Assembly (NCBI RefSeq): GCF_021608225.1
Contig: NZ_JAKIJS010000001.1
Coordinates: 558,001-622,000 of the forward strand
Reading direction: 5' to 3'
Origin: Pseudalkalibacillus berkeleyi
GTDB lineage: Bacteria > Bacillota > Bacilli > Bacillales > Fictibacillaceae
DNA: 64,000 bases
Shown here one piece after another: positions 1 to 64,000 of the stretch. A program made the position numbers and the translations under genes. The notes beneath the pieces are model-generated. The model was not told the origin of the DNA. It saw only the letters and a program-made list of their open reading frames with translations, and did not search any database. Numbering within the stretch: position 1 is the first letter of the stretch; the number at the start of each line of letters is the position of its first letter.

Positions 1-2
1 GC

Positions 3-353
3 AAGAATTATATCATTGAGCACATTGAAGATAACATAGCGATTGGCTACATGGGATTGTTTAACATTAATCACTATCAAAAAAATGCAGAGTGTTATAT
101 TGCACTCTGTGAGAATCAGTATAGGGGTATGGGTCTTGGTTCAGAGTCGATGAAATTGTTGATGGACTATGTCTTTTCTGAATTGAACCTACACCGACTT
201 TCTCTAAGAGTTTTCGCAGATAATAATCACGCAATTCGCATGTATAAAAACCTGGGATTCAGTCAAGAAGGTAGACTGAGAGAGATGAGATACCGTAAGG
301 GGAATTGGCAGGATTCCTTAATTATGAGTATTTTACAAAGAGAATATGAGTAA
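3..353 (+). CDS. GNAT family N-acetyltransferase, 5' end missing
   Basis: The reading frame is open from the first bases of the window, so the true start lies upstream and about 117 residues are visible. The visible part carries the acetyl-CoA binding signature of the GNAT fold: the RGMGLGSE loop, then a helix, then LHRLSLRVFADN and the NAIRMYKNLGF-like strand-helix (here HAIRMYKNLGF). This pattern is typical of the RimJ/RimL/SpeG group that acetylates protein N-termini or polyamines. The substrate cannot be told from the sequence. A hairpin with a T-rich tail follows at once, so this is the end of its transcript. Confidence 0.85.
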   Translation, partial: KNYIIEHIEDNIAIGYMGLFNINHYQKNAECYIALCENQYRGMGLGSESMKLLMDYVFSELNLHRLSLRVFADNNHAIRMYKNLGFSQEGRLREMRYRKGNWQDSLIMSILQREYE

Positions 354-360
354 GAATAGA

Positions 361-397
361 AGGCCGCTGAAATGAACTCAGTGGTCTTTTATTTTTT
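361..397 (+). terminator. Intrinsic terminator of the GNAT gene
   Basis: A 10-bp stem with two G-U pairs (AGGCCGCTGA with TCAGTGGTCT) and a 7-base loop is followed by TTTTATTTTTT. It lies 7 bases after the GNAT stop codon. Confidence 0.75.
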
Positions 398-437
398 GTG
401 AATACTAAACCGTAATGTCAATATATTGAAAAATGCA

Positions 438-454
438 AATAATTTCAAATTATT
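438..454. promoter_or_regulatory. Perfect AT-rich palindrome upstream of comK
   Basis: AATAATTT-C-AAATTATT is a perfect inverted repeat about 105 bases before the comK start. The comK promoter of Bacillus subtilis is controlled by several DNA-binding proteins (ComK itself, Rok, CodY, AbrB, DegU). Which of these, if any, reads this palindrome is not shown by the sequence. Confidence 0.35.
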
Positions 455-559
455 AAACATTTTATTACCAGTATATGGTACTATTGTCTTATCTAAGAGA
501 AAGGAGGGGTGATGTAGGCACCTAAGACCTTCAAACAATATCATTTTGGGGGAGATTTT

Positions 560-1138
560 ATGGCTAGATTGAAAAAGGCGGAGTATTTGATTAATGGAGA
601 GACGATGGTCATTTTACCACATTACAATGAACATGGGCATTTGTTTTCTTTAGTCATGGAATGGGGTAGGGAATTGCTTGTTTCTGAAAAACCGATGGAG
701 ATTATCAAAAATAATTGTTTGTTTCATGGATCGAGTTATCAAGGTCGAGTGGAGGGTGCAGCTCATCTTACGAAATATAATCGTATGGTACCCATTATGA
801 TTTGCAATCGTTCCAGTATCTATTTCTTTCCTACTCACTCTCCGAAAACAGAATCGTGTATTTGGATTGCACATGGACATGTGAAAGAAATCGTACCATC
901 GGATGCTGACAGCTGTCAGGTCATTTTAAGTAACCATAGAGCAATACCTATTAAGGTTAGTCGCGCTGCGATGGAGATTAAAGTAAACCGCACTGCACAA
1001 TTCAGGCATCTCATGAGTGTTCAGGACATGCAATCAGACCGATCAAACCGCACAGAACAATTTTCGCAGCTTGAACAATCAGTCATTATGGAGTCAACAG
1101 GTGCTTATTCGTTTTCACAAAACACCTCTCACTTTTAG
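560..1138 (+). CDS. comK: Competence transcription factor ComK
   Basis: The 192-residue product has the same length as B. subtilis ComK. It carries family features, including the central SIYFFPTHSP segment followed by the CIWIAHGHV stretch. ComK binds AT-rich boxes in DNA and activates the late competence genes for DNA uptake and recombination as well as its own promoter. The ATG is preceded by GGGGGAGA at a good distance. The C-terminal 40 residues are rich in Ser, Gln and Asn and look poorly conserved. The gene stands alone between two terminators, as comK usually does. Presence of comK does not prove that the strain is transformable. Confidence 0.88.
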   Translation: MARLKKAEYLINGETMVILPHYNEHGHLFSLVMEWGRELLVSEKPMEIIKNNCLFHGSSYQGRVEGAAHLTKYNRMVPIMICNRSSIYFFPTHSPKTESCIWIAHGHVKEIVPSDADSCQVILSNHRAIPIKVSRAAMEIKVNRTAQFRHLMSVQDMQSDRSNRTEQFSQLEQSVIMESTGAYSFSQNTSHF

Positions 1139-1196
1139 ATTGAATGCATATGGATAGAGTTACATAACTAGAGGTGTAGGGAGAAAAACAACCAAG

Positions 1197-1228
1197 GACA
1201 GCTACAGAAGGGGTAGCTGTCTTTTTTT
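1197..1228 (+). terminator. Terminator after comK
   Basis: A 9-bp perfect stem (GACAGCTAC with GTAGCTGTC) with a 7-base loop is followed by seven T residues. Confidence 0.85.
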
Positions 1229-1330
1229 CTTTACGGTAACACAATTCTCATCCAACCTTTAAATGAGTTTAATATTTATTGATTATGCTTTTAACAAGCC
1301 AATTTTTTGAAGAGGAAGGTGTATATTGAA

Positions 1331-1591
1331 ATGCTGAAATATTCTTTACAGGAGTGGGAAATGCACGGTGTTGTTCTTTATGGTAAAGAGAAGCGTAATT
1401 GGTATTTCCAATGCCCGAACTGTCAACATAATCAATCAGTACATGACCTCTTGCAAGAGGGATATCCTCCAGATTTGGCCTATTCATTTTGTAAGAGTTG
1501 TCACTATGAGGCGAAGAGAGGGACCTTCGGAAAAGGAAAAGTCGTTGAAGTGAACCGAGATAACAATATGGAAATATTTGATTTTGCATAA
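1331..1591 (+). CDS. VVA0879-like small zinc-ribbon protein
   Basis: This 86-residue protein has two CxxC pairs (CPNC and CKSC) about 30 residues apart, which should bind one zinc ion. The opening pattern L-x-E-W-x-x-x-G with an FG/YG and W-x-F-x-CPxC order resembles the VVA0879 family, small proteins of unknown function often found in phages and accessory regions. I chose the ATG at 1331 because GAGGAAGG lies 11 bases upstream. A TTG at 1307 would add eight residues but has no ribosome site. No partner gene is adjacent. The function is unknown. Confidence 0.65.
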   Translation: MLKYSLQEWEMHGVVLYGKEKRNWYFQCPNCQHNQSVHDLLQEGYPPDLAYSFCKSCHYEAKRGTFGKGKVVEVNRDNNMEIFDFA

Positions 1592-1607
1592 TAAATGTCA
1601 CTTCAGC

Positions 1608-1641
1608 AAAAAAAGAGCTGACCCAACAAGTAGGCCAACTC
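1608..1641 (-). terminator. Terminator of the M4 protease gene
   Basis: Read on the minus strand, GAGTTGGCC pairs imperfectly with GGTCAGCTC and is followed by a run of seven T residues, 18 bases after the protease stop codon. Confidence 0.6.
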
Positions 1642-1658
1642 ACCTTCAATCAATTCAA

Positions 1659-3314
<1,656 letters not shown>

Positions 3315-3514
3315 TTAACTAGAGTCGTCAAAACTCAAGTAGACATAGCTTAACTCATTTTTAGAATAGTTTGAATACTAAAACAATTAAACGCCACTCG
3401 ATACCTAGTTATTCGATAAAAAAGAGTCGTTAAATAGGAAATAAGGCGGGATTAAGAGGGAGGTTAATACGAAGGATGTAGAATAATCTCAGTACAGATC
3501 GAATTCAATGTCAT

Positions 3515-3553
3515 AAAAAATAGGAGTGACCTCGATTCGCTCAAGGTCACTCC
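3515..3553 (-). terminator. Terminator of the M29 aminopeptidase gene
   Basis: GGAGTGACCT and GGTCACTCC form a stem of about 9 bp. On the minus strand it is followed by TATTTTTTATG. It lies about 20 bases after the aminopeptidase stop codon. Confidence 0.8.
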
Positions 3554-3574
3554 ATATTCAATATGGTAATTAAA

Positions 3575-4810
3575 TTAGATAGCCCAGTTTCCGTCTTTAA
3601 AGAGTTGTACTTTTTCCCCTTCTTGCGTTTCTGCAACGATGTCTAGATCGGCAGAACCGATCATGAAGTCCGTGTGTCCTCGACTTTGGTTTACGCCAAT
3701 TTCCTCAAGCTCTTCTTTCTGAAGGTGGCCAACCTCTTTTACAGACATTGTAATAGATGTTCCGATTGCCAAGTGACAGGCTGCATTTTCATCATATAAT
3801 GTATTGTTGAAGATAATTCCTGAGTTTGAAATAGGTGAGTCATAAGGTACGAGTGCCACTTCACCTAAATACTTCATTCCATCATCAATATTCAACAATT
3901 GCTCAAGTGTTTCGTATCCTTTTTCAGCTGAAAAATCGACAACTTTTCCATCTTTAAACGTTAAACTGAAGTTATCAATTAAATTACCCATTGCTGAGAG
4001 TGGCTTTTTACTAGCAACCGTACCATTGACACCATTTTTGAGTGGTGTTGTAAATACCTCTTCTGTTGGAAGATTCGGTATGTAGGATGTGTCGATTGTT
4101 GAATTATGTCCGCCACCGATCCATAGGTGATCTGGGTGAAGATCGATACTTAAATCTGTACCTTCAGATTTATAGTGGAGCGTTTTAAATTGCTTTTCGT
4201 TTAAGTAATTCACTTTTTCAGTCAATGTATTCGTATGTTCTTCCCAAGCTGCAACGGGATCTTCTTGGTCAATTCGCACGGTTTTGAAGATTGCTTCCCA
4301 TAGAGCGTCAATGGCTTCTTGTTCACTCAATTCAGGGAACACGCTCTTAGCCCAGCCAGAAGTAGGAACCCCAGCAATCGCCCAGTGCATATCACCGTTT
4401 AATTGTGCTTTAGAAAATGCTTGAAGCTTTTCTCCTTTATCCTTTTGGACCCACATTAAACGCTCAGGAGCAACACCGCTAAACGCATTAGGGTCATCTC
4501 CCGTGATATTCAGCATCGCATCGTTATGTTCTGCTAAACTATTTAACTTGTCAACGTCCCAAGGTTGAAGATTATCTTTCAACGTTTCCTCAGATGCACC
4601 TTCTAAATGTAAACGTGAGGTTGCACTATCATTCCAGTTGACAAACACGTGCTTACATCCGTTATCGTACGCATGCTTAGTCACCTTACGTGTGAAGTCT
4701 TTCGCTTCAATTGGAGAAAGGATCAGCAAACGTTGTCCTTCCTGGATATTCAATCCGATTTTTACAACTAGTTCAGCATATTGATCTAACTTTTGTTCAA
4801 ATGTTTTCAT
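3575..4810 (-). CDS. M29 family aminopeptidase (AmpS / aminopeptidase T type)
   Basis: The 411-residue cytoplasmic protein matches the clan of aminopeptidases T and S in length and order. The N-terminus reads KTFEQKLDQYAELVVKIGLNIQ. The C-terminal half has the metal-binding elements, including SAEKGYE, the ACHLAIG histidine and NQSRGHTDFMIGS. Members use two divalent metal ions to remove N-terminal residues from short peptides. Two ATG codons stand side by side after AGGAGG; I took the second (4810), which leaves a seven-base gap. The upstream extension MIIFSLGGV is not supported. The gene is monocistronic with its own terminator. Confidence 0.9.
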   Translation of the reverse strand: MKTFEQKLDQYAELVVKIGLNIQEGQRLLILSPIEAKDFTRKVTKHAYDNGCKHVFVNWNDSATSRLHLEGASEETLKDNLQPWDVDKLNSLAEHNDAMLNITGDDPNAFSGVAPERLMWVQKDKGEKLQAFSKAQLNGDMHWAIAGVPTSGWAKSVFPELSEQEAIDALWEAIFKTVRIDQEDPVAAWEEHTNTLTEKVNYLNEKQFKTLHYKSEGTDLSIDLHPDHLWIGGGHNSTIDTSYIPNLPTEEVFTTPLKNGVNGTVASKKPLSAMGNLIDNFSLTFKDGKVVDFSAEKGYETLEQLLNIDDGMKYLGEVALVPYDSPISNSGIIFNNTLYDENAACHLAIGTSITMSVKEVGHLQKEELEEIGVNQSRGHTDFMIGSADLDIVAETQEGEKVQLFKDGNWAI

Positions 4811-4962
4811 CATAACCCCTCCTAAGGAAAATATTATCATAGATTAGAGTAAGGTGTTAGAATTGCCTCCCTTAAATTTTAGGATTATCCAAAATATAAC
4901 AACATTTAATGATATAATGTGTTTCGGAATATAAAAAATAAAGTGGGTCAAGGTGTGGTGGA

Positions 4963-5556
4963 ATGCGTGTTCTCTTAAAAATGACGATGATGATTTTGAT
5001 TCTATTTATAGTTGGTTGTTCTCAGCAAACCAAGACAAAGTCTATGAAGGAGTATATCGTAGTTGAAGAGGTCGAAAGTATGTCTATGGATGTGTTGGAT
5101 CGCTCTAGTGGGAAGTCAGATGATGACGAAACAATCGATGTATTCTATCAGTTAATAAAGAATGTACAACTGAAAAACGCCACTAAGGAAGAATCGTTAG
5201 AAATGCATAAAGCGTCATATGATGCGGATCAACAATCGATCCAAGGTTGGATTAATCCAGGAAAGGATACGAACGTTTCAACATTTAGTATATTTAAAGA
5301 TGGCAGGCTTAGCTTTATTAAATTTGAAGATGGTATCGGAAAACATCAATTAAAGATCAGTGAACCTTCACCCGAATTATACAATAAGCTCCTATCTTAT
5401 TACGATCAATACATAGAAGACGACAGTAAGGACATTCAAGTGTTGGATATACTCGAGAATGGTGATGGAGAAGATAGAGAGATTACTATAGAAGGTAATT
5501 TTATTAGGTCGTCTGAGGATTTGGTTCCAGTAGACGAAAGGGAAGATGAAAAATGA
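4963..5556 (+). CDS. Hypothetical lipoprotein
   Basis: The 197-residue protein starts with a type II signal peptide: basic MRVLLK, a hydrophobic stretch and the lipobox IVGC with the lipidated cysteine at residue 19. The rest is acidic and hydrophilic with no domain that I recognise. It should be anchored to the outer face of the membrane. Its last four bases overlap the start of the next gene, so the two are translationally coupled and probably work together. A TATAAT-like element lies about 50 bases upstream. Confidence 0.7.
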   Translation: MRVLLKMTMMILILFIVGCSQQTKTKSMKEYIVVEEVESMSMDVLDRSSGKSDDDETIDVFYQLIKNVQLKNATKEESLEMHKASYDADQQSIQGWINPGKDTNVSTFSIFKDGRLSFIKFEDGIGKHQLKISEPSPELYNKLLSYYDQYIEDDSKDIQVLDILENGDGEDREITIEGNFIRSSEDLVPVDEREDEK

Positions 5557-5972
5557 TATACAAATCAGGGCTACCGCTATTTTTTGTGATGTTCATATAC
5601 CCTTTATTAATGGTTGGGACCAAGGTGTTTAATCTATCCTTCTGGACCTCTGCAGGAATCATCATATTATTCTTTACGATTTTAAAAATCCAATGTCATA
5701 TTTTCAATGATTCGCTCATGTACGAAGTACTTCTTTGGAAGGTTCCGATTTATCGAAAACGTGTAAGTCCAGCTCAAATCATCGAAATCGTTTTTAAAAG
5801 AACGGGATGGGCGAGAAGAAGTGCGGTCGTCCGTGTTAGTAAGGGACTTAATATTCGTTTAGTAGAATTTGAACCGGCACACATTTGTACAGATTTAGAA
5901 TCATTTGCTATTCAGCACAAGATTAGAATGGAGAAAACGAAAGACTATCAGCTTCTAGAAAAGTATTATTAA
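5553..5972 (+). CDS. Hypothetical membrane protein with PH-like cytoplasmic part
   Basis: The 139-residue protein has two transmembrane helices (about residues 7-25 and 29-46) followed by a basic soluble region of about 90 residues. The layout and the motif order (a W-K-V-P segment, then ISP-like turns and strands) resemble the small bacterial PH-domain membrane proteins, but this is only a fold-level impression. It overlaps the upstream lipoprotein gene by four bases (ATGA), which suggests one functional unit at the membrane. The function is unknown. Confidence 0.6.
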   Translation: MIYKSGLPLFFVMFIYPLLMVGTKVFNLSFWTSAGIIILFFTILKIQCHIFNDSLMYEVLLWKVPIYRKRVSPAQIIEIVFKRTGWARRSAVVRVSKGLNIRLVEFEPAHICTDLESFAIQHKIRMEKTKDYQLLEKYY

Positions 5973-6030
5973 AGGGGCTGTCTGATCAGTCCCTAAAATT
6001 AAACAATACCAAGCAAAAAACGGTAGCCAC

Positions 6031-6131
6031 ATCAAACATTGTTGATGATTTCGAAGAAATCAATTTCTTTATTTAACAACGGGGCTGTCATAAGGTCAGT
6101 TTTCACTGACTTTCTGGAGAGCCCCGTTTTT
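6031..6131 (+). repeat. Collapsed copy of the intergenic inverted-repeat element with terminator
   Basis: The sequence shares its flanks with the larger element at 35035-35245: an ACATTGTTG lead, then GATTTC-gaa-GAAATC, the CAATTTCTTTATTTAACA stretch and a terminator with TCAGTTTTCACTGA at its tip. Here the roughly 105-bp GC-rich centre is absent and the two arms meet. The hairpin CGGGGCT...AGCCCCG at 6080-6126 followed by TTTTT ends the lipoprotein operon. Confidence 0.7.
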
Positions 6132-6191
6132 GAAACGATTACTTATTTGATTCGTATGTATTTATAGAAACTGAAAAAACGGGGTGGAAGG

Positions 6192-6917
6192 ATGGCAGGT
6201 TATACAATATACAATGAAGAGCAGTTCTTTAAAACATTCCAAACTAGGCGTAACCGAAATGAGAGTCCTAACAATGCAATAGAAGGGCCTGCGCTCTGGA
6301 TGTTAATAGATGAAGTGAAAAATAAACATATCTTAGATCTGGGATGCGGAGATGGTCAATTTGGACTTGACCTCTTAAGCAAAGGAGCAGCAAGCTATCA
6401 CGGTTTAGATGGTTCAGAAAGAATGATTAATGAAGCAACAAGCCATTTAAAAGGTAAGCAAGCCAGTTTAGATGTCTGTGATTTAACAGACTTGAAGTTA
6501 CAAGAACATCAATATGATATTGTCGTATCAAGACTTGTTTTTCATTACTTACCCGATCTAGGGCATCTCTTTAATACCGTGTCCCAATCGTTAAAGAGTG
6601 GGGGACAGTTCGTGTTCAGTGTGCAGCATCCCGTCGTTACAGCTTCAATGAAAAGTGCAAAGGGGAGCCAACGAACGGACTGGATCGTGGATGATTATTT
6701 CCAACAAGGTAAAAGAGTGGAACCTTGGATGAATCAACAAGTGACAAAATATCACCGGACAACAGAGCAATATGTTCAGGAACTGTTGCAAATTGGATTT
6801 AAATTAGAAGGTCTTAAAGAAGGAGAGCCTCATTCAAATCAGTTCAGCACAATGGAGGAATATGAAAGAAGAAAGAGGATCCCTCTAGTATTGATCTTGT
6901 CTGCTAGAAAACATTAG
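6192..6917 (+). CDS. Class I SAM-dependent methyltransferase
   Basis: The 241-residue protein carries methyltransferase motif I as ILDLGCGDG at residues 47-55. A following acidic loop (DGSERM), motif IV-like VVSRLVFHYL and the post-motif LKSGGQFVFSV strand are also present. This is the UbiE/Methyltransf_11 type of small-molecule methyltransferase. The substrate cannot be deduced. The ATG follows GGGGTGGAAGG closely. The gene lies downstream of a repeat-borne terminator and is probably transcribed alone or with the very small frame that follows. Confidence 0.85.
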   Translation: MAGYTIYNEEQFFKTFQTRRNRNESPNNAIEGPALWMLIDEVKNKHILDLGCGDGQFGLDLLSKGAASYHGLDGSERMINEATSHLKGKQASLDVCDLTDLKLQEHQYDIVVSRLVFHYLPDLGHLFNTVSQSLKSGGQFVFSVQHPVVTASMKSAKGSQRTDWIVDDYFQQGKRVEPWMNQQVTKYHRTTEQYVQELLQIGFKLEGLKEGEPHSNQFSTMEEYERRKRIPLVLILSARKH

Positions 6918-6932
6918 AGGGAGGTAGTATGT

Positions 6933-7049
6933 GTGGTGTATGAGCTCATCTTTTTACTAATTGGAGAAGCCTTTAATGATCACCTTACGAGAACACTTTA
7001 TCCGGGAGATCGAATTTGCAATCAAGTAACGAGTGCCAGTCATCTTTGA
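6933..7049 (+). CDS. Possible 38-residue membrane peptide
   Basis: A frame that starts at GTG, seven bases after GAGGGAGG, encodes a 38-residue peptide. It has a hydrophobic N-terminus (VYELIFLLIGEAF) and a polar tail. It begins 16 bases after the methyltransferase stop codon. I do not recognise it. It may be a real small protein or the remnant of a longer gene. The ribosome site is its main support. Confidence 0.3.
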   Translation: MVYELIFLLIGEAFNDHLTRTLYPGDRICNQVTSASHL

Positions 7050-7099
7050 ATCGGGGCGCAACAGCTTCTAAAAAGTTTTTCTGACACTGTAGGTCTTTC

Positions 7100-7603
7100 T
7101 TACTTATATTCTTCCGATTTTCCACGTGGTATGCTGAGTGTGTTCCATGCATCGTTTTTGACCATCTTACCTATATAAATCATCTGCCCTATATGTGAAG
7201 CGTAATGCATAAGTTGTCGTTGAAGTGCGCTAATGACTGCCATAGGTTTGTTTCTTATGAAAACAGTTTTTCCTAAATCCTTCTCACTTAAGTGAGATAA
7301 GGCTTGGAAAAGACACTTCCACCCATCTTCCCAGCAGTCCAAAATTTGATTACGAGTTGACAAATCATCAATAAATTCCTGATCTCTAAACCGATCGGGC
7401 TTTTCCCCATCTGTACTGAGGAAGTTTGTCCATCTTGACCTCATATTGCCGCTCATGTGTTTGATTAATATTGTGATACTATTGGATTCGGTATTAGGAA
7501 CCCAATGTAGCTCCTCAGTACTGAGTTGATTGAATACTTGCTCAGCTTGGTTCTTCAACGTTTGGAAATTTCTTAGAATTTCTTCTAGGTATATTGATGA
7601 CAT
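7100..7603 (-). CDS. DinB-superfamily protein (DUF1572-like)
   Basis: The 167-residue protein is a four-helix bundle of the DinB/YfiT group. It has a conserved histidine in IKHMSGN near residue 49 and a second pair in HYASHIGQMIYIGK near residues 134-138. Together these form the usual metal site. Many members are thiol-dependent transferases, and the DUF1572 branch has no assigned reaction. The ATG follows a weak GGAGG-like sequence on the minus strand. It stands alone, convergent with the small frame at 6933. Confidence 0.75.
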   Translation of the reverse strand: MSSIYLEEILRNFQTLKNQAEQVFNQLSTEELHWVPNTESNSITILIKHMSGNMRSRWTNFLSTDGEKPDRFRDQEFIDDLSTRNQILDCWEDGWKCLFQALSHLSEKDLGKTVFIRNKPMAVISALQRQLMHYASHIGQMIYIGKMVKNDAWNTLSIPRGKSEEYK

Positions 7604-7768
7604 CGTTTAGCCTCCATCGTAGAATGGTTAGTATACATATATACATTTCCGAATGATAGAAGTAATTCCTTTAATATTATAATTTAATTGAAACGAAAAA
7701 TTTAATGAAGGTAATCTGTATTGAATAACGAAGTAGTTAGACGCAATAGTAAGAAAGAAGGGGTAAGG

Positions 7769-8635
7769 ATGTCAAAAAATATAAAAGAGAAAAATAATGT
7801 GAATAAGCTAGCAGAGTTATTACTTGGAAACAAAGAAAAAATTGCAAGTGAAATTGTCGAACTTAGAATGAAGGATATAACGACCGATAATGACTTCTTC
7901 ACTGAAGAGTCATTAAAAGAACGAGCACTGGATATGATCACCTTGATTGGTGATAATCTCAATTGTGATGTTCATTCAGATATTGAAGAAGTCGTCAAAT
8001 GGGGTTCTGACAAAGGGAAACAAGCAGTTGTAGTAGAAGCACCACTTTCGGAAGCATTGAGGAATACGCCTTATTACCGGAAAGTGTTATGGACTTACAT
8101 TGCTGAACTTTCAAAAGACGAAGATTTCTCCAAGGATGAAATCATTCAAATCGCTAATCGACTTGACCCGATATTGGATCAGGCTGTTTATGGATACAGT
8201 AAAAGTTATGTAGAGTACAATATTGAAATTGCTATGAGATACCAAGATGCACTATTGGAATTATCCGTACCTGTTGTTCCGCTATTTGAGGGAATTGCAG
8301 TTCTTCCAATCATCGGAGACATCGATACGAATCGAGCTCAGCATATTACAGACAAAACGATAGAGCGTTGTGAGGAATTGAAGTTAGAACGCATCATCAT
8401 TGACCTTTCAGGAGTAAACATCGTTGATACGATGGTTGCCCAACATTTATTTCAACTTGTAAAAACATTGCGTCTCCTCGGTGTGAAATCGGCCATTACT
8501 GGCATTCGCTCAGCAGTTGCCATTACTGCTGTTAATTTAGGTATTGAACTAAATGATTTAAATATATTTACGACATTACAACAAGCTTTAGAGGCTTTAG
8601 GTTATAAAAGAGTGAACGAAGAAACCATTCACTAA
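7769..8635 (+). CDS. RsbR-type stressosome protein with STAS domain
   Basis: The 288-residue protein has a variable N-terminal sensor-like helical domain (to about residue 165) and a C-terminal STAS domain. The STAS part holds the two threonines equivalent to the RsbT-phosphorylated sites of RsbRA: T221 in VDTMVA and T253 in AVAITAV. RsbR proteins co-assemble with RsbS into stressosomes that sequester the kinase RsbT and control sigma-B. I chose the ATG at 7769 after AAGGGGTAAGG over a TTG at 7721 that would add 16 residues. A paralogue of identical length is at 35252-36118. No rsbS or rsbT is nearby. Confidence 0.85.
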   Translation: MSKNIKEKNNVNKLAELLLGNKEKIASEIVELRMKDITTDNDFFTEESLKERALDMITLIGDNLNCDVHSDIEEVVKWGSDKGKQAVVVEAPLSEALRNTPYYRKVLWTYIAELSKDEDFSKDEIIQIANRLDPILDQAVYGYSKSYVEYNIEIAMRYQDALLELSVPVVPLFEGIAVLPIIGDIDTNRAQHITDKTIERCEELKLERIIIDLSGVNIVDTMVAQHLFQLVKTLRLLGVKSAITGIRSAVAITAVNLGIELNDLNIFTTLQQALEALGYKRVNEETIH

Positions 8636-8650
8636 AGAAAGTGGGGTCAA

Positions 8651-9004
8651 ATGAGAAAGTACATCAATTGGGAAATTGTTGTATTGCTCTTGGCTTTACA
8701 ATGGTTAATCAATCCATTTGGTTTTGATTTGAATGACTTGTTTATGGAACGTGTCTTTCTAATTGTTTTCTTTGCTTTACGACTCGTTATTGTAGTTTTT
8801 AAAATTACGTTCTCGACGAGGGTTTTCTGGATGTTTACATTAACTTTTGGCTTTATTGGAACAGTTTTTACGTTAAACCTATTTTTCACCGGAAAGGAAC
8901 AGATTGCTTCAATTTTTGCAAGCCTAGTGATCCCACTACTTATTGATGATTATAAGAAATGGTTTGGCAAATCTTCTGAAGCCGAACAAACTACTAGCTA
9001 TTGA
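8651..9004 (+). CDS. Hypothetical membrane protein
   Basis: The 117-residue protein has three to four predicted membrane helices: about residues 8-24, 32-52, 56-76 and 84-98. A short charged cytoplasmic tail follows. It begins 15 bases after the RsbR paralogue with GTGGGG as ribosome site, so the two are probably co-transcribed. Its end overlaps the convergent gene at 8998 by seven bases. I do not recognise the family. Confidence 0.65.
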   Translation: MRKYINWEIVVLLLALQWLINPFGFDLNDLFMERVFLIVFFALRLVIVVFKITFSTRVFWMFTLTFGFIGTVFTLNLFFTGKEQIASIFASLVIPLLIDDYKKWFGKSSEAEQTTSY

Positions 9005-9258
9005 AGGTAGTCGCCTGTGTAATCTTGACCTAAGGTTACATGGCCGATGCCTTCTTCTGCTAGTTTCTTTTGTAATTGATCAATGATGTATAAAGTGACC
9101 ATCTCGCATAAATTTTCTTGCGATAACTCATTCAGTTGATCGAAGATATCCTCCTTAGTTTTGGCCTCTAGGACGCCATAAATTATCGGATAAATATCTT
9201 CCTCATCTGCTGAAAAATGGTCCTTGTACGTATCGTATAATTCATCCACTAATTTCAT
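8998..9258 (-). CDS. Small acidic protein resembling DUF6154
   Basis: The 86-residue acidic helical protein has the order KLVDELYDTYK, DEEDIYPIIYGVLE and YIIDQLQKKLAEEG. I associate this order with the Bacillaceae family DUF6154, whose function is unknown. GAGGTGAG precedes the ATG. It converges with the membrane protein gene and overlaps it by seven bases, with no room for a terminator between them. Confidence 0.6.
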   Translation of the reverse strand: MKLVDELYDTYKDHFSADEEDIYPIIYGVLEAKTKEDIFDQLNELSQENLCEMVTLYIIDQLQKKLAEEGIGHVTLGQDYTGDYLQ

Positions 9259-9393
9259 CTATCCACTCACCTCAAGTGTAATGTTCCCATGTCATTTAAT
9301 CCTCATACGTTTTGAAATATGATCTAATATTTTATAAAATATAGGTATAATATCAAGCAAAGCATTCATAATAAAAAATGTGCTGTTGAAGAT

Positions 9394-9468
9394 TGGGCTA
9401 TAGCCAAGCGGTAAGGCAACGGACTTTGACTCCGTCATGCGTTGGTTCGAATCCAGCTAGCCCAGCCA
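9394..9468 (+). tRNA. trnQ: tRNA-Gln (anticodon UUG)
   Basis: The 75-nt cloverleaf is complete: acceptor TGGGCTA pairs with TAGCCCA, the D arm contains AGCCAAGCGGTAAGGC, the anticodon loop is CTTTGAC with anticodon TTG, and the T arm contains GGTTCGAATCC. The 3' CCA is encoded. The acceptor and anticodon match Bacillus tRNA-Gln. It is a single tRNA with its own terminator. Confidence 0.97.
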
Positions 9469-9477
9469 TACATATTA

Positions 9478-9503
9478 AACACTCTACTCAGAGTGTTTTT
9501 TTT
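9478..9503 (+). terminator. Terminator of the tRNA gene
   Basis: AACACTCT and AGAGTGTT form a perfect 8-bp stem with a 4-base loop, followed by a T run. It starts ten bases after the tRNA end. Confidence 0.9.
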
Positions 9504-9614
9504 ATTGGAGGAAGGGAAATTTAAGCATATTGTTGGAACGATCGATAGAGTGCTGATAACATAATAAACACTAATAAAAGGATATAAACTATAAAAAAGG
9601 AAGAGGGATATTGA

Positions 9615-10724
9615 ATGACAACACAATTACTTACTAAAGGTTTCCTAGGACATTTATCTCTAAAGAACCGATATATCGTTGCACCAATGACACGTGTAAG
9701 TGCGGAGCCGAATGGAGTGCCGAATCAACAAATGAAGGAGTACTATGAGCGTTATGCAAAAGGTGGATTCGGGACCATTATTACAGAAGGTGTTTATTTG
9801 GATGAGACCTATAGCCAAGGTTATCTCAAACAACCTGGACTTGCGAACAAAAAACATACAGATGCTTGGAAACCCATTGTTGAAAGCGTGCACGTTCATG
9901 ACACAAAAATGATTGCTCAATTAATGCATGCTGGTGGGCAAGCACAAGGAAATGCTTATAAAGATGAAACGATTGCACCGTCTGCGGTTGCTCCAAAAGG
10001 AGAACAGCTTCCTTTCTATGGTGGTTCTGGACCTTTCGATACGCCAAATGAAATTTCAGCAGACCAAATTAACGAAGTGAAACAGGCGTTTGCCAAAGCA
10101 GCAAGAAATGCGAAAGATGCTGGTTTTGATGGTGTTGAGATCCATGGTGCAAATGGATATCTACTAGATCAATTCTTAACAGATTATTTGAACAAACGAG
10201 ATGATCAATATGGAGGATCACTCGAAAAACGATTGCAATTCACGCTCGAAGTGATTGATGAAGTCCGTCAATCTGTAGGTGACGACTACTTAGTCGGTAT
10301 TCGCATATCCCAAGGTAAAGTTGCCGACCAAGCGCACAAATGGCCGAACGGAGAAAAAGATGCAGAATATATCTTCAGTCAACTAGGAAATACCTCTTTA
10401 GATTACATTCATGTTACTGACAGAGATGCAACGGAAGCAAGTTTTGGTGAAGGAACCAAAACGCTAGCTGGTGCTGCAAAAACGTTTAGTAATCTACCGA
10501 CAATTGCAAATGGTGGATTAGTGGATCAACAAAAAGCTGAAGCGTTAATTGTAAACGGAGAAGCAGACTTTGTTAGTGTTGGAACCGGAGCATTGGCGAA
10601 TCCTGACTTACCAAATCGCGTGGAAAAAGGGATTGAGCTAAACGAATTCAACGCAAAAGCCATTCTAATGCCACGAGCAGAAATTAAAGAACATGAGTTA
10701 AAAGCAGAAGTAATACAAAATTAA
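9615..10724 (+). CDS. NADH:flavin oxidoreductase, old yellow enzyme family
   Basis: The 369-residue TIM-barrel flavoprotein shows the FMN-binding N-terminus RYIVAPMTRVS, the AQLMHAGGQ strand and the catalytic region GVEIHGANGYLLDQFL. The phosphate-binding IANGGLV and VSVGTGALANPDLP segments follow. Members reduce the C=C bond of unsaturated carbonyl compounds with NAD(P)H. The threonine after APM places it with classical OYE-like enzymes rather than with the YqjM type, which has cysteine there. The gene has its own terminator and no operon partner. The physiological substrate is unknown. Confidence 0.9.
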   Translation: MTTQLLTKGFLGHLSLKNRYIVAPMTRVSAEPNGVPNQQMKEYYERYAKGGFGTIITEGVYLDETYSQGYLKQPGLANKKHTDAWKPIVESVHVHDTKMIAQLMHAGGQAQGNAYKDETIAPSAVAPKGEQLPFYGGSGPFDTPNEISADQINEVKQAFAKAARNAKDAGFDGVEIHGANGYLLDQFLTDYLNKRDDQYGGSLEKRLQFTLEVIDEVRQSVGDDYLVGIRISQGKVADQAHKWPNGEKDAEYIFSQLGNTSLDYIHVTDRDATEASFGEGTKTLAGAAKTFSNLPTIANGGLVDQQKAEALIVNGEADFVSVGTGALANPDLPNRVEKGIELNEFNAKAILMPRAEIKEHELKAEVIQN

Positions 10725-10760
10725 AATAATCAACCCTTTAAAACTGAAAAATAACATTTG

Positions 10761-10798
10761 ACATGTCCTGTGGAAATGCCACAGGACATGTTCTTTTT
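10761..10798 (+). terminator. Terminator of the OYE gene
   Basis: A perfect 13-bp stem (ACATGTCCTGTGG with its complement) has a 5-base loop and a T-rich tail. The stretch from here to 10970 holds no gene that I can support. Confidence 0.9.
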
Positions 10799-10981
10799 AT
10801 GAAGAGGTCCATGCTGACCCTCAAATGAGGTTTTGAGCGATTTCATTATTCGCGCCAGCGTAACTTTCAAGAGTTTTTAGTAAGATTGTACTTATTATGG
10901 ATGTATTCAAAGGAATCCGACCAAATGAACGAGAATGGATTATAAAATACCATTTATAGGTAATCATGTTAGGAGGATTTG

Positions 10982-11572
10982 ATGGGAAAGTGGACACATG
11001 CAGTTGTCATAATGAGTATCGTTGGACTTGTGATGTTCCTAGTTCCAGAAAATAAGCTACCTAATACGTTAGATGTGACTAGTTTGAAGGAAGTGAAGGC
11101 AGAGGATAACGAAACTTTGCTGACAAGATACGAGGCAACTTCTACGAAAGCAGCCATAGAAGCACTTCCATTCGATCTTGCGCTACCAAAAACCTTACCC
11201 TTTGAAGCTGAACCTTTTAAAGTGAAAAATATTGAAGACCTGAATGCAAAAGATGGACAAGAAATTCATATTGAATTAATGACGGTACCCGTTCAACAAA
11301 AAGAAAAAGGTTGGGTCATTCTCATTGCTGACGATCAAAAGCAATTGAAAAATGACTATGGCATTACGGAAGACATTCAAATTTCTGAAGCTGTGGAAGG
11401 TGAATTTAAATCGAACACGTCCATGAAAAGTAGCATGATTTATTGGACGTTGAACAGCGTACATTATGCTGTGCACTATAAAAATGAAGAATCACCATTC
11501 AGTGTTTCCCAGCATAAAGACACTTTAATTGATCTAGCGAATCAAGTCATTGAGCAATCGAAAGACGATTAG
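10982..11572 (+). CDS. Hypothetical membrane-anchored protein
   Basis: The 196-residue protein has one N-terminal hydrophobic segment (about residues 8-22) that is either an uncleaved anchor or a signal peptide. A mixed alpha/beta extracellular domain without a recognisable motif follows. ATG at 10982 lies five bases after AGGAGG; a TTG three bases earlier is less well placed. It is followed directly by the promoter of the riboswitch-controlled serine dehydratase operon and has no visible strong terminator, so some read-through is possible. The function is unknown. Confidence 0.65.
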   Translation: MGKWTHAVVIMSIVGLVMFLVPENKLPNTLDVTSLKEVKAEDNETLLTRYEATSTKAAIEALPFDLALPKTLPFEAEPFKVKNIEDLNAKDGQEIHIELMTVPVQQKEKGWVILIADDQKQLKNDYGITEDIQISEAVEGEFKSNTSMKSSMIYWTLNSVHYAVHYKNEESPFSVSQHKDTLIDLANQVIEQSKDD

Positions 11573-11617
11573 CGCTGTTTCAATACTGTAAGCGGTTTCT
11601 GTAAGTGTAGAAACCTT

Positions 11618-11647
11618 TTGACAAAACGACCTATATTCCGACATAAT
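11618..11647 (+). promoter_or_regulatory. Promoter of the glycine riboswitch / serine dehydratase operon
   Basis: TTGACA and CATAAT are spaced by 18 bases and would start transcription about 25 bases before the first aptamer. The elements fit the housekeeping sigma-A consensus. Confidence 0.65.
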
Positions 11648-11676
11648 GGTAATAGAATAGTATACGCGAATGAAGG

Positions 11677-11840
11677 TCGTGGGAGAGTCGGAAGTAAAAA
11701 ACCGACACCGAAGGAGCAAGTTCCAAAAAACCATGGAGCAAATCTCTCAGGTAAATGAACTACGATCTGACGCATCTCTGGAGAGAGCGAGAGCCACCAA
11801 AGGGGTACCAATGAAAACTCTCAGGTTACAAGGACAGAGC
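11677..11840 (+). ncRNA. Tandem glycine riboswitch
   Basis: Two glycine aptamers stand in series. The first has GGGAGAG, ACCGAAGGAGCAA and AATCTCTCAGGTAAA with the linker ACTACGATCTGACG. The second has CTCTGGAGAGAGC, CACCAAAGGGGTA and AACTCTCAGG followed by AAGGACAGAG. These are the conserved blocks of the gcvT-type riboswitch. P1 of aptamer II pairs CTCTG (11776-11780) with CAGAG (11835-11839). That CAGAG is also part of the 5' arm of the following terminator, so glycine binding should block termination and switch the operon on. The controlled genes here are serine dehydratase genes, not a glycine cleavage operon. Confidence 0.93.
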
Positions 11841-11869
11841 GGGTGAACAACACCTTCTTTGTCCTTTTT
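11830..11869 (+). terminator. Riboswitch expression-platform terminator
   Basis: AAGGACAGAG (11830-11839) pairs with CTTTGTCCTT (11857-11866) and ends in TTT. The 5' arm overlaps the 3' strand of aptamer II P1, so the two structures exclude each other. Confidence 0.85.
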
Positions 11870-11927
11870 GTGTGGATTTATTTTGATGTGAATACCGTTC
11901 TCTATTTGAATAGGAGGCGTTTAAATT

Positions 11928-12425
11928 ATGGGATATAACAGTTGTTTTGATATTATTGGACCGATCATGGTTGGACCATCTAGTTCACATACAGCAGGAG
12001 CCGTATGGATCGGAAGAGCAGCATTTGAATTGTTAGGTGGAAGCCCAGAACAAGTTGAAATTCAACTCTTTGATTCGTTTGCAGAAACGTATCAAGGACA
12101 TGGGACAGATAAAGCTTTACTTGGTGGATTATTAGGCTACGATACCGAAGATGAGCGAATAAAACTTGCGTATGATTTAGCTGAAGAGGCGAATCTCACC
12201 TATACATTTACTTTCGAAGAAAATTGTCTTGAGTACGAACACCCGAATGTAGCGATCCTTCATGCGAAATTGGGAACAAAGAAAGTTGTCATTGGAGGCG
12301 CATCAGTAGGTGGCGGTTTATCGAAAATCTTTCGCATAAATGATGAAAAGGTTGATTTTACATTAAGTACGCATGATGACTTGGACCGGATTATTCAATC
12401 TGCGTCTGAGCTTGTTGGTCAATAA
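11928..12425 (+). CDS. sdaAB: L-serine dehydratase beta subunit, ACT-less
   Basis: The 165-residue chain matches the beta domain of iron-sulfur L-serine dehydratase: FDIIGPIMVGPSSSHTAG at the N-terminus, then FAETYQGHGTDKALLGGLLGY. It pairs with SdaAA to deaminate L-serine to pyruvate and ammonia. The B. subtilis type is about 220 residues long because a C-terminal ACT domain follows. Here the chain stops after the beta domain and only 17 bases separate it from sdaAA, so the ACT domain is absent rather than split off. AGGAGG lies 10 bases before the ATG. It is the first gene behind the glycine riboswitch. Confidence 0.92.
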   Translation: MGYNSCFDIIGPIMVGPSSSHTAGAVWIGRAAFELLGGSPEQVEIQLFDSFAETYQGHGTDKALLGGLLGYDTEDERIKLAYDLAEEANLTYTFTFEENCLEYEHPNVAILHAKLGTKKVVIGGASVGGGLSKIFRINDEKVDFTLSTHDDLDRIIQSASELVGQ

Positions 12426-12442
12426 TTGTGGAGGTGAGCAGT

Positions 12443-13417
12443 ATGGATATTCAATCTACCGTAGATTTACTCGAATATTGTGAGCGTGAAAACAAAACAA
12501 TTGCTGAAGCGATGATTGATCAGGAACAAGAGAAGTCAGGACGGACGAAAGAGCAAATTTTCGAGATGATGAAAGAGCGTTTACTGAAAATGCAAAATGC
12601 AGTGGATCAAGGACTAACGGATTCTTCCACTGCACCAAGTGGAATTTCTGGTGGAGACGCTGTAAAAATGAAAGCTTATATTGAAGCAGGAGATGTATTA
12701 TCTGGTTCAATTATTAGTGATGCGATGGCTTGTTCAATGGCAACTTCAGAAGGTAATGCAAGAATGGGTGTCATTGTTGCAACGCCAACAGCTGGAGCTG
12801 CAGGAATTTTACCAGGTGTATTATTTTCACTTAAGAAAAATACAAATTTAGAAAACGACGATCTTGTGATGGGATTGTTTACAGCTAGTATGCTTGGCTA
12901 TATTATCGCCAATCGTTCATTCATTTCAGGAGCTGCTGGTGGATGCCAAGCTGAAGTCGGCTCAGCAACTGCAATGGCTGCTGGCACCATTGTTGAGTTA
13001 AAAGGCGGGTCTCCAAGAGAAGCGGTCCATGCAACAGCGATGGCGATGAAATCCCTTCTCGGGCTCGTTTGTGATCCAGTCGCTGGACTAGTAGAAGTAC
13101 CATGTATTAAACGAAACGTTATAGGTACTTCAATTGCATTTTCATCTGCAGACATGGGTCTAGCTGGAATTGAAAGTCGCATACCATGTGACGAAGTGAT
13201 TGATACGATGTATGATATTGGTAAGAATATGCCACGCGCTCTAAAAGAGACCGCACTTGGAGGACTAGCGATTACGCCGACAGGTCAGAAGGTCAAAGAG
13301 CGTTTGTTCTCAAAAACGGGTCTTGTGAATCAGCTTGGAGGAGGAAAGGATCATGCATCTAACAATCACGGACAAAGCGATTCATCAGTTGAACCAATTG
13401 AAGCTGGAAGAAAATAA
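12443..13417 (+). CDS. sdaAA: L-serine dehydratase alpha subunit (4Fe-4S)
   Basis: The 324-residue catalytic chain has the three cluster-ligand cysteines C168 (GGCQAE), C210 (VCDPVAG) and C221 (VPCIKRN). Their spacings of 42 and 11 residues equal those known for the Legionella enzyme (C343, C385, C396). It binds an oxygen-labile 4Fe-4S cluster that activates serine for dehydration. The ATG at 12443 lies six bases after GGAGGTG; a GTG at 12428 would add five residues. The last 22 residues form an unusual polar tail (ASNNHGQSDSSVEPIEAGRK) encoded in the 65 bases that overlap the next gene. Confidence 0.93.
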   Translation: MDIQSTVDLLEYCERENKTIAEAMIDQEQEKSGRTKEQIFEMMKERLLKMQNAVDQGLTDSSTAPSGISGGDAVKMKAYIEAGDVLSGSIISDAMACSMATSEGNARMGVIVATPTAGAAGILPGVLFSLKKNTNLENDDLVMGLFTASMLGYIIANRSFISGAAGGCQAEVGSATAMAAGTIVELKGGSPREAVHATAMAMKSLLGLVCDPVAGLVEVPCIKRNVIGTSIAFSSADMGLAGIESRIPCDEVIDTMYDIGKNMPRALKETALGGLAITPTGQKVKERLFSKTGLVNQLGGGKDHASNNHGQSDSSVEPIEAGRK

Positions 13418-13658
13418 AATCCTTCGCATTGATGCAGAAATGCAAGGTGGATGCGGCACGATGATGAAGTTCAAATTAATTGAAGATGATACCCGGAAAG
13501 GCGATATAGTGTTGCATGCTGACGGAATGAACTTTCACGTGGATCTCTTCACAAAGAGAAACTTAGATGATGAATTAACCTTGGATTATGATAAAGAAAC
13601 AGGATTTCTCTTCGAATCCGAATGGGGTCCAATGGGCCTTGAATGCCACTTAGCGTAA
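13353..13658 (+). CDS. HesB/YneR-like iron-sulfur domain protein
   Basis: The 101-residue protein resembles the HesB-like group (B. subtilis YneR/YqkB), relatives of A-type iron-sulfur carriers. It starts LTITDKAIHQL, has the QGGCGTMMKF turn and ends GLECHLA, with two cysteines placed like those of the family. It starts inside sdaAA, with GGAGGAGGAAAGG upstream of ATG 13353, and overlaps it by 65 bases in another frame. Co-translation suggests that it serves the dehydratase cluster, but this is an inference. Many members of this group have no proven cluster role. Confidence 0.75.
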   Translation: MHLTITDKAIHQLNQLKLEENKILRIDAEMQGGCGTMMKFKLIEDDTRKGDIVLHADGMNFHVDLFTKRNLDDELTLDYDKETGFLFESEWGPMGLECHLA

Positions 13659-13690
13659 GTAGTAGTGTCTCAAATGTTCATATAGTAAAA

Positions 13691-13732
13691 TAAGCCTAAG
13701 TAGAATGATTGCCTCTACTTAGGCTTATTTTT
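13691..13732 (+). terminator. Terminator of the serine dehydratase operon
   Basis: A perfect 13-bp stem (TAAGCCTAAGTAG with its complement) has an 11-base loop and a T-rich tail. Confidence 0.9.
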
Positions 13733-13838
13733 GTTTTATTCTTAGGTATCTTTAATGTCTATTGTAAATATCCTTTTGTTATTTTTGTGAAATATGCTAC
13801 AAATAATTACTTAATTAAACGTGGGAGTGAGAAGAGCA

Positions 13839-14348
13839 ATGGATAATAAAGTAGAGGATCGATATTTTCTACAACTGGCACTTGAGGAAGGTGAAAAATC
13901 GGAGCGGCAAGGTGGTATTCCAATCGGTGCAGTGATTGTTGGTCCGAATGGGAAATTAATACAAAAAGGTAGAAATCGAGTATATAGTGATTTAGATGCG
14001 ACAGCTCATGCTGAAATAGACGTGATTCGGAAATGTGGAGAACCCCTTATTAAGAAAGGTAAAGCTCGAGACTATACGCTTTATACAACAGTAGAACCAT
14101 GTGTGATGTGTTCAGGAGCAATCTATCTCTCGAATATTGCTAGAGTCGTATGGGCATTGAATGACGACTTATTTGGAGGTTTTCGTCAATTGAGCAAGCA
14201 TCATAAATATGAACAGCGATTTGAAATGATTACTACAACAGCAATGCCCTTTAATGATTTAGCGAACATCCAGCGTGATCGGATGGTAAGATGGGATCAA
14301 TTACGTGGTAAAAATGATCGGTGGCCAGAAATCGACAAAGTCAGATAA
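13839..14348 (+). CDS. Nucleoside deaminase (cytidine/guanine deaminase superfamily)
   Basis: The 169-residue zinc enzyme has the signature H57-A-E59 and P-C88-V-M-C91. E59 is the proton shuttle and His and Cys are the zinc ligands. The overall layout resembles guanine or cytosine deaminases and TadA-like proteins. The C-terminal region (HHKYEQRFEM, then IQRDRMVRWDQLRG) differs from TadA, so a free base or nucleoside is the likelier substrate. The ATG at 13839 is preceded by GGGAGTGAG; the upstream GTG at 13821 lacks a ribosome site. The gene is monocistronic or weakly linked to the next gene, 68 bases on. Confidence 0.82.
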   Translation: MDNKVEDRYFLQLALEEGEKSERQGGIPIGAVIVGPNGKLIQKGRNRVYSDLDATAHAEIDVIRKCGEPLIKKGKARDYTLYTTVEPCVMCSGAIYLSNIARVVWALNDDLFGGFRQLSKHHKYEQRFEMITTTAMPFNDLANIQRDRMVRWDQLRGKNDRWPEIDKVR

Positions 14349-14416
14349 AGGACTCTCTAAACGCATGAAGAAACATGTATACAGCTCTTAAAAAATTATT
14401 AGGAGGTTTGTGTACA

Positions 14417-15322
14417 ATGGCAGTCCAATCGTTATTAGATGAAATTAACCAGTTAGGTATGGAACTGATGAAAAAGAAGCAGCAATTAGCTGAACTTCGT
14501 AAAGAGGTCCCTGAACAAGAAGTAGATAATTATCAATTTCTAGATAGCTACGGAGAGGACATTTCACTTTCTGAGTTGTTTTTGGATAAAAAAGAATTGA
14601 TCGTCGTGCACAACATGGGTGTTGGTTGTAATTACTGTACATTATGGGCTGATGGATTTAATGGAGTGTATCATCATCTGATACAAAGAGCAGCATTTGT
14701 TGTAAGTACACCGGATGATCCTCGTGTACAAGAGGATATAGCAGCTGAACGAGGATGGAATTTCCCGATGGTCTCAACGAAAGGCACGACTTTTAAGGAA
14801 GATATGGGTTATGCGAAAGATGGATCCTATCATCCCGGAGTGTCTACCTTTCGGAAGGATGAGAATGGAAAGATCTATCATTATGCGAATACCCCGCTAG
14901 GTCCCGGTGACGACTTTTGCTCGGTATGGCACTTATTTGATTTATTACCGAATGGAGTGTCGGACTACAAACCGACTAGAAAAATAAATAAAGAGACGCC
15001 TCTCCAACTGACGAATAATATAGCAGTTCAAGTGAAGGATTATCCAAAAGCAATAGAGTTTTACGAGAAAACAATTGGTATGAAACATGAGAAGACGTAT
15101 GATCATGAAACGAAGCTCTCCTTTAATGGGGTGAATTTTTTCATTGAACAATCTGATGAAAATCATACCTTTTTCGAATTTTCGACGGATGCATTCGATC
15201 GAATAAAAGCTAAGTTGCTTAAAGAAGGATGCGAAATCACAAAAGAGTATAGCGAACGAAGTATAATGATGGTAGATCCTTACGGCATGCGATTCCATCT
15301 CTTTGAAAGTAGTAACCAATAA
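14417..15322 (+). CDS. DUF899 thioredoxin-like / glyoxalase (VOC) fusion protein
   Basis: The 301-residue protein has two parts. Residues 1-190 are a DUF899 thioredoxin-like domain with a CxxC pair (C71-N-Y-C74) followed by TLWADGFNG, the family signature. Residues 195-300 are a glyoxalase/bleomycin-resistance (VOC) domain, seen as NIAVQVKDYPKAIEFYEK at its start and MMVDPYGMRFHLFE at its end. AGGAGG lies 10 bases before ATG 14417; 14 further residues upstream are not supported. It may combine a thiol redox step with metal-dependent chemistry or binding of a reactive compound. No substrate can be named. Confidence 0.8.
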   Translation: MAVQSLLDEINQLGMELMKKKQQLAELRKEVPEQEVDNYQFLDSYGEDISLSELFLDKKELIVVHNMGVGCNYCTLWADGFNGVYHHLIQRAAFVVSTPDDPRVQEDIAAERGWNFPMVSTKGTTFKEDMGYAKDGSYHPGVSTFRKDENGKIYHYANTPLGPGDDFCSVWHLFDLLPNGVSDYKPTRKINKETPLQLTNNIAVQVKDYPKAIEFYEKTIGMKHEKTYDHETKLSFNGVNFFIEQSDENHTFFEFSTDAFDRIKAKLLKEGCEITKEYSERSIMMVDPYGMRFHLFESSNQ

Positions 15323-15343
15323 TTCTATAGCAGTCCTGAAATG

Positions 15344-15392
15344 AACTGCACCCAAATGTTAGTTATCCACTAATATTTCGGGTGCAGTTTTT
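15344..15392 (+). terminator. Terminator after the DUF899-VOC gene
   Basis: AACTGCACCC and GGGTGCAGTT form a 10-bp stem. The loop of 26 bases contains a smaller internal pairing. A T run follows. Confidence 0.8.
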
Positions 15393-15419
15393 AGGTGGAG
15401 AATTAGTGCTATTTTACTA

Positions 15420-15501
15420 AAATGGGCGGATTACAAGGTGAATTGGGCAGATTACAAGGTGAAATGAGCAGATTATGAGACGATGTGGTGAGGTTGTGAA
15501 C
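15420..15501 (+). repeat. 21-bp tandem repeat array, locus A
   Basis: Three exact-length 21-bp units (15420-15440, 15441-15461, 15462-15482) share the core AAATGGGCAGATTA plus a variable tail, and a fourth is degenerate. The array is introduced by TTTTACTAAAATG. The same lead and unit recur at 39028, 50626 and, inverted, at 62611. This array and the preceding terminator make up the 350-base gap between the fusion gene and the amidase. I see no gene in it. Confidence 0.75.
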
Positions 15502-15672
15502 TTAAAATACGCGTCTGAAAAGATAGAAGTAGCCCTTTCCACTTGTGAAAGTACTTTTCTAAACAAAATTCCCCCCAATAGAGGAATGTTTCAGTCGTTT
15601 CTCGTATATATCCATAAAGGGTAGTTTGTTCTTGCAAAAAATGCCGTTTGGGGCAGAAAAGGTGGGGTTTCT

Positions 15673-17127
15673 ATGTCAATTTTGGATATGGATGCTTCTG
15701 AAATCGCAGGTAGAATTAGAGATGGAAAACTATCTTCACAACAGGCTGTTGAGACGTATATCAAACATCTTGAAGCGATTAACCCATCAATTAATTGCTT
15801 AGTTGAGGACCGGTTTGACACCGCAAGAAAAGAAGCGATAGAAGCAGATCGCAAGCTTAAAGAAGGACAATCAAAAGGTCTGCTGTTCGGTGTGCCCATA
15901 AGTGTGAAGGAGTGTTTTCATGTCGATGGTATGAAAACCACAGGCGGGTTATTACATCGTAAGGATCAAGTTATTGAAGAAGATGCAGAAGTCGTACAAA
16001 GATTAAAAGATGAAGGGGCTATCATACTCGGTAAATCGAATACACCTTCTCTATGTTTCTACCAAGAGACTGTTAACCCGGTCTATGGAGCAACGAATAA
16101 CCCTTGGGATCCTACGTGTAGCTCAGGTGGTTCGAGTGGTGGTGAAGGAGCACTTATGAGCGTTGGAGGTGCGGCTGTTGGGATTGGAGCTGACATCGGC
16201 GGCTCCATTCGTTTTCCAAGTCACTTTAATGGAGTAATTGGTTTTAAGTCAGGTATGAATCAAATCTCTCAAAAAGGTAATTTTCCATACATCGAGTACG
16301 AGGAGCAGCAACGAATGCTTGGTATCGGTGCAATGGGAAAAAGTGTCCGAGATGCACGGTTAATCAATCGGATTCTCTCAGAAAAATCTTCCACCATAGA
16401 TGATTTATCTTCATTTGAGATGGTCGTTCCTCAGTTTTACAATTGTCCGTTAGGCGTAGAAACGGGCAGGCTCATTCGGACAATAAAAGAAGATTTTGAA
16501 GATGAATTCTCCATGCTTGTTGATGAACCACCTCTGTTCAGTGAATCAACACTGATTTGGCAGCAACTCATGTCATTGGATGGTGGGAAGGCATTAAGGA
16601 AGCACCTTCTTGTGAATGAAAAGCAACTGAGCCCGTATATAGAGTATGTTCGTTCTAAAGTATCGAAATCAGATGTACATGATTATTTATCATGGGCAAT
16701 GATTGGCATGAGATTGTTCCAGCCATCTAAGCGCAGATTGGATAAAATCAGAGGTATTCTTAAAGCAGGAGATGAACGGCTTCGAACGTATTTGGATAGA
16801 AGAATAATCGTCATGCCTGTGTACCACTCGCCTGCCACCACTCACGGTGAACTATATAAAGAACTATTTTCAATTCAGAAAACCTTCTTAAGGTATATGC
16901 CTTATATTGCATATGGTAATGTTTGGGGTCTTCCCTCATTAACAATTCCTGTTGGCGAGAGTGCGAAAGGATTACCAATTGCGGTTCAAATTATGAGTCG
17001 TTTGGGAAATGAAGAGGCGTTATTTCAGTTTGGAGAAATACTCGAACAACGTTATCGAGGATTTGTTCGATGTGATAAATATGATCAGAAGCAGAAACAA
17101 GAAGGTGCAACAGCTCATTTAGCTTAA
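15673..17127 (+). CDS. Amidase-signature hydrolase, FAAH-like
   Basis: The 484-residue enzyme has the Ser-cisSer-Lys triad of the amidase signature family: K79 in GVPISVKE, S154 in GGSSGGEGAL and S178 in DIGGSIRFP. The spacings of 75 and 24 residues equal those of fatty acid amide hydrolase (K142, S217, S241). The GGSSGGEGAL and DIGGSIRFPSHF stretches are closer to FAAH than to GatA. No gatB or gatC is nearby, so it is not the tRNA amidotransferase. It should hydrolyse an amide or ester, perhaps of an acyl type. GAAAAGGTGGGG precedes the ATG. It has its own terminator. Confidence 0.85.
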   Translation: MSILDMDASEIAGRIRDGKLSSQQAVETYIKHLEAINPSINCLVEDRFDTARKEAIEADRKLKEGQSKGLLFGVPISVKECFHVDGMKTTGGLLHRKDQVIEEDAEVVQRLKDEGAIILGKSNTPSLCFYQETVNPVYGATNNPWDPTCSSGGSSGGEGALMSVGGAAVGIGADIGGSIRFPSHFNGVIGFKSGMNQISQKGNFPYIEYEEQQRMLGIGAMGKSVRDARLINRILSEKSSTIDDLSSFEMVVPQFYNCPLGVETGRLIRTIKEDFEDEFSMLVDEPPLFSESTLIWQQLMSLDGGKALRKHLLVNEKQLSPYIEYVRSKVSKSDVHDYLSWAMIGMRLFQPSKRRLDKIRGILKAGDERLRTYLDRRIIVMPVYHSPATTHGELYKELFSIQKTFLRYMPYIAYGNVWGLPSLTIPVGESAKGLPIAVQIMSRLGNEEALFQFGEILEQRYRGFVRCDKYDQKQKQEGATAHLA

Positions 17128-17131
17128 TCGC

Positions 17132-17170
17132 AAAAAAGCTGGCAGGTCGGATTTCGCCTGCCAGCTTTTT
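17132..17170. terminator. Bidirectional terminator between amidase and NAT genes
   Basis: A perfect 14-bp stem (AAAAAGCTGGCAGG with its complement) has a 10-base loop, T residues on one side and A residues on the other. It serves the two convergent genes. Confidence 0.9.
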
Positions 17171-17188
17171 ATGTTGTTTAACAACATG

Positions 17189-18022
17189 TCATTCAAAAAG
17201 ATTCAAGTTACGCTTTTCTAAGAAATGAACAGCATTGAGTGCCACCACTTCGTCAATACCAAAAATTTGATAGACCTTACTAGCCCATTCATCACGATTC
17301 TTAAACCTTAATACTTCTTTCGTATTTTCGTTTTTTCGTGTGATCGTGTCGTTGTTTAAATAATAACAATACCTAGGTTTGAAGATGGTTGCACTGAGGC
17401 GGCGCATCACCTTATTTTCTGCAGTATCTAAATAGGATTGGCGTATGTCTTCTATAAAGTGTGATAAAGGTATCGCTTTCCAATCAATCTCCTTTTGGAC
17501 AAATGACCGACCTTCCGCATGGCGATCAATTTCATAAGTCCAATCAGAGCGTTTACGAATGTAGACTTCTTCTCCCATTTTCCTAAACTTCATCATGCCT
17601 TCTAAGGGGAGTTGGATCGGTTGAAATAAAGGACATCCATATCCAACATCTACATAATACAATCGGTTAGAGAAATTTACTTGGATGGCGATATGACCTT
17701 TACGAACACGCACAAGAGCGCAATCGTACCCAAGAGATTGCAGTAATCTTGAAAAATGAATGTTTAACGGATAGCACGTTCCTCCCCATCCTTGGTCTTC
17801 AAAACGGCTTAGAAACTCTTGTGTGCTAGGTAAATAGAATTTCCGGATGGGAAATTGCTGTACGTAGTGAAATTTGCTGAAATTTTCATAAGGAATCGTA
17901 TGTAAATGTGCCCGGATCAAGATTTTCAGAAATGATAGGTCAATATTCTGAAGTGGTGTTCGTAGTATTGCTAAATAACGTTCAATGACTTCATTGGGAA
18001 GTGGGTGTTGTATTGTCTTCAC
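17189..18022 (-). CDS. Arylamine N-acetyltransferase
   Basis: The 277-residue protein has the Cys-His-Asp triad of the family: C83 in GWGGTCYPLN, H110 in KGHIAIQV and D125 in VDVGYG. Acetyl-CoA first loads the cysteine and the acetyl group is then passed to an arylamine or hydrazine. The length agrees with bacterial NATs (about 250-280). Translation starts at GTG (18022), five bases after AAGGAGG. It is monocistronic. The natural substrate is unknown; detoxification is the usual suggestion. Confidence 0.9.
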   Translation of the reverse strand: MKTIQHPLPNEVIERYLAILRTPLQNIDLSFLKILIRAHLHTIPYENFSKFHYVQQFPIRKFYLPSTQEFLSRFEDQGWGGTCYPLNIHFSRLLQSLGYDCALVRVRKGHIAIQVNFSNRLYYVDVGYGCPLFQPIQLPLEGMMKFRKMGEEVYIRKRSDWTYEIDRHAEGRSFVQKEIDWKAIPLSHFIEDIRQSYLDTAENKVMRRLSATIFKPRYCYYLNNDTITRKNENTKEVLRFKNRDEWASKVYQIFGIDEVVALNAVHFLEKRNLNLFE

Positions 18023-18066
18023 GACAACCTCCTTATGTATTCATTCATGATGATCCATATCGTATT

Positions 18067-18096
18067 AAAAAAAACTGTTGATTGGCTCAACAGTTT
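18067..18096 (-). terminator. Terminator on the minus strand after the thioesterase-like remnant
   Basis: A perfect 9-bp stem (AAACTGTTG with CAACAGTTT) has a 7-base loop and, on the minus strand, is followed by eight T residues. Confidence 0.85.
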
Positions 18097-18101
18097 CCTC
18101 A

Positions 18102-18308
18102 CTATGCCGTTACCTTTGACTCTTTTTGAGAGAGTTCATAGAAAGATTTAACTGAAAAACCATCGTTGCCACTTTCGACAGCTGTTAGCGTAGGCTCATG
18201 ATTAGCAATCACTTCTCCAGTATACGCGATAATCTGTCTGCTATCTTTAATTTTCTGAACAAAGGTAGCTCTAACAAGCAATTTCCTTGTTAGAAAAGTT
18301 ACTGACAA
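18102..18308 (-). pseudogene. Remnant of a hotdog-fold thioesterase gene
   Basis: About 60 residues look like the C-terminal half of a PaaI-type thioesterase: SVTFL, LLVRATFVQKIKDSRQIIAYTGEVIA-like strands and a final AVES turn. The N-terminal half with the conserved hotdog helix is missing. The sequence upstream on the minus strand (18310-18480) shows no frame that could supply it. The only in-frame start is a TTG one base after AGAGGA, which is too close to be efficient. The intact terminator downstream suggests a once-functional gene that lost its 5' half. Confidence 0.45.
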
Positions 18309-18512
18309 ATCCTCTATTCAGATCTCTATCCGTAATCGATATAATCCATTACTTCTAGAATAACGGTTTTAATCCTCCATTGTCTATGGATTTAGAAATA
18401 GATTGCATCAATATAATCATTGTTTGTTAAAGGAAGAGGATGAAAATTTATCCAAAATAAGATTTCATCAGCTATAATAAAAGTAAATAATAATGACTAG
18501 TGGGGCGATGAC

Positions 18513-18632
18513 ATGTTTGAATACGTTTGTGAAGAATGCGAACGAATTGAATATTCGATTGAACTTGAACCGAAGAAAACATGTCCAGAATGTGAATACT
18601 ACATGGAAACGAAAGAAAGCGGGATAGAATAG
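18513..18632 (+). CDS. Small zinc-ribbon protein (39 residues)
   Basis: A 39-residue protein has two Cys pairs (CEEC near the start and CPEC 19 residues on), a minimal zinc ribbon. It is too short for most gene callers. GTGGGG lies seven bases before the ATG and an intrinsic terminator follows five bases after the stop codon, so it looks like a complete one-gene unit. A second frame shifted by one base is also open from an ATG at 18508 but shows no domain. The function is unknown. Similar small rubredoxin-like proteins are common in Bacillaceae. Confidence 0.6.
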   Translation: MFEYVCEECERIEYSIELEPKKTCPECEYYMETKESGIE

Positions 18633-18636
18633 ATGT

Positions 18637-18666
18637 TACAGCCTCATGATGGGCTGTATTTTTTTG
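18637..18666 (+). terminator. Terminator of the small zinc-ribbon gene
   Basis: TACAGCC pairs with GGGCTGTA around a 7-base loop, followed by seven T residues. Confidence 0.85.
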
Positions 18667-18759
18667 AATAAGTTTTGGTGTTTAGTGAACGAAAATGAAC
18701 ATAAATGATTGATTAATGATTTATTTTGATTTATTGTAGAGAACAAAGGTGGTGTGAAA

Positions 18760-19512
18760 GTGCTTACAACAAACCGACATCAAATCATACTAAACGTATT
18801 AAAAAAACAAAAGACAGCATCCATACATGAACTAGTTGACGTTACATCTGCTTCAATATCAACTATTCGTAGAGATTTAGAGCAATTGGAAAAAGATAAT
18901 CTACTAAAACGTATACACGGTGGTGCTGCACTCATCCAAAACCACCTTTATGAACCTATGCTTGAAGAAAAGCAAGAACTCAATGCATCAGCTAAAGAGC
19001 AAATTGGAAGAGCGGCAGCAGACCTCGTCAATGAAGGAGACTGTCTCTTCATAGATGCTGGTACCACAACAAAGCATATTCTTCCGCATTTACAAAATAA
19101 GAAGGTAGTCGTTGTTACAAACGCTTATTTATTTGTTGAAATGCTTATTAGACTAGAAATAGAAGTGCATTTAATTGGAGGAAGAGTTAAAGGGAAGACT
19201 GGTGCACTAATAGGTGTACAGGCTGAAGATAGCTTACAAAGCTTTCGTTTTGACAAGTGCTTCCTAGGCATGAACGGCATTCATACTAAACATGGTTATA
19301 CGACACCTGATCCGGAAGAAGCGAGGATTAAGCGGTTAGGACTTGAGTTATCAAAAGAATCCTATGTTTTAAGTGATGAATCAAAGTTCCAGGAAGTTTC
19401 TTTTTCAAAAGTAGCAGACATTAACCAAGCTTCTATACTTACTAATTTAAAAGAAGAATCGATTATAGACGATCTAAGTAGAATGACAACCGTAAAAGTG
19501 GTGAGTAAATGA
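18760..19512 (+). CDS. fruR: DeoR-family regulator of the fructose operon
   Basis: The 250-residue regulator has an N-terminal winged helix (RHQIILNVLKKQ, then SISTIRRDLEQLEK and the KRIHGGA DeoR signature). Its C-terminal sugar-phosphate sensor domain carries DAGTTT and SDESKF. It should repress the fru operon and respond to fructose 1-phosphate or a related sugar phosphate. I took GTG 18760, giving the usual ML-T-x-x-RH start, with AAAGGTGG seven bases upstream; GTG 18754 is the alternative. Its last four bases overlap the start of fruK (ATGA). AT-rich upstream DNA with two TGAAC direct repeats near 18687 and 18697 is a candidate operator. Confidence 0.9.
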   Translation: MLTTNRHQIILNVLKKQKTASIHELVDVTSASISTIRRDLEQLEKDNLLKRIHGGAALIQNHLYEPMLEEKQELNASAKEQIGRAAADLVNEGDCLFIDAGTTTKHILPHLQNKKVVVVTNAYLFVEMLIRLEIEVHLIGGRVKGKTGALIGVQAEDSLQSFRFDKCFLGMNGIHTKHGYTTPDPEEARIKRLGLELSKESYVLSDESKFQEVSFSKVADINQASILTNLKEESIIDDLSRMTTVKVVSK

Positions 19513-20420
19513 TATATACAGTGACAATCAACCCATCCTTGGATTATATCGTTAGCCTTGATGAACTCGATTTAGGTAAAGTCAATCGATCGGAGGAAAG
19601 CCATTCGTTCCCTGGAGGAAAGGGGATTAATGTCTCACGCGTATTGAAAAGACTTGGGCATAGCTCACGTTCACTAGGGTTTGTGGGAGGATATACGGGT
19701 GATTTTATAAAGAATGCACTGGAAAATGAAGAAATAGAAACGGAATTCATCGAATTAAAGGGTGACACCCGAATTAATGTAAAGGTCAGATCAAGTGAAG
19801 AGACGGAAATCAATGGACCTTCACCTCTTATTACAAGTGATGACCTCAATGATTTGAAAACAGTACTCAATTCTGTATCTGAAGAAGACATTGTCGTTTT
19901 TGCTGGGAGTTTACCACAATCATTAGAGCCATCATTATATAGAGATTTAATAGAACAGTTGCCAGCACAGACGAAGGTTATTGTGGATACGAAAGGTGTC
20001 CCATTAAGTCAGGCAATCATGGCAAAACCATTTCTAATCAAACCTAATCATCACGAACTTGGTGAGTTGTTTAATATTGAAATTAAAACTGTTGAGGAAG
20101 CCGCAAAATACGCTGGAAAATTAATAGATGCAGGGGCAAAAAATGTCCTCGTTTCAATGGCGGGACAGGGTGCACTATTTGTTAATAACACGGGGAGCTA
20201 TGCTTGTACCGTTCCTGAAGGAAACGTCGTCAATTCTGTAGGGGCTGGTGATTCAGTGGTAGCAGGCTTTATCTATAAATATATAAAAACCGGAAATGTA
20301 TTGGAGTCCTTTCAATATGGTGTTGCAGCAGGAAGTGCTTCTGCATTCTCCATAGATTTTTGTACGAAGGATCAGGTGGAACAATTATTACAGTCGATCA
20401 ATATACGCGAAGTCCATTAA
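19509..20420 (+). CDS. fruK: 1-phosphofructokinase
   Basis: The 303-residue PfkB-family kinase starts MIYTVTINPSLDY. It has the sugar-binding GGKGINVSRVL motif and the ATP/catalytic signature SVGAGDSVVAGF near residue 246, with the base aspartate in GAGD. It phosphorylates fructose 1-phosphate, the product of FruA, to fructose 1,6-bisphosphate. It lies between fruR and fruA with ATGA coupling upstream and 12 bases downstream. Confidence 0.95.
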   Translation: MIYTVTINPSLDYIVSLDELDLGKVNRSEESHSFPGGKGINVSRVLKRLGHSSRSLGFVGGYTGDFIKNALENEEIETEFIELKGDTRINVKVRSSEETEINGPSPLITSDDLNDLKTVLNSVSEEDIVVFAGSLPQSLEPSLYRDLIEQLPAQTKVIVDTKGVPLSQAIMAKPFLIKPNHHELGELFNIEIKTVEEAAKYAGKLIDAGAKNVLVSMAGQGALFVNNTGSYACTVPEGNVVNSVGAGDSVVAGFIYKYIKTGNVLESFQYGVAAGSASAFSIDFCTKDQVEQLLQSINIREVH

Positions 20421-20432
20421 GGGGGAATAAGG

Positions 20433-22301
20433 ATGAATATCTCTGATCTATTGACGAAAGACACCATTATTCTGCATTTAAAGTCGAACATAAAAGATCA
20501 TGTTATTGATGAACTTACAAATACATTAGACAAGTCTGGAAAAGTTAGTGATGTAAATATCTTTAAAGAGGCAATTCATGAACGTGAAAGCCAAAGCACG
20601 ACGGGTATAGGTGATGGGATTGCAATACCTCATGCGAAAAACAGCAGTGTAAAAGAACCGACAATCGTGTTTGGTCGTTCACTCTCAGGCGTGGATTATG
20701 AAGCATTGGATGGTCAGCCAAGTCATTTGTTTTTCATGATTGCAGTTCCGGAAGGAGCGAACAATGAGCACTTAGATGCATTATCTCGCCTGTCCACCTA
20801 TTTAATGGATCCAAAATTTAAAGAGAAGTTATTGAACTGTGAAACTGAAGATGAAGTCTTGGAAGCTTTTATATCAAAGGAGCAAGAGGAAGGTGATTTA
20901 GAAGCGGATGCTGGAAAGGAAAAAGAGCAGATCAAGCAAACAGCCGAGAGGAAGAAGATTGTAGCTGTAACGGCATGTCCGACAGGGATCGCACATACTT
21001 TCATGGCAGCTGATAGTCTGAAAGCAAAAGCAGAGGAATTGGGTTACGATATCAAAGTTCAAACAAACGGATCAGGGGGTGTAAAGAATCAATTAACGAA
21101 AGAAGATATCGAACGAGCTGAAGGTGTAATCGTAGCAGCAAGTACAAAAGTTGATCTTGAATCGTTTGTCGGTAAACCCTTACTTGAGGTTCCTGTAACC
21201 GATGGTATCCGTAACCCTGAACAGCTGTTGAATAAAGCGGCAAGAGGAGAAGCACCGATTTATGAAGGTAACACTTCTTCAGAACAATATGAACAACAAC
21301 AGGGCGGTACTTTAGGCTTTTATAAACATTTGATGAACGGTGTATCCCATATGCTACCACTTGTAGTAGGCGGGGGCATTTTGATTGCGCTTTCTTTCTT
21401 AATTGATATTGACGGAAAGCATCCTATTGCCGAGCTGTTCATGACGATTGGAGGCAGTAACGCCTTCTTCCTACTCGTCCCGATTCTTTCGGGATTTATC
21501 GCCTATAGTATCGCCGATCGACCAGGGCTGGCTCCAGGATTAGTTGGTGGATTAATGGCGGCAAATGGTGAAGCTGGTTTTCTTGGAGGACTCATTTCTG
21601 GCTTCTTAGCAGGTTATATTGTCTTAGCATTGAAAAAAGGTTTTCGTAAGCTGCCTCAGTCTATAGACGGATTAAAGCAAGTACTGATTTATCCGCTGTT
21701 CGGCATATTAATTACAGGTGTACTTATGTCATTAATTGTAGGTCCAGTGGGAGGTTTCAATGATTGGTTAAAGGATATATTGAGTAACCTTGGATCTGGG
21801 AATGCGATGCTACTCGGTCTCATTATTGGTGGTATGATGGCAGTTGATATGGGTGGTCCAGTAAACAAAGCGGCTTATACATTTGGACTAGCTTTAGTCG
21901 AAGCGGGAAACTATGAGCCAATGGCAGCGATTATGGCTGCTGGGATGGTTCCTCCTTTAGGGCTTGCAATCGCGACGACACTGTTTAAAAATCGCTTCAA
22001 CAAGCAAGAGAGAGAAGCGGGTAAAACGGCATATGTGCTAGGGGCATCGTTCATAACAGAAGGAGCAATCCCTTTTGCCGCAGCAGACCCAATTCGTGTC
22101 ATTTCAGCTTGCGTAGCAGGCGCTTCTTTAACTGGTGGATTGTCGATGTTATTTGGAAATGCTACACCGGCGCCTCATGGAGGGCTTTTCGTTATCATGA
22201 CAGTTAAGCAGCCATTCTTGTATCTGCTTGCCATTATTGCAGGTGCTCTCCTAACCGCAGTCTTAACAGGCGTGTTAAAAAAGTCCAAAGTAACAATATA
22301 A
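20433..22301 (+). CDS. fruA: Fructose PTS transporter EIIABC
   Basis: The 622-residue PTS protein holds all three functional domains. EIIA spans about residues 1-148 and has the phosphorylated H67 in IPHAKN. EIIB spans about residues 175-270 with C182 in TACPTGIAHTF. EIIC spans about residues 298-618, with around ten membrane helices. It takes up fructose and delivers fructose 1-phosphate to FruK. The gene order fruR-fruK-fruA is the standard Bacillus layout. A glutamate/lysine-rich linker separates A from B. Confidence 0.96.
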   Translation: MNISDLLTKDTIILHLKSNIKDHVIDELTNTLDKSGKVSDVNIFKEAIHERESQSTTGIGDGIAIPHAKNSSVKEPTIVFGRSLSGVDYEALDGQPSHLFFMIAVPEGANNEHLDALSRLSTYLMDPKFKEKLLNCETEDEVLEAFISKEQEEGDLEADAGKEKEQIKQTAERKKIVAVTACPTGIAHTFMAADSLKAKAEELGYDIKVQTNGSGGVKNQLTKEDIERAEGVIVAASTKVDLESFVGKPLLEVPVTDGIRNPEQLLNKAARGEAPIYEGNTSSEQYEQQQGGTLGFYKHLMNGVSHMLPLVVGGGILIALSFLIDIDGKHPIAELFMTIGGSNAFFLLVPILSGFIAYSIADRPGLAPGLVGGLMAANGEAGFLGGLISGFLAGYIVLALKKGFRKLPQSIDGLKQVLIYPLFGILITGVLMSLIVGPVGGFNDWLKDILSNLGSGNAMLLGLIIGGMMAVDMGGPVNKAAYTFGLALVEAGNYEPMAAIMAAGMVPPLGLAIATTLFKNRFNKQEREAGKTAYVLGASFITEGAIPFAAADPIRVISACVAGASLTGGLSMLFGNATPAPHGGLFVIMTVKQPFLYLLAIIAGALLTAVLTGVLKKSKVTI

Positions 22302-22307
22302 TGATCG

Positions 22308-22345
22308 GCCAGTCTTCGGTATCATTTTTACAGGAGGCTGGCACT
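22308..22345 (+). terminator. Weak terminator-like hairpin after fruA
   Basis: GCCAGTCT pairs with AGGCTGGC through one G-U pair across a loop of about 18 bases. The following tail is only moderately T-rich. Confidence 0.4.
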
Positions 22346-22421
22346 TTATTATTTTTATAGAGAATATTCGACAAAATCTCTATATATTTCCTGGGTAATC
22401 CGTTGCAAAAAATGACATATA

Positions 22422-22673
22422 CTATTCTTCTTCAGTAGGGAGCTCCAACCAGGAGAGAGCTTCTTTCACTAAGCTATTGAGCTTCTTATCAATGAATTCT
22501 TCTCCGTATTTTTCTTTCGCTTCTTCCAATTGAGTGAGAACTTGGTCATCTAACTTAATAATTGGTTTATCCTCTTCCAGTTCATTATAAAGCTCAATAA
22601 CTGAATCAAGTCCTTCAGATACACGATCGATTGCCCGACTCAATTCATTATATTCTCGTTTATCAGCCTTCAA
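22422..22673 (-). CDS. Hypothetical helical acidic protein
   Basis: The 83-residue protein is acidic and predicted to be all helical, with heptad-like spacing in the first 45 residues (YNELSRAIDRVSEGLDSVIEL). I chose TTG 22673, seven bases after GGAGGTG. Upstream extension to 22733 would run through the SASP terminator hairpin and gives an implausible N-terminus. It lies directly downstream of the SASP gene on the same strand but is separated from it by that terminator. The function is unknown. Confidence 0.6.
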   Translation of the reverse strand: MKADKREYNELSRAIDRVSEGLDSVIELYNELEEDKPIIKLDDQVLTQLEEAKEKYGEEFIDKKLNSLVKEALSWLELPTEEE

Positions 22674-22701
22674 GTCTAGACACCTCCAAAATGAAACTAT
22701 G

Positions 22702-22736
22702 AAAAAGAGGCTGACCATCTGACTACAGGTCAACCT
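22702..22736 (-). terminator. Terminator of the SASP gene
   Basis: On the minus strand, AGGTTGACC pairs with GGTCAGCCT (one G-U pair) around a 10-11-base loop, followed by TTTTT. Confidence 0.8.
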
Positions 22737-22758
22737 CCATCTTCCCGGGTATACTTAC

Positions 22759-22950
22759 TTATCTTCCGCCCATTTGTTGTTGAGCCATTTGAACAAGACG
22801 TTTAGTGATTTCTCCACCGACTGAACCGTTTGCACGTGATGTAGTATCTGGACCAAGTTGAACGCCAAGCTCAGAGCAAATTTCATATTTCATTTGATCG
22901 ATCGCAGCACTTGCATTTGGAACTACCATTTGATTTTTTTGTTGTGCCAT
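22759..22950 (-). CDS. Alpha/beta-type small acid-soluble spore protein
   Basis: The 63-residue protein has the family hallmarks: a germination-protease region ([17 protein letters not shown]) and the DNA-binding block [15 protein letters not shown]. Such proteins coat spore DNA and protect it from UV and heat, and are degraded by GPR at germination. The GPR site normally reads E-(I/F)-A-S/Q-E; here a cysteine replaces the alanine. AAAGGAGG lies nine bases before the ATG, and a sigma-G-like promoter is visible upstream, as expected for forespore expression. Confidence 0.95.
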
Positions 22951-23003
22951 GTAGATTGCCTCCTTTAATACATCTTATTAAAGGGAGATTTCCCTCTTAA
23001 ACT

Positions 23004-23033
23004 AAGTATTTTACAGAAGACAGAAATTATTCA
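23004..23033 (-). promoter_or_regulatory. Sigma-G-like promoter of the SASP gene
   Basis: On the minus strand, TGAATA (23033-23028) is followed after 17 bases by AATACTT (23010-23004). This is close to the sigma-G pattern (GNATA at -35, CATACTA-like at -10). It lies about 54 bases before the SASP start. Confidence 0.6.
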
Positions 23034-23045
23034 TAACGACGAAAA

Positions 23046-25076
23046 TTATTGATCTTCGAATCGTTTGACATCAACAAAACAGTTGAAAAATGTTGCGCCT
23101 CCACCTAAATCCGATAGTCCATCAGGTGTAAGATGATTGATAGAATATTGGTTATTATCATGGTCGTCCCACCACAGCCCCTGTGTAATAAGGAGGTTTT
23201 CTTTCACATCATCTGTAACGGCTGCTTTTATTTTTACACGACCTAAATCATTATATAGTTCAACTAAGTCACCCGTTTTAATCCTTTTCTTTTCAGCGTT
23301 GATGGGGTGAATATAAACGACTGCTCGTTCTAAAGCCTGTAAACTCGTTTGATTAGAAAATGTCGAATTTAAGAATTGATGGTTTGGTCCTGAAATAAGT
23401 TGAAGAGGATAAACACTCTCTTTTGTCTCATATGGTAGATTCTTCTCTCGACCTAACTGGTTAGCAGCAAAAGTTAATTCTATTTTTCCTGATGGTGATG
23501 GAATTTTATTAGGAAATGTATTTTCGGGTTCTAATTTAAGTTTCACCCATCCTTGATTCTTTAAATCCTCAAATGTTAACCCATTTAGATATGGACTTTC
23601 GGGATTGTCTAACGCATCCTTGATTAAATCTACTTCTGTATCTTGAAAACAATCTTCACTGAACCCCATGTATGCCGCTAACTCTTTAAATAGTGTGAAG
23701 TTGGACTTGCATTCACCAATAGGAGCGAGGGTTGGCTCATTTAATTGTACGTAAAGATGCCAGTAGGATTTATATAAATCTAGGTTTTCAAAATGACTAG
23801 TAGCAGGTAGGACAATGTCAGCATAACGACAAGAGTCTGTAAGAAATAGATCATGTACGACTGTAAAAAGGTCTTCACGCATTAATCCTTTGCGAACTAG
23901 ATTTTGATTCGGTGCCACCTGTGCAGGATTACTATTATAGATAAATAGTGCTTTGATCGGATCATCATTATTAAGTAGAGCTCTTCCGATTTGATTCATA
24001 TTGGTCGTCGAGACATTTGGAACGTTATGCAACTCTGGTCGTTGTAGTTTAGTTGTGTTCCATTCCGCATATCCTGCGTTTCCTTTTAATGCGCCACCGC
24101 CTATTTTACCCCATTGTCCAGTAAGTGCTGGAAGACTTGAAATAGACCTAGTAATAGATGCGCCATTGATTTGATGCTGCAATCCATTCCCTATTCTGAT
24201 GAAAGAAGGTGAGATTGTTCCGTACATTTCAGCTAATTCTCGTATTTCGGATTCGGTTAAACCGGTTTTTGCTGATACGTATTCAGGTGTGTAATCTTGT
24301 ACTCGTTTAGAGAGTTCCTCAAATCCTGTAGTGTATTGGTTTATAAAAGTAGAATCTGTCCATTGATGCGCGATGAGCAGGTGCATGATACCATTTGATA
24401 AAATATCATCTGTACCAGGTTTGATCTGGTAAAAGTGGTCTGCCCATTTGGCTGTTCTATTCCGATGTACATCTATGACAACAATCTTTGCTCCATTCTT
24501 ACGAGCCTCATTCGCATAAATCACTTGATGCAGGTTTGTACTAATCAGGTTACAGCCCCAGATGATGATTAACCTGGAGTTAACAGTATCTTCAGGGTCG
24601 ATTCCTACAGGTTTCCCCATCGTTAATTTATATCCCTCAGCACCTGCAGTGTTACATATCGTACGACCAAGCTTTCTCGCGCCTAGACGATTGAAGAAAC
24701 GTCGGTCCATGCCTTCGCTGTTAATAATCCCCATGTTCCCAAAGAAGCTATATGGCAAAATTGCATTTGTCGAATAATCTTGGATAATTGATTGAAATTG
24801 TTTTGTAATTTCCTTGTATGCTTCATCCCATGAGATGCGTTCGAAAGATAGGTTTCCTTTTTTACCCACACGTTTAAGAGGATAAAGGATGCGATCAGGA
24901 TGGTGCGTTCTCTCAGGCATTTTTCGAACCTTATGGCATATGACGCCTTTCGTTACAGGGTGATCAGGATTACCTGATACTTTCGTGATTTTTCCATTTT
25001 CCTTTTCGACGAGTAGACTGCATGTATCTGGACAATCGAGTGGACAAACGGAGCGATGAATCGTTTTTGTACTCAT
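23046..25076 (-). CDS. Molybdopterin-dependent oxidoreductase (YoaE-like)
   Basis: The 676-residue protein is a DMSO-reductase-family enzyme. Its N-terminal 4Fe-4S motif is C11-x3-C15-x3-C19-x27-C47. The Mo-bisMGD domains follow, with SLPALTGQWGKIGGGAL as the typical cofactor-binding segment. The C-terminal beta-barrel contains GDLVELYNDLGRVKIKA. There is no twin-arginine signal, so it is cytoplasmic. It resembles B. subtilis YoaE, a formate-dehydrogenase-like protein of unknown substrate. No electron-transfer subunit is nearby. ATG 25076 lies eight bases after AAGGAG. Confidence 0.88.
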   Translation of the reverse strand: MSTKTIHRSVCPLDCPDTCSLLVEKENGKITKVSGNPDHPVTKGVICHKVRKMPERTHHPDRILYPLKRVGKKGNLSFERISWDEAYKEITKQFQSIIQDYSTNAILPYSFFGNMGIINSEGMDRRFFNRLGARKLGRTICNTAGAEGYKLTMGKPVGIDPEDTVNSRLIIIWGCNLISTNLHQVIYANEARKNGAKIVVIDVHRNRTAKWADHFYQIKPGTDDILSNGIMHLLIAHQWTDSTFINQYTTGFEELSKRVQDYTPEYVSAKTGLTESEIRELAEMYGTISPSFIRIGNGLQHQINGASITRSISSLPALTGQWGKIGGGALKGNAGYAEWNTTKLQRPELHNVPNVSTTNMNQIGRALLNNDDPIKALFIYNSNPAQVAPNQNLVRKGLMREDLFTVVHDLFLTDSCRYADIVLPATSHFENLDLYKSYWHLYVQLNEPTLAPIGECKSNFTLFKELAAYMGFSEDCFQDTEVDLIKDALDNPESPYLNGLTFEDLKNQGWVKLKLEPENTFPNKIPSPSGKIELTFAANQLGREKNLPYETKESVYPLQLISGPNHQFLNSTFSNQTSLQALERAVVYIHPINAEKKRIKTGDLVELYNDLGRVKIKAAVTDDVKENLLITQGLWWDDHDNNQYSINHLTPDGLSDLGGGATFFNCFVDVKRFEDQ

Positions 25077-25248
25077 TGAAAAGGCTCCTTTCAATATGTA
25101 AACCTAATTTAGTTCAAGATTAACATTAATTTCGGAAAAAATTAATCCTTTTTCCTGAAGCTAAATAAAAATAAATAACTAAAATCAGCCCGGAGTTAGA
25201 ACTCTGAGCTACTTTCTTTTTTGGAAGAATAACTCTCTTTTTTACCTG

Positions 25249-25507
25249 AAGGACCTGTTACTGTCCGCCGTATCGTGATTGAGTACATCCCGCGGATAGA
25301 AAGGCCCTCTTACTGTCCGTCGTATCGTGATTGAGCACATCCCGCGGATAGAAAGGCCCTCTTACTGTCCGCCAAAATCGAGTTGAGCACATCCCGCGGA
25401 TAGAAAGGGCCACTTACTGTCCGTGGTATTGTGAGGAAGTACATCCCGCGGATAGAAAGGCCCTCTTACTGTCCGCCGTATCGTGATGGAGCACTTCCCG
25501 CGGATAG
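25249..25507. repeat. 52-bp tandem repeat array, five copies
   Basis: The marker CTGTCCG occurs at 25261, 25313, 25365, 25417 and 25469, exactly 52 bases apart. Each unit also carries CATCCCGCGGATAGAAAGG. GCGGATAG can pair with CTGTCCGC either upstream or downstream (one G-U), giving alternative hairpins. The array fills most of the 613-base gap between the oxidoreductase and the MFS gene. A further imperfect hairpin (AGCCCGGAGTT with AACTCTGAGCT) lies at 25188-25211. DNA after the array (25508-25689) is AT-rich and probably holds the MFS promoter. Confidence 0.9.
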
Positions 25508-25689
25508 AACCCTTTGGAATATAAGGTCACACCTTTACGTTTGGCATTCTCGCAAACATAGGGTAACTGTGAACAATTGCGTAATTTTAAGCAATAAAGG
25601 TGCATTCATCCATTTTCCGATTTATAATAAGGAAGGATATATTTAGAGCCCCGAAATAATTATTTTTCGGTTGAGAGGGGATAGAAAAG

Positions 25690-26910
25690 GTGTGGAGAAA
25701 CAAGAATTTCATACTTTTGATGTTTGGATTAGCGGTTTCTAGTACGGGACTTTGGGTTGGAATTATCGGTAACCTTGAGTTTCTACAGAAAAATGTTGAA
25801 TCATCTTTTTTGCAAGCATTAATTATATTATCAGGATTTCTAGTCGGAATTTTTCTAGCACCTCTTGCTGGGAGAGTGATCGATCGAAGTGTTAAGCGAA
25901 ACATTTTAATATACGCAGGTTTTGCTAGAGTTGTAGCGATCTTATTCATGTATTTAGCGATTGCGACCAACTCAGTATGGTGGATGGTCATTTATACGTT
26001 TGTCATTGGGATATCAGGAACGTTCGCAAACCCAGCCATGCAAACGATGCTGCCCTTAATTGTAAAGAAAGACCAATTACTTGGAGCAAATAGTGTCCAC
26101 GTTAATATATTCACAGGGGCAAGAATTATTGGTACAGCCCTCGGTGGAGTCATGCTTGTCGCGATGTCATTGTATTCCTTATACACAGTCACACTTGTAT
26201 CCTACGTCATTTTATTAATTGCGACATTCTTTATCAGAGCCGACGAAGACGTGAAGAAAAAGAAGGATGCAAAGGCTAAGAAAGAAAACTTCCTAAGTAC
26301 AATTCGAGAATTATATCCCGTTATTAAGAAACAACGGATGGTTGTTAATGGAATCTTTCTATTAATACCAGCTTTCTTATTTATTTCTGGTTTTAACTTG
26401 ATGGTTATAGAAATTAGTGAGCTTCAAAATAACCCTGGTATTAAAGGGATCTTGTACACGACGGAAGGGCTGTGTGTCTTTATCGGAACATTCATAGCCA
26501 ATAAATTTTTTAAAGACAAACCAAAATTAACTTATATGTTGGCGATTACTTTTGTCATTGCGACAGCACAGTTATCACTATTTTTTGCAGAGCACCAGAT
26601 CATGTCGATCATATCTTTTGGTATATTTGGATTAGCTGCAGGCACGCTGTTCCCAGTAGTAACAACCATTTTTCAAACGGATGTTCCTTCTGAATATCAC
26701 GGAAGATTCTTCTCTATTAAAGGGATGATTGACAATATCATTTTCCAAGCTTTAATGCTATTAACAGGGCTATTCTTAGATACAATAGGATTTAAAGTGA
26801 TGGTAGTCAGTTTTGGGATCAGTTCATTCATATATGTATCCATTATTGTTCTCCGTCATCTTTCTACTAAAGGCAGAATGAACAGGGAATCTGTCGAAAT
26901 ATCAAAATAG
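25690..26910 (+). CDS. MFS transporter
   Basis: The 406-residue membrane protein has about twelve hydrophobic helices and the major-facilitator loop motif between helices 2 and 3 (GRVIDRSVKRNIL). It resembles the drug/siderophore exporter type (MFS_3). A basic cytoplasmic loop (KKKKDAKAKKEN) sits between the two six-helix halves. Translation starts at GTG after GAGGGGATAG. The gene is monocistronic and ends in a strong terminator. The exported compound is unknown. Confidence 0.88.
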   Translation: MWRNKNFILLMFGLAVSSTGLWVGIIGNLEFLQKNVESSFLQALIILSGFLVGIFLAPLAGRVIDRSVKRNILIYAGFARVVAILFMYLAIATNSVWWMVIYTFVIGISGTFANPAMQTMLPLIVKKDQLLGANSVHVNIFTGARIIGTALGGVMLVAMSLYSLYTVTLVSYVILLIATFFIRADEDVKKKKDAKAKKENFLSTIRELYPVIKKQRMVVNGIFLLIPAFLFISGFNLMVIEISELQNNPGIKGILYTTEGLCVFIGTFIANKFFKDKPKLTYMLAITFVIATAQLSLFFAEHQIMSIISFGIFGLAAGTLFPVVTTIFQTDVPSEYHGRFFSIKGMIDNIIFQALMLLTGLFLDTIGFKVMVVSFGISSFIYVSIIVLRHLSTKGRMNRESVEISK

Positions 26911-26923
26911 TTGTCGAATACGT

Positions 26924-26958
26924 AAAAAAGACGCAAATCACAATTTGCGTCTTTTTTT
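26924..26958 (+). terminator. Terminator of the MFS gene
   Basis: A 9-bp GC-containing stem (GACGCAAAT with ATTTGCGTC), extended by A-T pairs, has a 4-base loop and a run of eight T residues. Confidence 0.92.
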
Positions 26959-27061
26959 TATTTATTTATAAAATGGATTAAAATGCTTGAACCCTTGATA
27001 CATAAGGTTTTATCGACTGAAGGTAAGTAACTATAATATGTCAATAATTACAATTTGTTTA

Positions 27062-27076
27062 AATTTTCTTAAAAAA
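27062..27076. promoter_or_regulatory. Putative CodY box of the peptide transport operon
   Basis: AATTTTCTTAAAAAA matches the CodY consensus AATTTTCWGAAAATT at 12 of 15 positions. It lies just upstream of the -35 element of the dpp promoter. The dpp operon is a classic CodY target in B. subtilis. In AT-rich DNA a three-mismatch match can arise by chance. Confidence 0.45.
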
Positions 27077-27080
27077 CATC

Positions 27081-27109
27081 TTGAATGTTCGGATTTTAAA
27101 TTTTATAAT
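27081..27109 (+). promoter_or_regulatory. Promoter of the peptide transport operon
   Basis: TTGAAT and a perfect TATAAT are spaced by 17 bases, about 100 bases before the first gene. Confidence 0.65.
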
Positions 27110-27207
27110 GTTGTAAAATAATTCAAAAAATAAACAAAGTTCACACAATTAGGCGAATGGAAACGAAACTTGCTTCAAACGCAACATACACAAGGGGGGT
27201 TGTTCGT

Positions 27208-28224
27208 TTGGAAGAATTATTACGTGTCGAAAATCTTAAGACCTATTTTTTCGACAAAAAAAAGACGATCAAAGCAGTAGATGGAGTCGACTTTAAGATT
27301 AATAAAGGTGAAACAGTCGCTCTAGTCGGTGAGTCGGGATGTGGCAAAAGCATGACTTCACTTTCTGTCATGCAGTTAGTACCCGGCCCATATGGAAAAA
27401 TTGTTGAAGGAGAAATCACTCTAGAAGGGAAGAACCTACTACGTTTATCAGAAAATGAAATGTGTAAGGTTCGAGGAAATGAAATATCAATGATTTTCCA
27501 AGAGCCGATGACCTCTTTAAACCCAGTTTTGACCATAGGTGAACAAATTATCGAAGTCATTACATACCACAAACGTCTGTCTCGAAAAAAGGCTACTCAA
27601 CAAGCAATTGAATTGCTTAAGCTAGTAGGTATTCCTCGGGCAGAGTCCATCATCTCGGATTACCCACATCGATTATCTGGCGGGATGAGGCAACGTGTCA
27701 TGATCGCCATGGCAATGAGTTGTGATCCCAAACTTCTTATCGCAGACGAACCTACCACAGCATTAGATGTTACGATTCAAGCTCAAATCTTAGACCTCAT
27801 GAAAGATTTATCTAAAAAAGTGAATACTTCAATTCTACTGATTACACATGATTTAGGTGTCGTATCGGAACTGGCAGAAAGAGTCATTGTTATGTACGCA
27901 GGACAAATCGTTGAACAAGCAAGTGTTGACGATTTGTTCGAGGAACCACTCCACCCATATACACAAGGTCTGGTTGAATCGGTTCCTGACATTGATGCAG
28001 AAATCGGCAGGTTGAACCCGATTAAAGGGAACGTGCCAACACCAGATCAAATGCCTAACGGGTGTAGATTCGCGCCAAGGTGCTCTAAAGCATTCGATCG
28101 ATGTTTTTCAGAAGAACCACAGTTATTAGAGAAAAAGTATGGTACAAGAACGGTCCGATGTTTCTTGTATGAAGATGAAAAGGGGGCTGGCCATGCAGGA
28201 AAGGACCAATACTCTCACCGTTGA
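27208..28224 (+). CDS. dppD: Dipeptide/oligopeptide ABC transporter ATPase (DppD/OppD)
   Basis: The 338-residue ATPase has Walker A GESGCGKS, signature LSGGMRQR and Walker [13 protein letters not shown]. The C-terminal oligopeptide-transport extension contains the CRFAPRC cysteines. It pairs with DppF to power peptide import. TTG 27208 lies eight bases after AAGGGGGG and gives the usual [11 protein letters not shown] start; an ATG 51 bases upstream has no ribosome site. It is the first gene of a six-gene operon and overlaps dppF by 32 bases. Whether di- or oligopeptides are preferred cannot be told. Confidence 0.93.
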
Positions 28225-29218
28225 TTCGAACAATAAAGCTTCAACCGATACGATCTTAGAAGTGTCTAACTTGAAAATGCATTTCCCTGTAAAAGCAGGG
28301 ATCATGCAACGGACGGTCGGTCATGTAAAGGCGGTAGATGGGATTACTTTTACTCTCAAAAGAGGAGAAACCTTAGGAATTGTTGGGGAGTCTGGTTGTG
28401 GGAAGTCAACACTAGGCCGAGCGATCATCCGCTTGTATACACCTACATCCGGTAAAATTCTCTTTAATAATCAAGATATAACCACCACTCCTGAAGGAGA
28501 ATTACGAAAGTCCGTTCGGCGACAAATGCAAATGATATTTCAAGATCCATTTGCATCATTAAATCCTAGAAAGTCACTTGGGACAAGCATAATGGAGCCT
28601 TTGAAAACGCATCATTATGGAAATTCACCTGAACGTAAGGAGAAAGTCGAGGAACTGCTTGATACAGTAGGCTTAGATCGATCGTATGCGAACCGGTATC
28701 CCCACGAATTTTCCGGGGGACAACGCCAACGAATCGGTATCGCTCGCGCACTTGCACTTAATCCAGAGTTAATGATTGCTGATGAACCAGTGTCTGCCTT
28801 AGACGTATCGATCCAAGCTCAAATCATTAATCTAATGGAAGACTTACAAGATCGTTACAACCTTACATATTTGTTCATTTCGCATGATTTAGGAGTCGTT
28901 AGGCATATTTCAGATCGTGTAGGTGTGATGTATCTTGGGAACATGATGGAGCTTGCTAATAAGCATGACTTGTATAAAGAGCCGATGCACCCTTATACAC
29001 AAGCACTAATGTCGGCTGTGCCCGTTCCCCGTAAGAAGGGCCAGATAAAGCGGGAAAGAATTATTTTGTCTGGGGATTTGCCAAGTCCATCCAATCCACC
29101 TAAAGGCTGTGTTTTCCATACGAGATGCCCAGCAGCGATGGATATTTGCAAGCAACAGATTCCAAAGTTCCAAGAAGTACAGCCAGACCACTATGTTGCA
29201 TGTCATCTCTACGAATAG
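28193..29218 (+). CDS. dppF: Dipeptide/oligopeptide ABC transporter ATPase (DppF/OppF)
   Basis: The 341-residue partner ATPase has [17 protein letters not shown] and LMIADEPVSALD and ends with the CVFHTRCP cysteine motif of this subfamily. The ATG at 28193 is preceded by AAAGGGGG and lies inside the end of dppD. With DppD it forms the nucleotide-binding pair of the importer. Confidence 0.93.
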   Translation: MQERTNTLTVDSNNKASTDTILEVSNLKMHFPVKAGIMQRTVGHVKAVDGITFTLKRGETLGIVGESGCGKSTLGRAIIRLYTPTSGKILFNNQDITTTPEGELRKSVRRQMQMIFQDPFASLNPRKSLGTSIMEPLKTHHYGNSPERKEKVEELLDTVGLDRSYANRYPHEFSGGQRQRIGIARALALNPELMIADEPVSALDVSIQAQIINLMEDLQDRYNLTYLFISHDLGVVRHISDRVGVMYLGNMMELANKHDLYKEPMHPYTQALMSAVPVPRKKGQIKRERIILSGDLPSPSNPPKGCVFHTRCPAAMDICKQQIPKFQEVQPDHYVACHLYE

Positions 29219-29314
29219 AGATGTTACTCATTTTACTAAGCGGAGGGAGGGAATATTGGGTTCGTTGTGCAGATTCATTCAAATTTGTTCTAAAAACTAA
29301 GGGGGTTTAGCAAT

Positions 29315-30967
29315 TTGAAGAATAAGAAGTTTACTTTGTTGGTTCTATTAACGTTTGTATTGTCTATTTTCCTGGCGGCGTGTAATGCAAATCCTGCTAC
29401 AGAGCCGAGTGAAAAAGAAAATGAAAATGAAAACAACACTGAAGAGCAAGCATCCGGTGAGCCTAAAGAAGGTGGAGATCTGATTGTAGGTTCCATTGGT
29501 GCTCCAACACTATTCAACGACCTATATTCCACAGATATTTCAAGCTCTGATATCTCGGGTTGGTTATATGACGGGCTCGTGAAATATGATGAGAACCTTG
29601 AGCCACAAGGTGACTTGGCTAAGGAATGGCAAACGTCTGATGATGGACTCGTTTGGACGATTACGCTACATGATGGCGTTAAGTTCCATGATGGGGAAGC
29701 ATTGACTGCTGAAGATGTTAAATTTACTTACAGCATTCCATTGAGTGAGGACTATACAGGTCCACGTGCATCTGATTTCGAAAAGATCGAAAAGATTGAT
29801 GTGGTAGATGATACAACAGTAAAGATTACTTTGTCTGAGCCGTATGCTCCATTCCTTGGTACGCTCTCTTACGGAATTCTTCCTGAGCATATCCTAAAGG
29901 ATGTTCCAATTGCTGAACTTGGCGAAAATGAATTCAATACGAAGAATCCAGTAGGATCAGGACCATTTAAATTTGAAGAATGGAAAGAAGGACAATACGT
30001 TAAAGTTGTTGCGAACGATGATTATTACAATGGTAGACCATATTTAGATTCTATTACGTACAAAATTGTTCCAGATGCGAATGCATTGATGGCGCAAATT
30101 GCAAATGGTGATGTTCACCAAGCTTCTGTACAATCTTCTGATCTTCCAACAGCTGAAAAGCTTGTGGATGATGGGAAAATCAACCTTTCAACAGAGTTAT
30201 CTTTAGCTTATACGTATCTTGGATACAACCAAAAGAATGAGTTATTCCAAGACGCAAAAGTCCGTCAAGCATTAACACATGCTCTAGATCGTGATTCAAT
30301 GATTCAAGCAGTACTAGATGGTGACGGAGAAATTGCACATGCTCCTTCAAGTCCATTGAGCTGGGCATACAATGAAAATGTACCAAAGTTCGACTTCGAT
30401 GTAGATAAAGCGAAACAATTGTTAGAAGAAGCAGGATGGACGCCTGGTGATGATGGCATCCTTCAAAAAGATGGGAAGAAATTCTCATTTGAAGTGAAAA
30501 CAAACCAAGGAAATAAAGCTCGTGAGCAAATTGCACAAATTGTACAAGAGCAATTAAAGCAAGTTGGAATTGAAGTGACACCGAAAATTATGGAGTGGAG
30601 TGCGTTCATTGAAGACGTAACTGCACCAAACTGGAACTATGATGCTGTTATCTTAGGCTGGAGCTTATCTGCTGATCCAGATCCAACTGCATTATGGCAC
30701 TCTAAAGAACGTGAAGAAGGGTTAAACTTCGTTCACTTCTCAGATCCTGAATTGGATAAGTTAATGGAAGAAAATACGAAGCAAGTTGAACAAAGCGAAC
30801 GAAAAGAAACAATTGCAAAAATTCAAGAAGGAATTGCAGAGCAACAACCATATACCTTCTTGTATTACCCGAATGACCACTATGCGCTTGACGCTAGTAT
30901 TAAAGGATTTGTACACCATCCGTCAAGTGAATATTACATGATCGAAAAATGGTGGATGGATAAGTAA
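29315..30967 (+). CDS. dppE: Peptide-binding lipoprotein of ABC transporter (SBP family 5)
   Basis: The 550-residue lipoprotein has a signal peptide with lipobox LAAC (cysteine at residue 23). A low-complexity E/N/K spacer of about 20 residues and a type-5 solute-binding domain follow. Recognisable parts are WTITLHDGVKFHDGEALTAEDVKFT and NPVGSGPF. It captures peptides outside the membrane. Translation starts at TTG after GGGGG. The gene sits between the ATPases and permeases of the same system, in contrast to the common order with the binding protein at one end. Confidence 0.92.
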   Translation: MKNKKFTLLVLLTFVLSIFLAACNANPATEPSEKENENENNTEEQASGEPKEGGDLIVGSIGAPTLFNDLYSTDISSSDISGWLYDGLVKYDENLEPQGDLAKEWQTSDDGLVWTITLHDGVKFHDGEALTAEDVKFTYSIPLSEDYTGPRASDFEKIEKIDVVDDTTVKITLSEPYAPFLGTLSYGILPEHILKDVPIAELGENEFNTKNPVGSGPFKFEEWKEGQYVKVVANDDYYNGRPYLDSITYKIVPDANALMAQIANGDVHQASVQSSDLPTAEKLVDDGKINLSTELSLAYTYLGYNQKNELFQDAKVRQALTHALDRDSMIQAVLDGDGEIAHAPSSPLSWAYNENVPKFDFDVDKAKQLLEEAGWTPGDDGILQKDGKKFSFEVKTNQGNKAREQIAQIVQEQLKQVGIEVTPKIMEWSAFIEDVTAPNWNYDAVILGWSLSADPDPTALWHSKEREEGLNFVHFSDPELDKLMEENTKQVEQSERKETIAKIQEGIAEQQPYTFLYYPNDHYALDASIKGFVHHPSSEYYMIEKWWMDK

Positions 30968-31101
30968 ACATTTAAAACAGGATGTAGATGGGTAAAGCGT
31001 TACTCTTATAGCTTTATCCATCTCCTGTTTATATCAATTAATTTTTCTCGCCTTTACATAACGACTACACATTTAAGTAGATAAAAAAAGGGGGATTTCT
31101 G

Positions 31102-32052
31102 TTGCTTTCATACATCATTCGTCGTGTATTAATGGCTATACCTTTGTTAATCGGTATATCCATATTATCGTTCGGTATTATTCATTTGGCACCTGGTGAT
31201 CCAACAGCTTTGATGATGGATCCGAATATTAAACCAGAGGATATGGAGGCTTATAAAGAAAAATATGGATTAAACGATCCTACTCATATCCAATATCTTA
31301 AGTGGGTCGGAAATATGCTACAAGGTGATTTTGGGCAATCACTTATCAGACAAGGGACTGATGTTTCTTTCCTGATTGCACAGCGCTTACCGAATACGTT
31401 ATTTCTGATGCTTGTTTCTACAGCCCTGGCGATCATCATCTCGATTCCGTTTGGGATCTTTTCAGCAAGAAAGCCATATTCACTAACAGACTACTCTGTA
31501 ACATTTACTTCTTTTCTTGGCCTTGCTACACCTAACTTTTGGATAGGTCTTGTATTGATAATGTTTTTCTCAGTCCAACTAGGTTGGTTGCCTACCGGTG
31601 GGATCGCGACGTTAAATGAACCGTTTAGTTTAATAGACAGGTTGAACCACTTGATCTTACCTGCATTCGTACTAGCTACTGCGGATATGGCAGCTTTAAC
31701 AAGGTATACGAGGACGAGTATGCTTGAAGTGTTGAAGCAAGATTATATTCGAACAGCACGTGCAAAAGGATTTAAAGAAAACAAAGTTGTATATAAACAT
31801 GGTCTTAGGAATGGACTCATTCCTGTCATAACGATTTTCGGTTTGTTATTACCTTCGTTCTTTGCAGGAACGGTGATTGTTGAGAAGATCTTTAACTGGC
31901 CTGGAATTGGATTGTTGTTTATAGATGCAGCCTTTCAACGAGATTACCCGGTCATCATGGCAGTAACCGTTATTACAGCTGCCCTGACTGTTATAGGGAA
32001 CTTGATTGCTGACATACTATATGCCGTATTTGATCCAAGAATTGAGTATTAA
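31102..32052 (+). CDS. dppB: Peptide ABC transporter permease (DppB/OppB)
   Basis: The 316-residue permease has six membrane helices. The N-terminus is [21 protein letters not shown], and the cytoplasmic EAA loop ([21 protein letters not shown]) contacts the ATPases. Translation starts at TTG after AAGGGGGA. It forms the pore with DppC. A 130-base gap with an inverted sequence near 30980-31025 (ACAGGATGTAGATGG with CCATCTCCTGT) separates it from the binding-protein gene and may adjust relative expression. Confidence 0.93.
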
Positions 32053-32063
32053 GGGGGATTAAA

Positions 32064-32987
32064 ATGTCACAGCCTGAAAATCAATTACAACCCAACGTAC
32101 CGGTTCATCCAGAGCCTATGGCACCAATGCCACAAAAGCCAGAAACACTGTCACGTATTGCAGTTGATAAATTTATGAAAAATAAGTTAGCGGTTGTCGG
32201 GTTAGTCATGTTAATCCTAATCGTACTAGCTGCAATCTTTGCACCCTATTTAACGCCGTACGAACCGAGTACTCAAGAATTATTGAAAAAGCTTACACCA
32301 CCGAACAGTGAACACTGGCTAGGCGTAGATACATTAGGAAGAGACATGTATACACGTATGCTATACGGTGCGAGAATTTCGTTGCTTGTAGGGTTTGCTT
32401 CAGTTACCGCATCCATCATTATCGGAACGATTATAGGTGCTATTGCGGGATACTATGGTGGTTTGGTAGATGCATTCCTTATGCGCGTTGTTGATGTATT
32501 CCTCTCGTTCCCAAGTCTATTCTTCTTAATTACGATTGTAACGATCTTCAGCCCGAGCATTAACATGTTGATTTTGGCTTTTGCATTATTCGGATGGACA
32601 GGTACTGCAAGATTGGTAAGAGGAGAATTCTTAAGCCTTCGAACGAGGGAGTTCGTGCTAGCAGCGAAGACAATGGGTGTAAGAAGCTCGAAAATCATTT
32701 TCTCTCACATTTTGCCGAATGCAATGGGTCCCATTATTGTTTCGGCGACATTAAATATTGGCATCATCATTTTAGCAGAATCAGCACTTAGCTATTTAGG
32801 ATTAGGCGTTCAACCACCAACACCGAGCTGGGGGAATATGTTACAAGATGCACAGAACATTACCATCATGTATCAAAGTCCTTGGTACCCAATCTTTCCA
32901 GGACTCGCGATTTTTATCACTGTATTAGCATTTAACTTTGTTGGTGATGGATTGCGTGATGCATTGGATCCGAAAATGAAGTCTTAG
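32064..32987 (+). CDS. dppC: Peptide ABC transporter permease (DppC/OppC)
   Basis: The 307-residue permease has a proline-rich cytoplasmic N-terminus of about 35 residues, the OppC_N helix, a binding-protein-dependent permease core ([20 protein letters not shown]) and the EAA loop [20 protein letters not shown]. It starts 12 bases after dppB with GGGGG upstream. Confidence 0.94.
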
Positions 32988-33009
32988 GAACCTTAAAGGA
33001 GGAAGATAG

Positions 33010-34986
33010 ATGGATCAACAAAATGGCGTTCAAATCGAAGACCTTTTAAAGCTGAAATTCGTAAGTGATCCTCAATTATCTCCTGATGGAAAACGTTTAG
33101 TTTATGTAGTAAAAGAAATTAATGAAGACAAGAAATATCAATCAAACCTCTATATGATGGATGTTGCGACAAAGAAAGTGGCCCGCTGGACGAGCGGCAA
33201 ATCAATGGACATCAATCCAAGGTGGTCGCCAGACGGGTCAGAGCTCCTGTTTCTTTCTAATCGGACTGAAAAAATGCAAGTTTGGACCATATCAGCAAGC
33301 GGAGGAGAGCCGGAAATCGTGACTGATATGGATCATGGCGTCTCAAATCCTAGCTGGCATCCAGAGGGGCATTCTATTCTTTATCAATTTACAAACAAAA
33401 AAGATGAAGAAAATGGACCGATTATCGTCGATCAACTTAGGTACAAGGCGGATGGGAAACCGTCACTCACCAGTCAATCTTATGAACAAGTTGCTCAAAT
33501 CACTCTCGATACGAAGGAAATAAAGGTGTTATTAGAGGGAGATGCAGATTATGTATATTCTAGTTATACAAATGACGGGTCTGGAATCGTTTATGTGAAG
33601 TTTGAAGAAGATGAGCCTGAATCTTATATTCAATCAAAAGTTTATGTTTATGAGTTTGATCAAAAGCCTAAGGCTATTTCTGAAATAAAAGGGACTTTAT
33701 CACACCCAGTCTGTTCACCAGACGGAAGATACATTGCGTATGTTGGCCATGATCAAAAGTATAGTCATGCAACCTATAACGAGCTGTTTGTTTATGATCG
33801 AGAGAGTGATTCTACTCAATGCTTAACTGGAAAACTAGATATTCAAATTGGAGATGTCATGATTAGTGACCTTCATTCCATTGACATGTCTCCAAGTCTT
33901 ACATGGAGCAATAATAGTGAACAACTCTACTTTCTCGCTAGTGAATTTGGGAATACAGAGCTTTATGCGATCGACCTATTCGGTAACGTAGATAAAATGG
34001 TTGAAGGAGATCGTCACATCTACCAATATGCAATGGATGATGATGCGAAAGATGTATATTTAGCAATCAGTACACCTGCGCATCCGGGGGATCTAGTACG
34101 GCATGATATTAATAGTCTAATGGAAGAACCACTCACTTATCATAACGAAAAGCTGTTATGCAACATAACACTTTCCATACCAGAGCCCGTCCAATATCCA
34201 AGTCAGGATGGAACAGTCATTCACGGTTGGATGCTGAAACCAAATGATTTTAAAGCTGGTGAGAAATATCCAATGATTCTCTACATTCATGGTGGTCCTC
34301 ACATGATGTATGGGAACACATTCTTTCATGAATTTCAATGTTTGACTGCTAAGGGCTATGCGGTGTTGTATTTAAACCCTCGAGGCAGTCATGGTTATGG
34401 TCAAACCTTCGTGAATGGTTGTAGAGGGGATTATGGTGGTGGTGATTATCATGACTTAATGTCTGGTGTTGATCACGCAATTGAATCCTTTAATTGGATT
34501 GATTCAGAGGAATTATACGTAACGGGCGGTAGCTACGGTGGATTTATGACCAATTGGATTGTAGGGAATACCAACCGATTTAAAGCGGCTGTTACGCAAC
34601 GATCGATATGCAATTGGCAAAGTTTCTATGGCGTTAGTGATATCGGATACTTTTTTACAAAGGGCGAGATTGGGGTTCATATGGAAGAGGATCCTGAAAA
34701 GCTTTGGTACCATTCACCGATACGTTTTGTTAAGCATATAGAAACACCCTTGTTAATTATTCATGGTGAAAAAGATTATCGATGTCCAATTGAACAGGCT
34801 GAACAGCTATATATAGCATTAAAGCAGCAAAAGAAGCCGACAAGATTAGTTCGTTTCCCTGATGCAGATCATAATTTATCGCGCAATGGTGACCCTGCTA
34901 TGAGGATGGCAAGACTTGAGCAGATTAGTGGATGGTTCGATCACTACAGATTAATTCCGAAAACATCAAGAGTAGCGAACATTTAA
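33010..34986 (+). CDS. S9 family serine peptidase (acylaminoacyl-peptidase type)
   Basis: The 658-residue protein has a WD40-like beta-propeller (about residues 20-390) that filters substrates. An alpha/beta-hydrolase peptidase domain follows, with triad S508 (GGSYGGF), D589 (HGEKDYRCP) and H621 (DADHNLS). It is the YuxL type, with no signal peptide, and should cut short peptides in the cytoplasm. It follows dppC by 22 bases with GGAGGAAG, so it is the last gene of the peptide uptake operon. Import and breakdown of peptides are therefore coupled. Confidence 0.92.
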   Translation: MDQQNGVQIEDLLKLKFVSDPQLSPDGKRLVYVVKEINEDKKYQSNLYMMDVATKKVARWTSGKSMDINPRWSPDGSELLFLSNRTEKMQVWTISASGGEPEIVTDMDHGVSNPSWHPEGHSILYQFTNKKDEENGPIIVDQLRYKADGKPSLTSQSYEQVAQITLDTKEIKVLLEGDADYVYSSYTNDGSGIVYVKFEEDEPESYIQSKVYVYEFDQKPKAISEIKGTLSHPVCSPDGRYIAYVGHDQKYSHATYNELFVYDRESDSTQCLTGKLDIQIGDVMISDLHSIDMSPSLTWSNNSEQLYFLASEFGNTELYAIDLFGNVDKMVEGDRHIYQYAMDDDAKDVYLAISTPAHPGDLVRHDINSLMEEPLTYHNEKLLCNITLSIPEPVQYPSQDGTVIHGWMLKPNDFKAGEKYPMILYIHGGPHMMYGNTFFHEFQCLTAKGYAVLYLNPRGSHGYGQTFVNGCRGDYGGGDYHDLMSGVDHAIESFNWIDSEELYVTGGSYGGFMTNWIVGNTNRFKAAVTQRSICNWQSFYGVSDIGYFFTKGEIGVHMEEDPEKLWYHSPIRFVKHIETPLLIIHGEKDYRCPIEQAEQLYIALKQQKKPTRLVRFPDADHNLSRNGDPAMRMARLEQISGWFDHYRLIPKTSRVANI

Positions 34987-35034
34987 ATGAAAATGGAGTC
35001 ACTGAAATCAAACTGAACATCATCATACATTGTT

Positions 35035-35180
35035 GTTGATTTCAACGAAATTCACGACACTCCTGCGGGAATAGCGAGCCAGGCGAGACCCCGCAGCAAA
35101 CTTAACCTACTGGTATCTACGGCGTGTGAGGGGGCTCACGGTTCGCCCGCGGAAAGGGAGTGAATTTCGAAGAAATCAAT
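35035..35180. repeat. GC-rich intergenic inverted-repeat element
   Basis: Imperfect 21-bp inverted ends (35035-35055 and 35160-35180, three mismatches, with a perfect inner CGAAATTCAC/GTGAATTTCG) enclose a GC-rich core. The core begins CACTCCTGCGGG and ends CCCGCGGAAAGGGAGTG. Sequences of the type CTCCTGCGGG...CGCCCGCGGAAAG are familiar intergenic repeats in many Bacillaceae. No reading frame is carried. A collapsed copy is at 6031-6131. Confidence 0.75.
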
Positions 35181-35197
35181 TTCTTTATTTAACAAAG

Positions 35198-35245
35198 GGC
35201 TGTAAGAAGATCAGTTTTCACTGATTTTCTTACAGCCTCTTTTTT
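35198..35245. terminator. Long terminator hairpin attached to the repeat element
   Basis: GGCTGTAAGAA-g-ATCAGT pairs with ACTGAT-t-TTCTTACAGCC around a TTTC loop and is followed by TCTTTTTT. It ends the dpp operon. The minus-strand gene at 35252 ends directly next to it, so it may serve both directions. Confidence 0.85.
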
Positions 35246-35251
35246 GTCCCG

Positions 35252-36118
35252 TTACCGTTGATATTCCTTTTGGACGAATCCAATCGATTCCAATGCTTTC
35301 TGTAAATTGCTGAAGGTAATTATGTCTTTGAAATCAATCCCTAATGAGACGACAGTTTGTGTCAATTCTGCACGCATTCCGGTAATGATGGACTCAACAC
35401 CTAGAAGCTTCAATGCATTGACGACTCTGAACAAGTTGTGTGCAACCATTGTGTCGATGACAACGATACCTGATAAGTCAATGATCAGGTGTCGCAGCTT
35501 AAGTCGGCTACTTTGTTCTAACGCCTTTTCTAAAATATAGTGAGATCGTTCTTCATCTAGTTCACCCACAATTGGTAGCACTGCGGCTCCATTTGTGACG
35601 GGTACGATCGGCATTAATAGCTCTTGGACATTAGCATGTGCTTTTCGAACAAACTCTTTGTGATCATCTAGGTAAACAAGACTGAAACAATAAATACATC
35701 TATCGAGAAGTGGATCAATAATTGAACATGTATCAATCACGTCATCAATGGTTAATGACAACTGATTCGCTTCTTGTTTCAGGATTGAAAGAATGGCTTT
35801 TCGGAAAAAACGTAGACCATCTAGTGATTCTTCAAGAGGTATTCCTTCCTTTACGGCGATTTCTCCAGCCTTTTTGCTCCACTCTGTTACAAGGTCAAAA
35901 TAAAGCTTTTCATCCCCATACACCGCTTCTCCTAAATAACGGACAAAGGTTCCAGTGAATTCTTCTGCTTCTTCGGGTGTCATTGAGGAAATTTGTCTTG
36001 ATTGGATTTTTTCAACAATTACAGGATCTTCCTCCATACGAAACTCTAAGGATAATTTCGAAATTTCATATCGGTTTTCTACGATTTTTTCACCTATTAA
36101 TCTCATACTCTGTGACAT
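35252..36118 (-). CDS. RsbR-type stressosome protein with STAS domain (second copy)
   Basis: The 288-residue protein is a paralogue of the product of 7769-8635 with exactly the same length. It shares DLSGIVVIDTMVAHNLF and GVESIITGMRAELTQTVVSLG in the STAS domain, and the likely RsbT-phosphorylated threonines are conserved. The N-terminal domains differ, as expected if each senses a different signal. ATG 36118 follows GGAGGAAATCTA; a long upstream extension to 36328 has no ribosome site. It is monocistronic. No other stressosome gene is adjacent. Confidence 0.85.
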   Translation of the reverse strand: MSQSMRLIGEKIVENRYEISKLSLEFRMEEDPVIVEKIQSRQISSMTPEEAEEFTGTFVRYLGEAVYGDEKLYFDLVTEWSKKAGEIAVKEGIPLEESLDGLRFFRKAILSILKQEANQLSLTIDDVIDTCSIIDPLLDRCIYCFSLVYLDDHKEFVRKAHANVQELLMPIVPVTNGAAVLPIVGELDEERSHYILEKALEQSSRLKLRHLIIDLSGIVVIDTMVAHNLFRVVNALKLLGVESIITGMRAELTQTVVSLGIDFKDIITFSNLQKALESIGFVQKEYQR

Positions 36119-36246
36119 TAGATTTCCTCCAGCTATTTTCATTTTGTTAATTTTCATTATACATGAATATCCATTTGAAAATAAAATATAAGACAGCCTG
36201 TGTGTTTCATAGAATAGAGTAGGACACATTGAGAGGTGTGGTGCAG

Positions 36247-36378
36247 ATGAAAGGGATTGATTGGCAAATAGTTGCGTTTGTAACGGTATCCCTGTTTCAT
36301 GACCACTGGGTTTACACAAAGCTTCCAAGATTATATTTCTATGAATACAAGGGACAGAGCCCTAAGAATGAGAAATAG
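36247..36378 (+). CDS. Small membrane protein (43 residues)
   Basis: A 43-residue protein has one hydrophobic segment (WQIVAFVTVSLF) followed by an aromatic-rich, basic tail (HDHWVYTKLPRLYFYEYK). GAGAGGTGTGG precedes the ATG by a suitable distance. A near-perfect hairpin without a T run (AGGACTTTCTC with GAGAAAGTCCT, 36384-36414) follows. It is divergent from the RsbR paralogue. I do not recognise a family. Confidence 0.5.
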   Translation: MKGIDWQIVAFVTVSLFHDHWVYTKLPRLYFYEYKGQSPKNEK

Positions 36379-36449
36379 AACAAGGACTTTCTCTATAGTT
36401 TGGAGAAAGTCCTATATGGAAAAGTAATCAAAGAAAAGGGGATTATTCA

Positions 36450-38144
36450 ATGAAATTTAGTGAATATCAATATGATAGACCTGACCTGAAAAAATTTGAA
36501 CAAGCTTTCTTGTCATTATTAGAAAAGTTCGAGCAAGCTGAAAGCTATGATCAACAAAGTGATGCCTTAAAAGGAATTGTGGAAGAACGGAATCATTTTG
36601 AGACGATGATGACGATCTGTTCCATCCGCCATTCAATTGATACGAATGATCAGTTTTATAAAGAGGAGAATGATTTCTTTGATGAGCACTCTCCCTTATA
36701 TGAAGGGTTCGTTTCGAAGTTCTACAAACGACTTGTTGACTCGAAATATAGAAATCAACTTGAAGAAGAATGGGGACCTCAACTATTTAGGATTGCCGAG
36801 CTATCCTTGAAAACATTCTCTGATGAAATTGTTGAAGATTTGAAAAAAGAAAATAAATTATCTACGGAGTACACGAAATTGATCGCTAGCGCGAAAATTC
36901 AATTCGATGGTAAGGAAAGGACTCTACCTCAACTCGCTCCGTTTGTTCAATCGAAGGATCGAAAAACTCGGAAGGAAGCTACAGAAGCAAGGTATGGTTT
37001 TTTAGAAGACAATGAAGAAAAATTCGATGCAATATATGACAATCTAGTTAAAGTTCGGACAGACATTGCCAAAAAGTTAGGTTACCGAAATTTTGTTGAA
37101 CTAGGTTATGACCGGATGGTCCGCTCTGACTATACAGCTAAAGAAGTACGTGGATTTCGAGACCAAGTAAAAGAATATATTGTACCGATTTCACAAAAGC
37201 TTTACGAACGACAAAGAGAGCGTATTGGCGTTGAGACCTTGACTTATTACGATATTCCGTATAGTTTTAAATCGGGTAATCCGACACCAAAAGGCGATCC
37301 TGAATGGATTATTAACCATGGGAAGCGTATGTATAAGGAGTTATCTCCAGAGACGAATGAGTTCTTCCAATATATGTTTGACAATGAACTAATGGATCTT
37401 GTGAGTAAGCAAGGCAAGCAATCGGGCGGGTATTGTACATATATCAGCAATTATCAATCTCCGTTTATATTCTCGAATTTCGTAGGAACTTCACATGATA
37501 TTGATGTTCTAACGCATGAAGCGGGACATGCTTTCCAAGTATACTCTAGTCGCCATCTATCCGTACCAGAATACACAATACCTACTTATGAAGCAGCAGA
37601 GATTCACTCCATGAGTATGGAATTCTTCACATGGCCTTGGATGGAGTACTTCTTTGAAGAAGATACGGAAAAATATAAGTTCAGTCATTTAAGCTCTGCG
37701 CTTAACTTTATACCATACGGTGTAGCTGTTGATGAGTTTCAGCACTATGTCTATGAAACACCTGAAGCAACACCGGCAGAGAGAAAGCAGGCTTGGAGAA
37801 GGATTGAGAAAAAGTACTTACCTCATCGCACATATGAGGAGAATGCTTACTTAGAACGCGGTGGTTTCTGGCATCAACAAAGCCACATCTTCCGCTCACC
37901 TTTTTATTACATTGATTATACTTTAGCTCAAATCTGTGCATTCCAGTTCTGGGAAAAGGCGAACCAAGACCGGTCACAAGCATGGGAAGACTATTTACAG
38001 CTATGTAAACAAGGTGGTAGCAAATCCTTTACCGAGCTCGTACAATTTGCCAATTTACAATCACCATTCACTGAAAACTGTGTTCAATCTGTAATAGCAG
38101 ATATTGAAGGTTGGTTGAATCAGGTGGATGATCAAAAGCTTTGA
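36450..38144 (+). CDS. M3 family oligoendopeptidase
   Basis: The 564-residue cytoplasmic metallopeptidase has zinc motif H356-E357-A-G-H360 and third ligand E384 in AAEIHSMSMEF. These are typical of the PepF/oligoendopeptidase group in the M3 family. It cleaves peptides of roughly 6-20 residues. GAAAAGGGGATT precedes the ATG. It stands near, but is not part of, the peptide uptake operon. About 95 bases with no strong terminator separate it from deoD. Confidence 0.93.
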   Translation: MKFSEYQYDRPDLKKFEQAFLSLLEKFEQAESYDQQSDALKGIVEERNHFETMMTICSIRHSIDTNDQFYKEENDFFDEHSPLYEGFVSKFYKRLVDSKYRNQLEEEWGPQLFRIAELSLKTFSDEIVEDLKKENKLSTEYTKLIASAKIQFDGKERTLPQLAPFVQSKDRKTRKEATEARYGFLEDNEEKFDAIYDNLVKVRTDIAKKLGYRNFVELGYDRMVRSDYTAKEVRGFRDQVKEYIVPISQKLYERQRERIGVETLTYYDIPYSFKSGNPTPKGDPEWIINHGKRMYKELSPETNEFFQYMFDNELMDLVSKQGKQSGGYCTYISNYQSPFIFSNFVGTSHDIDVLTHEAGHAFQVYSSRHLSVPEYTIPTYEAAEIHSMSMEFFTWPWMEYFFEEDTEKYKFSHLSSALNFIPYGVAVDEFQHYVYETPEATPAERKQAWRRIEKKYLPHRTYEENAYLERGGFWHQQSHIFRSPFYYIDYTLAQICAFQFWEKANQDRSQAWEDYLQLCKQGGSKSFTELVQFANLQSPFTENCVQSVIADIEGWLNQVDDQKL

Positions 38145-38237
38145 TCCCAAATGTTAAGATTACAACAACGCCAAACAGGGTACCTTATTTAACAGAGTTT
38201 ACACCATGGATTTATAACACTTAGGAGGAATGAATGT

Positions 38238-38951
38238 ATGAGTATTCATATAGGTGCAAAAGAAGGAGAAATAGCAGAAACGATTTTATTACCAGGAGAT
38301 CCATTACGAGCACAATATATTGCAGAAACGTTTCTAGAAGACGTTACATGTTATAACGAAGTGCGAGGTATGCTTGGATTCACTGGTACTTATAAGGGGC
38401 AACGCATTTCTGTGCAAGGGACAGGTATGGGGATTCCCTCCATTTCCATTTATGCTCAGGAATTGATTGAGCAATATGGCGTGAAGAATCTAATTCGTGT
38501 AGGTACATGTGGTGCTTTCCAAAAGGATGTTAAAGTGCGTGACGTAATCATTGCAATGTCAGCATCTACAGATTCTTCATCTAATCGTCATCGTTTCGGT
38601 GGCATCGACTTTGCTCCGACAGCGAACTTCAATTTACTCCACCGTGCATATGGTAAAGCGGTAGAACGCGGTCTTGAAGTGAAGGTAGGTAACGTCTTCA
38701 CAAGTGATACGTTCTATAACGATACGATGGATCTTGCGAAGCAATTGGCAGATTATCAAGTGCTCGCTGTGGAAATGGAAACGTCAGCACTATACACATT
38801 AGCGAACAAATTCGGTGTTAATGCACTATCTGTTTTAACAGTAAGTGACCATGTATTTACTGGTGAAACGACATCATCTGAAGAAAGACAAATTACTTTT
38901 AATGAGATGATTGAAGTCGCCCTCGATACAGCAGTAGAACAAACTCAATAA
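38238..38951 (+). CDS. deoD: Purine-nucleoside phosphorylase, hexameric type
   Basis: The 237-residue enzyme is the DeoD type. It has the phosphate-binding [14 protein letters not shown], the GTGMGIPS loop, RVGTCGAF, the substrate-contacting EMETSALY and the catalytic aspartate in VSDH. It splits purine (deoxy)nucleosides with phosphate into base and (deoxy)ribose 1-phosphate for salvage. AGGAGGAATG lies just before the start. It is monocistronic with its own terminator. Confidence 0.97.
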
Positions 38952-38966
38952 GCGAATTAGAGTGAA

Positions 38967-38998
38967 AAGCATCCGGGTGGGAATCCGGGTGCTTTTTT
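38967..38998 (+). terminator. Terminator of deoD
   Basis: AGCATCCGG pairs with CCGGGTGCT (one G-U) around an 8-base loop and is followed by seven T residues. Confidence 0.88.
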
Positions 38999-39027
38999 TG
39001 CGTTTGTAATACGGGTATATTTTACTA

Positions 39028-39110
39028 AAATGATCAGATAATCGAATGAAATGATCAGATTATCATGTGAAATGGTCAGATTAACCAGAGAATGACGAGA
39101 AAACGCAGTG
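39028..39110 (+). repeat. 21-bp tandem repeat array, locus B
   Basis: Three exact 21-bp units (39028-39048, 39049-39069, 39070-39090) with core AAATGATCAGATTA, plus a degenerate fourth, are introduced by TTTTACTAAAATG. The array lies between the deoD terminator and the TetR/ABC promoter. Confidence 0.75.
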
Positions 39111-39181
39111 AATAGATGATTAAAAGCACTCAAATCAGTGAAGTAAGAAGGAATATGAAAAGGAAATGAAGAATATTATAA

Positions 39182-39201
39182 AAGTGAGTGATTACTCACT
39201 T
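39182..39201. promoter_or_regulatory. TetR-family operator upstream of the ABC exporter operon
   Basis: AAGTGAGTGA-TTACTCACTT is an inverted repeat with one mismatch pair. Its TGAGT...ACTCA core is typical of TetR-family operators that control exporters. It lies about 33 bases before the ATPase gene and is most likely read by the TetR protein encoded at 41004. Confidence 0.7.
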
Positions 39202-39234
39202 TATTTTAATCTTACCGTAGAGAGGTGAGCGCAT

Positions 39235-39966
39235 ATGAAAATGGTTATTCAGATTACGGATTTAACGAAAGCTTTTGGAAAAACGACAGTCATTCAAAAG
39301 ACTTCTCTCTCCATAGAAAAAGGGGAGATTTTTGGGATGCTCGGTCCTTCAGGGGCTGGCAAAACGACTCTTGTCAAAATGATCGCTGGTATTGAAAAGC
39401 CTTCAAGTGGTGAAATGGTCATTTTTGATCAAAAAATGCCTTCAGCTGAACCGATTCAGAAGATTGGATACATGGCACAGACAGATGGTTTGTATCATGA
39501 TCTGACAGGGGAAGAAAATCTCAGCTTTTTCTCTGCAATGTATCATTTGAAAGGGAAAAAGAGGCAAGAGCGGATTAGTCATGTTCTTAGCCTAGTTAAT
39601 TTAACCGAACACAAAAGAAAGCTTGTGCGCAATTATTCTGGTGGTATGATGCGGAGGTTATCACTTGCCGTAGCGTTACTTCATGAACCCGATTTAATCG
39701 TTTTAGATGAGCCGACAGTTGGCATTGATCCAGTACTTAGACAATCTATTTGGGAAGAGCTATATAAGTTAAAGGAGATGGGTATGACCATACTCGTAAC
39801 AACACATGTAATGGATGAGGCGGAAAAGTGTGACCGTTTAGCGATGATGCGTGAAGGCTCAATTATTGCTGTAGGGAGTCCAGCCGAATTGAAAAAAGAA
39901 ACTGAAACAGAAACGATCGAGCAGGCATTTTTACATTATGGAGGAGGTGTGCAGCATGCGCATTAA
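39235..39966 (+). CDS. ABC exporter ATP-binding protein
   Basis: The 243-residue ATPase has Walker A GPSGAGKTT, signature YSGGMMRRLS and Walker B LIVLDEPTVGID with the H-loop TTHVMDEAE. It is the drug-exporter type (CcmA/YhaQ-like). AGAGGTGAG precedes ATG 39235. Its end overlaps the permease gene by 11 bases. With the next gene it should form a two-component ABC-2 exporter. Confidence 0.92.
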   Translation: MKMVIQITDLTKAFGKTTVIQKTSLSIEKGEIFGMLGPSGAGKTTLVKMIAGIEKPSSGEMVIFDQKMPSAEPIQKIGYMAQTDGLYHDLTGEENLSFFSAMYHLKGKKRQERISHVLSLVNLTEHKRKLVRNYSGGMMRRLSLAVALLHEPDLIVLDEPTVGIDPVLRQSIWEELYKLKEMGMTILVTTHVMDEAEKCDRLAMMREGSIIAVGSPAELKKETETETIEQAFLHYGGGVQHAH

Positions 39967-40975
39967 AGCATTGACCATTCGGATCATTAAGCAGTTCTTT
40001 CATGATAAACGAACGTTAGCGATGATGCTTGTTGCCCCTTTACTCATTTTGACGATTATTTCGCTCGTATTTAATGGTGAAGATGTGGTACCTGCTATTG
40101 GTGGTGAAAATCTGCCAAGTCCGGTTATCGAAAAATTAAAAGAAGCGGATATTGATTATAAAGAGGTAAGTGAGATTAAAGCTGAATCGGAGTTTCGATC
40201 TGGTGAACTGGATGGTTGGGTGACGTTAAAAGATCAGCAACTTCGGATCATTCTTGAAGGTAGTGATCCTGGAATGAACCAGCGAATTCTTGCAACCGTA
40301 AAGAACGTACTACAACCATCAGGTCAAGGGAAGGTTGAACCTGAGATTGAGTATTATTATGGTGATGAGGATATGACGAGCTTTGATAACTTCGGTCCCG
40401 TGTTAATAGGATTCTTTGCATTTTTCTTCGTCTTCTTAATTGCTGGCGTATCATTCTTGAGAGAGCGGACCGGTGGGACGCTTGAACGATTAATGGCAAG
40501 TCCAGTGAAAAAGTCAGAAGTCGTCATTGGATATTTGCTTGGCTTTGGATTCTTTACGGTTATACAATCAATACTCATCGTATTTTATTCCATTTATGTA
40601 TTGGATCTTCTCATGATTGGTGATTTCCTATGGGTTGTAGTGATCACCTTGCTATGTGCATTTACCGCATTATCACTTGGGACTCTCTTATCTGCATACG
40701 CACAGAACGAACTACAAATGATTCAATTCATTCCAATTGTTGTCGTTCCTCAAGTCTTCTTTTCTGGACTTTTCGATTTAGATTCTATATCAAATTGGGT
40801 TAGTTGGATCGGTCCGATCACCCCATTGTATTATGCTGCCGAGGCTTTAAGAGATGTTATGATTAGAGGGTTAGGTTTTGAGGATATTGCGTTTGAATTA
40901 ATGGTCTTACTTGGATTCTCACTTTTCTTTTCAATCGCAAATATTTTCGCATTAAGAAAATATAGAAGCTTCTAA
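39956..40975 (+). CDS. ABC-2 type exporter permease
   Basis: The 339-residue permease has one N-terminal membrane helix, a large extracytoplasmic domain (about residues 45-150) and five C-terminal helices with the ABC-2 signature region (FLRERTGGTLERLMASPVKK). This is the layout of YhgE/LnrN-like exporters of peptides, lipids or drugs. ATG 39956 follows GGAGGAGGTG six bases upstream and lies inside the end of the ATPase gene. Confidence 0.9.
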   Translation: MRIKALTIRIIKQFFHDKRTLAMMLVAPLLILTIISLVFNGEDVVPAIGGENLPSPVIEKLKEADIDYKEVSEIKAESEFRSGELDGWVTLKDQQLRIILEGSDPGMNQRILATVKNVLQPSGQGKVEPEIEYYYGDEDMTSFDNFGPVLIGFFAFFFVFLIAGVSFLRERTGGTLERLMASPVKKSEVVIGYLLGFGFFTVIQSILIVFYSIYVLDLLMIGDFLWVVVITLLCAFTALSLGTLLSAYAQNELQMIQFIPIVVVPQVFFSGLFDLDSISNWVSWIGPITPLYYAAEALRDVMIRGLGFEDIAFELMVLLGFSLFFSIANIFALRKYRSF

Positions 40976-41003
40976 AACATCGTAACCTAAAGGAGTCAAC
41001 ACA

Positions 41004-41669
41004 ATGGAATTCAATGAGTGGGCAAATGAGTTTTTTCAGATAATGGATGATGAGAAAATGACAGAAAAACAAAAGAAGATTTTGCTTTCTTCTATTGAAG
41101 TCTTTGCAGAAAAAGGATATTCAGGCTCATCTACATCTGAAATTGCAAAAAAAGCAGGAGTTGCGGAAGGAACAATATTCAGACACTATAAAACGAAAAA
41201 GGATCTATTATTATCAATTGTAGCTCCTGTTATGGCAAAGTTCATGGCGCCATTTATTATTAAAGACTTACACAAGATCTTTGACCAAGAGTTTGACACT
41301 TATGAGGGATTTCTTCGTGAACTATTTCTGAATCGAATTGAGTTTATTCAAAAACATATTGCAGTTGTAAAAATAATGCTTCAAGAAATTCCATTTCACC
41401 CAGAGTTAAAGCAACAGTTTTCTGAAACCGTACTTCAACATGTAAAAGAAAAACTGACCGGTATCATTGTTCATTTTCAAGAAAAAGGGGAATTAGTGGA
41501 ATTACCACCAATCTCAATCATACGATTTACTGCCTCCTCAGTGTTTGGGTTTCTAGTTGGACGGTTCATTCTATTTCCGGAAAATGAGTGGGATGATGAA
41601 CAAGTTATTGAAGAAACGATCCAGATGATTTTGTATGGTGTCCATCGTTCTGAGAAAATAGAAGAATAA
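41004..41669 (+). CDS. TetR-family transcriptional regulator
   Basis: The 221-residue regulator has an N-terminal HTH (ILLSSIEVFAEKGYSGSSTSEIAKKAGVAEGTIFRHYKTK-like order, residues 25-66) and a helical ligand-binding C-terminal half. AAAGGAG precedes the ATG. As the third gene of the exporter operon it probably represses its own operon through the palindrome at 39182 and is released by the exported compound. Confidence 0.92.
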   Translation: MEFNEWANEFFQIMDDEKMTEKQKKILLSSIEVFAEKGYSGSSTSEIAKKAGVAEGTIFRHYKTKKDLLLSIVAPVMAKFMAPFIIKDLHKIFDQEFDTYEGFLRELFLNRIEFIQKHIAVVKIMLQEIPFHPELKQQFSETVLQHVKEKLTGIIVHFQEKGELVELPPISIIRFTASSVFGFLVGRFILFPENEWDDEQVIEETIQMILYGVHRSEKIEE

Positions 41670-41711
41670 AATGCTGTATATTGAGGTATGTATGAGATAG
41701 AGGTGAAAGTA

Positions 41712-42464
41712 ATGAATAAAAAAGTGATCGTACTCTACATGCTTTCTGTCCTATCGTACATTTTGATGGTAGGCATCAACGCATATGCTAATATCTTACC
41801 TTTAAATGGACAGACAACCGGAGAAATTTCTGATCGGTTCAACGTATTGTTTACCCCTGCAGGGTATGTGTTTTCAATCTGGTCTGTCATTTATGTTTTG
41901 TTGGCTGTATGGCTAATCTATCTACTTTTTCCCAAAAGCGTTAATCACAATGTCTTTCAAAAAACAGGAATATGGTTTGTAGTCAGTTCATTGTTAAATG
42001 CAGCTTGGATTGTCCTTTGGCATTATGAATATTTCAATTGGACGCTGGTCGTCATGGTGGGATTGTTATTATCTCTTATTATTCTTTACTCGTTCATACA
42101 ACGGTCATCTGGCAAGAGATTGTTGGATCGACTGCCGTTTTCTATCTATCTGGGATGGGTCTCGGTTGCAACCATCGTCAATACAGGAGTCGTTCTAGAA
42201 CACAATCAGTGGAAGGGGTGGGGGTTATCTGATGTCTCATGGACTTTGGTACTTCTTTTTGCTGGAACGATGTTGGCCATTGTTTTCTCGTGGAAAAATG
42301 ATGATCTCGCATTCCCGCTCGTATTTATCTGGGCATATATTGGGATTGCAGTAAAGCAGCAAGAGTATCCTTCCATTCAATACACTGCCATTGGAATGGC
42401 GGTCGTTATAGGGGCGTTGTTCATTTATACCTTAAATGTCCGAAGACGAAACAAACTGTTATAG
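41712..42464 (+). CDS. TspO/MBR-related membrane protein
   Basis: The 250-residue protein has about seven membrane helices and resembles tryptophan-rich sensory protein relatives. Visible features are ANILPLNGQTTGEISDRF, then TPAGYVFSIWSVIYVLLA with the family FxPAGYxFxIWSxIY pattern, and AAWIVLWHYEYF. True TspO has five helices, so this is the longer TspO-like group. ATG 41712 follows GAGGTGAAAGTA. It begins 42 bases after the TetR gene and may be the last gene of that operon. The function is not established. Confidence 0.78.
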   Translation: MNKKVIVLYMLSVLSYILMVGINAYANILPLNGQTTGEISDRFNVLFTPAGYVFSIWSVIYVLLAVWLIYLLFPKSVNHNVFQKTGIWFVVSSLLNAAWIVLWHYEYFNWTLVVMVGLLLSLIILYSFIQRSSGKRLLDRLPFSIYLGWVSVATIVNTGVVLEHNQWKGWGLSDVSWTLVLLFAGTMLAIVFSWKNDDLAFPLVFIWAYIGIAVKQQEYPSIQYTAIGMAVVIGALFIYTLNVRRRNKLL

Positions 42465-42496
42465 TCTGAAAATTCGAAAAACCATTTGACGATATA

Positions 42497-42540
42497 CTCC
42501 GTCTATGCAATAGTTGATTTAATACGCTAAATGGACGGAG
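42497..42540 (+). promoter_or_regulatory. Inverted repeat covering the ribosome site of the methyltransferase gene
   Basis: CTCCGTCTAT (42497-42506) pairs with ATGGACGGAG (42531-42540), ten pairs including one G-T. The second arm contains the GGAG of the ribosome binding site for ATG 42549. A TTGACG-like -35 element sits at 42486. If transcription starts upstream of 42497, the hairpin would hide the ribosome site. If it starts near 42520, the repeat would be a DNA operator. Confidence 0.4.
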
Positions 42541-42548
42541 GAAAGCTC

Positions 42549-43601
42549 ATGAGTATTGAAATGATGCATAAGCCTGAGAAAGCCCCATTTGATGAGAGTA
42601 ACTTTGAATTTACAAATCTTCTACCAAGCTACCGAATTGATTTAAGGAATCCGAGAAATGAAATGCCTGACAAATTTTTCAATGCTAATTTGGTTAGTGA
42701 TTGGTCCCAATTGTCTTGGAAAGATGTCGGAAAACCATATGAAGTGAAAACCATGTCAGTTGACCTTCGCAATTGGGAAAGAGAGCATGAGCAGAAGATG
42801 CCCGTCAAAACGTCTTGGGAATATTTCAATCGATCCTTTCATGAGTGGTTTATAAAAGATGTACCAAAAGAACGCTCAGCAGCGAAAGAGCAGCTTTTTC
42901 TAAACATGAAACAATTTAACATGAACGAAGTAAAGACGAGCATTGGAGAATTGATGCGACTTTCTTTATGGAATTATGCCCATCGAGTAGAGGATGGTAT
43001 TTGGGACCCGAGAGGCAAAAGGGCACTGTTTGAAGGTCTTGATGTAAAGAAGCCGAATATCTTGTTCCTCGGGGCTGCTGAAGGGTATGAGGCAATGCAG
43101 TTACATGCCATGTATCCGGGCGGCCAAGTTGTAATGGTAGACTACGATGAGTTCTGTAAAACGAACCGTTTTGCAGAATTTCCTGACACCTATCCATTCT
43201 TAGGTACGAACGAACAAACCGGCAGTCCGCGTGTTTGGTATAAAAAACAAATGAATATCGATTACGTCGTTGATGATATTCGGAACCTCAAATACGGTAA
43301 AGAGTTCGACATCGTCATGAGTGTCGGCTTACTAGAACATGTGCCAGATGCTTATAAAGAGGAGATATTAGATTTTCATAGGCGATTTTTGAAACCTGGA
43401 GGATATGTCATTATGACAACGCCTAGGAACCAGTGGAAATCTCGCATGTATTACCGAGTTATGTCAGATGTAATGAACCATACGTACCGGGAATTGATGG
43501 ACATACGCCAAATGGGGCTATACGTCTATCAATCAGGATTTGATATTATGAGACACGGATATATGAAAGTACATAACGGCATAGTGGCAAAACAACGATA
43601 A
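42549..43601 (+). CDS. Class I SAM-dependent methyltransferase
   Basis: The 350-residue protein has an N-terminal domain of about 160 residues without a recognisable match. A methyltransferase domain follows, with motif I-like ILFLGAAEGYEA, the acidic VMVDYDE strand end, IVMSVGLLEHVPD (motif IV) and LKPGGYVIMTTPRN. The GAAEG variant replaces the usual GxGxG. GGACGGAGGAAAG precedes ATG 42549. The substrate is unknown. It ends in a bidirectional terminator shared with the germinant receptor operon. Confidence 0.78.
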   Translation: MSIEMMHKPEKAPFDESNFEFTNLLPSYRIDLRNPRNEMPDKFFNANLVSDWSQLSWKDVGKPYEVKTMSVDLRNWEREHEQKMPVKTSWEYFNRSFHEWFIKDVPKERSAAKEQLFLNMKQFNMNEVKTSIGELMRLSLWNYAHRVEDGIWDPRGKRALFEGLDVKKPNILFLGAAEGYEAMQLHAMYPGGQVVMVDYDEFCKTNRFAEFPDTYPFLGTNEQTGSPRVWYKKQMNIDYVVDDIRNLKYGKEFDIVMSVGLLEHVPDAYKEEILDFHRRFLKPGGYVIMTTPRNQWKSRMYYRVMSDVMNHTYRELMDIRQMGLYVYQSGFDIMRHGYMKVHNGIVAKQR

Positions 43602-43612
43602 TAAGTAAAAAT

Positions 43613-43651
43613 AGCCAAGTCCATCAATAATATTGAAGGACTTGGCTTCTT
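43613..43651. terminator. Bidirectional terminator between methyltransferase and ger operon
   Basis: A perfect 10-bp stem (AGCCAAGTCC with GGACTTGGCT) with a 15-base loop is flanked by TTCTTTAT on one side and ATTTTTACT on the other. Confidence 0.8.
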
Positions 43652-43665
43652 TATGGTTGTGGTTG

Positions 43666-44790
43666 CTAATTAATAATTCCAGTATTCGTTATTTTGACAT
43701 TCACATTGTTTACTCGAATTGGAATATTAGGATACTCTTTTCGCCAATCTAATTTCTTCCACGTTTCAGGATGATAAGCGATTAATTCCCGACCAACTCC
43801 TACAACATCACTGTTTGCAGCCTGCATCTTTTTTATCATTTTGTTCATATCCTTTTCCAAGGTTTTTGATAGTCTAGTCTCTAACATTTTGATTTCTTTA
43901 CTACTTGTTAAGTTGTCGGAAGGATATTCAACCACACTTATCTTTAAATTGATATCAAAAGAAACTTCTACAGATCCAGTTTTATCTGTGATGACCTTCA
44001 TTTTACTTTTACTCTTTCCTACGTTCACAGTTACAAAGTTTTCGAGATCATGTTCTTTATCTTCATGTATTTTCCTGACTAACCGAGTAACCTTGTTCGT
44101 TTTATTCATTAAAATCAACAATAGGGTAGATTCTTTTGAGTTGAGGGTTCCAGTCATTTTATCATCTTGAAAGAGAGCCAGACCCCTTATTTTCACTTCT
44201 TCATTTTCTTCGTTCAATTGCAGATAAGGGATTACAGGATCCTTTCCAGGATCAAAAAACAATGGACAGATGGACTGAATATCGATCTTTGGGACGATTG
44301 TATTTTGCTCAGCACTAGTGATTAATTCTTCAAGATATTCTGCAATTAATGTATTACCCTTTCTCATTAATTGCAAGTAATCTTCTGCATCCCCGATAGT
44401 GATTGCAATCCGAGAGTTCAAGGAACTTGAAGGTTCCCGATAAAAAATGTCGAGTAGGGGATATAACCCAGACTGTCCGAGCTCTTCACTATATAAAAAA
44501 AGTCTATTCTTCGCTGCAGTAAAGTTACCAGAAAGCTTACGATCAATATTCATCCGTATGTTCCGAATGGTGCGACCATCTGCTGAAACGAATTCGTTTC
44601 GTGGCGTACCACCACCTGATTCTCCTCCAGCAACAAAGCCCCGTATAATGGCTGATCCACGTACTTTACCGTTTTCACCTTTGTCAAAAGCTGCAGCATA
44701 AACAATACGAGAATCTTTAATAAGTTGCTGATCCCAACAACCTGTTAAGAGAAACAAGGGTAAAATGAGCCCTAAAAGGATACGTTTCAT
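43666..44790 (-). CDS. Germinant receptor subunit C lipoprotein (GerAC/GerKC type)
   Basis: The 374-residue Ger(x)C lipoprotein has lipobox LLTGC and CWDQ, the usual family start after the signal peptide. The body has typical segments (VYAAAFDKGENGKV, then NRLFLYSEELGQ and a C-terminal helical domain). It sits on the outer face of the spore inner membrane with the A and B subunits. ATG 44790 overlaps the stop of the B gene by four bases and is preceded by GGAGGG. Confidence 0.92.
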   Translation of the reverse strand: MKRILLGLILPLFLLTGCWDQQLIKDSRIVYAAAFDKGENGKVRGSAIIRGFVAGGESGGGTPRNEFVSADGRTIRNIRMNIDRKLSGNFTAAKNRLFLYSEELGQSGLYPLLDIFYREPSSSLNSRIAITIGDAEDYLQLMRKGNTLIAEYLEELITSAEQNTIVPKIDIQSICPLFFDPGKDPVIPYLQLNEENEEVKIRGLALFQDDKMTGTLNSKESTLLLILMNKTNKVTRLVRKIHEDKEHDLENFVTVNVGKSKSKMKVITDKTGSVEVSFDINLKISVVEYPSDNLTSSKEIKMLETRLSKTLEKDMNKMIKKMQAANSDVVGVGRELIAYHPETWKKLDWRKEYPNIPIRVNNVNVKITNTGIIN

Positions 44791-45890
44791 TTCGACGCCC
44801 TCCAAGCTGAGAATCTTGATTTCAATGTTGAGATTGCAAGTAAAATAATCGGGATTCCTGCAATAAATATATAACTTATATAACCGACATAGGTGCCAAT
44901 TTTATCAATTTCAAATTTTGTTTGTGGAATTAATGCTGCAAAAAATGCAAACGCCGAAATGATGTAAACTGAATTTTTATGTTCTTTCTGTTTTAATAAA
45001 TAAGCTAATCCTTTCGAGGCGAACAACAAATAACTAATGAGTGAGGTAGCAACAATGACAATCCAAATTGAGATGAAAAGTAAGTCGATTCGTTCAACGA
45101 TCCTAAATGTTATTGCCTTTAACATATAAAGGACTGGTTGAGGGACTAATTCTATCTCTTTCGGCGAGAAAACTACATAACTGACCAACGTCAAAATGAC
45201 ATAAATAAGTGTAGTGACACCATTTGCTAGGCTGACGGACTTTAATATTGTAATGTCTTCTGCTTCAACATACTTAGAAAGAAATAGCAACATTTCAAAA
45301 CCGAGCATAGAGATTAATACAGAATGAGCACCTAATAGAATATTATACAAACCAGCCTGTCCAATCGGGAATAAATAGCGAGTTTCAGCAACATCAGGAA
45401 ATGAGATGAACGTCAAGATGATGAGCACTGGAATCATAACAGATACGAAGAGGTAGAAGCGAGCTATGATCCTGACTCTTTCTTTTGCTAAGTAAATACT
45501 AGCAATTACCATCATCAACATGACTGCCCATCTTGGAGTATTCGGAAGTACCCAGAGCTTAAGAATACCTTGATATAAAAGATAAATCAGCGTGCAGACA
45601 ATGGTTCCATAAATAACATATAGAATGTTGATTAATTTACCGAAATAGGGTCCTACTACTTTTTCAGCAATGCTAAAAATCGTCTCCCCTGGATATTTAC
45701 GAATTAATAACCATAGAGTAAGGATTAAAATTTGAACCACCAGACCAGCAACGATTACAGAAATCCATCCATCACTCTTGGAAGTCTGATGGACCGCGAA
45801 AGGAAGACCGAGAACTCCAACACCAATTTGTGTTTGAAGAATCATATAAAACAATTGATATTTTGTTATGGATTCTGCCTTATTTTTCAT
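44787..45890 (-). CDS. Germinant receptor subunit B, APC-type permease (GerAB/GerKB type)
   Basis: The 367-residue membrane protein has about ten helices of the spore-germination permease family within the APC superfamily. It starts with YQLFYMILQTQIGVGVLGLP, the conserved first helix. This subunit binds the small-molecule germinant. Its start overlaps the end of the A gene by 11 bases and its end overlaps the C gene by four. The germinant cannot be told from the sequence. Confidence 0.94.
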   Translation of the reverse strand: MKNKAESITKYQLFYMILQTQIGVGVLGLPFAVHQTSKSDGWISVIVAGLVVQILILTLWLLIRKYPGETIFSIAEKVVGPYFGKLINILYVIYGTIVCTLIYLLYQGILKLWVLPNTPRWAVMLMMVIASIYLAKERVRIIARFYLFVSVMIPVLIILTFISFPDVAETRYLFPIGQAGLYNILLGAHSVLISMLGFEMLLFLSKYVEAEDITILKSVSLANGVTTLIYVILTLVSYVVFSPKEIELVPQPVLYMLKAITFRIVERIDLLFISIWIVIVATSLISYLLFASKGLAYLLKQKEHKNSVYIISAFAFFAALIPQTKFEIDKIGTYVGYISYIFIAGIPIILLAISTLKSRFSAWRASK

Positions 45891-47412
45891 CCTTTTTCCA
45901 TCCTCTTGATGGCCATACCTGCTGATAATGTTGAGGTTTTGGATCCATCGGTCGAGTATTCATCATCCAACGGGGCAACCGGAATATTGTATCTTTTAAG
46001 TCATTCATGTGGAAAGGTGCAAACGGAGCAAAATATGGATGACCAAATGGCTCGATTTTGCACATATGAATAAGCAGAATCATAAGTCCAAAAACAATAC
46101 CTACAAACCCAAACAAAGCTGCCATGATCATAAGTGGAAAACCTAATATACGTACGGTTGTCGTCATTTCATTAGAAGGGACCACAAATGAAGCGATACC
46201 GGTAATGGCAACGACAATCAGCATGACATTGGAAATTAAGTTAGCTTGAACAACAGCAGTTCCAATTACGAGTCCTCCAACGATACCGATTGTTTGGGAA
46301 ATAGGACTCGGAAGCCGGACAGAAGCTTCTTTCAATAACTCCAGTGTCAGTTGCATGATAAACGCTTCTAATAATGGAGGGAACGGTATGAATTCCAAAG
46401 AGTTTTTCACTGAAAATACAAGCTCAATCGGTATGACTTCAAAATTGAACGAGACTAATGCGATATACACTGCAGGTAAACCAATGGCAATCAAAAAACT
46501 GAACAAACGAATGGCTCTTAAGAATGTACCTACAATCCAACGGCTATTGTAATCGTCTGGGGATTGATAAAAAGAGAAAAAGGTGACAGGTAAAATGATC
46601 GCGGTCGGACTGCCTTCCATTAATAAAACGATTCTCCCTTCCATAAGGTTGGCCGTGGCTCTATCAGGTCGCTCGGTATTCAACACTTGTGGAAATGGAG
46701 ATAGTGGGTAATCCTCAATGAATTCTTCAATATATCCAGGCGTTTGAATGGCATCTGTGTCAATGTAATTCAATCTTTCTTCTATGGTTTTCACTAATTC
46801 AGGATCCGCCAAATCTTTCATATACATAAGAGCTAATTTCGAATTTGTCGCCTTACCTAAAGTTATGTACTTCAAATATAGGTTTGGGTTTTCAATTCGT
46901 TTACGAAGTAAATAAATATTCGTCTGTAAACTTTCTATAAATCCTTCATGAGAGCCACGAATCACATACTCATTAGTTGGTTCAGATATGTTTCTGAAGT
47001 GAATGGCAAAAACATTACCTAAGTAGGCATGATCTTGCCCTTCCCCGATGATAGCGCACTGTCCTTCAATTAACCCTCGTACGACTTTTGTTAAATCCGT
47101 TGTGTAATTGACCTGTGTTACATTTATGACCTCAGGAATTTCTCCAGATTTATTTTCATGTAAAGGTCTAATGACAAACTCATCCATTTTCTTCTTATCA
47201 ACTAAGGATGCAATAAATACAATCAAGTGTTTCTTATCGTTGAATGTGATGGTCCTTGTTTCAAAATCCCCAGAATGAAAGAGAGCATTCTTAATATAGT
47301 CTAGGTTTTCTTCTAGACTTGGAAAAAAAGTTTGTGTAGTTGTGTGGAATTCAGTTTGATAAGAATTCATTTTCTTCTTTTTAATCGGTTTAGGAGACCT
47401 TCTTCCCCTCAT
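45880..47412 (-). CDS. Germinant receptor subunit A (GerAA/GerKA type)
   Basis: The 510-residue GerA-family protein has a cytoplasmic N-terminal half (to about residue 285) with LMYMKDLADPELVKTIEERL and FPQVLNTERPDRATANLMEGRI. Four to five membrane helices and a cytoplasmic tail follow. With subunits B and C it forms an oligomeric nutrient-gated ion channel that starts spore germination. The ATG follows GGAGTGG. It is the first gene of the operon, in the order A-B-C. It is divergent from csoR, with about 145 bases between the starts. Confidence 0.94.
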   Translation of the reverse strand: MRGRRSPKPIKKKKMNSYQTEFHTTTQTFFPSLEENLDYIKNALFHSGDFETRTITFNDKKHLIVFIASLVDKKKMDEFVIRPLHENKSGEIPEVINVTQVNYTTDLTKVVRGLIEGQCAIIGEGQDHAYLGNVFAIHFRNISEPTNEYVIRGSHEGFIESLQTNIYLLRKRIENPNLYLKYITLGKATNSKLALMYMKDLADPELVKTIEERLNYIDTDAIQTPGYIEEFIEDYPLSPFPQVLNTERPDRATANLMEGRIVLLMEGSPTAIILPVTFFSFYQSPDDYNSRWIVGTFLRAIRLFSFLIAIGLPAVYIALVSFNFEVIPIELVFSVKNSLEFIPFPPLLEAFIMQLTLELLKEASVRLPSPISQTIGIVGGLVIGTAVVQANLISNVMLIVVAITGIASFVVPSNEMTTTVRILGFPLMIMAALFGFVGIVFGLMILLIHMCKIEPFGHPYFAPFAPFHMNDLKDTIFRLPRWMMNTRPMDPKPQHYQQVWPSRGWKKDEK

Positions 47413-47496
47413 ATGAATCCACTCCGCTCAAAAGTATACTCAACATTAAACTTCCCACTATTGCTAAAAGTATCCAAGAGTATGTATGCAAAATAA

Positions 47497-47526
47497 TTGC
47501 AATAAATACTATAGGGGGGTATAGTA
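47497..47526 (+). promoter_or_regulatory. csoR-copAZ promoter with overlapping CsoR operator
   Basis: TTGCAA and TATAGT are spaced by 17 bases (47497-47502 and 47520-47525). The spacer and -10 hexamer lie inside TACTATA-GGGGGG-TATAGTA (47507-47526), an inverted repeat with a G-rich centre of the kind bound by CsoR. Apo-CsoR bound here would cover the -10 element, and Cu(I) would release it. Confidence 0.85.
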
Positions 47527-47558
47527 ATACTATCAAAAGAATTCAAGAGGTGATAGGT

Positions 47559-47858
47559 ATGCCAGAACATGATTCACCGATCATACCTAGGTCGGAAGAT
47601 GAAAAGATAAAAGTATTGAACAGATTGAAACGAATCGAAGGTCAAGTAAGAGGAATAGAAAAAATGGTAGAGGACGACCGGTATTGTATGGATGTACTCG
47701 TACAAATATCAGCAGTCAACTCTGCTTTAAAGCAGGTAGGCTTCTCTTTAATGGAGCGTCACACAAATACGTGTGTAAAGCATGCAATCGAATCAGGGAA
47801 CGGTGACGATCACATCGATGAGCTCATGAAAATCATGAGACAGTTTTCAAAGTCATAA
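47559..47858 (+). CDS. csoR: Copper-sensing repressor CsoR
   Basis: The 99-residue helical repressor has the Cu(I) ligands C43 (RYCMDV), H68 and C72 (ERHTNTC) in the spacing known for CsoR, and the conserved LKRIEGQVRGIEKMVE helix. Cu(I) binding lowers DNA affinity. ATG 47559 lies six bases after AGAGGTG; a GTG nine bases upstream is less likely. It is the first gene of csoR-copA-copZ and has its own operator at 47507. Confidence 0.96.
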   Translation: MPEHDSPIIPRSEDEKIKVLNRLKRIEGQVRGIEKMVEDDRYCMDVLVQISAVNSALKQVGFSLMERHTNTCVKHAIESGNGDDHIDELMKIMRQFSKS

Positions 47859-47878
47859 TCGAAAGAAGGGTGTAAAAA

Positions 47879-50302
47879 ATGAGTCAAGCACAACCTTTAA
47901 CGAATGAGACGAGAGAAGAGACACTTCCGATTTCAGGAATGACGTGCGCGGCTTGCTCAACTCGAATTGAGAAAGTACTGAACAAAATGGATGGCGTTGA
48001 AGCTGCGGTTAACTTGACTACTGAAAAAGCGAAAGTCAGGTTTGATGAAACGAAAGTCTCAACAGGTGACCTTATCGATAAGATTCAAAAGCTGGGATAT
48101 GATGTTCCTTCTGAAACGATAAAAGTTGATATTGAAGGAATGACATGTGCAGCGTGTTCCAATCGAATTGAAAAAGTTGTCGGTAAAATGAATGGCGTTA
48201 CGAGAGCCACCGTTAACTTGACGACTGAAGTAGGAACTGTTGAGTATAAACCTGGCCTTGTTTCAATCGATCACATACTTGAGAAGATTGATAAGTTAGG
48301 ATACTCGGCTAAGGTAAAAGAGGATGGAGGCTCAAAGCAGGTCTCTAAGGATCGAGAATTAAAGCAAAAGCAACGCACATTACTGTTTTCAATTCTGTTA
48401 TCCTTACCATTGTTGTATACAATGCTAGGGCACATGCCATTTGAAACAGGCATTACGGTTCCACACTTTTTGATGAATCCTTGGATACAATTGCTTCTAG
48501 CGACACCTGTCCAATTTTACATCGGGGGTCCATTTTATGTCGGAGCATACAGAGCTTTAGCTAACAAAAGCGCAAATATGGATGTCCTTGTCGCACTAGG
48601 TACTTCCGCAGCGTACTTTTACAGTTTAGTTGAATCCCTACGGACGCTCTGGCAGCCGGGATATGAACCTCAATTGTATTTTGAAACAAGTGCAATACTC
48701 ATTACGTTGATCTTACTTGGTAAGTACTTTGAATTTTTGGCAAAGGGAAGAACGACCCTCGCATTGAAATCTTTGTTGAATTTACAAGCAAAGGAAGCGA
48801 CGATCTTAGTTGAAGGTCAAGAGAAGAAGATTCCTGTTGATCAAGTGGAAGTTGGAAATCACATCATTGTTAAGCCGGGTGAAAAAATCCCAGTTGATGG
48901 GCTTGTGGTCAAAGGGCAGTCGTCTGTTGATGAGTCCATGATTACAGGTGAATCAATTCCAATCGAAAAAGCAGTAGATGATCAAGTCATCGGATCTACG
49001 ATTAATAAAAATGGCTCATTAACAGTCGAAGCAACTAAGGTCGGCAAGGATACCGCACTGGCAGGTATTATTAAGATTGTTGAAGAAGCTCAAGGTTCGA
49101 AAGCGCCAATTCAACGAATGGCTGACATCATTTCAGGAATTTTCGTTCCAATCGTAGTTGGAATCAGCGTTTTGGTGTTCCTCATATGGTTCTTTATTGC
49201 TGCACCAGGAGAACTGCCGACAGCCCTTGAAGCATCGATTGCAGTTCTTGTCATAGCTTGTCCTTGTGCATTAGGTCTTGCAACACCAACTTCCATAATG
49301 GTCGGGACTGGGAAGGGAGCAGAACGTGGCATTCTCTTTAAAGGAGGAGAATTTCTCGAAGGTACGCACAAAATTGATACGGTATTACTTGATAAGACGG
49401 GTACAATCACAAAAGGAAAGCCTGAAGTAACCGATTGGATTCCGCTCGTGGAAGAGGATCAATTATTAAGCTATTTGATCTCAGCTGAGCGTGGATCTGA
49501 ACACCCGTTAGCAAATGCGATCGTCGCATACGGTGAAGAAAAGGAAATCGAATATAAAGAAACAGATCATTTTGAAGCTGTCCCTGGTCACGGGGTTAAA
49601 GCGACGATAAATAATGAGAACATATTAGTAGGAACTCGTAAATTAATGGAGCAGCATTCAATTTCTACTTCTGAAAAAGAAACGCAAATTTCGGCATTAG
49701 AGTCAGAAGGGAAAACCGTTATGCTAGTTGGAATGAACGGTACTTTAGCTGGACTTATAGCCGTTGCGGACACCGTTAAAGAGACCTCTAAAGAAGCGAT
49801 TCACCAACTGAAGCAAATGGGAATCGATGTGTACATGGTAACAGGTGATAACATACGTACGGCACAAGCTATTGCTGATCAGATTGAATTGGAAGGCGTT
49901 TTTGCTGAAGTTCTACCAGAGGATAAGTCAGATAAAGTGAAGCAACTACAAGATGAAGGTAAGCGTGTGATGATGGTTGGGGATGGCATAAACGATGCGC
50001 CAGCCTTAGCACTGGCTGATATTGGAGTTGCAATTGGGACTGGTACAGATGTTGCTATTGAGACGGCTGATGTCACCTTAGTGGGAGGAGATTTGCAGCT
50101 ACTCAGTAAAGCGATTTTGTTAAGTCAAAAAACTATGAAGAACATTCGTCAGAATCTGTTCTGGGCATTGTTTTATAACTCTGCGGGAATCCCGATTGCT
50201 GCACTCGGCCTCCTTGCACCTTGGGTCGCTGGAGCGGCAATGGCATTCAGCTCCGTATCTGTCGTTAGTAACTCCCTTCGATTGAAGAGAGTGAAATTAT
50301 AA
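47879..50302 (+). CDS. copA: Copper-exporting P1B-type ATPase
   Basis: The 807-residue Cu(I) pump has two N-terminal heavy-metal domains (C23-A-A-C26 and C90-A-A-C93) and eight membrane helices. The transport motif is C461-P-C463. The phosphorylated aspartate is D505 in DKTGT and the hinge is [10 protein letters not shown] near residue 701. It exports cytoplasmic copper using ATP. It follows csoR by 20 bases and precedes the chaperone gene by 24 bases. Confidence 0.97.
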
Positions 50303-50326
50303 ACAATCATATGAGGAGGAATTATC

Positions 50327-50530
50327 ATGGAAAAAACACTACAAGTTGAAGGAATGACATGTAATCACTGCAAATCAGCGGTTACAAACGCTTTGAAGGA
50401 GTTAGATGGTGTGAAAGAGGTTACTGTAAACCTTGAAAAAGGGGAAGCATCAGTTGTATATGAAGAAGGTACAGTGAATGAATCAGACATGAAAAATGCA
50501 GTTGAAGATCAAGGATACGACGTTAAATAG
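50327..50530 (+). CDS. copZ: Copper chaperone CopZ
   Basis: The 67-residue single heavy-metal domain has the metal site MTCNHC near the start and the usual beta-alpha-beta-beta-alpha-beta order. It hands Cu(I) to the CopA N-terminal domains. AGGAGGAA precedes the ATG. It is the last gene of the operon and is followed by a strong terminator. Confidence 0.96.
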   Translation: MEKTLQVEGMTCNHCKSAVTNALKELDGVKEVTVNLEKGEASVVYEEGTVNESDMKNAVEDQGYDVK

Positions 50531-50542
50531 TAGTGTGAGGGG

Positions 50543-50575
50543 ATACCCGGGGCCAAAGTGCTCCGGGTATTTTTT
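50543..50575 (+). terminator. Terminator of the copper operon
   Basis: ATACCCGG and CCGGGTAT form a perfect 8-bp stem with a 12-base loop, followed by TTTTT. Confidence 0.9.
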
Positions 50576-50625
50576 ATGCTCGGATATGTATGATAGGTCC
50601 ATCTGTGAGTGGTACCATCTTACTA

Positions 50626-50709
50626 AAATGGCGAGAATAATGTTGGAAATGTCGAGATTGATACGGGAAATGTCGAGATTAAACTGGGAAATGTCAAGAT
50701 TAGGTTAAA
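50626..50709 (+). repeat. 21-bp tandem repeat array, locus C
   Basis: Four exact 21-bp units start at 50626, 50647, 50668 and 50689 with core AAATGTCGAGATTA and are introduced by CTTACTAAAATG. Here one frame happens to stay open and would give heptads of the type EMSRL plus two residues. The corresponding frames at loci B and D contain stops. The array fills part of the 290-base gap after the copZ terminator. Confidence 0.75.
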
Positions 50710-50822
50710 GATTGGCAAGGCGAGATGAATAACAATTTTGCGCTCGCACCAGTCAAAATGCAATTGAAACGTGTACAACCTTTTCAGAATAGAGTGTTGT
50801 AGAAGAGAAGGTAGGGATTGAA

Positions 50823-51182
50823 ATGAATTATTCAAAATGGAAGGGATACTCAGGCTGGGGGGAGTGGTATCCTAGATGGCCATCACCTATGGAGACAGAT
50901 CCAGATGATGTGACCCAAATGATGTTTTCCGCGAAAAGCTTCATCACTCCAACTGAAGAGCTACTCTCATTACTGAAAACGATTACAACGGATCAAAACT
51001 TTGCTCATAGATTGAAAAAAGCAGCAGAATTAAATCAAAATGAGCAAGTCAAATTGTTAATCAAAGAAAAAGGCGTATTCACAGACTTCAATGTTGCAGT
51101 AAACCCAAGTGGCATCCGGATTGAATTCAAACCTGATCATGTCGAAGCGTGTTTTTATATTACATTTTCCCTTTGTTGGTAA
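50823..51182 (+). CDS. Conserved small protein, possibly spore-associated
   Basis: The 119-residue protein has a Trp/Tyr-rich N-terminus (YSKWKGYSGWGEWYPRW), a helical middle (residues 42-85) and a C-terminal beta segment NPSGIRIEF followed by a cysteine and a final Cys-Trp. I associate this arrangement with a family of short Bacillaceae proteins with spore-coat-like composition. No function is known to me. The frame starts ATG after GGTAGGGATTGAA. No sigma-E or sigma-K promoter is clear upstream. It is probably monocistronic. Confidence 0.6.
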   Translation: MNYSKWKGYSGWGEWYPRWPSPMETDPDDVTQMMFSAKSFITPTEELLSLLKTITTDQNFAHRLKKAAELNQNEQVKLLIKEKGVFTDFNVAVNPSGIRIEFKPDHVEACFYITFSLCW

Positions 51183-51341
51183 AATCGAACTTTCTACCTT
51201 GGCAACCTTTCATAATTGGGAAAATCCACGAAAATATACACGGTTATTGTGCATGAAAATCGCATAACTTTCCCAATACAAAGGACTCCTGAGCTGTGAT
51301 AGGATAAAAGTACCTTAAATAAACGAAAAGGATGTGGGAAT

Positions 51342-51557
51342 ATGTCTAGAATGATTGTTACCGTAAAAAGAGGGAAGAAATGGGCCAATATTTTAGACGG
51401 TAATTACCGATCCTCGAGTACTCATCTTACCCAGCAGGATGCCATTGAGGTGGCGAAGAATCGTGCACAACAAAAGGGTTACGAGCATGTCATTTATCGT
51501 AAAGATGGGACCATTCGTGAAGTCAACAAGTACTTACCGCTAACGATTCAAAAGTAG
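51342..51557 (+). CDS. DUF2188 domain protein
   Basis: The 71-residue basic protein has the DUF2188 pattern: GKKWANILDGNYR, then THLTQQDAIEVAKNRAQQKG and a final HVIYRKDGTIRE strand. It is a common small protein of unknown function. AAAGGATGTGGG precedes the ATG. It has its own promoter region and terminator. Confidence 0.8.
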   Translation: MSRMIVTVKRGKKWANILDGNYRSSSTHLTQQDAIEVAKNRAQQKGYEHVIYRKDGTIREVNKYLPLTIQK

Positions 51558-51592
51558 CAACATAGGTCTTATTAACTGCACATAATCATAGT

Positions 51593-51624
51593 AAAAAGGG
51601 ATTGGCGACTGCCAATCCCTTTTT
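51593..51624. terminator. Bidirectional terminator between DUF2188 and CPBP genes
   Basis: A perfect 14-bp stem (AAAAAGGGATTGGC with its complement) has a 4-base loop and T residues on both strands. It serves two convergent genes. Confidence 0.92.
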
Positions 51625-51637
51625 GTGTGTTGTCAAT

Positions 51638-52225
51638 CTAGAGCAATGGAAAAAGAACGAATAATAGTAAGTCGAAAATGAGATGAGAAACTAAAGGAAC
51701 GATCATGTTCTTCGTGTATTCATATAGAATAGCCCATACGAAGCCAGCAAGTAGAGCTGCAAGGACAAGTAATAGACTGCCTGATGCAAGATGTGCTAAT
51801 GCGTAAAGCCCGACAGATATCCATATGCGCTTCATAACAGATCCAGAAATCTTCTTCTGAACATATCCTCTCCAAAACCATTCTTCTGCTGGGATAATTA
51901 ATATAAACACTAGGACAGTCTGCCACGTCGTTTCAGGTTTAATCAAACCATATAATTGAGTCAGTTCCTCAAACATTGAGGGCATAAGGTTCACAACCAT
52001 GATCTTACCTATCGCAAATAGTAGATAGATTGCAACACCACTTACCACCGCAATCACTAGCAATTTATTAGAAGGCTTAAAAACCTTGGGTTTCCCTTTC
52101 AAGCTTGCAACTATTAATAAACTACCTTGAACAAGAGGAAATAGAACCCAAAAATATGCATCAGACTGAAATGCAAATGCTAATAGAATAATCGCGATAA
52201 CCGTGTGTGTAATCCATTTATTCAT
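51638..52225 (-). CDS. CPBP family intramembrane metalloprotease
   Basis: The 195-residue membrane protein has about six helices and the CPBP/Abi signature: E114-E115-x3-R119 (AEEWFWRGY), then H of ALAHLASG and H of VSHLIFD. These residues form the buried metal site of CAAX-type proteases. The substrate is unknown; related proteins act in prenyl-protein processing or bacteriocin self-immunity. It overlaps the end of the upstream transporter gene by eight bases, so the pair is co-expressed. Confidence 0.88.
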   Translation of the reverse strand: MNKWITHTVIAIILLAFAFQSDAYFWVLFPLVQGSLLIVASLKGKPKVFKPSNKLLVIAVVSGVAIYLLFAIGKIMVVNLMPSMFEELTQLYGLIKPETTWQTVLVFILIIPAEEWFWRGYVQKKISGSVMKRIWISVGLYALAHLASGSLLLVLAALLAGFVWAILYEYTKNMIVPLVSHLIFDLLLFVLFPLL

Positions 52226-53147
52226 GGTGGTGTAAACCTTTGGCGGGATTCGCTATAACTTGTTGACTTTGTTTATTTCTTGGTCTTTTTAAGAATAGAT
52301 AAATACCTATTAAAATTATCAAACCACCTACCAATTGCTCCGCTCGAATGAACTCATCTAACAGGAAATAAGCGAGAATAGATGCGCCAATTGGTTCACC
52401 TAAAATGCTCATTGAAATGACGGTCGTGCTAACATGCTTCAAAGCCCAATTAAAAATTGTGTGCCCTAGGAGGGTAGGGAACAATGCAAGTAAAATAAAA
52501 TACACCCAGTCTTGACCAGGGTAAGGTCCAAGCTTATATCCTAAACTTAAGCTATAGATCAAGAGGGTACAAGTAGCCATCCCATAAACAATAAATGTAT
52601 AGGTCATGAGATGAAGTCGTTTCCTTACATTTTGTCCAAATAAATAGTACACGGTAACGGCAATTGCGCCGAGTAAGGCTAATAAATCCCCAAACAAAGC
52701 CATTCCACTAATTTGAAAATCTCCCCAACTAATGAGAATGCTACCGCCTATTGCTAATGAACCTCCTAAAATAGCTTTTAGGGTCAGCTTCTCACTAAAA
52801 AAGATATAAGTCCCAATAAAAGCAAAGATCGGTTGCAAAGCCACTAGTACGACAGAGCTGGCGACAGAGGTGTAATTCAAAGACTCAAACCAAAGGATAA
52901 AATGAAAGGCCAAGAAAACTCCAGCAAATAGGCAAAATACTAGATCTCTTCGTTCAATCTTTATAAAGTCACGCCTGAAATAGATTAGGATGAAAGGCGT
53001 CATTAGGAGTGTAGTAAATAATAATCGGTACCCTGCGATAATAGGTGCAGGTGCAGAAGAAAGCTTTACGAGAACAGCAGATGTAGAGACTGATAAAACA
53101 CCTATACAAATTGCTAGGTATGGATTAATGATTGGATCTTTTTTCAA
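52218..53147 (-). CDS. EamA/DMT-family transporter
   Basis: The 309-residue membrane protein has ten helices formed by two EamA repeats of five. It starts with PYLAICIGVLSVSTSAVLVKLS, and a second repeat begins near GMALFGDLLALLGAIAVTVYYL. Members move amino acids or small metabolites. TTG 53147 lies six bases after AGGAGG. It is the first gene of a two-gene unit with the CPBP protease. Confidence 0.88.
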   Translation of the reverse strand: MKKDPIINPYLAICIGVLSVSTSAVLVKLSSAPAPIIAGYRLLFTTLLMTPFILIYFRRDFIKIERRDLVFCLFAGVFLAFHFILWFESLNYTSVASSVVLVALQPIFAFIGTYIFFSEKLTLKAILGGSLAIGGSILISWGDFQISGMALFGDLLALLGAIAVTVYYLFGQNVRKRLHLMTYTFIVYGMATCTLLIYSLSLGYKLGPYPGQDWVYFILLALFPTLLGHTIFNWALKHVSTTVISMSILGEPIGASILAYFLLDEFIRAEQLVGGLIILIGIYLFLKRPRNKQSQQVIANPAKGLHHHE

Positions 53148-53306
53148 TGAGTACCTCCTAGTTCAGCCAAAATGATAATTGTAGTTTATCACGGTCAGAT
53201 ACGAAGCGGAATACAAATTTAAATGTGATTAATCGAGATAACTAAACTTCTAGTCGATATATGTCGATATAACTAGATATAAGCTCAGAGCTGGGGGCAA
53301 CGATTT

Positions 53307-55649
53307 ATGAAATTGACTTGGATGAATCGATTAATATATTTATTATTTATTTCACTATTTATTACATTATCAATAAATCCAAATGGTGTGGCATCCTTCG
53401 GATATTTCATCATAATCATATTTGGAGTAATAATCCTATTCAGTATAGGTTTGTTATACAAAGGATGGAAAGAAAGTACTAATTTGAAACGGACGCTATC
53501 CATTTATACAGCTGCTAGTATTATGACAGTGGCGATAGCAGAATTCATACGATACTTTGCACACGTTGATGGAGGATTTTTTAAAGTTTTTCCGGATGCA
53601 TTGTGGATTGTTCATATTTTACTATTGTCAGTAGGATTGGCGATTGTCATCAAGAGGGTGCGATCGAATTTCCAAATAAGCTATCTATTACTTGATCTAC
53701 ATATTTCAATTACCGTCTTTGGATCGATCTGGTTTGTCACGTATCAAAATTTCGATAAAAACCATTTACTTTCATTTGAGATGGTCTATCCACTTGGCGC
53801 TTTATATGTGCTTTTCATAATGGCAACGCTGTTACTCATCAATGACAAACCGATTAAGAGAAACGTATTAAACAGTCTTTTGTTAGGTTTATCTATTTGC
53901 ATGTTTTCAAGTGTCCTACTCATGATTGATTCGTTAGACGGTGTTCTATATCGTGGTAAATACTTAATCCTAGATGGACTAGGGTTATATACGATTGCTG
54001 CGGCATTTGTTAGGAAACAATCTAACATTCAAAAGCGCTGGAAGAGATCTATGACAATCAGTTATTCACATTGGGAGATCATCCGGCCAATCATTCAATA
54101 TACGGGCGTTTTGGTGCTCTTATACGAATACATATTTTATTTTCGAGACAGCAACATTTTATTCATAGGTCTAGTCATTACTGTTGTACTTGTCATCTGT
54201 CGTGATTTAATCACCATTGTCCAAAATCAATCGTTGGTTAGGAGATTGAAGATTTTCAATCAACAGTTGGAAAAGAAGATCGGTGAAAGGACAAAAGAGT
54301 TGACTAACTCACACCGAGATTTAGAGCATGCATTTGAACAAATTGAGTATGTTTCAAGGCATGATACATTCAGCCAATTGCCGAATAGAAGGTTTCTTGA
54401 ACAGATGATCGAACGAAAGATACAACAAAACCAATCGATTGTGTCACTCATTATTATCGATGTCAATCGATTAAAGCATATCAATGATACTGTAGGTCAT
54501 GCAGTAGGAGACTTGCTTTTACTAGAACTCATTAAACGAATACAACTAAAAATTCCTCGAAATGCTTTTCTTGCACGGCATGGTGGAGATGAGTTCGCAA
54601 TTGTTATTGATGGACTCAAACAAAGCTATGAAGTGGAACAATTAACCGAACAATTATTAGAAACGGTCGAATCCCCATTCCACATTCAAGGGAAAGAATT
54701 GTCCATTACGATTAGCATTGGTGTTTCAATTTATCCAAATCATTCTAAGTCCGTGGAAGACATGATGAAACATGCAGACTTAGCCATGTACAAAGCGAAG
54801 GAAGAACAGCAAAACAAAGTTGTTTTCTACTCGCCTGATATGAATGAAGAACTTGTTGGACGAATGGAATTATTAAATGAGCTACATAATGCGGTAAAAA
54901 GAAATGAATTTGTCGTCAATTATCAACCACAGTTTCATATCGGTCATAGCCAACTATCCGGAGTAGAAGCACTCGTACGTTGGAATCATCCTACTCGTGG
55001 TTATGTTTCGCCTGGTGAGTTTATTCCACTAGCAGAAGAGTTTGACTTAATTGTTCAAATTGATGGCATTGTTTTAGAGACAGCGATAGCACAATTTATG
55101 GAATGGAAGAAAAGAGGCATTGCACCACCACGACTCAGTGTAAACTTATGTCCACAGCAATTTGAAAAAGGAGATCTAAGCAGCAAACTTAAGCGTCTTT
55201 TCGAACAATATCAGTTCCCACCGCACCGGTTAATACTTGAAATTACAGAAAGTGTTGCGATGAAAGACGAGAAGTTTCTCACTTCTCAATTACAAGAAGT
55301 TTCCTCTATGGGTGTACAAATTTCAATTGATGATTTTGGAACCGGGTATTCTTCACTTAGCTATGTTAAGAACTACCCATTAAACCAATTGAAAATTGCA
55401 AGACCATTTATAACAGATGTTCCGAGGAGTAACAAAGATATAGCTATGGTAAAAGCCATTATTGATTTGTCACATCACTTTAATTTGAACGTGGTAGTTG
55501 AAGGTGTGGAAACAGTTGAGCAACTCAATTTTCTTAAATCTGTTCAATGCGAAGAAGTACAAGGATTTTATTACTCAAAACCACTTCATTCAACCGAATT
55601 AGAAAAGAAATATTTGTTGCAACACCAGCAAGAAAGATTAAATGCCTAA
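53307..55649 (+). CDS. Membrane-bound GGDEF-EAL cyclic-di-GMP protein
   Basis: The 780-residue protein has about nine membrane helices (residues 5-300) and a coiled-coil linker (residues 305-350). A GGDEF domain with an intact HGGDEF motif (residues 426-430) and an EAL domain with E554-A-L and DDFGTGYSS follow. Both active sites look complete, so it could make and break c-di-GMP. The RxxD inhibitory site before GGDEF is absent. The ATG follows GGGGGC. It is monocistronic. Direct repeats GTCGATAT at 53253 and 53263 lie just upstream. Confidence 0.92.
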   Translation: MKLTWMNRLIYLLFISLFITLSINPNGVASFGYFIIIIFGVIILFSIGLLYKGWKESTNLKRTLSIYTAASIMTVAIAEFIRYFAHVDGGFFKVFPDALWIVHILLLSVGLAIVIKRVRSNFQISYLLLDLHISITVFGSIWFVTYQNFDKNHLLSFEMVYPLGALYVLFIMATLLLINDKPIKRNVLNSLLLGLSICMFSSVLLMIDSLDGVLYRGKYLILDGLGLYTIAAAFVRKQSNIQKRWKRSMTISYSHWEIIRPIIQYTGVLVLLYEYIFYFRDSNILFIGLVITVVLVICRDLITIVQNQSLVRRLKIFNQQLEKKIGERTKELTNSHRDLEHAFEQIEYVSRHDTFSQLPNRRFLEQMIERKIQQNQSIVSLIIIDVNRLKHINDTVGHAVGDLLLLELIKRIQLKIPRNAFLARHGGDEFAIVIDGLKQSYEVEQLTEQLLETVESPFHIQGKELSITISIGVSIYPNHSKSVEDMMKHADLAMYKAKEEQQNKVVFYSPDMNEELVGRMELLNELHNAVKRNEFVVNYQPQFHIGHSQLSGVEALVRWNHPTRGYVSPGEFIPLAEEFDLIVQIDGIVLETAIAQFMEWKKRGIAPPRLSVNLCPQQFEKGDLSSKLKRLFEQYQFPPHRLILEITESVAMKDEKFLTSQLQEVSSMGVQISIDDFGTGYSSLSYVKNYPLNQLKIARPFITDVPRSNKDIAMVKAIIDLSHHFNLNVVVEGVETVEQLNFLKSVQCEEVQGFYYSKPLHSTELEKKYLLQHQQERLNA

Positions 55650-55741
55650 CTGAAATAGGAGGATCGACTAAGATATGTCAATCCTTCTATTTTCATTTAA
55701 CGTTAATGGTATACTTAAGCTATTAGAGGGAGGGACCACTA

Positions 55742-56260
55742 ATGGAATGGTTGAATCTAATTTTCACATTTATTATATCGTTATTTATTTTGTTCTCACT
55801 CTTATTTATTGGTAGGACGTATCAGCTAAACCGTAAATTGAACGGAATATTTCGATTAACCAATTGTGGTGATTCAGGTCAAATATTTATAATTCGTACA
55901 TTACAAATGGTACTCATTATATTTTTCCCTTTATTCGTTTTATTTGATGAATTACCAAATTTACCGAGTGTGCTTTATCTAGTCATGCACTTAGCTTTGT
56001 TTATTACTCAAATTTATTCTACGATCCATATTACAATAGGTACGGAAGGGTTCCGAGTTGGTGTAATTGCATATGAATGGAAAGATGTTGATCGATGTGA
56101 TATTTTATCTGGCTTACATGAAGATAATCACCTCTATCCATCTGGAGGCGTTGCACGTATTATTATAGGCGAAAAGATTTACCGAGCAGAATTGAAAAAG
56201 ACACAAATTGATGAAGTAGCTTCTTTTATGGGAAAATATGTCGAAACAGAGAGTCATTGA
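55742..56260 (+). CDS. Hypothetical membrane protein with PH-like tail
   Basis: The 172-residue protein has an N-terminal helix (residues 4-24), two more helices (about residues 50-68 and 76-95) and a soluble C-terminal part. That part carries a WKDVDRCDIL turn typical of small membrane PH-like proteins. GAGGGAGGG precedes the ATG. The function is unknown. It starts a series of small genes of unknown function that reaches to 59 kb. Confidence 0.6.
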   Translation: MEWLNLIFTFIISLFILFSLLFIGRTYQLNRKLNGIFRLTNCGDSGQIFIIRTLQMVLIIFFPLFVLFDELPNLPSVLYLVMHLALFITQIYSTIHITIGTEGFRVGVIAYEWKDVDRCDILSGLHEDNHLYPSGGVARIIIGEKIYRAELKKTQIDEVASFMGKYVETESH

Positions 56261-56367
56261 CAAATATATTTCAATTGCATGAAAATTTCAAAATATCTAA
56301 AAATACCCTTCCATATTGAGTGTAATCTGATACAATAGAGTCAATCCAAAATAGGAGGGAAGCAAGT

Positions 56368-56640
56368 TTGGAAAAAATAAAACTAGGTCAACCTCCCAAC
56401 TGTCACAAGGTTTCTTTCGATGGAAAGTCATTTAAGATCAAAGGATTAAATGATGTTGTCGTCCCAGTATCTCAAACAGAAACTGCACAGATTGATATTC
56501 TCAACGATGAGACAGGTAATTTAAAACTTGTCGGAAAAGACACTATTTTGGCTCAACTGGAATTACCCCTCCGATACTGTGAAGTAGGTCAAGGTTGGGT
56601 CTTAGACAAATTGTCTAAGAAGAAAAGAAAGTCAGGTTAA
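56368..56640 (+). CDS. Hypothetical small protein
   Basis: The 90-residue soluble protein starts at TTG, eight bases after AGGAGGG. It has short beta-strand-like segments, two cysteines far apart (residues 12 and 71) and a basic tail (KKKRKSG). I do not recognise the family. It is a single gene with its own terminator. Confidence 0.6.
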   Translation: MEKIKLGQPPNCHKVSFDGKSFKIKGLNDVVVPVSQTETAQIDILNDETGNLKLVGKDTILAQLELPLRYCEVGQGWVLDKLSKKKRKSG

Positions 56641-56661
56641 TATCAGAACGGAATCAAGCGC

Positions 56662-56688
56662 GGCTGGCCCATTGGGTCAGCCTTTTAT
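56662..56688 (+). terminator. Terminator after the 90-residue protein gene
   Basis: GGCTGGCCC pairs with GGGTCAGCC (one G-U) around a 3-base loop, followed by TTTTATT. Confidence 0.8.
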
Positions 56689-56827
56689 TGTGGAACAATA
56701 CATTCAACCAGCTGCAGAATTAATAAATTGTATGGATTTGCCCTTTTACGTAAAGGATAAGGATATGTGCGTGAAAATATGAAACCTTTAGCGTTTTAGT
56801 ATGGGAGTAAATAAAGGAGTGAGTGAA

Positions 56828-57034
56828 ATGGGATTCAATACTGATAAAAAGGGTAAAAAACAAGAGCTTATGTCCGATTCGGCTCTCAATCCTGGTTATG
56901 AATCTAGTTCATTGTTAAATACGATTGCGACGTCAGGAAACTCAGTTGTTTCTTCACATGAAGATGATAGAGGCTTATCAGACAAAGATGAAATAATTGA
57001 AAAAGAATTGAACCAACATAATGTAAATGAATAA
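56828..57034 (+). CDS. Hypothetical small polar protein
   Basis: The 68-residue, Ser/Asp/Glu-rich hydrophilic protein is likely disordered. ATG 56828 lies eight bases after AAAGGAG; an upstream ATG at 56801 is less well placed. It is followed after 15 bases by another small frame with its own ribosome site, so the two form a small operon. No family is recognised. Confidence 0.55.
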   Translation: MGFNTDKKGKKQELMSDSALNPGYESSSLLNTIATSGNSVVSSHEDDRGLSDKDEIIEKELNQHNVNE

Positions 57035-57049
57035 GGAGTTGAACCTTTA

Positions 57050-57184
57050 ATGATGAACGAAGAATTTCATGTTGCCAACTTATCAGATGAAACGTTGGAT
57101 AAGATTAAGGACCTTGAGAGGGATTTAATGAAGGATAAAGACGACAGTATTATATTGATCGCTTACGAAAAAGACCAAGTTTAG
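57050..57184 (+). CDS. Small acidic protein (44 residues)
   Basis: The 44-residue acidic helical peptide (HVANLSDETLDKIKDLERDL, then SIILIAYEK) has AAGGAG about 12 bases before ATG 57050 or 15 before a second ATG at 57053. It is too short for most gene callers. It lies directly behind the 68-residue protein gene and before a long hairpin. The function is unknown. Confidence 0.5.
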   Translation: MMNEEFHVANLSDETLDKIKDLERDLMKDKDDSIILIAYEKDQV

Positions 57185-57193
57185 TGCCTGATA

Positions 57194-57236
57194 ACCACAA
57201 TGAACGTATCCACCAAGTGGACATGCACATTGTGGT
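57194..57236. terminator. Long hairpin between convergent small genes
   Basis: ACCACAATG pairs with CATTGTGGT, with a second inner stem TCCAC/GTGGA. There is no T run on either strand, so termination would be inefficient; an RNA-structural role is also possible. Confidence 0.45.
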
Positions 57237-57245
57237 CATAATCGT

Positions 57246-57470
57246 TCAATTATGCTTAAGAGGTATTTTCAATTCGGTGTTTGTATTATAAGAGATATCC
57301 ATGCAATACTGACATGTTGTGTAGGACTTACCGATTAACGTTTGAATGTAGTCATCGTCAGTCGAATCTTCTCTGTGTGAATTATCAAAGCAAGGGAGTA
57401 GGCAATCATCACCGACAAATGAAGAATAATGAATGGTTTTCGTTTCATGATGAATAATATATTTTGACAA
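57246..57470 (-). CDS. Small Cys-rich protein, probable zinc binder
   Basis: The 74-residue protein starts YIIHHETKTIH. It has a first Cys pair (CLLPC) and a second pair (CQYC) about 30 residues on, which resembles small Ada-like or treble-clef metal sites. TTG 57470 lies five bases after AGGAGGG. The function is unknown. It is divergent from the sigma-K-controlled gene at 57642. Confidence 0.6.
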   Translation of the reverse strand: MSKYIIHHETKTIHYSSFVGDDCLLPCFDNSHREDSTDDDYIQTLIGKSYTTCQYCMDISYNTNTELKIPLKHN

Positions 57471-57564
57471 AATATCCCTCCTAAGGGAACTTTCTCATAT
57501 ATATAATTTTCGTATCATTTTGAAATTTTCAGGGGCACTTTATAAATTGTCTATAAAAATGAAT

Positions 57565-57578
57565 TAGGCGTTCGCCTA
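57565..57578. promoter_or_regulatory. Perfect inverted repeat next to the sigma-K-like promoter
   Basis: TAGGCG-TT-CGCCTA is GC-rich in an otherwise AT-rich region and ends three bases before the -35 element at 57581. It may bind a regulator of either divergent gene. Confidence 0.35.
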
Positions 57579-57579
57579 G

Positions 57580-57608
57580 CACTCCTATGATTTATCTTTC
57601 ATATGATA
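57580..57608 (+). promoter_or_regulatory. Sigma-K-like promoter of the Pro/Gly-rich gene
   Basis: CAC (AC at 57581-57582) is followed after 17 bases by CATATGATA (57600-57608). This fits the sigma-K pattern of an AC-containing -35 element and CATA-N3-TA at -10. It lies 34 bases before the start codon. Confidence 0.55.
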
Positions 57609-57641
57609 GTCTGAAACCCATATGGAAGGGGGAGTGTGTCT

Positions 57642-58025
57642 TTGAACAATCGGCAAAATAATCCACTTTCTTCAATGTTGCAAAATATTTTAGGAGGTGG
57701 GGGGCAACAGAAGGGACCACCAACAGGTCCGCCGTTTCCGAATGGAGGGGGAGGACCTCCAGGACCACCACCCAAGTTTACACCTAATCAATCACCTTCA
57801 TCACTACAGGCAAGTCCAAATGCGGGTACCTACGCAGTAGATCCAGGAGCTCTTAGACCCTGTGTGGGGAAGTATGTATACATTTGGCTCAAAGGCGGTT
57901 ATTCATTCTGGGCATGGCTTACATTTGTAGGTAGAAGATCGGTAGCTGGATATCGCTGGACAGGATATAGATGGGTGTATTTCGGAATTGATCGAAGGCA
58001 AATCGTATCATTTGTCTGTTATTAA
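57642..58025 (+). CDS. Pro/Gly-rich protein, likely spore coat component
   Basis: The 127-residue protein has a low-complexity N-terminal half rich in Gly, Pro and Gln (repeated GGGG, GPP and PPGPPP). Its compact aromatic-rich C-terminal domain (RPCVGKYVYIWLKGGYSFWAWL, ending IVSFVCY) has two cysteines. The C-terminal domain recurs in Bacillaceae proteins of unknown function. The start is TTG 57642, seven bases after GGGGGAG; GTG 57636 is possible. The sigma-K-like promoter suggests expression in the mother cell late in sporulation and hence a coat role. That is an inference. Confidence 0.6.
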   Translation: MNNRQNNPLSSMLQNILGGGGQQKGPPTGPPFPNGGGGPPGPPPKFTPNQSPSSLQASPNAGTYAVDPGALRPCVGKYVYIWLKGGYSFWAWLTFVGRRSVAGYRWTGYRWVYFGIDRRQIVSFVCY

Positions 58026-58032
58026 GAAAAAT

Positions 58033-58109
58033 ACTGACCAAAATAGGATGAGAAAGTGTATTTTCTCCTTTGAGAAATACCGCTACCCCTTCACTTGGTC
58101 AGTTTTTTC
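58033..58109 (+). terminator. Terminator of the Pro/Gly-rich gene
   Basis: ACTGACCAA pairs with TTGGTCAGT across a loop of about 53 bases that has its own small stems. TTTTTT follows. Confidence 0.6.
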
Positions 58110-58187
58110 TTATGGTCAATCATAAGATTCGTACCATCTTCATTGACAAAGAATGATTGTGACTCACATAACAGTTATTGAACAGTA

Positions 58188-58216
58188 AAAGGAGCTGACT
58201 TAGAGTCGGCTCCTTT
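58188..58216. terminator. Terminator of the IDEAL-domain gene (both strands)
   Basis: AAAGGAGCTGAC pairs with GTCGGCTCCTTT (one G-U) around a 5-base loop, with T residues in the stem end on both strands. Confidence 0.75.
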
Positions 58217-58222
58217 AAAGCA

Positions 58223-58456
58223 TTAATTATTCTGGTATTTCTTAAACTGTTCGGACAGTTCTACAAAGGACTTATAATCATTACGTTCCAAGGCAATGTC
58301 AATTTTCGCTGACAGCTTCTCTCTTTGGTGTTCAAACAGTGACTCGTCGAGGATCAGTTGGGCGGCAAGGGCGACAAAAAACTGTTCGGCTCTCTTTTGT
58401 CTTTGTTGAGCCTGCTCTTTCATCTTTGCTTGAAATGATGATGTATGTTTGTTCAT
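58223..58456 (-). CDS. IDEAL-domain protein
   Basis: The 77-residue protein ends in an IDEAL domain: LAAQLILDESLFEHQREKLSAKIDIALERND, then FVELSEQF. This domain of about 40 residues is found in Bacillaceae proteins, including ComK regulators and YpiB-type proteins. The N-terminal 28 residues are basic and Gln-rich. ATG 58456 follows GGGAGGAATCCTC; the upstream extension MGGIL has no support. The function is unknown. Confidence 0.8.
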   Translation of the reverse strand: MNKHTSSFQAKMKEQAQQRQKRAEQFFVALAAQLILDESLFEHQREKLSAKIDIALERNDYKSFVELSEQFKKYQNN

Positions 58457-58644
58457 GAGGATTCCTCCCAAACCCTTTTATTTATTATCTAAGATATGCA
58501 AGACGTTGTCAATTAGTTTTCAGAATATTACATAAATTTATTTTTTTGATAGATTGGTTCTAAGCTAAGTATTGCTGAAGAGAATAATTCCCTACAACAT
58601 GTTCACAATATAAGTAAAATTAGGTGATCGGAGGTTGTAATTTG

Positions 58645-59019
58645 ATGGAACAACATCACTATTATGTGACTTTGCAAGCTGGGATTAGTAATGCGGAAGT
58701 ACGTAGTAATAAAGGGGAGTCTAGTTATGATTTTGAGATCATGGCGAATGAGAATGAAGCAGCGTTACTAAGAGACTTGCTGGAAGAAGCAAATAATGCT
58801 GACAGAATTGGATATGTCCATTCACATTTCTTCTCGAATGTAATAGATGCTGCGGATCGAGATAACATGATTTATGATCGACTTTTAAATGAAATTTATT
58901 TGACGATATACGATTTAGGAACATCAAGAACGAAGAAAGACATAGAGGAAATGGGAATCTTAGAAAAATTGAAAGAAGTAAAACCAAGTCATAATCCTAC
59001 AGACCCGAACTTACACTAA
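58645..59019 (+). CDS. Hypothetical protein
   Basis: The 124-residue protein has a histidine-rich start (EQHHYYVTLQ), a predicted beta-sheet then helix (NENEAALLRDLLEEAN) and a further helix with the DLGTSRTKKDIEEMG turn. I think it belongs to a small conserved Bacillaceae family without known role. GGAGG lies about 10 bases before ATG 58645. It is monocistronic with a strong terminator. Confidence 0.6.
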   Translation: MEQHHYYVTLQAGISNAEVRSNKGESSYDFEIMANENEAALLRDLLEEANNADRIGYVHSHFFSNVIDAADRDNMIYDRLLNEIYLTIYDLGTSRTKKDIEEMGILEKLKEVKPSHNPTDPNLH

Positions 59020-59035
59020 AATACAATACAAACCG

Positions 59036-59066
59036 GAATCCTGCCAACTGTGTGGCAGGATTCTTT
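59036..59066 (+). terminator. Terminator of the 124-residue protein gene
   Basis: A perfect 11-bp stem (GAATCCTGCCA with its complement) has a 9-base loop, followed by TTTCC. Confidence 0.75.
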
Positions 59067-59131
59067 CCGATTGCCTCAAAATTTATGTTCTTTTCATGTA
59101 TACTAAGGACTAAGTAGAGAGGGGTATACGT

Positions 59132-59821
59132 TTGATTAAAGCTGTATTATTTGATTTAGATGGCACACTCTTTAATCGTACAGAATCATTAAGACATTTC
59201 ATTAAAGAACAGTATCGTAGATGGGATCATCAAATCACAAACGTAAATATGGATCAGTATATGTCTGATTTTCTTAAGTTTGATGAGAACGGTTACGTCC
59301 ATAAAGAAAGTGTTTATCTCCAGTTGATTCAAAAATATAATCTGACCGATGAACTTAAGCTTACATTATATAATGATTATCAAGAAAAGTTTCATGATCA
59401 TTGTGTAGCTATGGATGGCATGGATGAGATGTTTGCCTACTTGAAAAATAAGGACATCCAATTGGGAATCATCACGAATGGTGAAACTGTATTTCAGACA
59501 AAGACAATCCAAGCATTAAGCTTGGAGGACCACTTTCAAACTATTTTAATATCCGAAAACGAAGGCATTCGCAAGCCATCAGAAGCCATCTTTACAAAAT
59601 GCTTACATCAGTTAAAGGTGAGCCCTAAGGAAGCGATTTATGTAGGCGATCATCCAGAAAATGATATTCAAGCTGCAGCAAGGATTGGCTTTACCACGAT
59701 ATGGATTGAAAATGGTTGCTATGATGAGCCTTCGATTGCAGATTTTAAAGTGAAAGATTTGTCACATGTACCAATGATACTAGAACAGATTAATAGGAGG
59801 AATACCGTTGAGAATGAGTAA
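59132..59821 (+). CDS. HAD-superfamily phosphatase
   Basis: The 229-residue hydrolase has motif I FDLDGTLF (nucleophile D8, acid D10), motif II ITNGE, the motif III lysine in GIRKPSEAIF and motif IV VGDHPENDI. It is of the YjjG/pyrophosphatase-like subgroup with a helical cap. It removes phosphate from a small metabolite that cannot be named. TTG 59132 follows AGAGAGGGG. Its end overlaps a tiny membrane-protein gene. Confidence 0.9.
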   Translation: MIKAVLFDLDGTLFNRTESLRHFIKEQYRRWDHQITNVNMDQYMSDFLKFDENGYVHKESVYLQLIQKYNLTDELKLTLYNDYQEKFHDHCVAMDGMDEMFAYLKNKDIQLGIITNGETVFQTKTIQALSLEDHFQTILISENEGIRKPSEAIFTKCLHQLKVSPKEAIYVGDHPENDIQAAARIGFTTIWIENGCYDEPSIADFKVKDLSHVPMILEQINRRNTVENE

Positions 59822-59903
59822 TAAATGGCTTGCCATCATCTTGATTTTATCAGGATTCATATTTGGATTTGGATATTGGATTTCAAAAGGCTTGCTTGGA
59901 TGA
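59808..59903 (+). CDS. 31-residue single-pass membrane peptide
   Basis: This very small frame starts at TTG 59808, seven bases after GGAGG, or at ATG 59814. It encodes one hydrophobic helix (WLAIILILSGFIFGFGYWI) with a short positively charged end. It overlaps the end of the HAD gene by 14 bases and precedes the histidine kinase gene by 28 bases. The strong ribosome site supports translation. It could modulate the neighbouring membrane kinase, but that is speculation. Confidence 0.5.
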   Translation: MRMSNKWLAIILILSGFIFGFGYWISKGLLG

Positions 59904-59931
59904 TTCAGGAAAGATGTAAGGAGTACATAAA

Positions 59932-61746
59932 ATGGATGTTTCACTAATAAACCGACGAGAGCGCTTCATGAACATAACCATAATGGCGCTCATTTGTATA
60001 GGGTGGGGTGTAATTATTTATAGTACACTTCACCTAGAGGATTTTACTGGAGACATTTGGACGCTTGTCCTTTTAAGTGCTTTTCTACTATGGACCGAGC
60101 TGTATCCAATTCCGGTTTGGAAAGGCATTACGTCCTTCAGCTTTCCATTGATCTATACAATCGTTCTTCTTTATGGAATATGGTACGGTCTAATAATTTT
60201 GACAAGTATCAGCTTAGTCGTAAACCTTATCAAGAAAAGGAAACAACAGATTGTTTGGTTTAACCCGGCACAGCTTGCAATTGCACTTATCGCAGCATAT
60301 TTAAGTACAAATCAACTACTAATTGTTACAGGATGGACTGATTCAACCGTAGTTGGATTTTATTATGTTCATTTATGTCTATTTACTTTCGTCTTTTATT
60401 TAATGAATAATCTCTTAATTGATTTTGTATTGTGGCTACGTCCTCAAAAATATGCTTGGAAAGATTGGAAACAGAAAACGATTCAAGAAACGATTATCGT
60501 ACTAATATCGATATGCTACTTGGCTGTTATGTTCGCGCTAGGGAATCAGAATCGCGGAGTTGTGGATGTCTTTTCATATCTATTTTTCTTTTCACCACTA
60601 GTTGCAGCATCTGTTTTAAGTGCTGTGATCAGCAAGCAACATAGGGAAAAGCAAAGGTTGAAAGCATTAGTGCAATTGACGAAGGAACTAAATCGAACAC
60701 TCCCCTCTGCTAAATGGGCAGTTTCTCTCGACGAACGACTCGATGAATTTATTCAAACGGATGCTACTCTTTTTATTATGAAAGACGTAGAGGAGAACTG
60801 GAACGTCATTCTACAAAACGGCGGAGTTATTAAAGGGATTGAGAAGGTATTTACAGGTGAATGGATCCAATTAGCAGATGAGTCTATTCGATATGCCTCA
60901 CGTAAACAAATTCCTGATGATTTAGCAACTTATTTATACAAATCCATTCGGTCAGTCATCATTACACCGTTACGAGTAGAAGAAGATACGGTAGGAATTT
61001 TACTTGTGGGCAGTGAGCAGAATCAAATTTATCAAACAACTGATATTCAGTTTCTATCTACCCTTGCTAACCAACTTGCAGTGATAATAAAAACGAAAAT
61101 GCTATTCTCAGAAAGAGAAAAACGCATATTACTTGAAGAAAGAAATCGTATTGCTCGGGAGATCCATGATGGTATAGCACAGACACTTGCAGGTGCTGTC
61201 ATGAACTTAGAATCATCTAAACGAGTTTCAGAACAGCATGAAAAAACATCACTTGTTAATGAAAGTATAGATAAATTACGAGGCAGTCTTAGTGAGGTTC
61301 GTGAATCGATCTATGCACTAAGACCTTCACCTACCGAAAAGTTTGGTGTAGAAGAAGCAGTCAAGGCGAAGTGTGAAGACATACTTAAAGCGTACAGTAT
61401 TCCGGTTATGGTAAAAATTGTTGGCGCTCGGAAAGATTTGTCTCCTCATATAGAACAAAATGTTTACGAAATAGTATCTGAAGCGTTACAAAATGCAGCC
61501 AAGCATTCTAATGCTTCAAATGTCTTTGTCACATTCAGATATTGTAAGGGAAACCTTGTCGTACGAGTTAAAGATAATGGACGTGGTTTCCGTCTTTATG
61601 AAGCACTTCTGAAAGCGAACATCGATGCGCATTATGGTATCCTTAATATGAACGAACTCGCCGAACAAATTGATGCTTCATTTAAGATCAATAGTTCAGA
61701 ACGATATGGCACTGTAATACTAATGATTGTGCCATTATCAAAGTAG
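59932..61746 (+). CDS. Membrane sensor histidine kinase (HisKA_3 type) with GAF domain
   Basis: The 604-residue kinase has about eight N-terminal membrane helices (residues 12-235). A GAF domain follows (about 250-390), then the HisKA_3 box with the phosphorylated H412 in REIHDGIAQTL. The ATPase domain has N box EALQNAAKHS and G box DNGRGF. It belongs to the NarX/DegS/LiaS group. It should phosphorylate the regulator encoded 17 bases downstream. The signal is unknown. Confidence 0.92.
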   Translation: MDVSLINRRERFMNITIMALICIGWGVIIYSTLHLEDFTGDIWTLVLLSAFLLWTELYPIPVWKGITSFSFPLIYTIVLLYGIWYGLIILTSISLVVNLIKKRKQQIVWFNPAQLAIALIAAYLSTNQLLIVTGWTDSTVVGFYYVHLCLFTFVFYLMNNLLIDFVLWLRPQKYAWKDWKQKTIQETIIVLISICYLAVMFALGNQNRGVVDVFSYLFFFSPLVAASVLSAVISKQHREKQRLKALVQLTKELNRTLPSAKWAVSLDERLDEFIQTDATLFIMKDVEENWNVILQNGGVIKGIEKVFTGEWIQLADESIRYASRKQIPDDLATYLYKSIRSVIITPLRVEEDTVGILLVGSEQNQIYQTTDIQFLSTLANQLAVIIKTKMLFSEREKRILLEERNRIAREIHDGIAQTLAGAVMNLESSKRVSEQHEKTSLVNESIDKLRGSLSEVRESIYALRPSPTEKFGVEEAVKAKCEDILKAYSIPVMVKIVGARKDLSPHIEQNVYEIVSEALQNAAKHSNASNVFVTFRYCKGNLVVRVKDNGRGFRLYEALLKANIDAHYGILNMNELAEQIDASFKINSSERYGTVILMIVPLSK

Positions 61747-61763
61747 GGTAGGGGAGAATCATT

Positions 61764-62405
61764 ATGATAAAAGTATTGCTAATAGATGATCACGCAATTC
61801 TAAGAGACGGTCTAAAAAATATTATCGCTGTTGAAGAAGATATAGCAGTCGTAGGTGAACTGATCTCTGGAAGTGATGTGTTAGAAACGATTGAAACGAC
61901 GGATCCGAATGTGATTTTGATGGACATTAATTTGCCTGATGAAAATGGGATTGAACTTACGGCGCAAGTGAAAAGTCATTATCCAGATTGTAAAGTACTC
62001 ATCCTAACGATGTATAAACACGATGAATACTTTATGTCTGCATTGAAAGCAGGTGCAGATGGATATATTTTAAAGGATGCACCTGCTGAAGAGGTAATCG
62101 AAGCGATTCATGAAGTTGCTGAAGGTAATTCCATCCTACATCCTAGTATGGCAAAGAAATTAGTCGATTATCATCAAAAGAAGAATCAAGTGAATCAAAA
62201 TGCAAAGGATCTGACAGATCGCGAAAAGGATGTACTAATTTGCCTCGTAGAAGGGTTAAGTAATAAACAAATCGCTGAAAGACTTTTTATTAGTGACAAA
62301 ACTGTAAAAATTCACGTGAGTAATATCTTTAAAAAATTGGGTGTGAAAAGTCGCTCTCAAGCCATTATCTTCGCAGTCCAAAACCAAATCGTACCACTTC
62401 CTTAA
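61764..62405 (+). CDS. NarL/LuxR-family response regulator
   Basis: The 213-residue regulator has a receiver domain with phosphorylated D54 (VILMDINLPDE) and the conserved K of LKDAPAEEV. A LuxR-type HTH follows (LTDREKDVLICLVEGLSNKQIA, then ISDKTVKIHVSNIFKKL). It is the cognate partner of the kinase upstream, coupled by a 17-base spacer with GGGGAGA. The target genes are unknown. Confidence 0.95.
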   Translation: MIKVLLIDDHAILRDGLKNIIAVEEDIAVVGELISGSDVLETIETTDPNVILMDINLPDENGIELTAQVKSHYPDCKVLILTMYKHDEYFMSALKAGADGYILKDAPAEEVIEAIHEVAEGNSILHPSMAKKLVDYHQKKNQVNQNAKDLTDREKDVLICLVEGLSNKQIAERLFISDKTVKIHVSNIFKKLGVKSRSQAIIFAVQNQIVPLP

Positions 62406-62414
62406 AGGGGAATG

Positions 62415-62459
62415 ACCCGGATAAAAGCTTAATTTAGCTTTTATCCGGGTTATTTTTTT
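62415..62459 (+). terminator. Terminator of the two-component operon
   Basis: A perfect 15-bp stem (ACCCGGATAAAAGCT with its complement) has a 6-base loop, followed by TATTTTTTT. Confidence 0.95.
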
Positions 62460-62463
62460 AATC

Positions 62464-62611
62464 CATCTCAACTATCCGCCCATTTCATCGACTAATTCGA
62501 TCATTTCATCGACTTATCTGATCATTTCATGGAATAATCTGCCCATTTCATCGATTTATCTGATCATTTCATTGGAAAATCCGCCCATTTCATGAAATTA
62601 TCTGCCCATTT
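62464..62611 (-). repeat. 21-bp tandem repeat array, locus D (inverted)
   Basis: Read on the minus strand, six exact 21-bp units and a seventh of 22 bp follow CTTACTAAAATG (62618-62607). The core is AAATG(GG/AT)C(A/G)GATTA with a variable tail ending ATG. This is the longest of the four arrays. With the terminator before it, it fills most of the 365-base gap before the GntR gene. Confidence 0.8.
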
Positions 62612-62737
62612 TAGTAAGATAGTCATGCTATACATGTTCATACAACATAATGGTGAAGCCATCAACAAAATAACAGAGCAATCGTATAAGATACATCGAT
62701 AATTGTGACTATTGTTATAATTCTGAATTTTGTGTTG

Positions 62738-62753
62738 AAATCATATATGATTT
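62738..62753. promoter_or_regulatory. Perfect palindrome upstream of the GntR gene
   Basis: AAATCATA-TATGATTT is a perfect 16-bp inverted repeat, 16 bases before the GntR start codon. A TATAAT-like element lies at 62715-62720. It is a candidate autorepression operator. Confidence 0.5.
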
Positions 62754-62769
62754 TATATATTATAAATTT

Positions 62770-63429
62770 ATGAAAGCGCTTAACTCGAAATCTATGAATA
62801 AACAACAATACGCGTATAAGTTGTTGCGTGCTCGCATTCTTGATGGCTCGTATGGCCCTGGGTTTCGGATTGTCATTGATCAGATTGCTAGAGAAATTGA
62901 AACGAGTGCGATTCCAATTCGTGAAGCATTACGTCAATTGGAATCCGATGGACTCATTCAATTCAAACCTTATAGCGGTGCTGTCGTAACACCGATTAAC
63001 GAAAATGAGTATTTAGAAACGTTATCGGTACTCGCTGTGATTGAAGGTTATGCAACTGCGATCAGTGGTCAGCATTTTCCAAAAGAAAGAATTCCAGATT
63101 TAGAGGAAATCAACGGTAAGATGAAACAGGCTTTGGAGGATCTGGATTTCACAACATTTGGTTCTCAAAATCGGGCATTTCATGCGTTGACCTATGAATA
63201 TTGTGACAATCAATATCTTGTAGAAAACATCAGGTCTACATGGAAACGACTTGACTCTATTAGGAGATCTGGTTCAGCTTTTATGCCAGTCAGAGCGAAG
63301 GAATCGGTTCGCGAGCATGAAGAAATCATACGACTATTATCCACGCGTGCAGAAGCTCATGTCATTGAAGAATATGTTAGAGATCACAAATTGAATACGG
63401 TCAAATCTTTCTACCATCAAAGACATTAA
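62770..63429 (+). CDS. GntR-family regulator, FadR/FCD subfamily
   Basis: The 219-residue regulator has an N-terminal winged helix (YAYKLLRARILDGSYGPG, then IPIREALRQLESDGLIQ) and a helical FCD ligand domain. The FCD domain has metal-site residues in the NRAFHALTYE and VREHEEI segments. No ribosome binding site is visible before ATG 62770 or the alternative ATG 62794. It most likely controls the DapA-family gene that follows 76 bases later, perhaps as part of a sugar-acid or hydroxyproline-type catabolic operon beyond the window. Confidence 0.88.
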   Translation: MKALNSKSMNKQQYAYKLLRARILDGSYGPGFRIVIDQIAREIETSAIPIREALRQLESDGLIQFKPYSGAVVTPINENEYLETLSVLAVIEGYATAISGQHFPKERIPDLEEINGKMKQALEDLDFTTFGSQNRAFHALTYEYCDNQYLVENIRSTWKRLDSIRRSGSAFMPVRAKESVREHEEIIRLLSTRAEAHVIEEYVRDHKLNTVKSFYHQRH

Positions 63430-63505
63430 GGAGGTTAAAGATTACTTTGTACTTCTTAGAAAACAACTTTTAGTAAAAAATAACAGTTTTAAAGGAGAGG
63501 AAAGA

Positions 63506-64000
63506 ATGTCTAGATTTGATGATTTGAAACAACGTATGAGGGGCTCTATTGCGCCCATTATTACCCCTTTTAAAGAGGATGATTCAGTTGACCTCGATGC
63601 ATTAGAAGAACTGATTCATTGGCATATTGAGAGTGGGACCCATGGAATTTCCGTAACTGGAACGACAGGAGAGCCAAGTTCACTGACCCTTGAAGAACGA
63701 GTCCAAGTGATGGAAAGGGCAGCTAAAGCAGTTAACGGAAGAGTACCTTTTGTGCCAGGAACAGGATCAACCAACCATCAAGAAACGTTATACCTCACCC
63801 AGAAAGCAAAAGACATTGGAGCAGATGCCGCTATGGTCATCGTTCCTTACTACAACAAGCCTTCACAACACGCCTTATACAAACACTTCAAAACCATCGC
63901 CGACACCGTAGATATACCTATTATCATTTACAACATACCGGGTAGAACAGCCGTCAATATGGACGTGAAAACAATTGCTCGCCTTAATGAAGACTGTGAA
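63506..64000 (+). CDS. Dihydrodipicolinate synthase/N-acetylneuraminate lyase family protein, 3' end missing
   Basis: The first 165 residues of a DapA-family TIM-barrel aldolase are visible and the gene runs out of the window. It has GTTGEPSS (T53-T54), PYYNKPS (Y115) and YNIPGRT (Y141, R146). This tyrosine and arginine pattern is that of true DapA enzymes. The Schiff-base lysine would lie just beyond the end. AAAGGAGAGG precedes the ATG. Its position behind a GntR/FCD regulator suggests a catabolic aldolase rather than the housekeeping lysine enzyme. The residues do not decide this. Confidence 0.88.
   Translation, partial: MSRFDDLKQRMRGSIAPIITPFKEDDSVDLDALEELIHWHIESGTHGISVTGTTGEPSSLTLEERVQVMERAAKAVNGRVPFVPGTGSTNHQETLYLTQKAKDIGADAAMVIVPYYNKPSQHALYKHFKTIADTVDIPIIIYNIPGRTAVNMDVKTIARLNEDCE

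Follow-up and report, generated by a model that had tools for sequence, protein, structure and literature searches.

Why should a sensor of glycine stand in front of genes for the breakdown of serine? This question is raised by a locus of Pseudalkalibacillus berkeleyi that lies within the 64,000-nucleotide stretch of DNA analysed here (the window), where a preliminary description had noticed a tandem glycine riboswitch ahead of sdaAB-sdaAA and a HesB-like gene. We believe, with high confidence, that the sda leader is a transcriptional ON glycine riboswitch for a serine drain, through which the cell probably burns off excess glycine. The RNA parts, their overlapping alternative pairing, the gene content and the conserved linkage are all directly visible in this locus and its relatives.

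The features of the locus are collected in Table 1. The promoter recurs in the genus, with TTGACA and an ATAAT-type -10 element at about equal distance to the switch in 7 of the 7 genus leaders inspected. Both aptamers that had been read from the sequence are present. Aptamer I belongs to the glycine riboswitch family RF00504, scoring 62.9 bits where the gathering score is 32, and it alone passes: the Rfam search reported nothing over the gathering scores at aptamer II. The second is found by R2, a covariance model of 17 aptamer IIs from other genera with zero rows from the window's genus, which matches 11773-11842 with 57.5 bits (E 6.3e-14; search space of 155,007 bases) and whose best match outside the aptamers reaches 16.5 bits. 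A 19-row model (R1), two rows of which come from the window's genus (the gcvT switch of the window's own genome, L001, and a glyA switch, L064), gives aptamer II 62.8 bits. R2 also scores 58.2-65.9 bits on six other genus leaders and finds no aptamer II in P. salsuginis (L059). With a second aptamer directly 3' of the first across a k-turn linker, the leader has the tandem form. The two-aptamer clan model RF03166 covers 11666-11841 with 82.5 bits, below its gathering score of 110, and the J1/2 region is the standard GGAGAG in both aptamers. To the preliminary description we add that aptamer II is 70 nt long and has no P3b. It retains 29 of the 31 bases invariant across the 17 R2 rows, the two others lying one in the lost P3b and one in the flank, and all 28 bases invariant among the R1 rows; trimmed in this way, it may have lost its affinity for glycine. 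The folding z-score of 11660-11875 is -4.36, and none of 200 shuffles was equally stable.

Table 1. Features of the riboswitch-led sda operon (positions within the window)
Feature	Position	Strand	Evidence
Promoter TTGACA-N18-CATAAT	11618..11647	+	11 of 12 consensus bases
Leader-linker stem P0 with a k-turn (GCG 11666-11668 / CGC 11771-11773)	11666..11773	+	sequence reading; aligned within the RF03166 match
Glycine aptamer I	11670..11772	+	RF00504 62.9 bits, E 1.1e-10
Glycine aptamer II, trimmed (P2 of two pairs with GAGA cap, P3a kept, P3b lost)	11773..11842	+	R2 57.5 bits
Intrinsic terminator, 5' arm holding the aptamer II P1 3' strand (11835-11839)	11830..11869	+	hairpin -21.0 kcal/mol
sdaAB, L-serine dehydratase beta subunit	11928..12425	+	PF03315 over cut-off
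sdaAA, L-serine dehydratase alpha subunit, riboswitch-linked paralogue	12443..13417 from its ATG	+	TIGR00718
HesB-like gene, start codon within the sdaAA 3' end	13353..13658	+	PF01521 50.8 bits, cut-off 26.3
Operon-end hairpin followed by a T-run	13687..13731	+	18 pairs, -23.3 kcal/mol

The coordinates first proposed for the terminator and for the strand that it shares with aptamer II are correct: P1 pairs 11776-11780 with 11835-11839, and its 3' strand overlaps the terminator, an arrangement of the transcriptional ON type. All six ACAGAG bases are paired downstream in the terminator, and the ligand-free minimum-energy fold includes the hairpin 11830-11869. The same overlap is seen in 32 of the 32 leaders examined, the genome's own gcvT switch included. 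In 22 of these leaders, whose terminators were compared base pair by base pair, little change was seen in the outer pairs (exchanges between G-C and G-U and, in three leaders, A-U in place of G-C at a single position), and the inner pairs varied among G-C, A-U, U-A and C-G. Since the P1 3' strand sits in the 5' arm of a terminator that is part of the ligand-free fold, we predict an ON switch. ON switching was measured for the B. subtilis gcvT riboswitch in the consulted sections of PMC5666159, and it is by analogy with that switch that we infer both the direction and glycine as the ligand, which is not fixed by the family match alone. On this model, the terminator would form in the absence of glycine and transcription would end upstream of sdaAB; with glycine, the k-turn and P1 contacts would let the aptamers dock, the P1 of aptamer II would be held, the terminator would be blocked and sdaAB-sdaAA-HesB would be transcribed.

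The gene content agrees with the target named at the outset, as judged by the family matches TIGR00718, PF03315 and PF01521. SdaAA exceeds the cut-off of TIGR00718 (341.8 against 243.2 bits) and that of PF03313, and SdaAB falls slightly short of TIGR00719 (158.7 against 161.2 bits). SdaAA aligns with PDB 4rqo_A (E 1.7e-41), including the cysteines of GCQ, CDPV and PCI, which we take to be iron-sulphur cluster ligands; with these cysteines and an adjacent beta subunit, the pair is a two-subunit iron-sulphur L-serine dehydratase. The genome also contains a canonical sdaAB-sdaAA, beside which the riboswitch-linked paralogue may be dispensable, as its breakage in two of eight genus genomes and the sdaAA fragment of genome G424 would suggest; the two alpha subunits of the genome are 55% identical. 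One further glycine riboswitch, and no more, was found in the genome: it precedes the gcvT-gcvPA-gcvPB operon. The single glyA is unlinked and has no riboswitch. The route from glycine is indirect here because glyA is not under riboswitch control: the housekeeping GlyA would convert surplus glycine to serine, using one-carbon units that the glycine cleavage system supplies, and the dedicated dehydratase would turn this serine into pyruvate and ammonia, a direction of flux that we infer. A tRNA gene (RF00005) lies upstream of the sda locus at 9394-9465 of the window; several genus loci have one at the corresponding side, and in P. salsuginis it borders the deletion.

The HesB-like gene is the third gene in all eight genus loci. 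Its product is over the PF01521 cut-off and below those of TIGR00049 and ErpA. A-type iron-sulphur carriers (IscA/ErpA) have a C-terminal CxC in addition to a first cysteine. In an alignment of 13 rows, the first cysteine is conserved and the C-terminal end of the genus proteins is ECHLA, with no CxC, which places the protein apart from the A-type carriers. Because the PF01521 domain is present and the CxC absent, we can only guess from gene linkage what it does for the dehydratase: it would probably aid maturation of the enzyme's iron-sulphur cluster. HesB-like relatives occur in 32 of 398 class genomes, and we scanned the neighbourhoods of 20 of the 30 loci fetched. A glycine riboswitch lies directly upstream in five of these (L068, L070, L074, L077, L079), a sixth (L075) is about 1 kb past the end of a riboswitch-led operon, the window's own gene was among the 20 with its switch outside the scanned flank, and 13 of the 20 had no glycine riboswitch. 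The gene that follows resembles lpdA in L051 (where L079 lies; Pfam) and in Ammoniphilus (L077/L129; TIGR01350), and a split lpdA-like gene was read by eye in L068. The Ammoniphilus stretch runs riboswitch, HesB-like gene, lpdA, pdxS, two riboswitches and glyA.

Is the pairing of switch and dehydratase more than an accident of position? SdaAA of the window's type was found in its own genome and in 12 others of the 398 class genomes, at 65-73% identity and 414-453 bits, followed by matches of at most 57% identity and 338.4 bits; RF00504 was upstream in 12 of these 12 other genomes. Within the genus, riboswitch and paralogue adjoin in seven of eight genomes, with starts 0.8-1.6 kb apart, although the sdaAA of one of the seven (L060) contains stops. 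The eighth, P. salsuginis, has no recognisable leader, and its sda locus is truncated, with the 5' part of sdaAB missing. With five further loci (Natribacillus, Siminovitchia and three of Marinococcus), the comparison of downstream genes suggested earlier places the riboswitch at 24 of 25 distinct Bacilli loci with this SdaAA subfamily, P. salsuginis being the exception; genome G424, which has the switch and an operon with an sdaAA fragment only, was kept out of the 25. By comparison, RF00504 was found at none of 17 canonical sdaAA loci in the class scan (flanks up to 1.5 kb), and none of the family's 34 canonical copies is near a riboswitch on its own contig: 17 of them lie on a contig that also carries one, at a distance of 363 kb or more, and the contigs of the other 17 carry none. 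These controls lead us to reject chance adjacency of riboswitch and sda. In a tree of SdaAA, 22 riboswitch-linked and 17 canonical rows are separated by one branch with an SH-aLRT of 100; the software warned of long branches that meet between these groups. Across 398 genomes of the phylum, only the window's own genome returned the subfamily at E <= 1e-105, a threshold that distant relatives would escape.

The 25 loci, in which only genes resembling marker proteins were sought, form a series of operons behind the riboswitch. At five (L046 from Ammoniphilus, L047, L050, L051 and L052), the order is glyA-sdaAB-sdaAA-gcvT-gcvH-gcvPA-gcvPB, with gcvT and gcvPA apparently split in L052 and with GcvPA and GcvPB verified by NCBIfam in L046 alone. 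Three loci have glyA-sdaAB-sdaAA-gcvH and one (Natribacillus) the same order with a fragmented glyA; two have sdaAB-sdaAA-gcvH, two glyA-sdaAB-sdaAA (one at a contig end), four sdaAB-sdaAA alone, and the eight genus loci sda with the HesB-like gene, two of them broken. P. decolorationis has an extra tandem riboswitch before a separate glyA (L064). The proposed logic, in which GlyA makes serine from glycine and the dehydratase makes pyruvate, is supported because relatives place glyA-sdaAB-sdaAA behind the same kind of switch, five of them together with gcvT-gcvH-gcvPA-gcvPB; no other evidence favours it as strongly as these arrangements. The spread of the complete operon over the tree suggests that it is ancestral. 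On balance, we lean towards the view that certain Bacilli possess a regulon for burning glycine under riboswitch control, in which glycine serves as a carbon source and is finally turned into pyruvate, and that the window holds a shrunken descendant (sda and the HesB-like gene) whose aptamer II is becoming a ghost aptamer. Such a regulon would comprise a HesB-like Fe-S factor, lpdA, pdxS, glyA, the dedicated serine dehydratase and gcvT-gcvH-gcvPA-gcvPB, in some cases with lipA or purU, and could include up to three tandem glycine riboswitches within one stretch.

The state of aptamer II also bears on how the switch works. The leader could be a functional type-1 singlet, with glycine bound by aptamer I alone and the trimmed aptamer II in a structural supporting role, presenting P1 to the terminator, an arrangement with the same ON mechanism as the explanation we prefer and one to which we give a real, if minority, chance. 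All 7 genus sda leaders that were read have an aptamer II without P3b, whereas a hairpin persists at this place in the 17 aptamer IIs from other genera; in addition, the consulted sections of PMC5666159 describe a mutation in the binding pocket of B. subtilis aptamer II that leaves regulation unimpaired, and those of PMC6944388 report that, in the glycine-cleavage context, it is aptamer 1 that is conserved. Against this, the core of aptamer II is intact, as its invariant bases and R2 score indicate, unlike that of a ghost aptamer, so that the leader does not fall into the class of type-1 singlets with a ghost aptamer, and aptamer II is short, at 63 nt, in another switch as well (L052 11672).

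That the whole unit is an inherited relic in the course of being lost, with little present function in the genus, seems to us unlikely. Broken sda genes at two of eight genus loci (stops in L060, truncation in L059), the trimmed aptamer II and a canonical dehydratase in 34 of 34 family genomes would fit such decay, but sdaAB and sdaAA have full-length frames at six of the eight loci, promoter, both aptamers and terminator are retained, and in L059 loss of the switch accompanies loss of the gene. Even less probable is a variant aptamer that has changed its ligand, for example to serine or to that of the glycine-GGAnGA class (RF03166). Serine is the substrate of the target enzyme, and RF03166 scores above RF00504 here (82.5 versus 62.9 bits), but RF03166 models two aptamers and gains from the tandem layout while remaining below its gathering score, aptamer I reads GGGAGAG against its consensus cuAGA, the cores match those of glyA and gcvT switches, and relatives have glyA and gcvT behind the same switch. 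We therefore rejected RF03166 as the true class, given a two-aptamer model, a score short of 110 bits and a J1/2 without the variant. An ON switch for glycine remains our preferred reading.

The riboswitch class and its ON control by termination are already known, and the novelty is a new target of a known class. Like the B. subtilis gcvT switch, which according to the consulted sections of PMC5666159 has tandem aptamers, a kink-turn and a rho-independent terminator and turns on gcvT-gcvPA-gcvPB, the leader studied here has two aptamers, a kink-turn, a terminator and a predicted ON direction; it differs in its target, sdaAB-sdaAA-HesB, and in an aptamer II without P3b. Serine dehydratases linked to glycine riboswitches have been published for beta-proteobacteria, Mycobacterium and Streptomyces, the last with gcvT-gcvH-glyA-sdhA (PMC12452182, sections consulted), but these belong to other phyla, and the Bacilli case involves a two-subunit SdaAB/SdaAA paralogue and a HesB-like gene. 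The gcs2 cluster of Pseudomonas aeruginosa is controlled by a protein activator, GcsR, and not by RNA (PMC13104608, in part). Canonical Bacillus sdaAB-sdaAA, in the order yloU-yloV-sdaAB-sdaAA-recG given in part of PMC8226366, encodes a homologous enzyme, whereas its copies have no riboswitch nearby and form a separate clade. A survey of 48 Bacillaceae tandems, as far as covered by the consulted sections of PMC6944388, assigned 41 to glycine cleavage and 7 to transport, and our literature searches turned up no Bacilli serine dehydratase target, nor did the portions read, supplementary tables excluded, of PMC3766115, PMC12674515, PMC12452182, PMC8991567, PMC13104608, PMC6944388 and PMC8226366. 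The glycine regulon of Bacilli is extended by a subfamily of dedicated serine dehydratases and, through gene linkage, by a HesB-like Fe-S protein, and the operon series, from the full pathway down to two enzymes, offers a testable picture of a riboswitch that stays with its target while the operon and aptamer II shrink.

Several further glycine riboswitches and their neighbours were seen along the way. Two full tandem riboswitches, each with its own terminator, precede glyA in L046 (2952-3421) and in L052 (2913-3492). The formyltetrahydrofolate deformylase gene purU lies directly behind a glycine riboswitch at L132 3786-4682 (NCBIfam) and is the third gene of a riboswitch-led unit at L047 2334-3203 (Pfam); a riboswitch-led purU would remove one-carbon units. 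In G424, L130 6343-13598 holds glyA-gcvT-gcvH-gcvPA-gcvPB-lipA and an sdaAA fragment, with a split lpdA-like gene upstream. Genes for an ACT-domain protein and then a DUF711 protein lie directly 3' of a glycine riboswitch at L097 1650-3088. L128 has two copies of an amino-acid permease gene (about 2920-4205, which is split, and 8263-9813), each preceded by a glycine aptamer scoring about 52 bits; for the permease, the closest NCBIfam model, below its cut-off, is a D-serine/D-alanine/glycine transporter. Finally, an opposite-strand tandem glycine riboswitch at L052 10837-11672 precedes the gene for a putative UPF0126/TRIC-like membrane protein, named from its sequence.
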